Positions 1 through 64,000 of a stretch of DNA of 64,000 nucleotides are shown here, in pieces (within the stretch, counting starts at the first letter, position 1; each line of letters begins with the position of its first letter). Location of the stretch: positions 682,001-746,000 of the forward strand of contig AP026539.1 in assembly GCA_026075535.2 (NCBI GenBank). The letters run 5' to 3'. The notes under the pieces are model-generated. The model was not told the DNA's origin. It was given only the letters and a program-made list of their open reading frames with translations, and ran no database searches. This DNA comes from Tricholoma matsutake. Lineage: Eukaryota > Basidiomycota > Agaricomycetes > Agaricales > Tricholomataceae. A program made the position numbers and the translations under genes.

Positions 1-335
1 ATCCATGCACATGATGGGGGAATTGATGGTTTTGATCCGAGGGGTTATTTTTAGATGAGTTTGTTGAGATAGGCCTTTCACACCACAAGTGTAGGTGGAA
101 TACCTAAGAGAACACAACTGTGGTCCCCTAGGTGTATATTTAGGGTTTATATACTATGTTACATATATTGTACATTGTTGTTACCAATGCACATATACAT
201 GCATGTACATATTGATGCATGCAAAATAAAATTCTCATGCTATCAAAGTGTAGCATAATTTGGGGTTATTGGGTGTAATTTGACATAATAAAATAAAAAT
301 GAAATTTTATGAAGTAATGGAGCAGTTTCCTAACA
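1..335 (-). repeat. Partial LTR of gypsy family A (copy A1)
   Basis: The plus-strand sequence ends in CCTAACA at 335, so on the minus strand it begins TGTTAGGAAAC, the 5' terminus of the family A LTR. It aligns by eye with 37833-38167 and 31979-32332, including the TATA-rich stretch near 150 and the shared AATAAAATTCTCATGC block. The window starts inside it, so the other LTR end is not visible. In copy A1 this is the downstream LTR relative to the coding remnant at 347-847. Confidence 0.85.
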
Positions 336-346
336 TTACCCTCCTT

Positions 347-847
347 TTATGTCTCGACTTCCAGGCCAGAAAATATTGTATCTGTCCCCTCCATGAATTT
401 TTGGTAAGGCCAGAATTTCATCCCCTCATACACCATTCTTGCAATGTGATGCAGAGCATTCAGATTACATCTAAAGAATTGGGTGATCATGTTGCATGCT
501 TGCTTACAATTCTCTTCAGGTTCCCTTAAATTATTTTCATCAGTATAGTTCTTCCACTTTATTAGGAACTCCAATTTGTTCCATGGAAGATGTGAGTCTA
601 GACTTTCTTCAACTACATATTCTGGAGCACCTTCTACTATTATCGGAGGTTGTGGAGTGGTTTGTTGGCCAGGAATAGTGGGTGGGCAGTAGGGGCATAG
701 GCAAGATATGTTAATCTCAGGATCAATCTTGAATGATCAGGGTAATTTTAGCACTACCACATTAAGTGAGATCACTTTAGAGATCGCATATGGGCCAGCT
801 TGTTTCTCCATAAGTTTCCTTGAAGGTCATGGAATATTCAGGTCCTA
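347..847 (-). pseudogene. Gypsy A1 pol 3' end: chromodomain remnant
   Basis: Read on the minus strand, 574-347 encodes the end of a chromovirus integrase with a chromodomain-like stretch (FLIKWKNYTDENN, then LREPEENCKQ). These are the aromatic and WxPxxN-type positions of the fold, although the usual W of WEP is an R here. The reading frame upstream, to about 847, is broken. The matching region of A4 is 32344-32870. Truncation at 847 coincides with the junction to an unrelated TIR-element fragment. Only the C-terminus is left, so no function is expected. Confidence 0.8.
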
Positions 848-1009
848 GGGGGGAGGTAAAAACATGAAGAAAAAAATCCCTCCCCCACGCAAAACAGGGG
901 AGGGGGGGCACAATACTAATAAATAATTAAAAGTACAAAAAAAATCCCTCCCCACACAAAGTGCGGGGGAGGGGGAGGGGACACAACCCCACTGTTGTCT
1001 GTCCTTCCA

Positions 1010-1480
1010 CGCATGATCCACCCCATGAGCAGTTGCTCATGAGCCTGGGGGCGGGTGGTGCATCATCATCTCCTATCCCTGCCCCTGGGCATCATTCCAC
1101 CCATGTTCCACCCCACGAGCAGTTGCTCATGAGGCTGGGGGTGGGTGGCTTGTCATTGTTGTCATTCCACCCATGATCCACCACACAAGCAGTTGCTCAT
1201 GAGGCTGTGGGCAGGTGGTGTGTCATTGTCATCTCCTATCCCTGCACCTGGGCATCATTCTACCCATGTTCCACCCCACAGACAGTTGCTCGTGAGGCTG
1301 GGGGTGGGTGGCTTGTCATCATTGTTGTTCCACCCACAATCCACCCCATGAGCAGTTGCTCGTGAGGCTGGGGGTGGGTGGTGTGTTGTTGTCGTCTCCT
1401 GTCCCTGTGCCTGGGCATCATTCCCCCTACGATCCACCCCACAAGCAGTTGCTTGTGAGGCTGGAAGTGGGTAGCTTATC
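1010..1480. repeat. Two-subunit minisatellite with a palindromic core
   Basis: At least six copies of a GT-rich unit, each with a core like GAGCAGTTGCTCATGAGGC, lie near 1028, 1117, 1188, 1283, 1352 and 1444. Spacing alternates between about 70 and about 92 bp, giving a higher-order repeat of roughly 160 bp. The core is an inverted repeat (ATGAGCA..TGCTCAT). Related units occur at 57855, 57995 and 58088 in T2, with fewer copies. Confidence 0.75.
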
Positions 1481-1532
1481 ATTGTTTGTCGCTGTCATCC
1501 CCTGTCTGGATTTCTGTTTTTTACTTTTGTTT

Positions 1533-1555
1533 GGGGGGGGGGGGGGGGGGGGGGG
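1533..1555 (+). repeat. Poly-G tract (G23)
   Basis: An uninterrupted run of 23 G follows TTGTTT. The related T2 copy has a shorter run broken by one A near 58159-58180. The tract can form a G-quadruplex, and its length in an assembly may be unreliable. Confidence 0.9.
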
Positions 1556-1804
1556 TTTGGATGCATCAGTGTGATGTGGCACGAGTACAGAGGTGGGTGG
1601 GTGCTTACTAGGCAGGTACCCCCCTTCTGGGGTCTCCTGGCATCCCTCTGCACCATCCTAGCCCATGTTGACAGCCTCACATCCCATTTGAATGGGGAGG
1701 AGGGGATTGGGTGGGCATGGGCGTGGGTTGCACATTTTTTGTCGTGGCAGGTCGTCCCCAGTAGTATACAACCTAAAAAGCAATGAATTACAATTAGTTG
1801 ATTG

Positions 1805-2280
1805 CACATGAGGTTAGTATATGCTGTGGACATATATATAATTGGTTTCTCATTCCTGTTAGTCCAAAGATTTTTGTTGGAGGTGTCAGTATTAGGGCAA
1901 CACCTCTACAAGAAGCTAAGGGGTTGGCAACATGTGATGCATGGTTTGATGGAGTGATGCATAGAGTTAAAAATAGAATAGTTGATTGAAGAAAGCTGTT
2001 TACACACCAAATATGGGTGGAATACCTAAGAGAACCCAACTGAGGTTCCCCCAGCTGTGTATTGGTTTTATATACTACTGTACATATATTGTATGGTGTT
2101 TCTATGGATGTGCATGTACATGTACATACATATGATCATCAATGGGCACACATGTGACACACGAGAAAAATAATTCCCATACGCTAACCACATTCTGGTG
2201 TAAGGTAGCACTATCTGATGTAATAAATGGAAATAAAATAAAATAAAATTTATGTTAGGTAATGTGGGCATTTCCTAACA
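1805..2280 (-). repeat. Divergent LTR of gypsy family A (copy A2)
   Basis: The right end (TTTCCTAACA at 2280) is the 5' LTR terminus on the minus strand. The block GGTGGAATACCTAAGAGAAC near 2010, the TATATACTACTGTACATATA block and the AGGGCAACACC block near 1895 all match A4 (37611-38167), but with many substitutions and small gaps. The left boundary at about 1805 is set by where T2-like homology ends. Confidence 0.65.
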
Positions 2281-2736
2281 TTTCCCCCCTTTTATGCCTC
2301 AACTTCCAGGTGAGAGATAATATTTCCTGTCCACTCTGTGAAGTTTTGGTAAGGCCAAAATTCCATCCCCTCATACACCATTTGTGCAATATGATGCAGA
2401 GCATTCAGACTAAGTTTAAAGAATGGGGCAATAGCTTTAGGCACTCACTTACAATTCTCTTTGTGTTCCCATGAGTTATTTTCATTGGTATAGTTTTTCC
2501 ACTTCACCAAGAACTCCAGTTTATTTCATCAAAGTCAGGAATCTAGAATTTCTTCAACTACATATTCTGGGGCACCTTCCATTTCAACAGGAGCTTGGGG
2601 CAATGTTTGCTGACCAAGAATAGTAGGTGGGCAGTAAGGGCACAGTCATGATACATTTACCTCCAGATCAATTTCAAATGATCAGGACAATTTTAGCACA
2701 ACCATGTTAGGCAAGATAACTTTGGTAATAGGATAT
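2281..2736 (-). pseudogene. Gypsy A2 pol 3' end: chromodomain remnant
   Basis: On the minus strand this carries the same C-terminal pol segment as A1 and A4: the chromodomain stretch, the Cys/His-rich tail, then the stop near 2292. It is broken by frameshifts. It stops exactly where the plus-strand LTR of copy A3 begins (2737), so A2 and A3 meet head to head. Confidence 0.7.
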
Positions 2737-3299
2737 TGTTAGGAAACCACCCCATTACCTAATAAAATTTCATTTTTATTTTACTATGTTGAATTAAACC
2801 CAATGACACCCAATGATGCTACACTTTGATAGCATGAGAATTTTATTTTGCACACATCAAGATGTATGTGCATGTATGCATGTGTTGGTAACAACAATGT
2901 TCAATATATGTAACATAGTATATAAACCCTAAATATACACCTAGGGGACCCCAGTTGTGTTATCTTAGGTATTCCACCTATGCTTGTGGTGTGAATGGCC
3001 TATCTCAACAAACTCAACTATAAATAACCCCTTGCATCAAAACCATCAATCCCCCCATCACATGCGTGGATCCTGCCCCCTTCTTGTAGAGAGAACCCAC
3101 ATGGTCTTAGCTAGCAGATAGTGTCACCCTAACAGAAGAACACAACTTCCCATATCAGTGTGCCTTCTCTTACTTGCGCATACATCATTATTTCACCACA
3201 CCACATCTGATTACTCATCCTTTTGGCATGAGCTGGAAGTACTTGTATATGCATAATCTACCTTTTCTTTTGTAAGCCAATGCCAGGCTTCGCCTTACA
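2737..3299 (+). repeat. 5' LTR of gypsy family A (copy A3)
   Basis: This 563-bp LTR runs from TGTTAGGAAAC to CCTTACA. The A4 LTR (37611-38167, inverted) has the same ends and is 557 bp. TATATAAACCC near 2931 is the likely TATA box. The next bases (TTGCAACTGCCAGTGATC) are the presumed primer-binding region. They match no tRNA 3' end I can name, nor a clear self-complement. Confidence 0.85.
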
Positions 3300-3485
3300 T
3301 TGCAACTGCCAGTGATCGAGAGGCAGCACTCATCATTAGGACAGCTGCAACCAGACAACCAATTGGATCTGGTTTAATTATGATTTATATTACTCTAACT
3401 ATTTTAGTTACATGCCAAATTCAGTGATAACTCCAAGATCAGGCACCCTAGCCAAAGAAGAGATTCATCACAGATCTACCCATTA

Positions 3486-4172
3486 TGTCCAAACACTCAA
3501 CTTCTAATCCTGGTCCTAATCCCATTCCCACCCCAGCACTAGAGGCAAAAATTGATGCGCTTATGGCACAAATGTTGCAATTAGTGTCAGTGTTGGCAGC
3601 ATCAAGCAGAAGTACAGCCAGAGACAATAGTAGAAAGAGATGATGAGATGGAGGAGATGGTGGAGTGGGTGTTGCAGGAGGATGAGATGGTGGAGAAATC
3701 CAGAAATGGAAAAGTGTGCTTACCTAAGTATGCACCCCCACAAATCTTTGATGGTATCATGGAGAATACAAAATCCTTCATCAGCTCTATAGTATTGTAC
3801 ATCCATGGGAGGAACCCATAGTTTTGTACAGCTGAGTCTAGGATTATGTTTGCTCTCTCATACATTCAGGGGGGGAAAGCACAGTTCTGAAGAAATGAGG
3901 CTATTAATCAAATTGCTGCAGGAAATAAACCATTTGCAACCTTCAAGGAATTTCTGGAGAGATTGGAGGCACAGTTTGGAGACTCTAATCCAAAGGCAAC
4001 AGCCAATGCTAAATTAAAAACCATGCACCAAGGTTCCCTAACAGTGGATGAATTTATTTTGCAGTTCAAAGCAGAAGCTTAACAAATGGATATGGCAGAA
4101 GCTGCATTGGTAGAGTTTTTGAAAGCAGGATTAAATCCCTCTTTATTCAAGTCTATCTACTGACTACCTTCT
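3486..4172 (+). pseudogene. Gypsy A3 gag remnant
   Basis: Translation from 3486 begins MSKHSTSNPGPNPIP. Across frameshifts and stops it continues into a retrotransposon gag capsid-like segment (AEINQIA..FATFKEFLERLEAQFG, then QGSLTVDEFILQFKAEA). A4 carries the same protein at 36589-37278. There is one frame change near 3605, and stops lie near 3822, 3888 and 4081. The sequence ends at the junction with repeat R1, losing the zinc knuckle and all of pol. Confidence 0.8.
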
Positions 4173-4182
4173 ATGAGTGGAT

Positions 4183-4662
4183 TGTATGCATGCACATGCA
4201 GTCGAAATGTGTTTGATATACTCGATATAGTGTCCCATGTGTCCAGCATGCATCCAAAGATCGTTTGAACAGGAAATACTGTGTCCAACAATGTTTTTTG
4301 AGGTTGGATGTTTTTCGAACATTTTGGAAGATTCTTCAGACTTCGTTTGTGGCTCAATATCGGTGCAATATTGTTCGACAACAGTAGGGGATACGTCTGG
4401 CATGTGTGCGATGATTATTTGGATAGCGATCTAGTGTCCAATGTTGATTTTCAATGTTCAATGATTTTCAAAGTCGGTTGAGGAAATATCAGACTTGTTT
4501 GAAGGCCAATATTGTTGTGATATTGCTCGAAACTGGTTCAGAACCCATCGACAATGTTCCAAGTGTATATCCTGAGCTGTACAAAGGTCAGGGGAATTGT
4601 ATTATGGTGGCCGAAGGCATACAAAGAATTTCGAGGTGTTGCAAAGAATTTCGAAGCATTCT
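4183..4662 (+). repeat. Dispersed repeat R1, copy 1
   Basis: This aligns by eye over its whole length with 46277-46773. Shared blocks include GTGTCCCATGTGTCCAGCAT, TACGTCTGGCATGTGTGCGA and GTATATCCTGAGCTGTACAA. Copy 2 is rich in TTCGAA/TTCGAG motifs, and in copy 1 most of these are TTCAA, TTTGA or TTTTGGA, a CpG-decay pattern. No gene is recognised. The position inside gag of A3 and pol of gypsy D suggests a transposed unit such as a solo LTR. Confidence 0.75.
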
Positions 4663-4663
4663 C

Positions 4664-4956
4664 ATTGTTTGTTCAGCAGAACCTGTGATGATGCATGTGG
4701 CAGAAATAGTAGAAGCATTGTTGGGTGTGCATAAGTTTTGAAAACAGGGAGTTTGTTGGGGAATGTTGATGATGTGAGCCATCAGTCTAATTTGACCAGT
4801 GCAGTATTGATTGACTCTGATATTGAAATCATCGTCTGTCTTCTGAACAGTCTAAGAATAATGTTAGTGAAGAAGTGTGAATCATATAAAGAGTTAGCCA
4901 TATTCTGCACATGGTTACAATGGGAGGGATTAGTTTATTCCATCCAGGCATCAGTG
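4664..4956 (+). other. Unassigned spacer with a short open frame
   Basis: No element signature is seen. A plus-strand frame (4738-4980, 80 codons) contains the stretch CESYKELAIFCTWLQWEGL. I wondered about a captured host-gene exon but cannot support one. The segment lies between R1 and the Helitron-side ORF. Confidence 0.3.
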
Positions 4957-5307
4957 TCATCTAAAAATCTTCATCTTTAGTAATAGAAAGAAGTTATTTT
5001 CACAACAAACCACAAAAGCATCTAATTCGAGATTGTAGTCCTTAACATTTTGGTCATCACCAACTACAGTGTCATTTTTGATAGAAATAATTTTGCCAAT
5101 GACAAAGTGGTAGACGTCTTCCTCAGGTTCCATTTCTCCCTTCAAAATGAAGAAGTGGATGATCACATTGATGAACTGATCTTCATCATTGTCATCTTTC
5201 CCTAATAAGAGCTCTGCATTGTATGTGATTGTTTTCTTCTTTTCTTCATCAAGGATGCAGCAATTTGTGAAGCAGAAAACTGCAGTTAAGATGGATGAAC
5301 CAGACAT
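4957..5307 (-). CDS. Small hypothetical protein downstream of the Helitron helicase; OB-fold-like?
   Basis: The open frame begins at ATG 5307 and ends at 4957, about 116 codons (a longer non-ATG start at 5349 is possible). It lies 68 nt downstream of the Helitron helicase stop, on the same strand. The protein alternates short beta-prone hydrophobic stretches (ILTAVFCFTNC, FINVIIHFFIL, VYHFVIGKIISI, LELDAFVVCC) with acidic loops. This is the pattern of a single-domain OB fold. Some plant and animal Helitrons encode an RPA-like single-strand DNA-binding protein, so such a role is plausible. It is an inference from pattern only. The frame is free of the TGA decay seen in nearby genes. Confidence 0.4.
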   Translation of the reverse strand: MSGSSILTAVFCFTNCCILDEEKKKTITYNAELLLGKDDNDEDQFINVIIHFFILKGEMEPEEDVYHFVIGKIISIKNDTVVGDDQNVKDYNLELDAFVVCCENNFFLLLKMKIFR

Positions 5308-5374
5308 GGTGGTCAATGTGTAAGAGAGGTGAGGTTGGAGTGATGTCACAATGTTGCAGATGTGTCAGCAGAGA

Positions 5375-7316
5375 TTACAGCAGCAGTTCCTTCCAAACAA
5401 CATTCTTAGTTGATATAGAATTATCATCCACTGCTCTAAGAATCAGCACATTTTGAGAGTTAGGTACATGGGTCATAGCTGCATATAGTTGTCCATGAGA
5501 GAATACTGATTGCCTGAGATTGAGAACTAATCATTCAACTGTAAGTCCTTGACAACCATTGAAAGTGGTAGCATAGCAGAGAGCAAGAGGGATTTGTTTT
5601 CAGTGGATGGTGAAGTTGTAAGCAGGAGGTTGAAAATGTGCATCAATATGGGGAATCGGTATGGTTACCTAAGTTGAGGGTAGGCTTAAATATAAGAATT
5701 TGAACTGCTGTAGTATATGTACTGCTTCTATGGTTTGACCAGTGACAATGTTTGGTAGTGTTTGAACTTCAACAGAGTATTTCAGAAGCTTGGTGATGAT
5801 CACATGTGTGTTCTTGGTTAGTCCTTTAGATGCATCAAAGTTTCTTGTGAATCGGCAGATGCAACCGACTTTTCGAGTTAGCTCATGTGGTGGAATACCA
5901 GGTTCCTCAAAAGAATTTAGGAGATCAGGTGTTGCAATGGATTGCTTGACATCATCTTGATCTCAATCTGATTCAATGTAGTCAGTACTCCAGTACATTT
6001 GGCTTTTACCAGGCAGACGGTCCAAGATTGTAGAGTTAAATTCATTGACAAAGACATTAAATGGGCTAAAGATAGCTCATTTGATGCAGAGGTGTGGATT
6101 TGATATGATGTTGTGAAGGAATACAAAATCTAAGATGGTGTTGACTGAATGGCAGTGAGAAAGACAGCTGAGATCAAGAGTATCAGGAAGATAATTGTCT
6201 CCAATGTTATTTAAGAAGTTTGCGAAATCTGGATCTGTAGACTGTCGTATCGGGGTTGGAGTATCCAGATGAAGGATTTTGAAGTGAGAAAAGATAGGTT
6301 GTGTGTGAATTGAAGCCTTAGTGATTGCAGTATGGCCTCCATAATGTATGACAGGTGCATTCTTGTATAGTGATGTCAAAATAAAAAGAAGAAAAACTCA
6401 AAGCTCACCTGGCAAAAATCACCCAAGGTGATCAACATTCGACCTCCCCATACTTGATATCTTTGCTGTGTGAGTGTTCTCATAAGCTGATCTGTGCAAT
6501 TGAATGCCTTGAAATCCAAAGAGCCAATTTCATCAATGATGTGGCATTTTGCAGCTAGCAAAAGACAGGCTCATTGTGTGTTGGGATGAATAGCAGATTG
6601 TAGGAATGGTTTGAATTCATCTACCTCAATCCCATATAAGTAATGAGCAGTTCATCCACCAGGATAATTTTTGGCAGGATATGCCAAAGAAGCAGAGATG
6701 AAGACAATTTTATTTGATTTGCATAAAGCTCCAATCAGTGGATATAGAACATAAGTTTTGCCACAGCCAGCTCTTCCATCAATGTGAGTGGAAGGGGGTC
6801 CTTCAATAGTGGAAAGATGGAGTAGGTGATTGTAAATCACACACTGTGTTTATGACATCAGTGTGGAATGAGCAACAAAAGTGGATAAAAGCATACTTGT
6901 TCAGGTGTTAAACTATCTTTGAAAGATGACAAATTCTTGTGATCTCCTCCCCAGCACACTTGTTCTGCATCCACTTTGCTGTCTTGATCTTCAACAGGAT
7001 CAGGGAGACCGATGTCACCCAATTTCTTTCTGAGACCACATAGGAAATCATCAAAAGCTGGTTTTTAATCAATTGTGGGTTAGGAGTTGGTGAAGATTGT
7101 AAATAGAAGTCCTGGATATCAGCAGAAAGTTCAGCTTGATATGAATTCCATAGATTGCAGACTATTTCTCCTTCGGTAGCAAGAACAGCAAATAGCCAAC
7201 AAAGTTGAGAAGGTGGAGAACCCAAATGAAGGAGTTCTTTGAAAGCCATGGTTGCTTCATTGGAATTTTGGAATAAGCACAAAGTTCTGAGCAACTGTTT
7301 GAAAAATTGGATGAAG
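5375..7316 (-). pseudogene. Helitron Rep/helicase, C-terminal Pif1-type helicase part
   Basis: This is the 3' third of a Helitron Rep-helicase, which unwinds DNA during rolling-circle transposition. Read on the minus strand it gives: LWNSYQAELSADI (linker); Walker A GRAGCGKTYV near 6765; Walker B IIDEIGSLDF near 6525; GDFCQ near 6410; NIGDNYLPDTLDL near 6200; a degraded motif V (FNGCQGLTV) near 5580; and motif VI YAAMTHVPNSQNVLIL near 5450. An intron with GT..AG ends (about 6361-6407) restores the frame between GDFCQ and NAPVIHYGG. Several in-frame stops make it non-functional. It continues upstream at 31637-31978, across the KDZ insertion. Confidence 0.85.
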
Positions 7317-7325
7317 TATGCCATC

Positions 7326-7436
7326 CAGTACTTTACACTCCCCCCCCAAGTCCAAGTGGAATCCGCTCGGACACTAGGACTTCCTAGGACTGTCCTAGGA
7401 CTCCACTCAGACTTGGCTCGGACTTTTTAGAGTAGT
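7326..7436. repeat. Left TIR and subterminal repeats of the KDZ element
   Basis: The TIR is followed by clustered GGACT/AGTCC words: AAGTCCAAGTGGAATCC, TAGGACTTCCTAGGACTG, TCCTAGGACTCCACTCAG, CTTGGCTCGGACTTTTTAG. The right end (31400-31615) has the same words in inverted arrangement. Such arrays are usual transposase-binding sites. Confidence 0.75.
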
Positions 7437-7439
7437 GAT

Positions 7440-7930
7440 GTTAGTAATATTATACACCATTCTGACCGGATTCTTTGGCTGAGTTTGAAAATCTCCCCTG
7501 CATAGTGATGTGATTGGCTATATATAGAACATAGTGATGTTATATACCATTCTGACTGGATTTTTGAGCTGAGTTTAGAAATCACCTTTGCATAGTCATG
7601 TGACCTACCATATATGGAACATAGTGATGCTATATACCATTCTCACCAGAATTTTGAGCCAAGTTTAGAAATCACCCTTGTGTAGTCATGTGACCTACCA
7701 TATATATAGTGATGGCATATACTATCATTGTGTGAAATATGGCACCATCAAGATATCCTTTCTATATTTTTCTCATTAGTATTATACACACTCTCTGAAT
7801 GATTAACTCAAGTTTGAAAATGACTTTGACAAGATAAATTAGGCAGATTTATACAAGACATCTGGGATCATATTAGAGTATGTTGAGGGAGAATCCAAAG
7901 CAGAGTACTTAATGAAATCTAACTATTTAC
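7440..7930. repeat. AT-rich untranslated stretch with three imperfect direct repeats
   Basis: Three copies of a block of about 85 bp built on TATACCATTCTGACCGG..GAGTTTAGAAATCACC..CATAGTCATGTGACCTACC start near 7450, 7545 and 7630. They lie between the left TIR and the stop codon of the transposase gene. No coding potential is seen. Confidence 0.6.
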
Positions 7931-7933
7931 ATA

Positions 7934-10230
7934 CTAATCATTATCATCATCCCTCTCTTCATTTATGTCCTTCTGTTTCTGCTTTTCTAAAACATACCGA
8001 GCATGATAAAATAACATGGAATGCAAAACCAGTTGAAATTACCCAGAGTCATTCTCTTCAATATTGAGTCAAATCCACCAAGCCATGCATTGAGTTGTTC
8101 ACAAGTCTATTTCACATATTAATTATTATAGATATCAAATAAAACACAATACTGTACCTGTGTATTGAAAGCCCTTTTATAATATAATGTTCCAGCATCA
8201 TCTTGTGCTACAATAACAAGATTGGGTGCAGATCCATCTTGAGGAGCAGGATTACACCATTTTCGACATAGCTCATCAGTTGTACGATGATTAGTGTAAT
8301 GGTAGGAATCAACAATAAAGCGAGTAGTCTTTTTCCAGATTCTATCCCAACTTCCATTTGCAACAGCAGTATGGAGTACAAGACAAGCTTTGTCAATGCA
8401 GATATAATCTGGACATGATTCCTCAGTTGGATATACACTTTCTAGAAACTCCAGAATATTTGTTGGAGAGTCGGACTTTGCAAACTTTGCCCATGCAATT
8501 GCAGTACCACATGGAGCATATACTGTTTCAATGCAGTAAGTTTGAGAAGGAGTAAAATAATGACCTCTTTCTGGCTCTGGAGCCAGCTCATCATGAGGCT
8601 GTGAATAACTTCCAGGTGCTGGATTCCAAGGCAAATTTTCTGCAGGTCTCCATAACATTCTTCTAGCACCATTAAAGCTTCACTGAGAATGATTCTGAAC
8701 ATGTTTATCCCATTCTCTTTGGTGCTGTGCACAAGCCTTTGTGTTTCCCACTTTCTGATTATCACAGTTATGCATATGGCACTTAGTTCCATATTGTTGC
8801 TCATGGAGTGCACAGAATGAACCACCACAATGATTTGCTAGCTCTGAGGTGCAATTGTCATATGCATAATGCTAAAATAAAATTCAGTTAGATATACATC
8901 TTATGAAGTATATTTACATACAGTTGTGCCCATCACAATGCCAGCAACAATAACCATATTGACAGATGCATCATCAATATCCATGTCATCATTAAATGAG
9001 ATTTGTGCATGTGGCTGATTAGGTAAGCCAGGATTTGTTAAGTCAGCTCCTTCAACAAGTCCAGGTACTCTGCTATTTTCATCCACTCCAACAACTGCTA
9101 CAGGATCAACATTGGGCATTATATCTGATGTGTGCCTATATGACTGGGTGCATTCTGCACATGCATGCTGATCAGCTGGATTTATAATTCCATTTTCACC
9201 CAGCAGTTCAGATGCTTCTTTCATAACATCATCAATTGCTAAGGGATCCTGAAGTTCCATATTGATATTTGATGAGGCTGCAATTGAATGAATTGTTTCT
9301 TGAACAAACACTTGCCAAATTTGATGGTGAGATACTTTGATAGGAATCTGATAATAACTGCTAAAGCTGTTGTTCCAATACTCGGTATATGCTGGAGCTG
9401 ATACATGAAAGCTATACACTCCATTTACAACTCCCCTGCAAAAACCTGATCAACCCATAAACTTTGTCCAACCTTGAGGTATTTGGCATTATTCAGGTAT
9501 ACTTTGGTATGTTTGTCTCCTGGTTCTGTAACATGCTCATGACCTGAAGAATACAAATTTTTGCATCCTGGACATTGCCCAGTGAGTACTTGAACATTGG
9601 CATGTGCTGTGCATCCTTTAATTAAAGTAACTCAGGGTATGTCTCTGAGCTTTACTCCTAAAACCAAGGATTGAGGCTTGCACTTTGCAGTTTGACATAC
9701 AACAGCCTCTGGACAAATCATATGAACAAATTGGATTGATTCATGGGAAACTGGCTTTAGTTTCCCTTTGAATTTCCCAGTGGAATCATATGGATACAAC
9801 CCCAAAGTTTTTGCCAAAGCATTGAGATTTGTACAAATCACATTGAGAGTATCTGAGACTGCAGTCTCCTGATCAGCATATAACTGGTTTTGATCTGTTC
9901 CCAGTCTTTCTTGTAATTTGCATGCAAGGCATTTTATCCAGGCAGAAGGTGAGGAGCGAGCTTCTCCTGAATACTTGGGATTCTGCTGTCTTGCATGCAA
10001 GCTAAGCAAATCCATATTTTCTGTTAAGGTAAACAGAACAACAAGGACTTGAGATCGTGTAATGTCTGAACCCAAATTTCTTGGATAAATTGGCTGAAGA
10101 CATTGAATGAAATATCAGGGAAAGGAATAGCATTAGGGAATGCAGAAACAGTGGGCAACAACACAAGTCCTCCAAATCTGATGCCCCAATTTGGGAGCTC
10201 TTGAAGATGGTCACCATGACCAAAACACAC
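7934..10230 (-). pseudogene. KDZ transposase-associated protein with CxC5/CxC6-like Cys clusters
   Basis: This minus-strand, multi-exon gene reads in order: a start segment near 10230-10024; a Cys cluster with MICPEAVVCQTAKC (about 9700) and LTGQCPGCKNLYSSGHEH (about 9570); a linker; a second Cys/His cluster (HYAYDNCTSELANHCGGSFC.., THCHMHNCD-like) near 8870-8740; then DYICIDKACLVL, FIVDSYHYTNHRTTDELC, KWCNPAP, RAFNTQ, and after an intron TCEQLNAWLGGF. The D..H..H..E spacing fits a KDZ-type RNase H-fold core (family knowledge; residue roles inferred). A GT..AG intron (8104-8157) sits before TCEQLNAW and another lies near 8880-8925. Damage: TGA at 9632 and 8680 in place of Arg CGA, and a one-base loss near 8025 that shifts the last 30 codons. 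Inactive now. Confidence 0.8.
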
Positions 10231-10313
10231 ATGCAGACATAAGAAATCAAATCAGTCATAAGAAAAATTCTGCAAAATCCAAGCAAATTATCAGAAGCTA
10301 TAAAATCAACTAT

Positions 10314-11938
10314 CTAATTCTTGACTTGCTTTTTCTTCTTCTTCTTGTCACCTGTCCCTTTAGGTCCACCCTCAACCTTGTCACCTTTGACATGTTTCCC
10401 TCTCTTCATTTTCCTCCCATGTTCCTCCAGAAATGTCTCCAAATCCTTGAACATATAACTTGCTTCCTTTTTACCCCAAAGATCCTCATCAGAAGGTGCC
10501 CCTGGATCACCCTCCAGCCAATCCGCCAAATCCAGATAGTTCGATACCTTTGAAAACAATTTCTTGTAGTGGGAGTGAAAAAAAGATTTCAAAATGAAAA
10601 GCTGAATGATATCTGCTCCCATAAGCTTGTCACCAACCCAAGACTTGTTAGACATCATTTCTCCATAGGTCTTGGATGCCTGAAGGTAAGCCTTATATTT
10701 TTCATAGGCTTGACATAGACTACCATCACTTCTATCAGACAGGTCAGGAGAAACCCCAAGTTGTATCAAAATTTCCTTCTTGAAGAAATTCAAACCAGGG
10801 TCCCCAGGTGTTTCAGACCAAGTAGCCATGGTTGAGTGAACAGAAGTTGAATGAGAAGCAACTCTAGAACCAGCTTGAGAATGAGAGTTAGCTTGAGAAG
10901 AATGATTTGCAAAACCCATAGGAGGCATCGACTGAGATGATTCATGGATCTCATCATTAGTCTACATAGGTCATCAGTTGATTGAAAAATGAATTAGAAG
11001 TTCATGGCAATATACTTACAACAAGAATATGCAGGACATCTTCACCATTGTGGCATGTCCACACTGCATACTCATCATCCTCTATTGCAGTCTCATAGTG
11101 GCCCTTGATATTCCAGACTGAATTTTCATGCAGGAAAATGTGATGGTTTTCATCTAAAAAAATAACATGTAAAAATCCAACATATCTAAATATGAACTGG
11201 AACCATACTGCGAACTGGTGAATATTTATGAGAAAGGACTCTTAATACCTTTGTGAGGTTGGGTGTGACTGCATGTTTGAGCTCCATGTGAGGCTTCACA
11301 ATAGTTGGATCAGCATATGCAGTGTACACCTGTACCTGACCAATGTGATGTTCAAGGCCATAGTCAAGAGGAATAGCATCAGCATTATTGAACACATTCC
11401 CCTCAGCTTGCCCACATAGAATCCCACCAGTAACATGGGAGGCTCTTTGCAAATCAATTGTAGGACTTCTATTGAGGCAAGGAGGACTTCACATATGAAT
11501 ATCTAAAACCAGGCATCCAACATAATCTACACTTTAAATACACAGTAACTTACCATGTTCTACATGGGCAGAATCTAGTAAAAAAACTATTCCATCAGTG
11601 AGTGAGATGAGAAGATAATAAAATTGCGAACTAGCAGTGTCGGCTGCATTGGGGATGGTGCTGGTGTTGGGGCTGTCCCCACTGGCATTGGTGTTGGTGC
11701 CATGTGCACTGGTGTTGGCATTGGCAATGTGGCTGTCCCCCCTGGCATTGGCATTGGCACTGTCCCTGCTGGCATTGGTGTTGGTGCTGTCCCCACTGGC
11801 ATTGGCATTGGTGCTGTTCTTGTGGGTGCTGGTGCTGGTGCTGGTGTTGTGGCTGTCCCCACTGGTGTTGGTGTTGGCTTTGGTGCCCTTGGCATTGGCT
11901 TTCAGCTTTGTCTGGTGTTCATCTTCATCATTGTCTGC
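10314..11938 (-). pseudogene. KDZ element second gene, 3' part (function unknown)
   Basis: This is the downstream half of the gene that begins at 31127. Exons on the minus strand encode, in order: a Thr/Asn/Ala/Gly/Asp-rich tandem repeat (11590-11905); FYYLLISLTDGIVFLLDSA; a conserved-looking globular segment (PTIDLQRASHVTGGILCGQA, then NVFNNADAIPLDYGLEHHIG, then VYTAYADPTIVKPHMELKHA); a second segment (HHIFLHENSVWNIKGHYETA, then DDEYAVWTCHNGEDVLHIL); a helical segment; and a Lys-rich tail (DKKKKKKQVKN) that could be a nuclear signal. Introns with GT..AG ends lie near 11504-11554 and 11158-11215, with a probable third near 10963-11015. One TGA near 11489 replaces CGA. I do not recognise the family. 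The transposase gene starts less than 100 nt downstream on the same strand. Confidence 0.6.
11590..11905. repeat. Coding tandem repeat in the KDZ second gene
   Basis: Short GC-rich units such as CCACTGGCATTGGTGTTGGT and GTCCCCACTGGCATTGG are repeated about nine to ten times with variable spacing (about 24-48 bp, multiples of 3). On the minus strand they encode GDSxNTxAS/NANA-type repeats. All changes keep the frame open. Confidence 0.75.
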
Positions 11939-12283
11939 TGTTGGAATCGCACTGTGAGTCCATAACGCTTTTGATGCATTTGATGCGTGTGCTATTTTAG
12001 CATTCCCTTTGATCCGTGTGGTCAGCTTGTGTTTAAGTTTCCTCTTGTCTCTTTTCCTTTGACACACATCCTTTTGTTATGCATTACACATATATATATC
12101 TTCAGTAGTTTACTTTATCACCTCAGTCAGTTATCCAGAGACTGAGGTGAGCTATATTTACTATACATATTTATTGATGCGTACTTACTCTACTACAACA
12201 GTTGTTTATACTAGGTATAGTACGGATTAATACAGTCACTTATCTAGAGACTGAGTTGTTTATACTAGGATTCACTTTCTACA
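11939..12283 (+). repeat. Copia 5' LTR
   Basis: 345 bp, TG..CA ends. TATATATATC at 12090-12100 is the likely TATA box. Two related hairpins follow, at 12118-12150 (11-bp perfect stem, CAGTC..GACTG core) and around 12234-12258. By eye the 3' LTR copy differs at only a handful of sites, mostly C/T or G/A. Confidence 0.93.
12118..12150 (+). promoter_or_regulatory. Hairpin downstream of the copia TATA box
   Basis: TCACCTCAGTC (12118-12128) and GACTGAGGTGA (12140-12150) form an 11-bp perfect stem around an 11-base loop. The same structure is in the 3' LTR and in the divergent copia LTR at 56769-57120, where stem and loop are both kept (CACCTCAGTC / GACTGAGGTG). It begins about 25 bp after the TATA-like run, so it would be at or near the RNA 5' end. 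Confidence 0.6.
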
Positions 12284-12294
12284 GGTTATGGGCC
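12284..12294 (+). other. Copia primer-binding site: half-tRNA (initiator Met) type
   Basis: GGTTATGGGCC directly follows the LTR. It is the complement of GGCCCATAACC, the anticodon arm (CAU) of eukaryotic initiator tRNA, rather than of a tRNA 3' end. Drosophila copia and yeast Ty5 are known to prime from this internal tRNA site, so the reading is consistent with the family. Confidence 0.65.
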
Positions 12295-12493
12295 ATTCTC
12301 ATCGTCTTTGAACAATGGGAGAAAGTATCCTAGCCACTCGACGTTCTGCTTTGTCATACCTTCTGATCCGTTTCCCTGATCGTTTTTGATCTCGGATCAA
12401 TTCCTTTGTCTTTCATGGACCCAGCTGCTCTACCATTGTGTCTCTCTCATCTCCCTTTGCACACTCGTCGTCCACTAACCTTGGTTTTCTATC

Positions 12494-14342
12494 ATGGGTA
12501 CCGATACTGTTGATCCCCTGTCCATTTCCCCTATCAAACTTTCTGTGCAATATACCGGGGAGAAGCTCGACAAACTTAAATCAAATTACAAAGAATGGTG
12601 CCAGGAGATTATTATTGCTTTATCATTAAACGGCCTTTATGAATATGTTATGGGCAGAATACCTGAGCCCACTTCTACCGAACTCTGAGCGCTTGCCAAC
12701 TGGAAGGCGAATTCCTGCCTCGCATATGCGTTTATTGCATCCAGCATCTCTCCGTCTGAGCGTAAATTCCTGGACATTAAAGTAGGCCCTGATGTGAACT
12801 GGAAAATTCTCCAGGACCGTCACCAGAAGGAAGGCCCCATTCGGCAGGTCCAGCTCTTACAACAAGTGCTTTCCATCCAGTGTACGAAGGACACACCACT
12901 CCCCGAGACAGCAGAAAAGATTTGTGCGTTAATTGAACATGCTTTTGCCATGGGTGATATACAGGCCGATCTTCTTTGTTGCATCGCTCTCCTTAATTCC
13001 CTTAGTGATAATTTTCCACATGCTCGCTCCATTATTTCACGAGATATTGCCGCTTCTTCCCTCTCAGCTCCATATGGCTCGAAAGATATCAAATTATTTC
13101 TGGAGAACAAACAATCATTACTTGAGAACGATCAGCGTGGTGATTCCAAAAACCATGCCGCTTTTACCGCACAGTCCAAATCTTCCAAGCTCCCTAACGC
13201 ACCAATCTTCACCAACACTAACTGTGGGAAATCTGGCCACACAAAACAATATTGCATTAAACCTGGCGGTGGTATGGCTGGGAAATCACTCGAGGAGTCG
13301 ATCGCTGCTCGCAGGGCTGCCCGTGAGAAGAAATCCTTACTGGCTGGCACTACAAAGGTTCCTATTACCGTGAAGGACATTAATGGTCATGCCTTCACTG
13401 TCATGGTCAACCCTGATATTCCTACCCCACCTGCACCAGAATTTGCCAGGCTTGCTCACGACCCGCTGCCTTTAGACCCTTCAGACATGCTGGAATATGA
13501 AGGATGGGTTGCTGTGGAGGAGGAGCTCACCACTACAGTGGACTGGAAACACCATACATCACCCATCCCTGACAATGCGCTCACCGTGGAACCCCTTTCA
13601 CAGACTTGTCGCTCATGCATTACCTTAGATGCTCTCCCCTTTATTATTGACTCTGGGGCTACAGTACATATATCCCCTGACAAGTCTGACTTCCTCACCT
13701 TACGACCCATTTCACCTCGCTCTGTCAGAGGTGTCGGTGGTTCATCTATTGATGCTGTCGGTGTTGGTGATATACAGCTAAGAATAGCCCAGGGCACATC
13801 AATTATTTTATGTAATGCCCTCTACATCCCAAAATCGGCAGTTCGGCAGATCTCAGTGGGCATGCTGGCCAACGACTCTAACGCTGTTGCACATTTTGAC
13901 AGTAACACATGCTGGTTCACTGATAAATCCTGCGGGGCCTTCATAGCTCATGGATTGCGCATATCTAGAAAGCTTTACATGCTCAACATTGCATTGGCCC
14001 AGGCTGATCACGTGCTAACGGTTCACAAGACCCCTACTCTCGAGACATGGCATTGTCGTCTGGGTCACACAAATTACCAGGCACTCTGGAATATGGCCAA
14101 GAAGGGCACTTTCACTGGTGCACCACTCGCTTCATTGTAAAAATTACCTAAATGTGATTCCTGTGTCCTTGGCAAGCAGACCAAGTCTCCAGTCCCCAAG
14201 AAATGTCAGGAGGGACCAGGCCATAAGGTGACAAGGAAGCTGGAAAAGGTGTGGGTGGATCTATCTGGACCACATTCAGTAACGTCGCATGCGGGGAACC
14301 GTTATATCATGGATATAGTAGACGACTACACCTCATTCCCAT
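12494..14342 (+). pseudogene. Copia gag-protease-integrase N-terminus
   Basis: The frame starts at ATG 12494 (MGTDTVDPLSISPIKL). Gag contains a Cys-His knuckle near 13216-13263 (NCGKSGHTKQYC). The protease active site is FIIDSGATVHISP near 13640. The GAG-pre-integrase segment is TLETWHCRLGHTNYQAL (about 14035), followed by CDSCVLGKQ (about 14154), giving the HHCC zinc site. The integrase core begins VWVDLSGPHS and reaches DIVDDYTSFP, where gypsy B interrupts it. TGA at 12686 replaces Arg CGA, and TAA at 14138 replaces Gln CAA. The remaining domains resume at 27436. Confidence 0.9.
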
Positions 14343-14796
14343 TGTTACGATTTGTTATCTGGACCCGCAAGACTGGGCACTTCATTTTTCTCGTTCCATT
14401 TGACTCACTTCTGACAGGAGATGCTTTGACGCATGGTGACTCCATGCACCCAAACCCACCCCCCATGCATGCCGTGATACAACAGCCCTTTGACATGAGG
14501 TCCATGATGTCAGACACTCACGATCGACATGCTGCACCGCAGCATGCCCTTGACACCGGATCCTTGACATCAGATCCATGACATCGGACGCCTCATGCCA
14601 GGCATGAGGCTGTTCTCTTATTGTTCTCCAATATGCTGTGCTGCAGCACTCCTTGACATTGGACTCCTCATGCGAGGCATGAGGCCTACTGTTTCTATTG
14701 ATCTTTCTATTTATACTTGATAACAATCTTACATTCTGATTGGACAATAGACATCCTCGAACTGTATATAAGCTGTAGTAATACTGTCTGTATTCC

Positions 14797-14808
14797 TCAG
14801 CTTGACCT
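14797..14808 (+). promoter_or_regulatory. Predicted gypsy B RNA 5' end, complementary to the primer site
   Basis: TCAGCTTGACCT begins 32 bp after the start of TATATAA (14765). Its reverse complement AGGTCAAGCTGA is found at 15104-15115, three bases after the LTR end. This is the geometry of Tf1-type self-priming, where the RNA 5' end folds back as primer. Twelve of twelve bases match. Confidence 0.65.
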
Positions 14809-14846
14809 AATTCAATCAATGGTCTTAGACTCAACCAGAACACTCG

Positions 14847-15057
14847 ACAGCTAAGGAAGCCCCTTAGTTGTGATACACTCAAACTCGACAGTCAGAAAGC
14901 CTCTGACTGTGATACACGAACTGACGGTGCACTCAGAAAGCCTCTGAGTATGGACAGCCGTGACGACTTGAGGAAGTACCCAAGTGAAGGCAGGAAGCCC
15001 GATACACTAGGAAAGTCTCCTAGTGCGATACAAGACAGTTGGAAAGCCTCCAACTGT
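14847..15057 (+). ncRNA. Array of six stem-loops with AAGYC-type loops in the gypsy B LTR
   Basis: Hairpins: H1 14847-14871 (10 bp with one G-T pair), H2 14888-14910 (9 bp), H3 14931-14949 (7 bp), H4 14966-14985 (5+2 bp, one bulge), H5 15005-15025 (8 bp), H6 15035-15057 (9 bp). The loops are AAGCC, AAGCC, AAGCC, AAGTA, AAGTC, AAGCC. Stem sequences differ but pair, and several linkers contain GATACA. The 3' LTR keeps all six (27181-27391), and in H1 it has an A-T pair where the 5' LTR has G-T. The array lies downstream of the predicted start, so it would be in the RNA leader. No known motif is recognised. Confidence 0.75.
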
Positions 15058-15103
15058 AACACACAAAGCCAAGGCTGAGTCAAGGACCTATAGTCTTAAC
15101 AAA

Positions 15104-15115
15104 AGGTCAAGCTGA
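15104..15115 (+). other. Gypsy B primer-binding site, self-complementary
   Basis: AGGTCAAGCTGA follows the LTR end by two bases (15102-15103) and is the exact reverse complement of 14797-14808. No TGG start, as expected for a tRNA 3'-end primer site, is present. Confidence 0.6.
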
Positions 15116-15118
15116 TCT

Positions 15119-16234
15119 ATGAAGTCCACCTACCTAGGTGCAGACACAACGTCTTTCAGACAAAGCCCAGACAGACCTCCAACCAGAGCATCATCATCAG
15201 GAAGAACCCCATGGTATAGATACCAGGGTCGACTAGTACAATACTCGGAACCAGCACAGAAGTGGTTCTCAAAGAGAACCAGTGACGAAGAACCCCGATA
15301 CCTCGACAAAGAGGATTTTAGATCCTTTGATAAAGAAGAAACCCCAGAACGAGACCCATTCTCCTTATCCGACGACAACGCCAACATGTCTACCAAACCC
15401 ACCGCATCGACCAGGGAGATTAGAATCCGAACCCCCTTCAACTTCACAGGGGACCGAACAAGAACTGCAAAGTTCTTACAAGAAGTGAAACTCTATTTGA
15501 GAGTGAACCACGGAATCTACGACACAGATAAGAAGATCATCTTTGCATTGTCCTTCATGAATGGAGGAACGGCTGCACCCTGGGCACAGACTTGGGCAGA
15601 AAGGGAAGACCTAGGAACCTGGTCTACCTTTGAAGCAATGCTCAGGACAGCATTCACACCAATCGATGAAGCTGGCAGGGCCAGAACCGAGATGAAGACA
15701 TTGAAGCAGGGACAGGACCTGGAGGACTACATTGCGCAGTTCCGAATCCTGCGAGAGAAGGCGGGAATCAACAATGACACCGCCCTCATTGAACTCTTCA
15801 TGGATGGGTTAAACCCCAAGCTCCTCGAAAGAGTTTTCAACATGGAAACAATCCCTACGACCTTGGAAGGAATGATCAACGCCGCCTCCAAGTATGATGG
15901 ACAGTGGAGGAGAGCAAAAGCCATAACAGGGAGGCTGCAGGAGGCTTTTACGAGGAAGCTCCCGGCCTCTAACGCAAAGGAAACCCCACTCGAGATCAAC
16001 CACCTCTCCTACCAGGAGAGGATCAAACACATGAAGAAAGGATTGTGCTTTGTGTGCCACCAGCCTGGACACAGAGCAACCGAACACAAGAAAGGGGAAA
16101 AGAGGACCGAGGACCGGCCATCCCCAAAGAATAAAGGAAAAGAAGCCTACTCTAGGATCTGAGCGATCGTAGGAGAACTAGACGAAGAAGAAAAGAAAGA
16201 AGCTCTCGCCGCAATTGAGGATGAGGGTTTTTAA
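15119..16234 (+). pseudogene. Gypsy B gag
   Basis: Starts at ATG 15119, just after the primer site, and would end at TAA 16232. It is broken by TGA at 16160 where CGA (Arg) is expected, after SRI. The capsid region is TAKFLQEVKLYLRVN..FALSFMNGGTAAPWAQTW..LEDYIAQFRILREKAG, typical of Ty3/gypsy gag. The knuckle CFVCHQPGHRATEH (about 16049) has His in place of the last Cys. Gag would form the capsid and bind the RNA. Confidence 0.88.
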
Positions 16235-18401
16235 AGAGGTGGCCTGCCTCGATGCCAGGTACCACCGAACTTTCCGTCTGCTCTGTACTACTGGCCACTT
16301 TGACAAATCAATCTATGTGTTTAGATATCAAAGTGGCAGGGACAGGCAGAGGGAAAGACATCGAAACCGAAGCCCTACTCGACTCAGGAGTGGGAGGGAT
16401 ATTCATGAGCCATGAATTCACAGAAAGCAGTGGATTCAAATTGTGCCCCCTGGAAAGGGTAATCAGAGTCAAGAACATGGATGGAACCCCAAACAAGAGA
16501 GGGGAAATCTCCCACTATGCCAGAGGACTCTTAACGATCAACGGAAGGACTTTCCCAACAACCTTCCTGATTGCAGGACTGGGAAAGGAATCAATCATCC
16601 TAGGTCTGCCATGGCTCAGAAGAATCAACCCAGTAATCGACTGGAAGATCAGAACCTTCCAGTTCAGGACAAAGGACGAGACTTACCCAGAGTTCTCATA
16701 TGGGAAAGGAAGAACCCTTATCGGAAGGGTGCAAACCGAGAAACCCAACGAAGGGTACCTATCATGGTGCTAGAGGGGAACTGAAAAGAAGAAGGACCCC
16801 TTTGACATGACAAAAGAAGAGCGACAGGCATGGTGCCAAAAGATTGTCGCCAAAGAACAAGAAAAGCTCGCCCTCAAGAAGAAGACTGCCGAGGAAGAAC
16901 GAGCATGATGGAAAAAGGTAACCACCAGAGAACTGGAGAGACTGGCCACCAGAAAAGAAGAAGAACGACTGGCACTGGCCCAAATAGTCACAAAAGCAAG
17001 GGAAAAGATAGCCCTGAAAGGCAAGAAAGAAGAGCTGGCGAAAGAAGAATACTGAGAGCTATGCTGAAGAGTTGTTGCCAAGGCAAAACTGATGGGAGGA
17101 GTCCTCCACAAAGAACCAAGAAGAAGCAAGACACCCAAAGCGACGATCGAAGAAATCGACAACAAAGAGATCACAATTACGACTCTTCAAGATGCAGAGC
17201 CCATTGGGCCACAGGACAAAGAAGACACTGGGAAGGAAAACCCAGCACTGGCAAACCACAAACAGGCAATGGAACAGGCAACAGAACAGGCAATGGAATG
17301 GACACCCAAACAAGAAATTGCAGACGATGAACTACTGATCACCTACATTCGAGGAGAACCCATCATTGGAATATTTGAACCAGCTAAGACGCCACTGATG
17401 GAGGAGTATGCCAAGCCAAAATATGGATACTCCCAGAAGACAAAGACAATCTCTCAAATCGTGAAGGCAAAAGGATCACCGCGATATGCATACGGACAGA
17501 ATATCTGGATTAGGGCAAAAACATTGGTCTCACAACACCTGACACATAAGAAGGAAGGAGACCCCGAACAGAAGACCCTAGACGAACTACTCCCAGAACA
17601 GTATAAGGAGTACCGACGGATATTCGAAAAGGAAGCATCGGAAAGATTCCCAGAATCAAGATCCTGGGATCATGCGATCGAACTTAAACCAGATTTTATG
17701 GCAAAGGACTGCAGGGTTTACCCGTTATCGCTGGCAGAACAGAGGAAACTCGATGAGTTTCTCGACGAAAGCCTGAAGAAAGGATACATCTGACCATCGA
17801 AATCACCCATGGCGTCACCATTCTTCTTCGTTGCGAAGAAGGACTCGGATGCGCTACGACCTTGCCAAGATTACAGGTACTTGAACAATGGAACAATCAA
17901 GAACACCTACCTGCTGCCGCTGGTAGGAGACCTGTTGGACAAACTAAGAGGGGCAAAATGGTTTATGAAATTGGACATCCAATGGGGATATCACAACGTC
18001 AGAATCAAAGATGGAGATCAATGGAAGGCAGCCTTCAAGACAAATCGGGGGCTGTTCGAACCAACAGTGATGTTCTTTGGATTATGCAACTCACCGGCGA
18101 CCTTCCAGGCAATGATGAACAAGATATTCTGTGACATGATCGGGGAAGGATGGCTCGTGATCTACATGGATGACATCCTGATATTCTCCAAGGATCAGAA
18201 CAAACACCAGGAAAGGACAAAGAGGGTACTGCAAAGACTGGCAGAAAATGATTTATACCTGAAGCTGGAGAAATGCAAGTTTGACGTCCACGAGGTGGAA
18301 TTCTTGGGTCTGATCATCCAACCCAACGAAATTGCCATGGACAACACGAAACTGGCAGGTATACAGGATTGGCCAACCCCGACAAACGTAAAGGCAGTCA
18401 G
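16228..18401 (+). pseudogene. Gypsy B pol, first part: protease and reverse transcriptase
   Basis: Pol lies in the -1 frame relative to gag, entered at the T5 run 16228-16232 that overlaps the gag stop. The protease has LLDSGVGGIFMS (near 16377; Val replaces the usual Ala), then ILGLPWLRRINPVIDW. A long charged linker (16800-17100) precedes [47 protein letters not shown] (18163-18189, intact). Stops: TGA at 16906, 17053 and 17791 all replace Arg CGA, and TAG at 16771 is of another kind. The frame is cut at 18401 by gypsy C and resumes at 24449. Confidence 0.9.
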
Positions 18402-18827
18402 TATAAGGGCAACCTGAGCCTCTAGCAAAGGGAAATCCGAAGTTAAAATTATACTACATAATACAGGTATTGGGGACACACCTAGCAAAGGGAAATCCGA
18501 AGAGAAAACTCTAAGGATCCCCTTGCTGATGCCCAGTATATGTGAAGACGACAAAAATCAAATATAACCTAAAAATAGAAAAAGGCGGAGATAGGCGGAT
18601 CAAGGCCGCCGAATGACATCATACCAAGGGGTATGTGTCGGAAGGGGTACTCCGCCTCTAAATATAAAAGTGTCAACATATACAAACATGATAGCAAGGG
18701 AAAATTAGTAATAAAATCCGGAAAAATCATAGAAAATGAAGAATAGAAGGAAATGAGGTGGGGAAAAATATGGGACGAACATAAAAAATGGGAAAAACAC
18801 ACAGGGCACCCCCCTAGTCCCCTTACA
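18402..18827 (-). repeat. Gypsy C 3' LTR
   Basis: On the minus strand it starts TGTAAGGGGACTAGG and ends CCCTTATA, so the 3' terminus is TA and not the usual CA. It contains two direct copies of CTAGCAAAGGGAAATCCGAA about 61 bp apart (near 18422 and 18483) and short hairpins (CATACC..GGTATG; GGCGG..CCGCC). The copy at 24023-24448 is almost identical. Confidence 0.93.
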
Positions 18828-18838
18828 TCACCCCCTCT

Positions 18839-21800
18839 CTAAGATGCATCGCCCCGATGCATTCGAAATTGTATACGACCAAAGTCCGTGACTTGAATGC
18901 GATGCGGTGCAGCAGTGTGCCGTCGGTGGAATTCCTTGATTAACCGAGGGGCATTTATGTCAGACTCTTCGACCCATGAGTTCTCCTCATACCCATAACC
19001 CTTCCAATGTACCAAATACTGGAGTTTTCCTTGACGCAAACGACTGTCCAAGATTGACTCGACTTCATATTGGGGTTCTCCCTCGATCACTGTAGGTGGT
19101 GGTGGTGGGTGTGAATGGCATCCCAGGAACGGATCTGGGGGAGCTGGAAGCAATTTGACGACATGGAAGACGGGATGGAGTCTGGACATGGAGGCTGGGA
19201 GGCGTAGACGATAGGCATGTGTTCCAACGCACTTGACAATGGGGAAAGGTCCCAAGAAGCAATGAGCGAGTTTCTTGGATGGACGTGTAGTGGAGATGTC
19301 ACTGGAGTCGAGATAAACTCGATCACCAACCTTGTACTGAGGGGTTGGGGAGTGGCGCTGGTTGTAAAATCGTGCCATGTCATCCTTCGCCTTTGCTAAG
19401 GCTGCCCTTGCCTCCTCCAAGCTATCCCTCATGCGTTCTGTGAACTCATTCACTGTCTCGATGTGTGAGGGAGTTTGGCGAGGTTCAAATCCCATGCGTG
19501 GATGTCGTCCAGTGTCTAAGAGGAAAGGGGTCTGTTGAGTGGAAGCATGGACATGGTTGTTGTACCCGAACTCGGCCAAAGGAAGGAGATCATCCCAATC
19601 GTCCTGGCATTCATTGACAAAGAGGCGGATGTACTGCTCCAGTTCCTGGTTGACTCGCTCCATCTGGCCATCAGTTTGTGGGTGATAAGCAGTTGAAGCA
19701 AGGAGTTTGATCCCCAGGAGTTGGTACAGCTCACGAGTGAACTCTGCCATGAACTGAGGGCCACGATCCGAGAGGAAGGCACCAGGAAGTCCATGTAATT
19801 TCCACACGTGGTGGAGGTAGAGTCGAGTGGCACCTAGGGCACTGACAGTGGTGTGAGTGGGAATGAAGTGAGCGCGTTTTCCCACTGAGTCAACTGTGCA
19901 CATCACCGCATCAAACCCGTTTGACTCTGGCAATTCCACCACAAAGTCGACGCTGACAACATCCCAATGACTCTCTGGAACAGGAAGAGGGTGTAGCTCA
20001 CCAATAGGCTTGCAACGAGGGACCTTGGTGCGTAAGCAAAGGTCACAAGTGCGACAATACTGACCAATGAGCCGTGACATTTGTGGCCACCAATAGTTCC
20101 GTGAGGTGAGCTCCAAGGTCTTCCAGCGTCTGGGGTGGCCAGCAATCTGTGAGTCATGGTGTTGGGATATGATGCGCCGGCGAAGGTCTGGGTCATTGGG
20201 AACATAGATGCGATCCCTGAAATACAACAAGTCCTCCTTTTCAGCCCACTCTGCCGCATGTAAGGAAAGGGTCGATCCCTTCCTCAGTTCTTTAACAGCT
20301 CGGGCGACAACATCCTCATGTAAACCACTACGGTTTGCGCGACGAATGTCACGTAGAATGTCCCACTCCTCGCCCTGGGGTGCGATGCCTTCCAGTGCCC
20401 GAATGGTGAACAGGTCTGGCTGCAACAGCACAATGTTTTGGTTGTCACCGCTGCCATCCCCATGGTCTGCACGTTGGGATAGGGCATCGGTCTTCCCCAT
20501 GCTGCGACCCAGACAGTGGTGCAAGGAGAAGTCGAATCTAGATAGATACAGGGACCAACGAGCTTGACGACGGTTCAATTTCTTGGCCATCATGAAGTAC
20601 TCGAGGTTCTTGTGATCCGTCCAAATTTCCACCTTGTGTTGGGCACCCTCGAGGAAGTGTCGCCACTCCTCAAGCGCACGCATTATCACCAACATCTCCT
20701 TGTCATGGATCTCGTAGTTTCTCTCTACAGCACTAAGGCTTTTGGAGTAGAACGCCACAGGATGCCACTTCTGGTCCTCTGGAGACTGCTGAGACAACAC
20801 AGCACCCGTCGCAAAGTCAGAACTGTCGGCTTCTACACGAAAAGGATGCAAATCATCAGCAAAGGTAAGGATTGGAGCGGAAGTGACCATCTCCTTAAGC
20901 TTTTCGAACGCCTCCTGTTGTGCATTATCCCACCTCCATGCCTCCTTTCCTGTCAAGTCGAACAGCGGTCATGCATGATGTGAGAAATCCTTGATAAAAC
21001 GCTGATAAAAATTGATGAAGCCCAGGAAAGACTGCACCTCCTTCTTGTTTGTGGGCGTTGGCCAAGCTGTGACCCCGTTTACCTTAATAGGATCCATCTC
21101 CACTTGACCCTCCAAGATAATCAGGCCGAGGTACTCGATCTTGGTCCTTTCGAACTCGCATTTGTCCTGACGAAGGTAGAGTTTGTACCGTCGAAGTCGC
21201 TCTAGGACGAGGCGCGTGATGCGACGGTGCTCTTCAACCGTGCGAGTGAAGATAAGGATGTCGTCGAGATAGATGCAGACAACGCCTTCGAGGATGAGGT
21301 CATGGAAGATGTCGTTCATCATGGTCTGAAAGGTGGCAGGGCTATTAGTAAGGCCAAAGAACATGACAAGCAGTTCAAAAAGACCACGGTTGGTACGAAA
21401 GGCTGCCTTCCACTCATCTCCCTCCTTTATCCTCACATTATTATAGCCCCAACGGACATCGAGCTTGGTGAAGTATTGGGCTCCACGGAGCTGGTTTACG
21501 AGTTCAGAGATGAGGGGTAGTGGGTAGCGATTTTTGACCGTGATGTTGTTGAGTCTTCTGTAGTCTTGAACCGGTCAAAGTGAGCCATCCTTCTTCTTGA
21601 CAAAGAAAAAGGGAGAGGCCATGGGTGACTTCGATGGTCGAATACGTCCAGAGGCCAGGTGCTCATCAATGAACTGGTCAAGCTGCCATTGTTCTTCCGG
21701 AGAGAGAGGATAGACCTTGCAGGATGAAGGGGTTGTGCCGGGGGTGAGTTCGATCATGTGATCCCATGGCTTACGTGCAGGAAGAGAGTCGAATGACTCC

Positions 21801-22741
21801 TTGGAGAACACGTCTTCAAACTCATGGAGATGAGGGAGTAAGGAGTTAGTAGAGGATTTAGCAGCGTTGTTTTTGTGGAAGGCCTCGGCAAGGCATTGGG
21901 ATATGTTTGATGTGGCACACACCTCATGCGATGAGCGAATCGCAGTGTAGAAGATCCGATCACCCTCCTCCACTTCCTCTGGGTCCTCATCATTATCATC
22001 TGAGTCCGGCATTAGATCAGGAACCCCTTCCAATTCCACTTCAGGTATAGGCAGGGGTCCAGCACGACACTTCTGAGTTCGTCGTATTGCCGCCTTCTGT
22101 CCATGACGTTCTTGCCTGGCTTCTGTGAAACATGTCCGACAGCAGGATGGACATCGGCTCATGGTAACCTCCCCGGTGCACCAGTCGACCTCTGGGTTAT
22201 GGTCTCAAAGCCATGGATATCCCAAAATCGCCTTTTGCTTTCCTAATTGAGTGACAGCAAAAAGGGCACGCTCACTATGATCTTTGTAATGGAGAACCAG
22301 GTCTGCAACCTCTCGGATGGCACCAGCTTCATTTGGGGATCCATCCACGTTATATACAGGTATCGGACGTGAGAGTGAGCGAGTATTTAGACGATGTTGT
22401 TGTACCAGATGGGAATTGATGAAGAGACCAGTCGCACCAGAGTCCAGGAGCGCAGAAACACCGAGTATCTGTCCAGTGTCGGTCGTCTGCAGTTCAATGG
22501 CTAGGTTTAAGGAATGTGCAGAGGGAGTGGATGCCACAATATACTTGCGTGGTAGTTTACGCTCCCATGATTTAATTTTGGGACGTGGAGTAGAAGGAGA
22601 GATGGGGAGAGCAGGTACGTCTTTAGCCAACTTCGAAGGGTCAGAGAGGGGAGCAGTCACAGAAATGGATTCATTCTCCAGGGATTCAACTGACAAGACT
22701 TCAAAGCGGTTATGGACAGGCAGTGAGGGCGTACAATTCAC
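18839..22741 (-). pseudogene. Gypsy C pol: protease, RT, RNase H, integrase, chromodomain
   Basis: One long minus-strand frame split only by three TGA codons (at 22205, 21575 and 20969), each at an expected Arg CGA. Protease: LLDSGATGLFINSHLV (about 22425). [23 protein letters not shown] (catalytic GACGAC at plus-strand 21260-21265, intact). RNase H: EADSSDFATGAVL and ALSQRADH. Integrase: HHCC with CRTCDLCLRTK, then [43 protein letters not shown]. Chromodomain: YLVHWKGYGYEENSWVEE, ending at 18839. Compared with the usual length nothing is missing. Gag overlaps the start in another frame (-1). Confidence 0.93.
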
Positions 22742-23856
22742 TCGCTGCGAATAGGAAAATCCTGCTCCTCTACAACTTCCAGCTTAACCTCCTCTGCAAC
22801 TTGATCCTTCGCTTCCTCAACATCTACAAGTGCCAACAGATCTTGCAGGAGTTCGTCTCGTCCCTCGGGGGTGAGCATGCAGATATCCTGACGATGGGGA
22901 CACGCTCCAGCCCTGTGTCCAGGTTCCCCACAATGGTAGCAGAGATCCAACTTACGTGCACGGCTGCGGGCTGCATCAACATCCATTGGTACTGGGACAT
23001 TGACGGCTGGTGTGGGAGTTTGACGAGCAGGAATGGGGTTAGGGCGGGGGAGGCTTCGATTGAAGGTGTAGGGTGTATGAGTGGTAGTTGGAGCACGGAA
23101 TGCAGCATTAAACGCTGCATTTGTGAGTCGGTTCTCGTCACAGAGTGAAGCAGCTTCATACCAAGCAAGGATATCATCGTCCACTGGGCGCCCTTCCAAC
23201 ATCTGTGCAATCTGGTCCTGAATTTCTTGGTTGAGCCCCCGTCGGAACTTCACCACCACTGGTAACCCACTCCCATACCCTGCCATGTCCACCAAATCCT
23301 TGAACTCATCGATATAGTCGTCCACAGATCGATGTCCCTGGTGGTAAGTGGATGACTCAAGTCGTGTCACTGCTCGGTGGCATTCATTGAGGGGGCAGAA
23401 GTGGCGTACGAACTCAGCTCGAAAGTCACCCCAAGTGGAGAAAGGTAGAGAACCGAGTTCTTTAGTTTGACGTAGGATACGGTCCACATAGAGATAGGTG
23501 CCTTCAGATTTCATGTATGTGAAGGCCCAATAAATTTTTGCAGCCTCATCAATGAATTGATGCGACTGGAGACTAATGTATAACTCACAGGAATTAAGGA
23601 ATGTACGTCCCTGCGCACGTGCACCATTAAATTCGGCGGGGGGGGACGGTTTGATCTGGGCACATTCCTTAGTGGACGCGTTTGGCAAAACGTCGTTGTT
23701 GGGTGCGCTTGGAGTCGTGAAGGGGGAACTATTAGTCGTAGGGTTAGCCTGGAGGGTCCTAACGAAGTTTTCAATCGTAGATTTAAGCGAGTCGATTTGC
23801 GCGTGCATTCCGGAAATGTCGCTTTCAAGCGCGTCGAAGCGTTCTGATGTGTCCAT
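22738..23856 (-). CDS. Gypsy C gag
   Basis: Intact 372-codon frame from ATG 23856 (MDTSERFDALESDISGMHAQ) to TGA 22738. An N-terminal helix (a possible coiled coil) is followed by a capsid-like segment (FLNSCELYISLQSHQF, TWGDFRAEFVRHFCP, RSVDDYIDEFKDLVDMAGYG) and a CCHC knuckle LCYHCGEPGHRAGACPHR (about 22960-22900). It would assemble the particle and package RNA. The stop overlaps the pol frame, so pol is probably made by -1 frameshifting. It is free of TGA decay, unlike pol. Confidence 0.9.
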   Translation of the reverse strand: MDTSERFDALESDISGMHAQIDSLKSTIENFVRTLQANPTTNSSPFTTPSAPNNDVLPNASTKECAQIKPSPPAEFNGARAQGRTFLNSCELYISLQSHQFIDEAAKIYWAFTYMKSEGTYLYVDRILRQTKELGSLPFSTWGDFRAEFVRHFCPLNECHRAVTRLESSTYHQGHRSVDDYIDEFKDLVDMAGYGSGLPVVVKFRRGLNQEIQDQIAQMLEGRPVDDDILAWYEAASLCDENRLTNAAFNAAFRAPTTTHTPYTFNRSLPRPNPIPARQTPTPAVNVPVPMDVDAARSRARKLDLCYHCGEPGHRAGACPHRQDICMLTPEGRDELLQDLLALVDVEEAKDQVAEEVKLEVVEEQDFPIRSE

Positions 23857-24010
23857 GTCGCTAGGGAGCGCGTTTGGCGAAAATGGCGGCGTGATAAAGG
23901 CGAGAGTATCTGGAACGGTGTGTAGGGACTCTGTGGAGCTTTGGGAAGCGTCGTCCAGTCCGTACCTGCCTATTTTGGGCAGCGCGTTCGCGATTTTCGG
24001 GCCTTAGGGG

Positions 24011-24020
24011 AGAGTTTTCT
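24011..24020 (-). other. Gypsy C primer-binding site, self-complementary
   Basis: On the minus strand AGAAAACTCT begins two bases after the LTR end. Its complement AGAGTTTTCT lies inside the 5' LTR at 24124-24133, 29 bp downstream of CATATAC (24157-24163). As in gypsy B, the predicted RNA start pairs with the primer site. Confidence 0.55.
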
Positions 24021-24022
24021 AC

Positions 24023-24448
24023 TATAAGGGCAACCTGAGCCTCTAGCAAAGGGAAATCCGAAGTTAAAATTATACTACATAATACAGGTATTGGGGACAC
24101 ACCTAGCAAAGGGAAATCCGAAGAGAAAACTCTAAGGATCCCCTTGCTGATGCCCAGTATATGTGAAGACGACAAAAATCAAATATAACCTAAAAATAGA
24201 AAAAGGCGGAGATAGGCGGATCAAGGCCGCCGAATGACATCATACCAAGGGGTATGTGTCGGAAGGGGTACTCCGCCTCTAAATATAAAAGTGTCAACAT
24301 ATACAAACATGATAGCAAGGGAAAATTAGTAATAAAATCCGGAAAAATCATAGAAAATGAAGAATAGAAGGAAATGAGGTGGGGAAAAATATGGGACGAA
24401 CATAAAAAATAGGAAAAACACACAGGGCACCCCCCTAGTCCCCTTACA
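24023..24448 (-). repeat. Gypsy C 5' LTR
   Basis: Identical to 18402-18827 except one visible G/A difference. On the minus strand a TATA-like CATATAC (24157-24163) precedes the predicted start at 24133. Confidence 0.93.
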
Positions 24449-26542
24449 GTCAGATCCTTCCTGGGATTTGGTAACTTCTACAGGAAGTTTATTGGACATT
24501 TTGCGGAGACAAGCAGACTGCTTAATGAACTGACAAAGAAGGACAAGACATTCAACTGGACAATGGAATGCGAACAGGCTTTTCAAATGCTGAAAAAGAA
24601 ATTCGCAGAAGCCCCAGTACTGCTGATGCCTGACCCGACAAAGCCATTCACGATCGAATCAGATGCCTCAAAACATGCGACAGGAGGAGTGCTGAGACAA
24701 AGGGACACGAATGGGGACTGGCACCCATGCGGATACATATCGCATGCACTAACACCAATGGAACAGAACTACAAGATTTATGACAGGGAGCTACTAGCGA
24801 TAATACAATTGCTAGAGACCTGGAGACACTACCTGATGGGTTCAGAACACCCAGTGGTAATCCTGTTGGATCACAAGAACTTGACATACTTCCAAACAGG
24901 ACAGAAACTGAACAGGCGACAGGCAAGATGGAGCTTATTCCTATCGGAATTTGACTTGCAGATCATCCATGTGCCTGGATCCCAGATGGTGCAGAGCAAT
25001 GTGTTGTCATGGAGAGCAGATCACGTACCGGAAGAGGACAACAATAATGAAGATGTCACAATGCTGCCGGAAACAGTATTTGTGAAATTCATTGACACCG
25101 AAATGCATGACTTACTCGCAGGGAGTATCATGAAAGATGATCTGGTAAAGAGCGCAATCGAGGCGTTAAAGACCAAAGGAACACCACCAATAAAGTCGGC
25201 ATTGGAAGACTGGAAGATAGAAGATGGCCTTCTATTCTTCTGAGCCAGGTGCTACGTCCTGGACAATGGAGAACTATGGAAGAAGCTGGTGCAAAAATAC
25301 CATGAAGGAGTAACCAGCGGACACCCGGGACAATGGCAAATGACCAAAATGATCAGGAGAGACTACTGGTGGCTGGGGATGATGACGTACATCAAGAACT
25401 ACATTGCTGGATGTGCAGTATGCCAGCAGATGAAGGTCAACATGCACCCAACGAACCCCCCGCTACAACCGATCAAATCCAAAGTGACAAGACCATTCGC
25501 GATGGTGATGACAGATTTCATAACCGACCTACCAGAGTCCAATGGTTATGATGCACTCATGGTCGTGGTAGACCATGGGCTTACGAAGGGGGTAATTTTT
25601 ATCCCTTGCAGGAAAACTGTGGATGCATTGGGAGTGGCCACCCTCTATCTAGACAATGTCTACAAACGATTTGGCCTCCTGGACAAGATTATCTCTGACA
25701 GAGATCCCAGATTTGCCTCGCAGCTGTTCCAGGAACTAGGAAGGCTGCTCAGAATCAAGCTGGCAATGAGCACAGTGTACCACCCCCAGACCGATGGGGA
25801 GACAGAACGGGTGAACCAGGAAGTGGAAGTATACTTATGGATCTTCTGCTCGAACAACCAGGAGAATTGGAAACACCTCCTCCCAACCGTGGAGTTCACG
25901 CACAACCAGAGAACCCACTCCATACAGAAGAACTCTCCATTCTACCTCATGATGGGCTATGAGCCCAAGGCGATCCCACTCCCCTACCTGAAGACAAACA
26001 TACCGGCCATAGAAAAATGAATAGTTGCACTGCAACGGGCCCGAGAGAAAGCAAAGGCAACTCATGAGTTAGCCAGACAGATGATGGCGGAAAGAACGAC
26101 AAGGCACTTCACCCCATTCAAAGAAGGAGACAGAGTGTGGCTAGAGGCAAAGAACCTCAGGACGACGCACCAAACGAAGAAGCTCGCACCGAAAAGAGAA
26201 GGACCGTTCTCTATCGAGAAGGTCCTGAGCCCACCCTCCTACCAACTGAAGTTGCCAGAACAGTGGAAGATACACCCGGTGCTCCATGCGGCGCTCCTTT
26301 CCCCATATAAAGAAACCAAAACTCATGGACCGAACTTCCCAGAACCACCGCCTGATCTGATAGAAGGCGAATCGGAATATGAAGTGGAAGCAATCATCGG
26401 ACATAAGAAGAAAGGAAGGACCATGCACTTCTTAGTGAAGTGGGTCGGATACCTGACCTCGGAGAACTCATGGGAGCCCAAGGGAAACCTGAAACATGCC
26501 AAGAAGATCCTGAACGCATATAAACAGCGACGACAGCTGTAG
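24449..26542 (+). pseudogene. Gypsy B pol, second part: RNase H, integrase, chromodomain
   Basis: The frame resumes directly as SFLGFGNFYRKF. RNase H: TIESDASKHATGGVL, YDRELLAIIQ, DHKNLTYF. Integrase: GHPGQWQMTKMIRRDYWW with CAVCQQMK, TDFITDLPESNGYDALM, ISDRDPRFASQLF, YHPQTDGETERVNQEVE, so the DDE residues are present. A chromodomain (YEVEAIIGHKKKGRTMHFLV, KWVGYLTSENSWEPKGN) closes the protein at 26542. TGA at 25241 and 26018 replace CGA (Arg). A chromodomain of this type is expected to steer integration to modified histones. Confidence 0.92.
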
Positions 26543-26675
26543 AACCCCCAAGACCAAGACACCCACTGAACCAACCATGAAAGAAACCACAGAATGCTCC
26601 CCACCCCATCAACACTACACCTACCACAAACCCCAGCAAGGACTGGGTGAACAGTCATCGACCAACGACCACTGA

Positions 26676-27095
26676 CAAACATACTCCCTGGCAGACCCGC
26701 ATGGGATTCCCTTCTGGATTACAAGGGACGACTGGATAAGAAGGATGTCCTCGACCTGTCCCGAATGCTGCCTCTTTGCCTGGAGGAGCATGAAGGCGGA
26801 CTACACCTGGGTGAGGACCCAATACAAAGAATGGTGTTTTGAGGAAGAGCGAGACAGGGAAGACTACAGCCCAGAGGATTTCTGCATCGACTGGACAGGG
26901 CTTCATCCAGGCATGAGGCCACTGGTGGGTGTGAACAGACCCCTGTGGATCAACCTCCTGTGGAATGCCCATTACGATGAAGAAAGCAGATATGGTCTGG
27001 CAAGAAGACTCCTGCTCGGAGAACATGGAGAGTTTGGAATGCTGCTGTGCTCCAACCAATTCCCTCAAACCCAACGATTCCACCCCACCTCTTGA
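26676..27095 (+). CDS. Extra ORF between pol and the 3' LTR of gypsy B (unknown)
   Basis: The frame is open for 139 codons, with the first ATG at 26745 (116 codons). Just upstream a TGA at 26673 may be another decayed CGA. The product is rich in Trp, Arg, Asp and Glu (ITRDDWIRRM, CPECCLFAWRSMKADYTWV, YKEWCFEEERDREDY, RPLWINLLWNAHYDEE). It has one Cys-pair stretch (CPECC) and no signal peptide or transmembrane segment, so it is not env-like. Position and strand match an accessory ORF in the env position. It has no stop while neighbouring pol has several. No family is recognised; a captured host fragment is possible. Confidence 0.5.
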   Translation, partial: QTYSLADPHGIPFWITRDDWIRRMSSTCPECCLFAWRSMKADYTWVRTQYKEWCFEEERDREDYSPEDFCIDWTGLHPGMRPLVGVNRPLWINLLWNAHYDEESRYGLARRLLLGEHGEFGMLLCSNQFPQTQRFHPTS

Positions 27096-27155
27096 CTAGG
27101 AAGGAGAAAAAGATTTTGATCGAAGTCAGTGACTTTGAAGATAGAGAGAGGGTGA

Positions 27156-27435
27156 TGTTACAATTTGTTATCCGGACCCGACAACTAAGGAAGCCCCTTA
27201 GTTGTGATACACTCAAACTCGACAGTCAGAAAGCCTCTGACTGTGATACATGAACCGACGGTGCACTCAGAAAGCCTCTGAGTATGGACAGCCGTGACGA
27301 CTTGAGGAAGTACCCAAGTGAAGGCAGGAAGCCCGATACACTAGGAAAGTCTCCTAGTGCGATACAAGACAGTTGGAAAGCCTCCAACTGTAACACACAA
27401 AGCCAAGGCTGAGTCAAGGACCTATAGTCTTAACA
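27156..27435 (+). repeat. Gypsy B 3' LTR with a 479-bp internal deletion
   Basis: Starts TGTTACAATTTGTTATCC and ends TAGTCTTAACA. After GGACCCG it jumps to ACAACTAAGG, lacking the equivalent of 14368-14846. The six-hairpin array is retained at 27181-27391. TATA box and predicted start are gone. Confidence 0.92.
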
Positions 27436-30113
27436 CCCATGCATGGTCTATACCATTGCAAAATAAAGATGATGCTTTCACAGAACTTAAAGCTTGGGAA
27501 CTTGCCTGGGAGAACAAAACCGGCCTCAAAGTCGGGACCTATATCACTGATAATGGTGAACTTAAATCGCACGAAATGAAGGAGTGGTTGAAGACTCATG
27601 GTATTGATCAGCATTTCACGGCACCTCACACCTTGGCTCACATAGGCTGTGTTGAGTGAATGCATAGGATGCTTATGGCTAAAGCACGCACTATGCAAAT
27701 ATATGCTGGTCTGCCAGCTTATTTGTGGGACAAGTTCTACCTCACAGCTGCCCACTTGCATGCCAAGACTATGACCCGTTCACTAGCAAGCCTAACGCCT
27801 TGGGAATTATGGTACGAGAGAAAACCTGATTATTCTTATCTTCGCGAGATAGGTTGCAGGGTGTTTGTGCTTATCCCAGGAAAGGATAATCCCAAGATAC
27901 TTGAATGATCCATCAAATGCGTCTTGATAGGCTACAAGCCAAAATCAAAAGCATATCGCTGTTATAACCACGCAACGCATAAGGTTCATATTTCATATCA
28001 TGTCCGCTTTCTTGAGAGCCATGAAGGCTATTCACCACCTTCAATCGATGAATTAGGGGAGGATGATAATATTGGGTCCAGTGGTAGTCTACCCACATTC
28101 CTTGGTCCTATTTTACAGCAAGACAATGATGTTGAGTCTTCTCATGAATTCACTCTCCCTGATGCACCCTCTAATAGTCTCACGACACCGCCACTGCCAC
28201 CCATCGCCCAGCCTATTCGTTGATCTACCCGTGTTCTAATACCCACAGACAAAAACCCCAATGGTGGCCCTGCTATTACTAGAACAGCGGCTGCAGTGCA
28301 AGAATCCTTGGAGAGCGCTGCACGTGTAAAGGAGGCACGGCAGGAGCGTCAGGCTGCTATTGTGGCTGCACGATTGGATCACATTACGGATCAATCCTCT
28401 GATCATGATTGTGATGTCATGGAAGAACTCCAACAATCATTTCATAATCTTGATTTGGGCGATCAAGCGCATCAATTTCAGGCCCTGATCTCGGAAATGG
28501 GAGATTTTGATCCGGAGTCACTTCAATTTGAGGATGAGCTGAAAACATGGGATGAAGCCAGAAGATCTGTTGATGCAACGCAATGGGAGCATGGATATCT
28601 GGAGGAATTGAACTCATTGAAAGAAATGGGGGTATACAAACTAATACCTAGGTCAGAGGTTCCACTAGGGAAACATATTAGGCATGGGAGACCGATTTTC
28701 CACATTAAGCGCAAGAAGGCGGGTACCCCTATTAGATGGAAGGTATGCCTAGTCTTCAGAGGAAATGAACAAATTTATGGCAGGGACTACACCAAAACTA
28801 CCTCACTGACTGCGCGCATGGAATCATGGCAGATTCTCTTACACATAGCTGCCTCACTTGGCTGGGATGCACAACAGGTCGACATAAAGACAGCCTTTCT
28901 TTACAGCTTACTTCCGGACAATGAAATTCAATATATGCAGCAGCCTGCTGGTTTTGAGGAGCAGGGCAAGGAGGACTGGGTTTGGCAACTACAGCACACC
29001 TTATATGGTATGAAACAGAGTGGGCGCATTTGGAATCAGACCCTTAACATGCAGATGCTAAATTGGGGATTCAACTGCCTCTTGTGCAAGTCCTGTATCT
29101 ATTACCATAAAACTGACACTGGTACAATTATTGCTGCTGTCCATGTTGATGACTATTTAACCATCGCCGACTCCAAGGACAAAAATGAGCGCTTCAAGAA
29201 CCAGATGCGCGAAGTATGGACTATCTCCGAATTGGGGATGGCACATTTTATTATGGGTATTGCTGTCTCATGGGACTGAGACATGTGTACTGTTGCACTT
29301 TCACAGACCGCTCTTATTGACAAAAGAGTGGAACAGTTTGGTCAGAAAGAAGCACACCCTGTTTCTGCCCCATTGGACCCTGGTTCAAAACTACGGTGCT
29401 CCAATCTGCAATGTATATCCCAGGATGCCAGGAATGCCCTGGCCAAGCTTCCCTACCACTCTCTTGTCGGATGCTTATTGTACTTGGCAATATCTATGCA
29501 TCCCGACATTTCTTATGCAGTACAACAGCTCTCTCAATACCTTGATTCATACTCCTTAGAACACTGGAGTGCTGCTATACGGCTAGTACATTATCTAAAG
29601 GGAACTAGGGACTTGAAGCTTTATCTGGGCAGAGAGAACCCCATTCTCCTGCACGCCTATAGTGACTCTGACTCGGCTAATTGCCATGACACTTGTCGCA
29701 GCGTTGGGGGATACATGTGCTCTCTTGGCTCAGGCGCAGTGTCTTGGGCAGCATGTAAACAGAAGGTAGTGGCAGCTTCCGCCTGTGAAGCAGAATACAT
29801 AGTGGCATTTGAGACCGCAAAGGAATGTGTGAGGTTGCATATGCTACTATGCACTATTGATTTTCATCAAAACTTGCCTACTACCATCCTCTGCTACAAC
29901 AACGCTATGAAGACATTATCCGAGGACCCATTACTTCATTCACGTGTTAAGCACATCGACATCAAATATCATTTCCTACGTGAGCGTGTACAGTTGGGCG
30001 ACCTACCTATCACTTACATCCACACCCATGACAATGTAGCCGACATGTTTACTAAAGCCCTGGAACCTAAACATTTTGCTGTCCTTTGTGCATCTCTTGG
30101 CCTTCGTTAGTGG
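27436..30113 (+). pseudogene. Copia integrase C-terminus, RT and RNase H
   Basis: Resumes as HAWSIPLQNKDDAFTELKAW. Integrase: YITDNGELKSHEM and a VE followed by a stop where VERMHR is expected. RT: QVDIKTAFLYSLLPDNEIQY, TLYGMKQSGRIWNQ, VHVDDYLTIAD (catalytic GATGAC 29148-29153, intact). RNase H: YSDSDSANCHDTCRSVGGYM, SCAEAEYIV-like ASACEAEYIV, and HDNVADMFTKAL at the end. TGA at 27657, 27906, 28221 and 29277 all replace CGA. It is followed by a purine-rich GAGGAGGAGTG tract before the LTR. Confidence 0.92.
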
Positions 30114-30153
30114 GATTCCATGCGAGGAGGAGTGTATTCATGGTGAGGAGGAG

Positions 30154-30498
30154 TGTTGGAATCGCACCGTGAGTCCATAACACTTTTGATGTGTTTGATG
30201 CATGTGCTATTTTAGCATTCCCTTTGATCCGCGTGGTCGGCTTGTGTTTAAGTTTCCCCTTGTCTCTTTTCCTTTGACAAACATCCTTTTGTTACGCATT
30301 ACACATATATATATCTTCAGTAGTTTACTTTATCACCTCAGTCACTTATCCAGAGACTGAGGTGAGCTATATTTACTATACATATTTATTGACGCGTACT
30401 TACTCTACTACAACAGTTGTTTATACTAGGTATAGTATGGATTAATACAGTCACTTATCCAGAGACTGAGTTGTTTATACTAGGATTCACTTTCTACA
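30154..30498 (+). repeat. Copia 3' LTR
   Basis: 345 bp, TGTTGGAATCGCACC to TTTCTACA, preceded by the polypurine stretch GGTGAGGAGGAG. It matches the 5' LTR nearly throughout, and both hairpins are kept. Confidence 0.93.
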
Positions 30499-30503
30499 TC
30501 TGC

Positions 30504-31127
30504 CTTTTCATTGTTGTTGTTGTTGATGTTGTTGTCATCTTCATCATCATTCTCCTGGTTGGTGTCTTCTTTGTTGTCATCCTCTGCTTTGTCATCATCA
30601 TCTTCATCATCTCCTTTGTCCTCTTCTTCCTCATCATCAGCTTCCTCTACCTAAGCAGGCACTTGTTGAGTTCTGGGGTGGGGGTGGTAAAATGCTCATG
30701 ACAGGATGAGAGCACTTTAGTGGAGTGACACTGATGCCGCTCTCGTCCATCAAGTGTTTGGTCCTGTAAATAGAGTAGTTAGTTTGAATAAGAATAAGAA
30801 AATTGTTTTAATATGACTTACCTTGGCAGCTGAGCAGGGGGCCCAGCCACTGCTGAATGCACATCCTTGTGTGCATGGATGGCTGAAGTTTTCCTATTGT
30901 TCATTAGCATTGAATTATGCTTAAGGGAGTCACTTACCTGGTCTTCTTGCCCCCTTGCTTAGTTCATCCTCCCCTAGGTCTGTTTTGCTCTTTTTTCATT
31001 GCATGCCCTCATTATCAACCACTGATGTAGCTCACCTGCATTGGCCTTGTGTCACGGATCCTGTTGATCTGGGGGGCAATCTATGAGCTAGTGGCTTGGG
31101 AGTGGTATTGGACTGGGTTTGAGGCAT
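30504..31127 (-). pseudogene. KDZ element second gene, 5' part
   Basis: Starts at ATG 31127 (MPQTQSNTTPKPLAHRLPPR). At least three short introns with GT..AG ends (about 30975-31035, 30899-30950, 30765-30822) join exons into a Cys/His-containing segment (KKTSHPCTQGCAFSSGW, APCSAAK, RHQCHSTKVLSSCHEH) and then an acidic Asp/Glu/Asn stretch that continues at 11938. A TGA near 30970 stands for CGA, and one base seems lost near 30655. The Cys/His pattern could bind zinc. The function is unknown; the gene pairs with the KDZ transposase-type gene. Confidence 0.55.
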
Positions 31128-31299
31128 CTTGGCATTGTTGATGGTTGTTGATGGGTCTTAGGATGGGTGTTGAAGGTTGGAGGCAGTGGTGGAAAGGGTG
31201 GGAAAGTGTCGACAAAATAGGCCGCATGATGAGCAAATGGCTGCATCATCCCTGTTCGGTAGGTTAGTGGTATGTGGTCTATGTAATGTATAGGTAAAG

Positions 31300-31385
31300 T
31301 AAGCCATTGTGGTGCAGTGGTTAATTGCACCTAATGTTTATGGTAAATGCCCGAAGTCCAGTGTTTGAGTCTCAGTTGTGCACAT
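31300..31385 (+). other. tRNA-like (Pol III box) module near the right end of the KDZ element
   Basis: GTGGTGCAGTGGTTAATTGC resembles a tRNA D-arm/A box, and GTGTTTGAGTCTC resembles a degenerate B box about 55 bases later. Arms do not fold into a good cloverleaf, so this is not a functional tRNA. A comparable module sits at 58746-58832 in T2, at about the same distance from the right TIR. Confidence 0.35.
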
Positions 31386-31399
31386 TTTTTCAAGTATTA

Positions 31400-31627
31400 C
31401 ATAATAAGGAGGTTGCTGACTTGGACAGTCCTGGGAGTGTATGAGTGCTGGTCCACTTGGACTCTGTTTGGACACTTGGACAGTCCTAGGACTCAGCTTG
31501 GACTGGACATTTAGTTTGGCAGGACTCTCAGCCAAAAAAGTCTGAGCAAAGTCTGAGCAAAGTCTGAGGACTGTCTGAGTGTCCAAGTGGAGTCCACTCA
31601 GATTGGGGGGGGGAGTGTAAAGACCTC
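31400..31627. repeat. Right TIR and subterminal repeats of the KDZ element
   Basis: Repeated words include TTGGACAGTCCTGGGAG, CCACTTGGACTCTG, AGTCCTAGGACTCAGC, and three consecutive AAGTCTGAGCA/AAGTCTGAGGA units at about 31540-31572. The terminus is GGGGGGAGTGTAAAGACCTC, followed by the TSD. Confidence 0.75.
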
Positions 31628-31636
31628 TATGCCATC

Positions 31637-31978
31637 TACTGTTTTTAGTTCTTTCCAGCTGTGAGCACTTCAGTGAAGAAGATGCACTCTTAAGTAGAAC
31701 ACTTCACCATGTCGTGGATAGATGATCTGGATGCGACTAACTCCTTGGTGTTTTTCACCAAATAAATGAATGCGCATGCAAGGTTGCCCTTCATATTCAT
31801 TTTCTAATATCTCCAATGGATGCATATTTTTGGTCAGATCATGAGGAATGAGACAACATTTAGCACCAAAATCTGAGTATGTCAAATCATCTAATTAAGG
31901 GTGTATTGGACGATCGAGCTAGCGAATGAGAAGTGTAGCATCAGATTGCAAATGATTTCTGCATTGGAATTGTACCAT
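31637..31978 (-). pseudogene. Helitron Rep/helicase, middle part
   Basis: The minus strand reads LDRPIHP, LDDLTYSDFGAKCCLIPHD, then RIQIIYPRHGEVFYLRVHLL and WKELKTVDGI. These are the conserved steps between the Rep and helicase domains in fungal Helitrons (DLTYxxF; IYPRxGExFYLR; LRTVxG). It joins 7316 across the KDZ insertion and 38168 across gypsy A4. Several stops are present. Confidence 0.8.
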
Positions 31979-32332
31979 GCGGGTTCTCTCTACAAGAAGG
32001 GGGTGGGATCCGTGGGCATGATGGGGATATTGATGGTTTTGATGCAAGGGGTTGTTTATAGATGAGTTTGTTGACAAAGGCCTTTCACACCACAAGTGTA
32101 GGTGGAATGCCTAAGAGAACACAACTGGGGTCCCCTAGGCATATATTGAGGGTTTATATACTATGTTACATATATTGTACATTGTTGTTACCAATGCATG
32201 CATACATGCATGTACATCTTGATGTGTGCAAAATAAAATTCTCATGCTATCAAAGTGTAGCATAATTTGGTGCAATTCGACATAGTAAAATAAAAATGAA
32301 ATTTTATTAGGTGATGGGGCAATTTCCTAACA
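31979..32332 (-). repeat. Gypsy A4 3' LTR, truncated
   Basis: Matches 37812-38167. It begins abruptly with GGGTTCTCTCTACAAG next to Helitron sequence, so a deletion removed its last 200 bp or so. Confidence 0.85.
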
Positions 32333-32343
32333 TTACCCCCCTT

Positions 32344-35300
32344 TTATGCCTTGACTTCCAGGCAAGAAAATATTGTGTCTGTCCCCTCTGTGAATTTTTG
32401 GTAAGGCTGGAATCTCCTCCCCTCATGCACCATTCTTGCAATGTGACACAGAGCATTCAGATTATGTTTAAAGAATTGGGCAATCACATTGCGCGCTCAC
32501 TTACAATTCTCTTTGGGCTCCCACAAATTATTTTCATGGGTAAAGTTTTTCCACTTTATTATGAACTCCAATTTGTTCCATTGAAGATGTGAGTCTAGAA
32601 TTTCTTCAACTATGTATTCTGGAGCACCTTCTACTATTATCAGAGGTTGCAGAGTAGTTTGTTGGCCAGGAATAGTGGGTGGGCGGTAAGGGAATAGGCA
32701 GGATACATTAATTGAGGGATAAATCTTGAATGATCAGGGTAATTTTAGCACTACCACATTAGGCGAGATTACTTTAGAGATTGCATATGAGCCAACTTGT
32801 TTCTCCATAGGTTTCCTCAAAGGTCGTGGAATATTCAGGTCCTTGGTACTTAACCACACCAAGTCACCAACTTTGTACTCTGGAGTGCATGCTCGAGTAC
32901 AATCTGCATGTTGCATCATGTCATCACATGCTTTCTTCAATGCTGCCTCTGCTTCCTCTTGTACCTTTTGCATCTTAGATACAAAGTCTTCTACCAACTG
33001 TACTTTGACTTCCCTTCTGGGTTCTACTCCCATGTGAGGATGATATCCATAATTCGTGAAAAAGGGTGACATATGAGTAGCTGAATGGAATTTGTTATTG
33101 TGGAACAATTTGGCAATTGCCAGCCATTCAGGCCAGTTGGTTTGTCAGTAGTTGATAAACATATGTAGGTACTGCTCCAACTCCTGGTTCATTCTCTCTG
33201 TCTGCCCATCAGTCTGCGGGTGATATGCTGTAGATAATTTAGCTGAATTCCCAATATGTTGTTCAGTTCTCACATAAAGGCAGAAGCAAATTGTGGTCCG
33301 TGATCAGAGATAACAGTATTGGGTAACTCATGTAACTGCCATACCTGATTTAGATAGAGGTGCACCAAGCCCAATGATGAGGTTTCTGTACTAGTAGGAA
33401 TAATATGGACCTCCTTTGTGAAGCAGTCGCATACTACAAATATTGCATCATACCCTTGAGCCTCAGGTAATCTGGTAATAAAATCCACAGATATATCTCA
33501 CCACAGTGCTTTAGGTATAGGGTTTGGCATTAATTTTCCTGCAGGTTTTTCTGGAAATTTCTTCCCCATCATGCACATATCATATCCATCCACATACCAC
33601 AACACATACTTCAAAATTCTGGGCCACCAATAATTTCTCATTACTAATTCCAACATCTTCCATCTTCCTGGGTGTCTGGCAGTCAGTGTATTATGATGTA
33701 ACCAGATGATCTCCCTTCACAAATCCTGATCCTTTGGTACATACACTTTTCCTCGAAACAACACCAACCCTTGTTCCTCAGCCCATTCATCTCCTTTAAT
33801 ATTACCTTTCTTCTCTCCCTTCAGAGCTTTCATGGCTTCCACTACTTCATCATCCATTTCCAAACATTGTCTAATTTTAGACAACATTTCAGTTTCCAAG
33901 CTATCTATTAATTGATGCCCTTGATGCATAGCGCAAATGTGAAAGTATTTTGGTTTGAGTAAGGTAACATTCTTATTGTCCTCCTCCATCCCCCTTTTAT
34001 GATCAATACATCTGGATAATGCATCTGCTTTCCTCATTAAGCTTCCCGCTTTGTGGACCAAGTGAAAATTGAAACACAATAGGAATAGTGCCAAAGGTGC
34101 TTGCCAGAGATTAAGCTTTTTAGCAGACATCAAGTATTGCAGATTTTGATGATCTGTCCAGATCTCAATCTGATGCATACATCCCTCCAAATAATGCCTC
34201 CATGCCTCCAATGCTCATATTATTTCCAACATCTCTTTGTCATGCACATCATAACCTCATAATTCCTCTCCACATCATTCAACCCTTGGGACAAATATGC
34301 ACAAGGATGCCATTTGTCATCTTCACACAGCATTGATAATACTGCTCCAGTAGCAAAGTCAGATGCATCTGATTCCACTTGTAAAGGGTGCAGGAAATCT
34401 ACTGGGGCTAATATTGGTCCCTCCACAAACTTCCTCTTCAACTCCTCAAACACTGTCTGCTGCTGCTCTCCCCACCTCCACACTACTCCCTTTCACATAA
34501 GGTTATGTAAGGGTGTGGCAATTTTGGAAAAATTCTGCACAAAGTGACAATAATAATTTGCGAGTCCCAAGAAGCCTTGACATGGGTGGGTGCAGGCCAA
34601 TCTGTGATCACCTGTACCTTGATCGGATCCATTTTGATCCCATCAGGGCCAATCAATAATCCTAGGAACTCGATCTCACTTGCCCCAAACATGCACTTCT
34701 CCAGTTTCAAAAATAGATCATTCTCTGCTAACCTCTGTAGCACCTCCTGCACTATTGCTTCATGATTTTCTTCATCCTCCATGAATATCAGAATGTTGTC
34801 AATAAATATTATTACCACACCTTTGTCTATTATGTCCTTGAAAATGTTGCTCATCATATTTTGGAAGGTTGGGGACTATTAGTCATCCCAAAAAACATGA
34901 CAAGTGGCTAAAAGGATCCTGGATGCATGGCAAATGTGGCCTTCCACTCATCTCCTTTCTTTATTCATACATTATTGTATCCCCATCATAAATCCAATTT
35001 TGTAAAGAGCTTGGCTTTTCCCACCTTGTCAATTATTTCTGAGATCAATGGCAGGGGGTACACATTCTTGACTGTCCACTCATTCAGATATGTACCTATA
35101 ATCTGTACAAATCCTCTTCCTTTGGTCTTTCTTTGGCATGAAGAATATTGGTGATGTCTGCAGTGATTTCAAAGGTCATATGTATCCTTTGTGCAATTGC
35201 TCCTTCAGGAATGCATCCACTTCATCTTGTTCCATTGGAGATAATGGATACACCTTCGACTTCTTCAGCACAAACCCTGACTTCATCTCAATCACATGAT

Positions 35301-35951
35301 CCCATGGCTTCCACACTGTCATTCACTCAGACTCCTTCTTCTGGAACACTGACAGATATTCATGATACACTTTTGGCACCCACTCCTCCACTGGCTTCTC
35401 CACCTTCACGATATTCTTGTGCCATGACTGTCCTCCCCAGATTGCTCTAAAGGTTTGCTTCTGCTCTTCTTTCTCAATCATGATTGGAACTTCCACATTT
35501 GGCATTTCCTCATCCTCCACTTCCTCCATCATAACAGAATACTTCCTTGGATGTTCTTCTCTCTCTTTTTCCTTTTTTCCTTCTTCATCTTCCTCCCATA
35601 CACATTACATTCCTTAGGACAATGAGTCATTTGTACTTTACCAGTTTTCCAATCAATTTCAGGATTATGCTTCTGTAACCATGGACATCCTATTATTAGA
35701 TTGGTTTTCCCAAGATCGCACACCTCAATTACAGCTCGCTCCTGATGCTCCTGATACCTTAGTACCATGGTCACCTCCTCCTTAATAGTTCCTCCATGAT
35801 TGACTGTTCCATCAATATTGTACACCATTATAGGTGGTGCCAGCTTGCATGTGCTAATACCATTTCCAGCAATTAAGAACCAATTAATGAATAGTCCTGT
35901 AGCACCACTATCAAGCAACACTTCCACATCAATTGCTGCATGTGTGTCCAC
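32344..35951 (-). pseudogene. Gypsy A4 pol
   Basis: Minus strand, in order: protease LLDSGATGLFINWFLI (about 35915), then LIIGCPWLQKHNPEIDW; RT near 35300-34480 with FIDNILIFM, where the catalytic DD is now DN (plus-strand 34795-34800); RNase H VESDASDFATGAVL and DHQNLQYL; integrase [31 protein letters not shown]; then SKDLNIPRPLRK and a chromodomain ending at 32344. Many stops and frameshifts. The stop after VVLKLP is a TGA in place of CGA. Confidence 0.88.
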
Positions 35952-36159
35952 TCAGCTCCAACTCCACTCCACTCCGCTGTCTTCAGTCCCACAGTCAAGG
36001 TGATTTTGGGTTCTATTTGCACAGAGTGAATAAGGAATTTAGGGGTTTTCAGAAATAGTGCTTGGCAATTTTCTTTGTCATGTGATTCACAACAATTGTA
36101 CTCCTCCTTGATTTCCCTTTCTGATTTACTCTAGGTTTCCTCAGATACTAATACATTGT

Positions 36160-37278
36160 AACAATTCTGGGTCACCAATGGGAAAACCTTCACTGGAACT
36201 CTTCCACAAAATTCTTCTGCCTGCCTTCCTCCAGCTTCACTTCCTTGATTGTAGCTTCCCTAATCTGCCTACAATTCCTAGCAATGTGTCCTAACTGCCC
36301 ACAGTTAAAACATTTAAATGGGGCTCATCTCCCTGCTTGATCAACCTCCATTGCCTCTGCTGGTGCTGCTGACTCCATAACTATAGGTGTCACTGCCATG
36401 GCCAGTGGCTGTGCCCTCGGAGCTTGCGCCTGAGGTGCCTTTCCTTTCTCGGACTTTCCTCCTGATGGCTTTCCAAATTTACTACTTCTGTACATCACTT
36501 TTGACTCCACCTGTTTCTGCCAATATTGCCAGTCAAGGCACATTGCTCAATTATACCACTCATCCAACTTCTCTGGCATAGAAGGTAGTCAGGAGATAGA
36601 CTGGAATAAAGAGGGATTTAGCCCTGCTTTCAAAAACACTACCAATGCAGCTTCTCCCATATCCATTTGTGAAACTTCTGCTTTGAACTGCAAAATAAAT
36701 TCATCTGCCATTAGGGAACCTTGGTGCATGGTTTTTAATTTAGCATTGGCTGATGCCTTTGGATTTGGGTCTCCAAACTGTGCCTCCAATCTCTCCAGAA
36801 ATTCCTTGAAGGTTGCAAATGGTTTATTTCCTGTGGCAATTTGATTAATAGCCTCATTTCTCCAGAACTGTGCTTTCTTCCCCTGAATGTACAAGAGAGC
36901 AAACATAATCCTAGACTTGGCTGTACAAAACTCTGGCTTCCTCCCATGGATGTACAATACTATAGAGCTGATGAAGGATTTTGTATTCTCCATGGTACTG
37001 TCAAAGATTTGCAGGGGTGTGTACTTAGGTAAGCACACTTTTCCATTTCCAGATCTCTCCACTGTCTCATCCTCCTGTGACATCCACTCCACCATCTCCT
37101 CCATCTCATCATCTCTTTCTCCTGTCATCTCTGGCAGTACTTCTGCTTGTCTGGGTTATGATGCTGCCAACACTGACACTAATTGCAACATTTGTGCTGT
37201 AAGCACATCAAATTTTGCCTCTAGCACTGGGGTGGGAACAGGATTAGGGCTGGGATTAGAAGTTGAGGGTTTGGACAT
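36160..37278 (-). pseudogene. Gypsy A4 gag
   Basis: Starts at ATG 37278 with an SxxSTSNPSPNPVPTP-type N-terminus shared with copy A3. Capsid-like segment INQIATGNKPFATFKEFLER..QGSLMADEFILQFKAEVSQ (about 36860-36650). A Pro/Ala-rich linker and a CCHC knuckle CFNCGQLGHIARNC near 36310-36270 follow. Stops near 37170, 36593, 36545 and 36325 break it. Confidence 0.85.
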
Positions 37279-37610
37279 AATAGTCAGATCTGTGATGAAT
37301 CACTTCTTTGACAGATTCAAAACTTGTTCTTCAGGACCTCTCCAAATGTTTACAGGTCACATGACATTCATCAATCATTCATCAATTGTTTGCCAATCAT
37401 TTGTTGGTTCATCAGGTGCCTAATTTGACACTTCAGATCAATAACACTTCCAACAGTGCCTAATCTCGGGGATAACACTGAATTTGGCTTGTAACTAAAA
37501 TAGTTGTCCAAATAGAGTGATGTAAATTGTGACTAAACCAGATCCAATCAGTTGTCTGGTTGCAGCTGTCCTAATGATGAGCGCTGCCTCTTGATCACTG
37601 GTGGTCACAA

Positions 37611-38167
37611 TGTAAGGTGAGGCCTGGCATCAGCTTATGAAAGAAAAGGTAGATTACATATATACAAGTACTTCCGGCTCATGCCAACAAGATGAGTAAT
37701 TGGATGTGGTGCAGTGAAATAATGATGTATGGGCATGTAAGAGAAGGTGCACTGATATTTGAAGTTGTGTTCTTCTGTTAGGGCAACACCCACTATCTGC
37801 TAGTGAAGACTGTGTGGGTTCTCTCTACAAGAAGGGGGTGGGATCCATGCGTGTGATGGGGAAATTGATGGTTTCAATGTGAGGGGTTGTTTATAGATGA
37901 GTTTGTTGACAAAGGCCTTTCACACCATAAGCATAGGTGGAATACCTAAGAGAACACAACTGGGGTCCCCTAGGCATATATTTAGGGTTTATATACTATG
38001 TTACATATATTGTACATTGATGTTACCAATGCATGCATACATGCATGTGCATCTTGATGCATGTGAAATAAAATTCTCATGCTATCAAAGTGTAGCATCA
38101 TTTGGCATAATTCGACATAGTAAAATAAAAATGAAATTTTATTAGGTAATGGGGCAGTTTCCTAACA
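37611..38167 (-). repeat. Gypsy A4 5' LTR
   Basis: 557 bp with TGTTAGG..CTTACA ends on the minus strand. TATATAAACCC lies near 37995 (inverted). The adjacent internal bases on the minus strand (TTGTGACCACCAGTGATC) are the presumed primer site, with no clear tRNA or self match. Confidence 0.9.
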
Positions 38168-38850
38168 ATATGAAGCTAGACACATTGCAGATTCTACTGA
38201 GGAGAGATAACAGCCTCTTTCATAGTCTTTAATTTGATCAACAGGTTGATGTTTGTGATCAGAAGTAGGTGTTTCATTCATTTTTACAACAGCCCAATTA
38301 GTATGATCCAGGCCTTTGTAAAAGTATTTGAAGAGATATTGAAAGCGATTTACAGAGGCCAAGCATTCAAAGTTGATGTGGCAATCATATTTAGGGGTGA
38401 AATATGGAATGTTCATGGCTCATAATATGCTGATGAAGATATGAATCTCATTACTATGAAAGGCAAGAAATAATAAGTAGTGTACCTCTGTCATGAAAGT
38501 AGCTTCATTGTTCAGACCCTTAGGGTATCCATAACTACAGGCAGTATCAGGCCATCCACATTGATGATAGGAATTGGCAGGGTTGTATTTATGAATCATG
38601 TGCTTCAACACAGCATCTTGATTGTCGAGGAACTTCTGCAGTAAGAAAGGAAGATATTTGAGCAGCAGTTTGAGGAACGTCTTTGAGTGCCAGGGCAATG
38701 TGAGCATGAGGTAAACCACACTTTTGAAATTCAGTGATGCAAATATGATATAATATTGGTCCCATGAATTTGGCAAGGTCTTTCATAAAGATAGAGAGAT
38801 ATTGATGAAAGACATGGAATACAACATCAGGATGATCACTTGCATTTTGA
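38168..38850 (-). pseudogene. Helitron Rep (HUH) part
   Basis: Minus strand: ASDHPDVVFHVFHQYLSIFM, GPILYHICITEFQKCGLPHA then HIALAL, which is the two-His HUH motif (about 38700) of rolling-circle Rep proteins. This is followed by HKYNPANSYHQCGWPDTACS, then YDCHINFECLASVNRFQYLF with KYFYKGLDHTNW, the conserved block just after Rep in Helitrons. The N-terminal third is missing and is replaced by hAT sequence. Frameshifted; it ends at the gypsy A4 junction. Confidence 0.82.
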
Positions 38851-41095
38851 CCATGTTGAGAGAACACACATTTGATGGCTGTGGAGGTAGCTAAACATAG
38901 CAGTCAACAACACATTACAACACGACTTTAAGTTGAATCACACATACCAGGTGCACTGAGGAAGTCAAAGGCCATTGCAGACAGCCATGGATAAGTGTGG
39001 CGATGTTCCCACCACCATGCAATCAGGTCATGTACTCTCTCGATGGGCGATGACAGATATTCATTGAGCTCATCTACCTCCTTGATACCATCCATGGGGA
39101 TGTCAGCAAAGTCTTCAAACTCAACATTTTTCTCAAGCTAGACAAGATGTAAGTAACAAGGACAATGATGAAATTTGATTTGGAAAAACATACCACTGGG
39201 GGAGTGGAGTCCAATGGTGAGCCTCTCGAGTACTTGCTGAACTCGTCCCTGACAATCCCCTCAGCTGTTTTGATCCAGTCCTTCTCCCATCCATGCTGCT
39301 GAAAGTACTTGAGCTTGAGTTGAGGATGGAGCACTGTACAAATGATTGCTTTGTTAGTTAAGAGCAAACACATGTGATGAAGATGGAAGAATACATACCC
39401 ATGGTGATACAATACACATTTGAAAGATCTGTCTTGGAGTAATACTTGTCCATTAACTGGCATGCAAAAGTAAGAGCATGTTTGATGGCAGGCGCAAGTG
39501 GGGTTATAGCTGATCTGCTCAGCATAGCATCGATCTGGTCCATCGTCAGCACCACATTGGCGATGGTGACAACATCATCTTGAGAGAAAAATAGTGTGGC
39601 ATCCTTGTACATCTAGCAACAATGTTTGAGTTATCCAAGTGTGACGATGGGGAAACACGCTTACCTTCAAAACCCACAAGAGATCCTTGACAACCTCCCA
39701 GTCTCCATCATTGAGTTCATACTGACAAAGCTTGAGCATCTTGTTTCCTGTCACATTGTCGATGATGATACAATAGTCAAAGGTGACCATAAGCATGTTG
39801 TAGGTGGAGTTCCAGTGAGTCTTGACATCACGAGGGATAAGGCGGACACGCTGACCATGAGTGACACAAGCTGCACGCCATGCTGGAAGGGTAATCGTAG
39901 TAGAATGGACAATTGCAAACAAGAGCTTGTGAATCTTCATAATCAAGCCAGTTAGCAACAGTGTAATCCAAGTAATGAGAACAAAGTACACCTTATTGAG
40001 GGTGGTGCAAACAGCAGCCGTATTATCAAGGAGCTGTCCATGCTCCTCCTCTGTCAAGCTGTCAAATGCCTTGTCAACCTCATCTTTGTCATCTTCAGCC
40101 TTGGAGTCTTCTTCTTCTCTGCTCCCTTCATCATCGTCATTATCCTCTTCTTCATCATCATCAACCACCTCTTCAAGGGTTGGTAAATCGTCCTCATCAT
40201 CATTGGAATTATCATTATTAGGTTCAGGGCACATCTGAGCTGGCGAGGCAGTAGAAGCAGCAGAAGCAATCAGTCAGAGTAGAGCCTTCACAGATAATTG
40301 CATTGTGTGGTTGAAGCACCAAACACAGTTGATGGATTCAAATGCATTTGGTAATTGATGTAAATGTGATGTCTGCTTGTCATTTGATGTTGCATTGTCA
40401 CCAACAAATGTCAATATCTAAATTAGATGTCAGCAATGGAAGAGGTGCCATAGCCCCGCAGTTACCTTCTGTGTCAAGCCATGCTTAACTAGCATCTTGG
40501 GGAATGCCCTCACAAGTGCATCCCCTGTGTGAGACTGTGAGGCAACAATCAGAGAGGCATCAATCAAAGTTGAAGAATATCATGGACCTCAGGAACCTCC
40601 ATAATGTCGAGGAGGAAGGTGAAAATGTGCCCTTCATGGTGAAGATGCACAGTCCATGCAACAAAAGTGCGGTGGTTAGGGGAGGTCCAGGCATCGGTAG
40701 CAAAATGTACATGGCCGGGGTGTTCCTTTAAAAATGATGTCAGTGACTCAAAAAATGATGCATCGATAGTTGACTCACCTTTAAAATCCAATTGACATGC
40801 TCTCGAGACTTCTCAAATATGGCTTTTATGTCTCGCGACACTGTACTCAGGCTCGGGATATAAGTAGTAGGTCGACCCACCTTCATGAGGACCTCAAAGT
40901 GCTGGTCTTTGACTATGTGCAAGGGGCGATTGTTTTTGGCACACTATTGGGAGATATGAGCACTGCCAATAAATCAGAAGGGGGTCTTGACAATTAAGGC
41001 AATGCTCACTGAGATTCAGCCTTTGTATGTGCATGGTGAGAGATCTTGATGGGTTGTTGGCCTTGTCGCACCAATGCTGCAAAGATTGACATGAT
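38851..41095 (-). pseudogene. hAT-family transposase
   Basis: Minus-strand multi-exon gene. Blocks in order: KVGRPTTYIPSLSTVSRDIK; intron 40726-40778; HVHFATDAWTSPNHRTFVAW then TVHLHHEGHIFTFLLDIMEV; an Asp/Glu-rich stretch; RDVKTHWNSTYNML; TVLHPQLKLKYFQQHGWEKD; an intron near 39138-39193; HDLIAWWWEHRHTYPWLSAM then AFDFLSAP; intron 38891-38947; ATSTAIKCVFS. These are the RNase H-like core and C-terminal dimerisation region of hAT transposases. All named introns have GT..AG ends. The end of the dimerisation region is replaced by Helitron Rep in the same frame. The right boundary with gypsy D is uncertain by about 50 bp. Confidence 0.8.
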
Positions 41096-43055
41096 GAAAG
41101 CGCCAGCACATCTGCCGATCACTGCCACTGTCACCACCAAACACTGATACTGACTCATCCACCGACAAAAGTACACCAACCATCACAATTAACCATCCCA
41201 ACTACTGGGCTGCACCACCTGCTGCTCGAACCAAAATCTCACCCTCCACACAACCCCTTGCTGAAGTGAAAGTCACAAAGATGAAGGAATGCCTGATGCT
41301 CACCACCAGAAAAATCACCCCTCTCATCATGCAACTGTGGACCCTCGCATGCAAACACTACAAGAAGCACGGTGGAAAGACAGACAATGAAATTGTCAGC
41401 TACATCACTGAGGGCATGTTTGAACCTTGCCTGGTGGCATGGTACCAAGCTGACCAAACTCGGATTGATGCCCTCTCCCTGGATGGATACCTTGGTGAGC
41501 TCTCCCAACTCATCCTGGAGAGGAACTGGGCCCATGACATCCTCAAAACCATCCTCTCCTGATCGCAAGGCGACCAAGTCTTCATTGACTGGAAAATTGA
41601 GATTGAGAACCTGAATGCCATCCTTGCCACCTCTGCACCAGCCAAGGCCCTGACCAAGGCCAAACTCGAAAATCAACTCCAATCCAACCTCCACCCTGAC
41701 TTGAGACTCAACATCAGTCTCAAGCCTGTCCTGGCCACTGAACTTGCCCCCTGGCCCTCGAGGTAAAGGAACACAATGACTGCATGCATGCAGAAGATGC
41801 ACACACCCAAAAACTCATTGATGCCTCCACCACTGCATGTGCCACATGCCGCGGCAAGAAGAAAGACCTACTTTCTCGACTAACTGACCCACCGGCAAAG
41901 AGAAACTCTCCCACTGCCAGCCCCAGTAAAACAAAACAGGTTGAGAAGAAACACCTCCCTGCTCTCACACTTGAAGAACAGGCAATCCTTGAAAAACATG
42001 CTGGCCATACACAATGCCAGAAATTGTACACCAGCCACAAGAACCCTGACTGTCCCATGAAAGCAGACAACACCTGGCCCGGTGCCGAGACATATGTCAC
42101 ACTCATGGCACTGGCAGTGGCAACAAAGGTGGCGGTGAAGGACAATGAAACTGACTCATACATCCCTCCCCCTGCTGATGTCTACTTTACTGTATCACAC
42201 CTATTTCCTACCCTCTATGCCACTGGCCCCCTCATCACCAAATTCCCCATTAAAATCTATCCACTGATGGACATTGGTTGCCCCTGCACAGTGATTAGCC
42301 TTGAACTCTGCGAGTGTCTCGGCCTCCAACATTATCCTCTCCCAAAAAGGGAAAATACCATGTTGTTGTTGACCCAGCAGAAAATCAACTGTGAGGAGTA
42401 TGTCAAATTAGAGCTGCAATCAGACCAGGGGATATGGAAATCAGGAGTCCACAAGATGAAAGTAAATAAGGGATTATCATTCCCCATTATATTAGGAATA
42501 CCATTTCTTTCATCAGAACAGATCGTGATTGATACCCATGAACAAACTGCCATTGACAAATGCTCCCATTTTGACCTCCTAAATCCACCCTCTCGAACAC
42601 CTCGGCCCCGGGGCAAACAACAGGTTACACCTCCACCAACACTAAAGAAAATTTGGACTCCAAAACCACCTACACTGAAAAACTCCGGAGCACCAGCACT
42701 TGCTGGATGCCTTCTCCCTGGACCCATCATGGCCGCCATGCGAGACCGCACTGAAGGCCTAGCATTCCAAGAACTCCTCAAAGAGAGAGATGCAAAAATG
42801 AAACTCAAATTCACCAACTTTGTCTCCCTGATAGCACCAAAGATATTCCTGGCCACATGTTCCACTGCATCCAACTCAAAGACCCCACCAAGGTCAACAA
42901 TGGTGAAGGATATGCAGCTCCCAAGAAATATCAAGAACCTTGGAAGAGACTGCTCAATGACCACATCAAGGCTGGCTGCATTCAGCCATCCTCCTCAGAA
43001 TTCATCTGACCAGCATTCTGCATGCCAAAATACATTGCTGGGGTACCTGACTTAA
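41096..43055 (+). pseudogene. Gypsy D gag and protease
   Basis: Reads STPTITINHPNYWAAPPAAR, then MKECLMLTTRKITPLIMQLW, LILERNWAHDILKTILS, then a stop at 41560 (TGA for CGA) and FIDWKIEIENLNAIL. A knuckle-like CQKLYTSHKNPDCP is near 42016. The protease has LMDIGCPCTVISLELCECLG (about 42262) with DIG in place of DSG, a variant also expected in some fungal gypsy lineages. The region PIILGIPFLSSEQIVID follows. A frameshift near 42830 joins the next frame. Confidence 0.8.
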
Positions 43056-45540
43056 CAGTTGACCCTTGGTGGGTGAATGACTACTGAGCACTCAACAGTA
43101 ACATTGTACGAGACAACCTCCCCCTACCCCGCATAGACAATATACTCGCTGACTGCAGGAAGGGAGAAATATTTGGCAAGATGGACATGACAAACTCCTT
43201 CTTCCAGACATGAGTACACCCTAACGACATTCACCTCACTGCTGTAAGAACACCATGGGGACTTTATGAGTGGACCATCATGCCACAGGGTGGATGCAAT
43301 GCTCTGGCCACACATCAGTGCCGAATGACTGATGGACTACGAGAACTCATCAGCAAGATTTGCCATGTGTATCTTGATGATATCATCATATGGTCACAAA
43401 CTCTGGAGGAACATGAACAAAACCATGCTGCCATTCTTGAAGCCCTCCAAAAAGCCAGTATCTACTGCAATCAGGCAAAATCCAATCTCTTTCCCACCAA
43501 ATTATGTTTCCTCAGTCATGTCATCTCAGGGACAGATATCAAACCTGACCCCCACAAAACTGACCAAATTGCATCTTGGCCACAACCAACAACTGCCACC
43601 AATGTCAGGGGGTTCCTGGGACTCACCAGATACATTGCCACCTTCCTTCTGGCACTCGCTGAATATACAAGCATACTCACACCACTCACCACCAAGGAAT
43701 GTGACTGGGAATTCCCCCCATGGACCGCAGAACACCAGGCTGCCTTTGAACACATCAAAGACCTGGTTCTAAGTGCTGACTGTCTCACCATAATTAATTA
43801 TGAAGACAAGGCATCAAACATCTATGTCACCACTGATGCCAGCGACTGCCAAACTGGCGCCATGTTGAGTTTTGGTGCAACTTGGGAAACTGCGAGACCG
43901 ACTCCTACCAACTCAACAATGCAGAGAAAAATTACCCTGTTCACGAGAAGGAACTCCTTGCCATTGTCAAGGCATTTAAGAAATGGAGATCCTACCTCCT
44001 CGGTGCCCATTTTGAGGTCTTCACCGACCACCGAACACTTGAATACTTCCAATCACAGAAGGAGATGTTGAGACGACAAATGAGATGGTCAATGTACATG
44101 GCTGATTTCAACTACAACATTACCTATATCCATGGTGAAGAAAACACCACTGCAGATGCACTATCCCACATGCCTGATGCCACACCAGATGCATGCCTCA
44201 CTGCCTGCGCGATCACGTACACATGCAATGCACTGGCTACACACACTGCTGGCATACTAAACATTGCTGTAGACCAGTCACTTCTCAATGCCATCATCAC
44301 TGGCTATGGGACTGATTCCTTCACCAAACAACTTATGAAGGATATTGATGTGAGGAGCATTGAAGGGGCAACCCTCACCGATCAACTCCTCTATGTTGGC
44401 CACCGACTTGTGATCCCACAAGATCTGAAGGTACGTGAACTACTCTACAACCTGGCACATGATACCTTGGGGCATTTTGGCTTTGACAAAAGTACGAATC
44501 CCTCTGTGGCTCTTATTACTGGCCAAACATGCACTGGGATTTGGAAAATGCATACATCCCATCATGCACCAAGTGCCAGTGGAACAAAAACTGGACCACA
44601 AAACCCACTGGTCCCTTGCACCCACTACCAGTACCTGACGACCGTTTTGACACTGTCACCCTGGATTTCATTGGCCCGCTACCAGAGGAGAATGGAAAGG
44701 ACACCATCCTAACAATGATAGACCTCCTCGGTGCTGACATATGCATCGCCGGCATTCACTCCTCATATACCACTGCCCAGGTTGCTGTTGTGCTCTTTGA
44801 CAAATGGTACTGTGAAAATGGCCTCATGCTACACCTCATCTCTGACAGAGATGCACGTTTCACCGCCGACCTTTGGACTGCACTCCACAAGCTCACTGGC
44901 GTTAAACTAAAAATGTCCACATCCTATCACCCCAAAACTGATGGCAGCAGTGAATGGACAAACAAAACCGTGAACCAAGCCATTTGGTACCATGCTGACA
45001 ACAACCAGAAGGGCTGGCTAGCTAAACTCCCCCATGTATGGTTCGCCATCATGAACACCATGAATGCATCCACCAGCTTCTCTTGTTTCCAACTCAAAAC
45101 TGGCCGATCTCCACACATCATCCTGCCTATTGCGCCCCTCACCAAAAATGCCACTGCTGAGCAGATCACTGCACATGACATCATTACATGTGTCCACCAT
45201 GATGTTCAGGAAGCACAGGACAACCTCCTTGGTGCCAAAAGTTGCCAGGCATATCATACCAATGAGCACTGGGTGCCGGAGGATGTCTACGAGATTGGTA
45301 ACCTTGTCATGCTCTCCACCAAAAATTGCCAGCACAATTACAAATGCAAAGGCAAAACACAAGTTGCCAAATTCATGCCATGACATGACAGCCTCTACAT
45401 GGTCACACCCTTCCCTGAACGCTCCGAATACACTCTCAAACTTCCCAACAACCCCAACACCTTCCCTGGGTTCCATGCACACCTACTAAAATGATATGTC
45501 CCCAATGACCCACTCCTCTTCCCTGACCGGTGATGATGCT
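43007..45540 (+). pseudogene. Gypsy D RT, RNase H and integrase
   Basis: RT: PWWVNDY then a TGA (43085, for CGA), [13 protein letters not shown] then a TGA (43211, for CGA), VYLDDIIIWSQ with GATGAT 43376-43381 intact. RNase H: VTTDASDCQTGAML, then a frameshift near 43893, NYPVHEKELLAIVKAFKKWR, DHRTLEYF. Integrase: LGHFGFDKS, a frameshift near 44492, YIPSCTKCQWNK, LDFIGPLPEENGKDTIL, ISDRDARFTADLW, YHPKTDGSSEWTNK. Three frame changes and several TGA stops make it inactive. Confidence 0.87.
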
Positions 45541-46880
45541 CAACCTGGAAACCCAAACAAAACCCACAAAAAGGCTTTGGATGGTATAACACAAGTCAGA
45601 GGAAGGATGTGAGGCCCTCTAGATGTCACCTGTCAGACCGACTGTCAAATAGTCATAAAACAACTGCTTGTCGAAGCAGTTCGAAGGTAAAAGAATGATT
45701 TTCGAGGAGTTGCAATGATTGTCGAGATGTTGCGATGATTTGTGAGATGTTGTGATATTTTTCAAGGTGTTGCAATATTTTTTGAGGTTTTGTCGGAGAA
45801 GGTTTGAGGAATTTCGAGTGCGCAAATATGTTCGGACTCAAGATCGGGGACTAGACGAGTAGTAGAAGCAAAGCAAAGGCAAATTGAGGGAAACAAGAGT
45901 GAAAATAGCATAATGCAAGGAATTTCGAGGAATTTCGAGGAAGTTTAGCATAAAACACCAAACTTCGGACTGAATAAGACTAAACCGAAATCTCAAATCA
46001 CTGTGATCTGGGAGGAAGACAATGACTTTCTTGTTTTTCTTTGTATCTAGTACATATTTTTATATAAAATAAAGAAAGTACCTAAAAAGGCTAGAGAACA
46101 TGAGGCAAACATGTGGAAAACTCGAGGCAAAGATAATAGAAGTATATCAGAACAATAAAGCGAGCCTAGAAGGGGTGAATATAACACATCATGAAGAAAT
46201 AATAAGAGAGAATAGCTAAAACCAGACTGTCCTTGTTATAAATTGAATAAAAGATTGGAAACTGCTTCGAGCAGATTGTATGGTGCACATGCGGTCGAAA
46301 TGTGTTCGATATACTCGATATAGTGTCCCATGTGTCCAGCATGCATCCAAAGATTGTTCGAACAGGAAATACTGTGTCCAACGATGTTTTTTGAGGTTCA
46401 ATGTTTTTCGAAGATTTTCGAAGATTCTTCGGACTTCATTCATGGCCCGATATTGGTAGCAATATTGTTCAACAATGGTAGGGGATACGTCTGGCATGTG
46501 TGCGATGATTATTTGGATAGCGATATAGTGTCCGATGTTGATTTTCGATGTTCGATGATTTTCGAAGTCGGTCGAGGAAATATCGGACTTGTTCGAAGGC
46601 CGATATCACTGCGATATTGCTCAGTACTGGTTCAGAAATCATTGACAATGTTCCAGGTGTATATCCTGAGCTGTACAAAGGTCAGGGGAGTTGTACTATG
46701 GCGGCTGAAGGCATACGAAGAATTTCGAGGTGTCGCAAAGAGTTTCGAAGCGTTGCAAAGAATTTCGAAGCATTCTCGTGACTTTGTAGAGCTTCGTAGA
46801 GCTTCGTAGAGCTTCAGAGGGGTTTGTATGGGTTCATAGAGCTTCGACAATGATCATAGATGTGTTTTCTGAGCTTGAAT
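45541..46880 (+). repeat. TTCGA-rich insertion in the gypsy D chromodomain region, containing R1 copy 2
   Basis: Gypsy D coding is lost after FPDR (about 45530) and returns as PIVTEDGTEEWYIDKIVDA (about 46915). The intervening 1.3 kb has no coding signal. It is rich in TTCGAG/TTCGAA words, with an AT-rich stretch near 46040-46080. 46277-46773 is copy 2 of R1. Exact insertion edges could not be fixed and no clear target duplication was seen. Confidence 0.6.
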
Positions 46881-47151
46881 GACAAGGTGGACCTATCACT
46901 GGGAGCCAGCTTGGCCAATACCAATTGTCACTGAAGATGGCACTGAGGAGTGGTACATTGACAAAATTGTGGATGCATGCTGACTCGGCAGGGGTGTACA
47001 ATACCTTGTCTGTTATGAAGGATATGGGAAAGAACACAATGAGTGGGACCCCAGCTCTGAAATGGCCGACACTGATGCCCTTGACCAGTGGGAAGATCAA
47101 AATGGGATGGAGGTCTGAGACCCACACAATCTTTTCAAGTGGGGAGGAGTG
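46881..47151 (+). pseudogene. Gypsy D chromodomain
   Basis: Translates as PIVTEDGTEEWYIDKIVDAC, a TGA (CGA decay), LGRGVQYLVCYEGYGKEHNE with WDP. The Y..V.KI.D / YLV.YEGYG / EWDP pattern is a chromodomain. Ends near 47118, followed by a purine-rich tract. Confidence 0.75.
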
Positions 47152-47660
47152 TAAGTCTGGCCTCACAGACTCACGACATTATGACAAGTTAATTTACCTA
47201 TGCCGCCATTACACACTTCCATGGCGCCGGCACAGCCACACACATCGCTGACACAACCACCCTTGCAGCCGGCACAGCCACCAGCGATAGCATAGCCACC
47301 TACGGTGCATAAACAACTCACCAACACCAGATATACCAATGTCTTTATTACAGTGAGTTATGGCCACCCTACACCACCAACACACTCCCATGGCACCAAC
47401 ACAGCCACACACATTGCCGACACAATCACCCTCGTCGCCAGCACAGCCACTGGCGAATATGACAACAACGACCGGTGACATGCATCCTGGCAATGGCACC
47501 ATACATCCTTATTACCCTTCTATCCACATCCAGCAGTGCTGACATTATTGTATTGATGTGGTACCTTCCTATTATGTGACTATGCCCAATGCAGCCTTCC
47601 CAAATCACACACTATGCTTGATGTGGCCTTTTACTTACATGGTCAATCTTTTTCTTATAT
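47152..47660 (+). repeat. Probable 3' LTR of gypsy D with an internal direct repeat
   Basis: Starts TGTAAGTCTGGCCTCACAG after the purine tract. It contains a direct repeat of about 168 bp period (CCATGGCGCCGGCACAGCCA near 47219; CCATGGCACCAACACAGCCA near 47387). The 3' end could not be fixed because no second LTR is visible. Confidence 0.5.
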
Positions 47661-47925
47661 ATTACTTATTTTTTATTCCTTAACCTTCGTTCCTACTTCC
47701 ATGCAATGAAGGTATACTAACTTCCTATTCTTTTATTTGTAGTAACTTATGGTTCCTACTTCCATGCAACAAAGATAATTTGATCCTGTCCTTCCAGTAG
47801 ACCTAAGTCTAGTGTAGGCTGCCAAACATGGCATCCTTCCAACTAGCATCAATGTAAAGAAGGGGAGGGAGGGTGCATTATTAAGCATTATAAAACTCAT
47901 ATTGACTTTATCAAGCAGTCAATGA
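47661..47925. other. AT-rich non-coding spacer
   Basis: No element or gene was recognised. It contains two similar T-rich blocks with CTACTTCCATGCAA near 47693 and 47758. Confidence 0.3.
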
Positions 47926-47929
47926 GTGA

Positions 47930-48820
47930 TGAGTGACCTGCCAACCTCATCATAGTCCTTGACACTGACAGTCTTAGTGGCAAATTTCAGGCCACAGGTG
48001 AGCCAACATGTGTGGAAACATGTCTAACACTTTGAGATATTGTTGGGACATATGTGGGAGATGCCATACTGAACGAGATGACCACAGCATCAGCAGTAGC
48101 CTGATCATACAATACCATTCATGAAATCTCCCCTAGGGTACTGCCATGGGCCAGTATTACACCTGAGGTCCGCAGAGGTTGGCATATTATGGTCATGATC
48201 TCCAGTGGGTCGTCAGTCAGGCAGCCGATACACTGGGATTATATAAGCCAACTCTTTTCAAAGTACGTACTTCAACTTAGTGAATGCATTGTCAAAGCTG
48301 ACAAGATTTGTAGCAATCTTCTAGACCTTCTCATTGGGTTTGATGGCCATGAAGCCATGCCTCATGGTGTCCAGCCCTTGTCAGGGGTCTCATTGAAAAG
48401 GTTGCTATCCACGGCATAAATGCCGATCTCTGGCAGATGGTGTGTGACTCCCTGCTTGCGTTCTCTACCACTGTCACAATGAACACTGTCATCACTGTCT
48501 GCAAAACCAGTTGTGGGTTTATGGCATACCAAATCAGTATGCATTGGGGTGAGCAGCTGTTGGGGTATGGCTTTGCAAAGTGTGGTACACCTGACTGCAA
48601 GAGCAAGGAATGACTAGGACATATTATTTGGGAACTGAAGGAGAATACTGCAAGGATCAGGTGCAAAATGTGTAAGTGGAAGTCAAAGTCTGTGAAACTA
48701 GACAACCAGTCTTTTTTCATGAGGCTTAACAAGGCAAAAGCACCCTTATTATTCTACCACAGATTCCCTTCTCCTGCTGAACTGTCCACAATGTTCCTTG
48801 ACAAAAAGCTTTCCTAAATG
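47930..48820 (+). pseudogene. Degenerate host-like gene with paired Cys motifs
   Basis: Across frames the plus strand reads VLDTDSLSGKFQATGE, ITPEVRRGWHIMVMISSGSS then IHWDYISQLFSKYV, LLDLLIGFDGHEAMPHG, SGVSLKRLLSTA, a one-base shift near 48413, NADLWQMVCDSLLAF, CKTSCGFMAYQISMHWGEQL with LGYGFAKCGTPDC, then RCKMCKWKSKSV. C-x3-C, C-x4-C and C-x2-C pairs could form a zinc ribbon. Stops near 48089 and 48612 break it. I do not recognise the family. It may be a decayed host gene or a transposon-borne accessory gene. Confidence 0.4.
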
Positions 48821-48834
48821 ATGTAAAGAGAGTA

Positions 48835-49085
48835 GATTTGCATTAACATATATGCCCAGTCTTCTAGATCTACATTGGGACTTCCAAAATGACTTTCTGG
48901 CTTACTTCCAGTTTAAGAACTTGGGAACTAAATGGAATAGAAAGACTGGTCTTCTACACTTCTACAATAATATTTTCTGCACTGATAAAAAAAAAAAAAG
49001 CACTATATGGTTCTGGCAAGGTCATAGGGTTATCATAAACCATCCAGATTGCCATTGACTACAATTAACATCTCATATTTCTGCA
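48835..49085 (+). other. Short open frame, unassigned
   Basis: A 68-codon frame (48852-49058) has no recognised motif and contains an A12 run near 48988. It may be the tail of the preceding decayed gene (LRTWELNGIERLVFY in another frame). Confidence 0.25.
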
Positions 49086-49091
49086 AGGTGG

Positions 49092-49660
49092 GGGCCCATC
49101 CATATCAGATGCTGACTATGTCAGCACAGCACGTCCCCATGAAGAGGAGACACCAATGTGGTGGTTGGTTGGGAGAACTATGTACTAATGTCACACCCAT
49201 GCAACCATGACAGCCGCACTCAATGTCTTATGGTTACATGATGGACATGGGCCCATCCATGTCAGATGCCAACTACATCAGCAGAGCACCTCCCCATGAT
49301 GAGGAGATGCTGAGATGGTTGGTTGGGGAGAACTACATAAGCTATTTAAATGTTCAAACCACCCACTCAGCCATAATGGCTGAGCTTAACATCTCATGTT
49401 TTCACAGAGACATGGGCCCATCCACACTGGATGCTGACTATGTCAGCACAACACCTCCCCATAACAAGGAGATGCCAACATGGTTGGTTGGGGAGAAATA
49501 CATAAACTATTTGAGTATTTAAACTGCCCACTCAGCCATAATGGCTGAGCTTAACATCTCATGTTGCCACAGAGATGTGGGCCCATCCACATTGGATGCT
49601 GATTACGTCAGCACAACACTTCCCCATAACAAGGAGACACCAATGTGGTGGTGGGTGAAG
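49092..49660 (+). repeat. 165-bp tandem repeat with an open frame
   Basis: About 3.5 copies are marked by GGGCCCATCC at about 49092, 49249, 49414 and 49579 (spacing 157, 165, 165). The unit is 55 codons and two units read through in one plus-strand frame as MAELNISCFHRDMGPSTLDA, DYVSTTPPHNKEMPTWLVGE, KYINYLS. Translation would give a 55-residue repeat protein, but an ordinary minisatellite is also possible. Confidence 0.65.
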
Positions 49661-49719
49661 AGAGGGAAAAAAAATCAACTATGCATCACCACAAGCAGCT
49701 ACATTGGGGTTCAATCATT

Positions 49720-51060
49720 TTGAAGATTTCATTCATGAACAAGAGGATACCAAAAATCCTGAGCTGGAAGATACTGTAAAAAATGCAGCTACAGATGATG
49801 GGAACAAGTGAATCAGACGAGGAGCCTGAGGATCATGGGGTGGGGACACAGACAAAGATGCAGCTGAAGTGTGTTGGGTGGAGGACGTTTGATGAGCATT
49901 GTGCAATGTGTGACATGGCATCTTCTAATCTCTGCTTCAAATTGTTTCCATCAAATTCACCAAATTGCGTCCTTCTTGCCACATCTCCCTGGCATCGACT
50001 TCAATGTCCAGTTCAATGATTGCCATGTTTACAATTACCTTCTACACCACGTTCATGTAGCCTGCCTGTCTTTTTACTTTTTATTTTCCCTTTGCAAGCT
50101 CCATGATCCTCCATCCAGCAATATGAACTGTCAGGTCCCTCCCCATAGTTTAAGTAGACTCAGATGAAGCAAGGTTCAGATGAGGGAACCTCAGCATTGG
50201 GCGATGTCACTCCAACAATAACTAGGTTCAGCAGGATTCCTGGGACATGGGTGAGTGCACCGTTCTGTATCATTTGGCTTGCCACACACTGACATCCATC
50301 TCACAGAGTTTTTTCCATTGGCTTAAAATCACTCCTGACTGCTACCGCTGGCCTCACCTACTTATGTATCCCATACATCAACTTTCCCCATCTCTTTTTA
50401 TGATTGAGACTAATCATTTTTCTCTCTTTCAGTTGGTGGCCACGTTGGGGCTTCTTGATTGATGAGCTTACATTTTTGGGTGGCTGGTGCTAGTTTGGGA
50501 ACCCTTGAACTGGTTATAAGTCAAATCTATGCAGTGTTATTCAAGAGAGTGCTAGGACTGTTTTTCCGCTGTGCATGGCACACTCTACCATAGTTCTGTA
50601 TTCAATAGTCTCAATTACATCAATTTTGCTTTATTTTCATCTCTTCAGTTAATGGTTGAAAGGATTAGATATTACCAGCTATGAGCTTACAGTGAGCCCA
50701 GTGCCTGGACCTGTATAGATAACCCCGAAATTGCACAGAACTGGACAGAGCTCCATAGATGTAAGGCAGCTCTGTGGAGAACTGTGCATGACATAGACCC
50801 ATTCTGTGGTGTCTGGCACTATGGATGTCTGCAGGTGGCTATGCAGAGCTGTGCAGACAGTGAGGAGAGGATCAGGGTTTGCTGATGGAGGTATTACTAT
50901 CATGGCTGTCCAGTGATCAATGTCAAAGGCTGTTTTGCCCGCTGGAAGTTGTGATCTTGCACCCAGGATGAAGATGTATAGTAGTTACATAGCTTGCATG
51001 TATGTAATATCATCTGGCAATTCTCAGACCCCTGGCATTCAGTGATTGGACCATGCCAGT
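49720..51060. other. Non-repetitive region with coding-like scraps
   Basis: A short acidic frame after the tandem repeat (FEDFIHEQEDTKNPELED, about 49725) and several short frames show no known motif. No introns or element ends were found. Confidence 0.3.
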
Positions 51061-51061
51061 A

Positions 51062-51088
51062 ATATACTACTACTACTACTACTACTAT
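51062..51088 (+). repeat. (ACT)n microsatellite
   Basis: About eight perfect ACT units follow AATATACT. Confidence 0.9.
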
Positions 51089-51251
51089 TGAACAATTGCC
51101 CATGCTCGCGGAACCACGGAACTGGCAGGTGGAACAGGTGGAACAGGCTTGAGTAATACTTTGCATGGTGAAGTATTATAGTCAGGTGGGTACCGGTCAT
51201 CATGGGGAGTGTGGCATGACAACAGAGGGATTGGTACGGGTTATATATTCC

Positions 51252-51350
51252 ATGTCATTATTTACGCTATGACCTTTCCCCCTCTTCTGAGCATGAACCA
51301 CTGTCATTGTTTATGCTATGACCTTTCCCCTTTGCTGAGGATGGACTGCT
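51252..51350 (+). repeat. Tandem duplication, about 49-bp period
   Basis: ATGTCATTATTTACGCTATG and CTGTCATTGTTTATGCTATG each continue ACCTTTCCCC. The differences are mostly C/T or G/A. Confidence 0.6.
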
Positions 51351-51354
51351 TGGC

Positions 51355-53030
51355 AAAAAGTTCTGAAATCCACTCAAGGACTTCCTACAATGTCCCTCCA
51401 AATGCCCATGACTTTTCCCATGGCAATCAGTAAGCAGAAAACAAAGTTCCCAGACTCCAGAGGTGGAGTAAGACCACTTAGCTTGATAGGCTGGGGACAG
51501 GTGCTTGGTCATTGTCATCATTTAGGGCTCTTTTACTTACTGTTCCTTTCGTCGATGTTGTGTTGGCACTGCATAATGGATTTATTGGATTCATATATAT
51601 GCAAAGCTTGAGAATGATATGAGGTAGGAAGTCTTGGAATGGAGGTTCACTGCTGTCAGTGGAATCCTGGTGTTTTGGTGCCTTATAAGTTACCAAAGAC
51701 ATGGCAGATAAGGTTTCCATTGACACTTACAGGGCTCAATTTGATTGAGGGGAACTACATGCAAATGTGTATACCATCAAGGGTAGAAAATAATATTTGC
51801 AGACATACAGTTTCTATGCACTGATAGGAAACCTTTGGCTTAAGTCCTGTGAGACTTTATGTTCAAAGAGCCTATCAAAAATTTCCAGCTCCAGCTGCTC
51901 TTTACCCTTGGTACTCCCCCAGACCTCTTGTCTCAACAGATCAAAACCACCATCACCAAACACATCCTCATGGTCCCAGGTCAGCTCTCCTGCACCTTTG
52001 ATATGTTTCAGGACTCCTTGCAGGAAGTGGTCACAGAAGAGTTCATCAAGCGGGCAGATTGTCAGGTCTGCAATATGATTGAGATGGAGCACTAAACCAT
52101 GCACATCATCTAAGCCATTGATGAACACAGGGATACAATAATTGTCCTAAAGGTTTAGAAATTAAAATTGGGCTGTAGACAGGACTGCCCAAAATCAGGG
52201 CACTCATGTCAGGGTTGACGCTGAATTCATAATTATCCCAACTATCATGCATGTCACTCTGCAACATAAACACATTTTGCACCAATGACCGATGTGGGTG
52301 CAGGATTGGTGATGAGGTGATGGTACTGTTTTCTTGACCACTGGAGGCAAGTCAGTGACCATGCAAGTGTTTGAGCTCACTTCATCAACATGGGCACGAG
52401 GAAATCTCTGGGCAGCCTTAAGCTTAACCCATGTCGCAAATCTGCACCCTGTGACCAAACATTTCCTATCCCTCTCTCATGTGCAGTTATGGTAGTGATC
52501 TTGCTGAACTTTATTTCTTAGATTTCATTCTATCTGTTGATGGTAGAGGACTCACCCAAGCTGGTGTGTTAGAATGTGTGGGTTTGCGTGGACGTGCTCT
52601 TTCTTCAGTCAGAGCAACTGGACAGGGCCCCCGTCTGGAGCACAGTGAATATGTGATGGATCATAATACCGAAATGGAGGTTACTTGCCTTGCTGAAGTA
52701 AAATGTAGTCCCCCCCAGCAGGCACTATCTCAGAACCATGGTTTGGACTGGTTTCGTCTAAATCAAAAATCACTCACCGCTGTTCTGTCTGGATTAGAGA
52801 ACTCAACCACAATGAAAAGGTTATCCAAGAGATTGAGCCATATTACCAAAAGCCTAGAGCCCATGAGCAGGATCTGATGTCTGGAGATTTGGTCGAGGTC
52901 TAACCTGCAAGCAAGTTCCCATCAAAATCTTGCAGTGTCACGTTAAGTGTCTCAAGTAGGAGGGAACCCAGGGACATCAAAAAATGGTGGTTGCAGTGCG
53001 AAGCAGAAGAATAAGAGCAAAGGAAGGATA
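51355..53030. other. Region of short unrecognised frames
   Basis: The longest plus-strand frame is 52479-52877 (132 codons, LAELYFLDFILSVDGRGLTQ). Others are at 51859-52095 (LMVPGQLSCTFDMFQDSLQE). They look like coding fragments with shifts but match no family I know. No LTR, TIR or transposase motif was seen. Confidence 0.3.
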
Positions 53031-53034
53031 GTGG

Positions 53035-53345
53035 CTTAGACTGCAAGTCACAATGGTAGAACACCTGCAGTACTAGTACTTAGTCTCGCTGGGACAAATC
53101 ATATGAGGATATCTATCATGTGTTTTCATTGTACTGTAATCTAATTGAGATACATGGTGTTCTCCTTGCACTAGGACCACCATCATGGTGTCCAGCGCCT
53201 GGCCTCTATGAGGCACAGGGAGACTAGTACCTTTGGGGAAGCAAACAAGGTGCCCTCTACTAATCTTAGTGGAGGAAATGGGATCCAAACCCTTTGCAGA
53301 CACCTGAGTCCAATCTGAGCCACCAAGCCACTGAATTGAGCTATA
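53035..53345 (-). repeat. SINE-like unit with a tRNA-related head
   Basis: On the minus strand GGTGGCTCAGATTGGACTC (about 53320) resembles an A box and GGGTTTGGATCCC (about 53285) a B box 35 bases later. The body runs to about 53060, where a second A-box-like word (plus-strand CACAATGGTAGAAC) lies. No A-tail or target duplication was confirmed. Confidence 0.35.
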
Positions 53346-53672
53346 CACATCTAAAAACCTAGCCTACCGCATTCCAATAAAACACCTCCCTCCTGACTAA
53401 CTACATGATACATGACACCTGAGAGTCTCCAGACCAACCTAGCTTATCACAAAATGGGCTTACCACCCCACCAAGGGGGTTCACAAATCAGAATCCCAGA
53501 CTGGTACCTGGTTAGTTAGTCCTGGCCGAAGGCCTCCAAAATTGTTTTTGGACCTCTCCATTTACAGGTCTTGGAATGCGATTTTGAAGGCTATAAGGAC
53601 TACTCAGATGTTGTACATAGCTATAGGAAATGAACAAAGTCCTTTAGCAGTAAAAAAGCCCCTAATTTAATG

Positions 53673-54554
53673 AAAATACAATAGCAGCCACCAGAATCCC
53701 AACTGCCCAATGAACACAGACAACACCTGGCCAGACACTGAAACATACGTCATGTTGACGGCACTGGCAATGGTGACAGCAACAGAGGGGGACAAGGACA
53801 ATGAAACTGACTCATACATCCCCTCCCCTGTTGATGTCCCCTTCACCATATAACACCTCTTTTAATGATTAGTCTCAAACTCACTGAACATCTTGGCCTC
53901 TGGTAATACCCTCTCCCCACAAAGGAGAACAACATGTTGTCCTTGACCCAGCAGAAAATAGATTGTGAGGAATATTTTAAACTAGAGCTGCAATCAGACC
54001 AGGGGATGTGGAAATCAGGGGTTCACAAGATGAAAGTAAATAAGGGACTATCATTCCCAATTATACTAGGAATGCCATTTCTTTCATCAGAACAGATTGT
54101 GATTGACCCCCATCAGCAAATGGCCATTGACAAATGGCCTGGTTTCAACCTCCTGAATCCACCCTCTCAAACAACCTGGTGTCAGTGCAAACAATGGACT
54201 ACACTGCTGCCTATGCCAAAGAAAATGCAGGCTCCAAAACCTGCAACCCTCGAAAACTGCAGCACACCAGCACTCACTGGATGCATACTCCCCAGACCCA
54301 TCATCTCTGCCATGCAAGACCATATCAAAGGTTTAGCCTTCCAAGAACTCCTGGAGGAGAAAGATGCAAAAATGAAACTCAAATTCACTGACCACTTCTT
54401 ACTTCACCTACCTGATAATTCCTGGCCACATGTTCCACTGTATCCAGCTAAAAGACCCCAACAAGGTCAACAATGGCAAGGGATACACAGCCCCAAAGAA
54501 GTACCTGGAATCTTGGAAGAGGCTACTGGATGACCACCTCAGTGCTGGCCACTG
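53673..54554 (+). pseudogene. Gypsy D2 gag-protease remnant
   Basis: Parallel to 42030-42990 of D: NTDNTWPDTETYVMLTALAM, NETDSYIPSPVDVPF, CEEYFKLELQSDQGMWKSGV, LSFPIILGMPFLSSEQIVID. The protease active-site segment is lost and frames shift several times. It is cut at 54554 by an insertion and resumes at 55735. Confidence 0.8.
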
Positions 54555-55729
54555 TGGTAAGGTATAACAGGGTACACAAATGTTCTTGTTTGGGTCAACA
54601 AACTCCAGCCAGTAGGGTATGGGGGAACCATGGAAGGAAAAGAGAGAGGGTGAAAAAGAGATCTGATGTGGAACATCAGGGAAAGATGGCCGTGGGGGGT
54701 GAAAACTAGGTTTTTTGGGGATAAACACGATCATGTGTGGGTGTCAAAAGTCTGCAAAGACCAAAAACATGAGGAAATAGACTAGAACAGAGTTTCTGGA
54801 GGCCTGTTGTAGGTAAAAGAACTCTGACTTTGAGAAGACTGTGTTTATGAGAGGTCTAAAAGGCAGGAAGTCAGTTAAAGGGAAAAGAAATACTTGTACT
54901 ACACCTTTGTGTGTAGAAGACTTACACTCCTCTTGTAGGAGATAAAAACTTAAGCACTCAGGGAGAGGCTCTCATCAAAAGATAGCACTCCCCATTCAAA
55001 GGGTGGGAGGACACCTAAATACAAATGCAAGAAGAAAATCTGACTGCATGCATACTCTCGCATCAATCGGGCTGCACTACATCAATTTACACTAATTGGG
55101 CTCAAAAAGCCCAAAAGGAGCATACAGAAAATGTAAAGTTCAAGGAAACAATGCAAAAAAGGTGATGTATGGATGTATACAAAAAAGGGACTGCTGGACT
55201 ATGACTTGGGGAGTTGCACACAGATATGTGGATACTATTGACATGCGTCGCCTGCCCCCCTTCAAGTGCGGCATCCTCCACATCGCAGCTCTCAACTTTA
55301 CGTTCCAGCAGCCCAAATTCTGCAGTGACACCCAGACGGTAGAGAAGCCAGTAATCAAAGGAGAGATTAATGTTGTAGGTGTTGAAGTGGAGCACATATA
55401 AGAAACCATTCAAAGTCTTAATACAGAAACCAGCCCATCCTGCAACATCTTCTTTGGCTAGTAGTCCCGTTCTGGAGCAAGGAGGTCAGTAAGAGGAAGT
55501 TGATATGGGATAGAGGTTCAGATTGACACTAAAAACTCAATAGGAAGGAAACACAGTCAGAACATCAGTAAAACAATGAGGTAGCAAAAGACTTGGAGAA
55601 TCAACAAACACATGATGATGCATGTACCAATGTTAGGGCCAGTGATAGGCATGGTCACATGTTGATCATTGGCCAGACCTGTAATGTGTTTTGTCATTGA
55701 GTCTATGAGCAGGGATCTAGACTCTCCAA
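54555..55729. mobile_element. Unclassified 1.2-kb insertion in D2
   Basis: Flanked by CACTG on both sides (54550-54554 and 55730-55734), and the D2 sequence is continuous when it is removed. Ends are TGGTAAGGTATAACAG and TCTAGACTCTCCAA, with no terminal inverted repeat. No coding gene was recognised. Length and 5-bp duplication fit a solo LTR, but the ends are not TG..CA. Confidence 0.5.
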
Positions 55730-55734
55730 CACTG

Positions 55735-56204
55735 CATTCAGCCCTCCTCCTCAGAATTTGCCTCACTGGCATTCTGTGTACCAAAGTATATTGCTGGGGT
55801 ACCTGACTTAACAGTTGACCCCTGGTGGGTGAACGACTACTGAGCACTCAATGGTAACACTGTATGAGACAACTTCCCTCTACCCCGCATAGATGACATA
55901 CTCACTGACTGTGGGAAGGGAAAGATATTCAGCAAGATGGACATGACCAACTCCTTCCAGACACAAGTACACCCCAACAACATTCAGCTCACCACTGTAA
56001 GAACACTGTGGGGACTCTATGAATGGACTGTCATGCCACAGGGTGGATGCAACACTCCAGCCACACATCAGCAGCAAATGACCAACATACTGCGAGAACT
56101 CATTGGCAAGATCTGCCATGTGTACCTTGACAACATCATCAGATGGTCACAAACTCTGCAGGAACATGAATGAAACTGCACTGCTGTACTTGAGGCCCTC
56201 CAGT
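55735..56204 (+). pseudogene. Gypsy D2 reverse transcriptase remnant
   Basis: Parallel to 42988-43455 of [66 protein letters not shown]. The catalytic pair is DN (GACAAC, 56129-56134). The frame ends at CTCCAG 56204, where another sequence begins. Confidence 0.85.
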
Positions 56205-56768
56205 GTCATGTAAAATTACTTTTACATCTGGATCCTACCAGAACTTGAAATGTAGAACAGGTGAGTCTCTGGTGTTTGCTGGGAGCTGTTTATTCAACAG
56301 GAAGGTTTCTAGGATATAATACCCCAAAATAGAGAACAGTATACAAGGGTTGAGTAGTGTAGTACTCAGTGTACTACTTGATCTGTTACACAGAACTGAA
56401 TACACAAGTGTCAATCCTATCGGAGGACAACTGAAAAGTGCTATTTGAATACAATTGGATAGATTGATTAACTTGTATGGCTATTTGGTAATAACTTGGA
56501 CAAATTTACAGTATACTTGGGCTTGTATTGGTGTCTATGTAGAGGTATCAACCTTGAGGTGAATCTGGGGTGAGTAATCTGTGGGGGGAAAACTGACACC
56601 CAGAGCCTACTTTGGTCCCTTTTATACAATGGGCTACCTAATATGGAAAGTTCCTTTCTAAAAGGTAGAACAATGGGCTTACCAAGCCTGCAATACAATA
56701 AGACAATGAAAAGAAGCAAGAGAGTGTGTGAGTATAGTTTCCAAAATGGGAAAGGCTGTGTAGAACAA
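56205..56768. mobile_element. Unclassified insertion next to D2
   Basis: Begins TGTCATGTAAAATTACTTTT; TGTAAAA..TTTTACA is an inverted repeat. No coding signal. It may be an LTR or a MITE, but the far edge blends into the copia LTR at 56769. Confidence 0.35.
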
Positions 56769-57170
56769 TGTAGAAAGTGGATCCTAGTACAATCAAGATC
56801 GTGCTCAGTCTCTGTATAAGTGACTGTATTAATGTGTACTGTACCTACTACAATCAAGACTGTGCTGCAGGTACAGTAAGTACAGATTGATAAATAAGTA
56901 ACTAATGAAGCTCACCTCAGTCTCTGTATAAGTGACTGAGGTGGTAATGTAACTACCAAGCATATATATATGTGTGTACTGTGTAACAAAGGGCAGGTAT
57001 GAATGAAGATGAGACAAGGGGGAACTATGCCACGGATCGACCATGCATATCAAAGGGAATGCTAAAAATAGCACACACATCAAACACATCAAAAGTGAGA
57101 CTTATGGTGCAATTTCAACACTCCTCCTCACCATGAATACTCCTCCTTGCATGGATGTAGTCCAAGATAG
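56769..57170 (-). repeat. Copia LTR (56769-57120) and 3' internal end, minus strand
   Basis: On the minus strand the LTR runs TGTTGAAATTGCACCATAAG to TTTCTACA, 352 bp, clearly related to 11939-12283. Upstream of it (57121-57165) is the same polypurine and CATTCATGG-type tract as before the 3' LTR at 30154. The rest of the element is absent. The hairpin with CACCTCAGTC/GACTGAGGTG is kept near 56912-56942. Confidence 0.8.
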
Positions 57171-57399
57171 TTTTAAAGAAAGATGAAATGTTTAGGGTCC
57201 AAGGCAGTAATTTACACTGCCCCATATGTTCCACATGGACTGTGCGGACTCCATGCAGAGTCCAACCATCTGGTGATCAAAATGAAAAATTACACCCCCT
57301 TCGGCACAGACTCTGCCCCAGTCCATGCAGAGTCTGCATAAGTCCGCATGGACTCTGACCATGTGGTGACCCAAATGAAGAATCAAGGCATGGGTTGAT

Positions 57400-58440
57400 G
57401 GCATATCGGTGGGTTTGTTTATTTACCCTCACTCAAAAATTACACAATTAAGATTTATTACCTACATCCCTCACATTAGATGTGAGGGATACAATACAAT
57501 TAAGTACATAAAAAACACCCTCCCTCACACAAGGTGCAAGGGGGAGTCCTACAAATATTTATTTACATACAAGACTGACCCCCTGCATTGAACGCGAGGG
57601 GAGGGCAACAATTATAAATAAAAAACCCAATTATAAACAAACACTTTAATGTTATTTATTAACTATTTGAAAGACTTTCAACATACAAAAAACAAGGATG
57701 CCCCCACAACAAGGGACATTTTATTGGTAGTATTAAATACAAAAAAAGTTGCCCCCCTGCCAAAGAGGGGGGCAGTAGACTATAGAATAAAATAAAATAA
57801 CCCACCATCTTGCTAGCATGTGAGATGGCAGGGGCTGTACCCACAAACCACCCTACAAGCAGGTGCTTGTAGGCATGGGGTGGGTGCATTCATTGTTGGC
57901 CTCTCATGTGGCCCCCTCTTGTCCCCCCACTGTCCCTGTTGGTCTGTATGCATCCCCCTTCCTTGTCGTTGTTCCACCCACCATCCACCCCATGAGCAGT
58001 TGCTCATGAGGCTGGAGGTGGGTGGTGTGTCATTGTTGTCTCCTATCCCTGTGCCTGGGCATTGTTCCACCCATGTTCCACCCCACAAGCAGTTGCTTGT
58101 CAGGCTGGGGGTGGGTGGCTTGTCATCGTTCGTCGCTGTCATCCCCCATTTGGATTTCTGTCTTTTTTTTTTTGGGGGGGGGGGGGGAGGGGTTTGGGCG
58201 TGTCAGTGTGATGTGGCACATGTACAGGGGTTGGTGGGTGCTTACTAGGCAGGTATCCCCCTTCTGGGGTCTCCTGGCACCCTCCTAGCCTGTGTCGACA
58301 GCCTCACATCCTGTTTGAACAGGGAGGAGGGGGATTGGGTGGGTGGGTGTGGGTGTGGGTTGCACATTTTTTGTCATGGCAGGTCGTTCCCAGTAGTATA
58401 CAACCTAAAAGGCAATAAAATACAATTAGTTCATTGATAA
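57400..58440. repeat. T2 interior: minisatellite and poly-G, shared with 848-1804
   Basis: Contains pyrimidine/purine tracts, palindromic-core repeats at 57855, 57995 and 58088, a G-run near 58165, and the block homologous to the first kilobase of the window. Nothing coding. Confidence 0.65.
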
Positions 58441-58745
58441 AAACAGAAAGAAAAAAGACAAAAAACTTATCTATGGCCCAAACAACAGTTGCCGTCATTT
58501 GGGCCCGCATTCCATCCAGTTGGCTCGTTTGAAGGTGGTGGTGATGGGTGGAGTCGGCATGGGAATGGTGGTGGTGTGCGTGCACGCAGTGGTGGTGGTG
58601 GTAGAGTGGAGGGGAGGGAGGGAGGTGGTGGCGTCGATGGTGGTGGTGAGTGATGAGCTGGCAATGTTGATGATGCAGCTGTGTGCTTTGTCATACAAAG
58701 CCAAACAGTCATATGTAGTTGCATCAATAGCAACAACAAATTACT

Positions 58746-58832
58746 GGCTGTGTAGTGTAATGGTAATGTGCATCTGTACTATCTTAGTTAGTCATGAGGC
58801 TACAGGTTTGAATCTCACTTGTGACATTATTT
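58746..58832 (+). other. tRNA-like (Pol III box) module near the right end of T2
   Basis: GTGTAGTGTAATGGTAATGT resembles an A box region and CAGGTTTGAATCTCAC a B box about 55 bases on. Arms do not pair well. It sits about 345 bp before the right TIR, much like 31300-31385 in the KDZ element. Confidence 0.35.
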
Positions 58833-59092
58833 TGCCAAGCTCAAATGGTCTATTCGGATGCATGTGGACTGTCCTTGCTCATCTGACCTGGTTGATCACG
58901 GACACAGATGGACGAAATCCGCAGAATCTGAGTAAAATCTGCGGAATCCATGTTAGTCCACATGGATCCATGCAGACTGTCACACCCTGTTGCACAGCTA
59001 AAATGGTTTATTGTATGGATTGCAAATCTGCATGGAGTCTGTGCAATTCCGCACAGATCCACATGGAACATATGGGGCAGTGTAAAGACCTC

Positions 59093-60000
59093 CCATGACT
59101 CATCCTCAAACCCCCCCCTGTCCCCATGTTTGTCTTCCCGTGGTTTATTTGTTTTGTTGTAGCAGCCAGTCATCGTCATTTTCATCCACTACAGTGGTCG
59201 CCTATGTCCAAACAAAAGCCTCACATCCCTTTTTGATGGGAAGGCAGGTGGTGTTGTGTCAGGCAGCTGTTTCCAAGTCGAAAACACTGTAGCCCAGGCC
59301 CCAGAGAAGGGGACATTAGTTTGGTGGAATAGAAAGAAGAAAAACTTACCAGCAATTTCAATGGTGGAGGTTGTCCTGGTGAGAATCCAAGTTATGATCC
59401 AGAAAAGAAGAAAGGCAGATTGTTAGTAGTAAAAATACAAAGAAAAGGATGAGGGATTAGGGACTAACATGGATACATATGGATAATTTATGGATATGTG
59501 ATTTTTGACCTCAATTTTGATGCTGCCTGTAAAACCTCTGGGAAACGGTTGAAGATGCATCCTACCCATAGTATATTGGAAGGATTAAGCGTATAGATTA
59601 GATTTACATCCTGTAAGTCAAAACGGATACAATGGATACAGGTTTTATCCATAAATAGTATATCCATGTATCCATTCTATTCTACAGTCTGCAAATATCA
59701 CATCTAGATGTAATTAACTATCTAAAGCTAAGAGGATACATCTTGTGCAATGTATTGTAGAGCCTCAACATGATGGCTCCAGGATTGACTCCACATGTCG
59801 CAATTTTGTTGAGGGGTCGGGGTTTGAAATGGATATCCATGTTAGTCCCTATGAGGGATTACCTTTTAAAAGGTTACCTACAATGAGGACACTGTTATCA
59901 AGTGGTGGAGCAACGATTAAGAAGTTTGATCACTGTTGTCAATTGTGTTCCCACGGTCTACACTGTGTTTTTTGTGTGTATTGAGCATTGCACAATTAAT
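59093..60000. other. Non-coding stretch with a possible MITE
   Basis: No gene was recognised. 59466-59676 is bounded by an imperfect inverted repeat of about 26 bp built from GGATACAT/ATGGATA words (left CATGGATACATATGGATA; right TATCCATGTATCC inverted). The rest shows no structure I can name. Confidence 0.4.
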
Positions 60001-60007
60001 GAAGATT

Positions 60008-60890
60008 GACATGGATAAAGTAGGTAAGATTAATGGCTGCCCCAACTTGGCAATACCCATGAAAATTTGCGATACCATGTGGATGGGTGCGGTATGACAC
60101 AGCCACAATTCAGAATCAAATTCTTAGAATCAACATAGATACAAACTTGTTAATGTAGGCTCCTCCATAGTTTGGATCAATGACAATGAGGGGACCTATA
60201 TTGAGGTCACATCTTGTGATTGAGGGATTTCTTGATTTGCATGTTGCGAAGTAGGACCAGGTCGCCTTTCTCGAAGTTGTAGTCATGCATCATTCATTTG
60301 TGAATGAGTTCAAAATGTTTTGCAGCTTCAAGTCGAGCGGTAGAGACTTTCAAATAGAGAACTTCGAGGTCAGATGATTGTTTCTGTAGTGCTATGGCTC
60401 TTTGAGCAATGAGATCAGTTGTCGATATGATAGAATCAGGAGGGGGTTGCAAGTATGTTGCTTCGGAGATGTTGAGCGGGATTAGGGGATGTGATCCTGT
60501 AACAGCAAAGTAAGGAGAGCAACCCATACATCTATGAACCATAACTCATTCTGCCCAAAACACAGAGTGTGCTCCAGCTGACCATTTGCTCTGATCTCCA
60601 TCGACTGCTTTGAATAATGATTGTCAAATATTGAAGTGAGCTCATTTGACAATTCCATTCACACAAGAATTGTAGCCACTAATTTGAATGTGGTTAATGT
60701 GATATCATTTTGAAAGGTACTCCAATGCTGTGATGAAGGCTGATCCATTATTGCTCATGATTTTGTATAGCGAACCCCATCTACAAATGATGTCTTCGAA
60801 GATCCAATCCCTGAGGGTCGTGGCATTTTCTCGTCAAAGATTTCGCCATTTGGGATAAGTTGTTAGCGAACATCGACCTTGTATGATATA
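60008..60890 (-). pseudogene. Gypsy E integrase C-terminal remnant
   Basis: Minus strand: WISLHHS..YNSCVNGIVK-like region (60760-60640), then VHRCMGCSPYFAVTGSHPLI, LNISEATYLQPPPDSII, LIAQRAIALQKQSSDLEVLY, KHFELIHK, HDYNFEKGDLVLLRNMQIKK. This is the end of a gypsy integrase (third catalytic region and the GDLVLxRN motif). Several shifts and stops; no LTR nearby. It meets gypsy F near 60895 back to back. Confidence 0.75.
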
Positions 60891-60895
60891 CTTGA

Positions 60896-61355
60896 AGCCA
60901 CTTGAGGGAACTTGGCAGAACTATGCTTGAAGGTGCAGGACTGTGACAAGATTTACTGGATGCAGGAGGAAGAATCCCACATCAAAGCAAAGAATTCCAG
61001 TAGCTCTTCTAACCCCATCTGGAAGGACACTTCCAAAGGTCCTTCCTTGTCTACCAATCAATCCTCTTTGAATTCCACTCGCGGTAACACCTCCAACCTG
61101 CAATCTTCCATGGCAAAGAACACTCCCCAGGACAAGCTCAAGTTGTCCATCTCTGATAAGTTGGGGAAGAATGCCAAGCTTACTGGGGAGGAACGAGAAC
61201 ATTGCATGAGAGAACAACTATGTCTCTACTGTGGTGAGGAAGGGTATGTAGCAGGAAACTGCCCAAAATCCAAGGGCATGAAAGCCCACGCTTCCGCAAT
61301 CACTTCTGACTTCCCCATGGAATCCAAGTCCAACTCTGCAGACTCAGAAAAATAG
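60896..61355 (+). pseudogene. Gypsy F gag 3' part
   Basis: Begins inside gag (MAELCLKVQDCDKIYWMQEE) after the junction with remnant E. A Ser/Thr/Asn-rich linker and a zinc knuckle CLYCGEEGYVAGNC (61228-61269) follow; Tyr replaces the invariant His, a C-to-T change. Ends at TAG 61353. Confidence 0.8.
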
Positions 61356-61399
61356 TCTGCAACCCTCAGGAAACAGCCATTGGGGCTGGGGGTTGCATT

Positions 61400-64000
61400 G
61401 ACCTTACCCATTTGGCTGCCTACATTTGTCTCAATGTGTCCACTCTTTCCGATCCTGACTCCCTCACCATTCTTTTAACCATTCCTGACTCTTCTGCTCC
61501 TGTCTGAACCCTTATTGACTCTGGCTCCTCCCACTGCTTCCTTGACTCCTCTTGTGTGTTGGATAACCAGCTCAGCACAGAAAACATTAACCCAATCAGT
61601 CTACAACTCTTTGATGGATCTTGCAACTCCACCATAACTCAGGTCATCAAACTTCCAGTCACCTTTCCTTCGGGTGAAGTGTTCAATTTGTCATTCTATG
61701 TAACCTCGCTCAACTCTTCCTGTTCTGCCATACTCGGTCATCACTGGCTGAAGCAATACAATCCATTGATTTACTGGTCTTCAAGCCAAATGGTTTTCCG
61801 TTCTGCAGATCATAGAGGTCCAGCACCCCCGATGTCACCTTTGTCCCCAAACCTTCCAGTAGAAATCCTTGAATCCTCTGCACTTTCCAAACCCCCCATT
61901 CCTCCTAAGTTTACACCTTCCAACATCTCTTTTATCAACACTGCTGCTTATGTGTGTGCTAGCAAACTTCCTGTGGCAGTAGCCTTTCAGATGACCTTTG
62001 CTTCGGAAGGGTTATCTGCCTGCTCTGCCCAACCCACTAACTCATCTGACCTTTCCAATATTCTGCCTGAGTATCACAAATTTGGTGATGTCTTCAACAA
62101 GACTAAGGCAGATACCCTTCCTCCGCATTGGTCTTATGACCTTAAGATAGAGACACAAGACAATGCTCCTCCGCCTCCAGGCCACATGTATTCTCTCTCC
62201 CCCTCTGAATTAGAAGCCTTACAAGCCTTTATTGATGAAAACGTCCACTCAGGTTTCATCTGCCTGTCCAAGTCCCCACATGGCACTCTGATTCTCTTTG
62301 TCAAGAAGAAGGACAGTAGTTTCTGACTTTGTGTCATCTACCGAGGACTCAACTGTCTTACGAAGAAGGACCACTACCCACTTCCACTCATTTCCAACCT
62401 CCTCAACTCTCCCCACAAAGCCCACTTATTCACTAAGATAGCCTTGTGGCACACTTATCACCTAATCTGCATTGTGGATGGTGACGAGTGGAAAACCATT
62501 TTCCACACCCGCTATGGATCCTTTGAGTGGTTGGTGGTTCCCTTTGGACTCACTAATGCACCCACAGCATTCCAGCAGTTTATGAACAACATCTTCAGCA
62601 ACATGCTGGATGTCTGTGTCATCGTCTACCTCAACAACGTCCTGATCAACTCCAATGACAAATTGCAGCATGGAACTCACAAAAAGGAAGTTTAGCTCTC
62701 TGGAGACTCCGGGAAAATGGACTTTATGCCTCTCCACAGAAATGTGAGTTCCACAAAGACACTGTTGAATATCTAGGTTTCATCTTGTCACCGGATGGAC
62801 TGCGGATGTCTGAGGATAAAGTCAAAACTGTGCTCAACTGACCCGAGCCTAGGAAAGTTAAGGACATACAATCCTTCTTAGGCTTTTGCAATTTTTACTG
62901 CCACTTCATTAATGGCTATTCAGACATTGTCATCCCACTCACCCACTTGACATGGAAATCTGCAACTTGGGACTTCAACAAAAAGTGCCGTGACGCCTTT
63001 GAGAAGCTCAAACAAGAATTCACCCATGCTCCTGTTCTCACTCAATGGGTACCTGACTCACAAATGGTACTCAAAACTGATGCTTCTGACTATGCCCTAG
63101 TGGCTATCCTTTCAGTTTACACTGCAGATGGAGAAATCCATCCAGTCACTTTCCATCCCCACTCCTTTCATCCCGCTGAACTAAATTATGACATCCATGA
63201 TAAGGAACTCCTGGCCATTTTCAAAGCCTTCAAACACTGGTGGCAGTATTTTGAGGGTTCCACAAACCTGGTTGATGTGGTCACTGACCACAAAACCTTG
63301 AGTACTTCAGCACTACTAAATTGCTCACCCACCACCAGACCCGATGGTCTGAATACCTTTCCCAGTTCAATCTCATCATCCGCTTCCACCCCGGAAAATT
63401 GGGGGCCAAGCCAGATGCGCTCACAAGACATTGGGATGTCTACTGCAAAGGGGGAAATAGTGACTTCACCTCCATAAATCTGACCAACTTCTGACCTGTG
63501 TTCATGCAGGAACAACTCACCTCCTCCCTCTGCACCACCTATCTTGCCACACCCATCATCTGACAAGCCATAATCATGGATGTTGAGAAACTCCATAACA
63601 ACATCTGCATCTCCCTACCCCTTGACCCACTCTCATCTGCTCATCTCCTGACACAACTGGACTATAGATGAGGCAGGTCTTCTCCACCACTTCAACCAGA
63701 TTTATGTTCCAGACATTGCAGACCTCCACCTCAAGGTCCTTCAATACAAACACAATCACATCCTCTCTGGCCACTTTGGACAAAACAAAACTCTGCAGCT
63801 CATCCACTGGGAATATGTCTGGCCTAACCTCTGCACCTTTGTCCAGGAATTTTGTAAGTCTTGTACCACTTGCAAACTCTCCAAATCACCTCAACACAAA
63901 CCCTATGGGGTCCTGAAGCAACTTCCAGTTCTGTAACGGCCTTGGAACTCAATTTCCATGGATTTCATCGAGCAGCTCCCCAACTCCAACAGTCACACTG
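61400..64000 (+). pseudogene. Gypsy F pol, running off the window
   Basis: Protease: TLIDSGSSHCFLDSSCVLDN (about 61508), preceded by TGA at 61504 for CGA. Then HHWLKQYNPLIYWSS, ILPEYHKFGDVFNK. RT: SKSPHGTLILFVKKKDSSF, TGA at 62324 for CGA, LTKKDHYPLPLI, VPFGLTNAPTAFQQFMNNIF, VYLNNVLINS, in which both catalytic Asp are Asn (62633-62638). RNase H: LKTDASDYALVAILS, LNYDIHDKELLAIFKAF. Integrase zinc site: ILSGHFGQNKTLQLIHWEYV, CKSCTTCKLSKSP, then SMDFIEQLPNSNS at the edge. Several shifts. Confidence 0.88.

Follow-up and report, generated by a model that had tools for sequence, protein, structure and literature searches.

We suggest that a row of hairpins in the leader of a Tricholoma matsutake retrotransposon, set between a built-in primer and its pairing site, is a docking array that aids the packaging or the copying of the element's RNA. 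All six hairpins were confirmed and far exceed what chance would produce. The array would form the central part of a folded domain at the 5' end of the RNA of a Tf1-like, self-primed chromovirus. There the initial 12 nt of the transcript would base-pair with the primer-binding site (PBS), and the hairpins would occupy the interval, which is closed off by a second long-range helix. The fixed five-base loops (AAGNN, with a purine-pyrimidine closing pair) may be multivalent docking sites for a protein, the likeliest being the element's own Gag, acting through its CCHH zinc knuckle. A structured self-priming domain with Gag-docked loops is our best explanation of the whole, put forward tentatively.

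To our knowledge, little is known about how the 5' end is held at the PBS and how the RNA is marked for packaging in self-primed retrotransposons outside fission yeast, and the array bears on both points. As a modular repeated signal with many natural variants in one genome, it would allow loop, stem and copy number to be separated.

The leader and its predicted fold

The window, the whole stretch of 64,000 nt that was analysed (G000:C2:682001-746000), belongs to a genome of 161.04 Mb in 13 contigs, which was searched for further copies. The host element is a chromodomain Ty3/gypsy retrotransposon (family B), itself inserted in a Copia element (Table 1). Its Ty3 capsid, protease, reverse transcriptase (RT), RNase H, integrase zinc-binding domain, Tf2-1-like SH3 and chromodomain lie above the Pfam cut-off (chromodomain PF00385 and PF24626 both pass in pol), and the integrase core scores under it. 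The coding regions of this copy are interrupted by stops. Stops within gag matches are nearly all TGA (TAG or TAA in 6 of 117 matches), as CpG decay of CGA codons would give.

Table 1. Features of the family-B element and its leader (positions in the window)
Feature	Position	Strand	Basis or remark
5' LTR (TGTTACGA...TCTTAACA)	14343..15101	+	sequence reading; element extent in copies
target-site duplication CCCAT	14338-14342 and 27436-27440		sequence reading
TATA box TATATAAG	14765..14772	+	32 nt before predicted RNA start
predicted RNA 5' end and self-primer TCAGCTTGACCT	14797..14808	+	exact reverse complement of 15104-15115
long-range closing helix, 5' strand	14821..14836	+	fold
hairpin H1, 10 bp, loop AAGCC	14847..14871	+	repeat search, fold
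hairpin H2, 9 bp, loop AAGCC	14888..14910	+	repeat search, fold
hairpin H3, 7 bp, loop AAGCC	14931..14949	+	repeat search, fold
hairpin H4, 7 bp and one bulged A, loop AAGTA	14966..14985	+	fold
degenerate seventh unit, AAGCC (14995-14999) without surrounding stem	14989..14999	+	fold
hairpin H5, 8 bp, loop AAGTC	15005..15025	+	repeat search, fold
hairpin H6, 9 bp, loop AAGCC	15035..15057	+	repeat search, fold
long-range closing helix, 3' strand	15073..15088	+	fold
PBS AGGTCAAGCTGA	15104..15115	+	two bases past LTR end
gag (Ty3 capsid domain, CCHH zinc knuckle CFVCHQPGHRATEH)	15386..16162	+	Pfam, translation
pol, first part (protease, RT), interrupted by stops	16225..18399	+	Pfam, translation
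nested gypsy element	18402-24448	minus	lies in pol of the family-B element; 426-bp LTRs, 99.8% alike
pol, second part (RNase H, integrase, Tf2-1-like SH3, chromodomain), interrupted by stops	24413..26542	+	Pfam
3' LTR, internally deleted, retains all six hairpins	27156..27435	+	comparison with 5' LTR

A preliminary description of this DNA had reported six hairpins with the loops AAGCC (four times), AAGTC and AAGTA, and all were found at the claimed positions with stems of 7-10 bp. It was also right about the second LTR, in which H1 has A-T for G-T. That LTR has lost 14368-14846 in 5'-LTR terms, a stretch that takes in the greater part of U3 together with the initial 50 nt of the predicted RNA. 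The end of the deletion coincides exactly with the first base of H1.

The comparison with shuffled sequence that had been proposed turned out in favour of the hairpins. Five uninterrupted stems of at least 7 bp (loops of 3-8 nt) were counted in 14797-15120, whereas 2000 dinucleotide shuffles of that region averaged 0.5 and never exceeded 4; for stems of at least 8 bp the count was four, as against 0.18. The fold of the whole leader gave z = -7.7, none of 100 shuffles being equally stable; the opposite strand gave z = -6.4, and 12 chosen leaders of both families described below gave z = -4.6 to -10.3 (40 shuffles each). In a 624-nt context the mean pair probability per window hairpin was 0.89-0.99, and five sampled pairs of the closing helix reached 0.90-1.0. 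The AAGNN loops were mostly unpaired (0.92-1.0), with exceptions of 0.40-0.72 in the degenerate unit, whose AAGCC is half unpaired (0.46), in two loops of the copy L106 and in one of L083. Some copies, for example L101, depart from the drawn fold.

The predicted first 12 bases of the RNA are the exact complement of the PBS just past the LTR, and the hairpin array occupies the 295-nt interval that separates the two. The array had been placed downstream of the predicted RNA start, in the leader, with which the TATA spacing and the self-priming match agree; to this must be added that it lies inside the LTR, between the putative self-primer and the PBS. Primer and PBS, complementary over 9-12 nt, gave the best long-range match in 35 of 40 further leaders; in the other five (L070, L071, L075, L084 and L101) this match was shorter, mutated or cut. 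It was present in 18 of 20 additional leaders. Mean primer-PBS pairing was 0.82-0.98 in the fold predictions of the 12 chosen leaders. The predicted RNA start follows TATA at 32-34 nt in each of the 38 leaders of family B that were examined, and at 33-34 nt in 28 of 29 from family C. Seven other LTR edges in the window were tested likewise: six, some with imprecise ends, gave complementary runs of 5-7 nt, and the nested element gave 10. The sequence after the LTR does not begin with TGG, a comparison confined to the window, which holds no tRNA. The 12-nt complementarity between RNA 5' end and PBS, in a layout as in Tf1, makes it very probable that the element is self-primed in the Tf1 manner.

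In the nested element, a ten-base stretch past the LTR (AGAAAACTCT) finds its complement within that element's LTR (AGAGTTTTCT), the two spanning 123 nt, which suggests that this element may be self-primed too. Its R-U5 carries a repeated TTCGGATTTCCCTTTGCTAG, and no AAGNN array was found there. The hairpins of family B could be a scaffold for reverse transcription only, compacting R-U5 and positioning primer and PBS for RT and RNase H, with loops read by RT or by nothing and kept constant by shared descent or fold stability. We consider this rather unlikely. The array does lie exactly between primer and PBS in the examined leaders of both families; Tf1 RNA structures allow primer-PBS pairing, according to the available part of PMC7175516, and a U5-IR-like stem-loop is required in Tf1, by the title of a paper. 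The nested element, however, has its 10-nt self-complementarity without such an array, so self-priming seems not to require one and the array should add something else; moreover, compaction alone leaves a constant loop on changing stems unexplained.

A second leader family, C, was found (L083, L098 and relatives) besides the window's family B. The family-B leader matches family-C leaders over 18-36 nt near H1 or not at all (E <= 1e-3). The family-C primer TAGTTTAGATCT and PBS AGATCTAAACTA are wholly different in sequence from those of B and complementary over 12 nt, and 342 of 348 primer-PBS cells in 29 leaders are Watson-Crick. The closing helix, AGCCTTAACT with GGTTGAGGCT, has another sequence than in B at the same place, with 226 of 290 cells Watson-Crick and 60 G-U, and the hairpin loops of this family are AAGCC, AAGGC and AAGCA. 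The predicted architecture is thus retained across B and C while most of the sequence differs. In one family-C branch (L131, L137-L147) the first hairpin is doubled, TACTAAGG-AATCC-CCTTAGTA standing next to CACTAAGG-AAGCC-CCTTAGTG, and the outermost pair of the doubled hairpin differs on both sides.

Loop constancy, unit number and covariation

The leaders compared were collected by DNA searches, each giving the best 40 of about 1,090-1,140 candidates, so that the copy number is a lower bound, and by Gag queries, for which part of the matching rows were fetched. Extra leaders were hand-picked upstream of gag matches (40 and 20 from Gag-query rows) and around DNA matches (9 of 40, 11 of 40 and 9 of 44 rows). 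The set of 137 sequences (136 loci and the 3' LTR) gave 136 leaders, 134 spanning the interval and 131 distinct; with 20 leaders added it came to 151 (111 of family B, 40 of family C). One 94-base match was dropped, L132 was cut and L128 fits neither family, while every other leader fetched with the Gag queries falls in B or C.

Minimum-free-energy folds of the 151 distinct leaders contained 787 hairpins of at least 6 bp. Five-base loops made up 724 of them and four-base loops 4; 690 of the 724 began with AAG and 486 were AAGCC, and the 724 loops sat on 82 distinct arm pairs, some differing in outer pairs alone. Since a choice based on folds favours paired arms, this count is evidence of loop constancy, not of pairing. 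Within the window, the stem arms of five hairpins (H4 being excluded because of its bulge) differ at 52 of 140 compared sites and their loops at 4 of 50. Across 102 family-B leaders the mean non-major fraction, gaps counted, was 0.034 for loops, 0.033 for the stems H2-H6 and 0.119 for linkers, which are thus about 3.5 times more variable than stems and loops. A fixed loop sequence on varying stems points to a loop reader, and some protein probably reads these loops.

The number six holds for the window copy, but not for the family: by folding, family-B leaders have 2-8 AA-loop hairpins, with six in 68 of 111, and family-C leaders have 0-4 (stems of at least 6 bp), with only two in 23 of 40, a low number that tells against our best explanation. 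Units are duplicated in L068, with seven hairpins, and in L069, with eight, the inserted units being about 37-40 nt long, and a shorter family-B branch (L148-L156) has two to four AAGNN hairpins. The common form of H2 is identical to H6, and two forms of H1, ACAACTAAGG and ACAGCTTAGG, are adjacent in L068.

The preliminary description held that both arms had changed together, pairing being kept while the sequence drifted. The comparison of units, the compensatory changes and the sister family support this, whereas a test of all column pairs and the neutral single changes do not. A branch-level test detected eight same-branch compensatory double changes in the hairpins, as against a null mean of 0.27 and a maximum of 3 in 300 simulations, none of which reached eight; with the partners slid by 2 or 3 columns there were zero same-branch pair-keeping double changes. 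Three of the eight lie in H5 (CACTAGGA to CAGTAAGA, arms matching) and are a copy of no other unit seen. The remaining five lie in H1, two of them being reversals, and since both H1 forms stand side by side in L068, compensation there may be mimicked by the loss of either unit. Part of the co-change may therefore be unit copying or unit loss.

An R-scape-like test of all column pairs in the 102 family-B leaders, the kind of covariation test that had been asked for, gave no pair with E <1; scores were no lower in unpaired columns than in paired ones, an effect of the many linked sites at which subfamilies differ. When the test was limited to the 20 structure pairs variable on both sides, five passed Bonferroni correction. 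Among 33 full-length leaders, 26 cells were changed on both sides as against 11.4 in shuffles (0 of 500 reached 26), while the six pairs with both-side changes were unexceptional (69 of 500 shuffles) and the 27 further pair types showed no excess (459 of 500). The proposed check on one-arm changes came out neutral: 28 single changes keep and 34 break pairs, a kept fraction of 0.45 against a null of 0.46, a ratio expected of dead copies. Mismatched cells in H2-H6 (G-U 47, A-C 36) showed little strand preference; in the closing helix G-U prevailed, 118 to 15, though at few positions.

We regard it as very likely that the fold is under selection at the RNA level in this family, with slightly reduced confidence, since unit turnover may account for some of the H1 evidence. 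A DNA-level or neutral cause, in which palindromic units spread by duplication or conversion and pairing is a by-product, seems to us quite improbable. Units do duplicate, H2 has the form of H6 and there are other palindromes in U3; but the double changes of H5 match no other unit seen, the linkers vary more than the stems and loops, and AAGNN hairpins are also kept in a family with about 50% Gag identity. Of the roles suggested in the preliminary description, those in packaging or with RT are plausible, and a single-strand DNA signal is supported by no result of the analysis.

In U3 (about 14560-14690 in the window, and in copies, for example L068:11-31 and 86-106) we observed repeated perfect palindromes, GCCTCATG-CWAGG-CATGAGGC, upstream of the TATA box. 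These palindromes, with TGACATCGGA-like repeats between them, are possible transcription factor sites.

Candidate readers of the loops

Gag is the first candidate for the loop reader, because it is encoded just downstream and because one unusual knuckle, CX2CX4HX4H, is common to B, C and most motif-bearing homologs. The usual form of the Gag zinc knuckle is CCHC. By eye, the CCHH form was counted in 36 of 38 motif matches in the fetched copies; of the 44 homologs 41 showed the motif, 37 of them as CCHH and two as CCHC. The CCHH form was also seen in four of four further gag copies (L157-L160). Gag of families B and C has the same CCHH knuckle. Four Gag copies are 49-52% identical to the window Gag; three have a family-C leader and the leader of the fourth was not fetched. 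The 44 Gag homologs include seven from Tricholoma matsutake, the best of which is 92% identical over 46% of the query; there are also Gag relatives at 38-60% identity. Zinc knuckles in general bind nucleic acids, and the case for Gag as the reader of the loop leans on this and on position. We place the probability that Gag is the loop-reading protein slightly below even.

The sequence itself supports the fold signal, a self-priming complementarity in both families, the constant loop, the compensatory changes and the variable unit number; the RNA start, primer use, protein binding, Gag as the partner and packaging are what we infer. In the proposed mechanism, a cut by the element's own RNase H past about nt 12 would free the primer, and RT would next copy U5 and R. 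The hairpins would hold the 295-nt interval in local folds, avoiding competition with primer-PBS pairing, and Gag binding would mark the full-length RNA for packaging, coupling packaging to the start of reverse transcription. In its most specific form, hairpin modules of variable number, with free stems and a fixed AAGNN loop, would be read multivalently by CCHH-knuckle Gag as a packaging and replication signal, which we consider possible but somewhat doubtful. If so, unit number would tune affinity, and nature would have its own equivalent of the engineered MS2 arrays. If the loops are Gag sites, the leader carries a natural RNA tag, multivalent and evolving through the duplication of units. 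The operator hairpins of phage coat proteins, from which MS2 arrays are made, are repeated one-loop multivalent protein sites; the present array likewise repeats hairpins sharing one loop, but is natural, lies within a retrotransposon and has a hypothetical binding partner.

The reader could instead be a host protein that binds RNA or double-stranded RNA (one of RNase III type, a translation repressor or a stability factor), which appears improbable. A fixed loop on free stems suits any loop-reading protein, although no candidate was identified and a site that survives many transpositions must benefit the element. Hairpin loops of the Rnt1 type (RNase III), AGNN, have four bases, as against five in 724 of the 787 loops here.

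Translation control, by shunting, internal initiation or a scanning block that keeps the RNA for packaging, would accord with the very stable fold that separates the RNA start from the gag ATG (15386). We give it little credence, as an upstream ATG at 14819 is present in only about 12 of 33 aligned copies. A shunt over the upstream ORF was rejected, the ATG not being conserved.

Loop-loop kissing or circularisation was also considered and rejected: the window leader is without GGCTT and the longest loop complement in the window U3 is 5 nt. With no complement of AAGCC there, loop-loop pairing within the window leader is disfavoured. One 7-nt loop complement, GAGGCTT, was found in the gag region searched. 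In 57 U3 regions of copies, GAGGCTT and GGTACTT occurred 0.44 and 0.49 times per U3, as against 0.02 and 0.04 in mononucleotide shuffles, and GAGACTT and GGGGCTT were not enriched. The two enriched words are the complements of the H2/H3/H6 and H4 loops plus two stem bases, and neither is present in the window U3. Pairing of 5' and 3' ends through loop complements is unsupported here, though conceivable.

Comparison with known leaders

Leaders of the Tf1/sushi chromoviruses (Tf1 of S. pombe, Tj1 of S. japonicus) resemble the present one in the complementarity of the RNA 5' end to the PBS and in a chromodomain integrase with Tf2-1-like SH3. In Tf1 the first 11 RNA bases pair with the PBS and RNase H cleavage after base 11 yields the primer, as given in the accessible portion of PMC7175516, and Tj1 is likewise self-primed, by the corresponding portion of PMC4600332. 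Unlike Tf1 and Tj1 as described in these portions, the present leader has a primer-PBS interval of 295 nt with a variable array of one-loop hairpins. The nested element of the same host also has a self-complementary PBS (10 nt), but a span of 123 nt without the AAGNN array. It is probably marY1-like, an identity resting on LTR length only, 426 bp being the length reported for marY1 in the available text of PMC10627285.

In MMTV, according to PMC8096270, both a purine loop and the PBS contribute to packaging by Gag. Like retroviral psi hairpins, the array places hairpins with exposed loops (here predicted) in the leader next to the PBS; it differs in its many near-identical loops on unrelated stems, in its varying number of units and in a CCHH instead of CCHC knuckle, and Gag binding is hypothetical here. 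Fungal GalEa elements, too, have a conserved hairpin by the LTR end, which in them takes the place of a tRNA-type PBS. Their Copia Conserved Hairpin Site is a single hairpin that directly follows the LTR; its loop is poorly conserved and has no U5 complement, according to the accessible text of PMC5445492, whereas here the loop is the conserved part.

Rfam 15 covariance models gave no match to 14343-15400 up to E = 1, and viral contigs searched with a piece of the RT gave no match. In the open literature on self-priming, leader hairpins, packaging signals and conserved loops in LTR retrotransposons, as far as its available text extends, no array of hairpins with a common loop was found. A Tf1-type self-priming leader, which ours appears to be, is a known kind; the modular common-loop array was not found described in the same sources.

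The window also contains tandem repeats at 995-1486 and 57963-58192, 7442-7725 and 49086-49663, whose periods are close to 163, 90 and 165 nt; the repeat of the first kind (995-1486) reappears 57 kb away, at 57963-58192.
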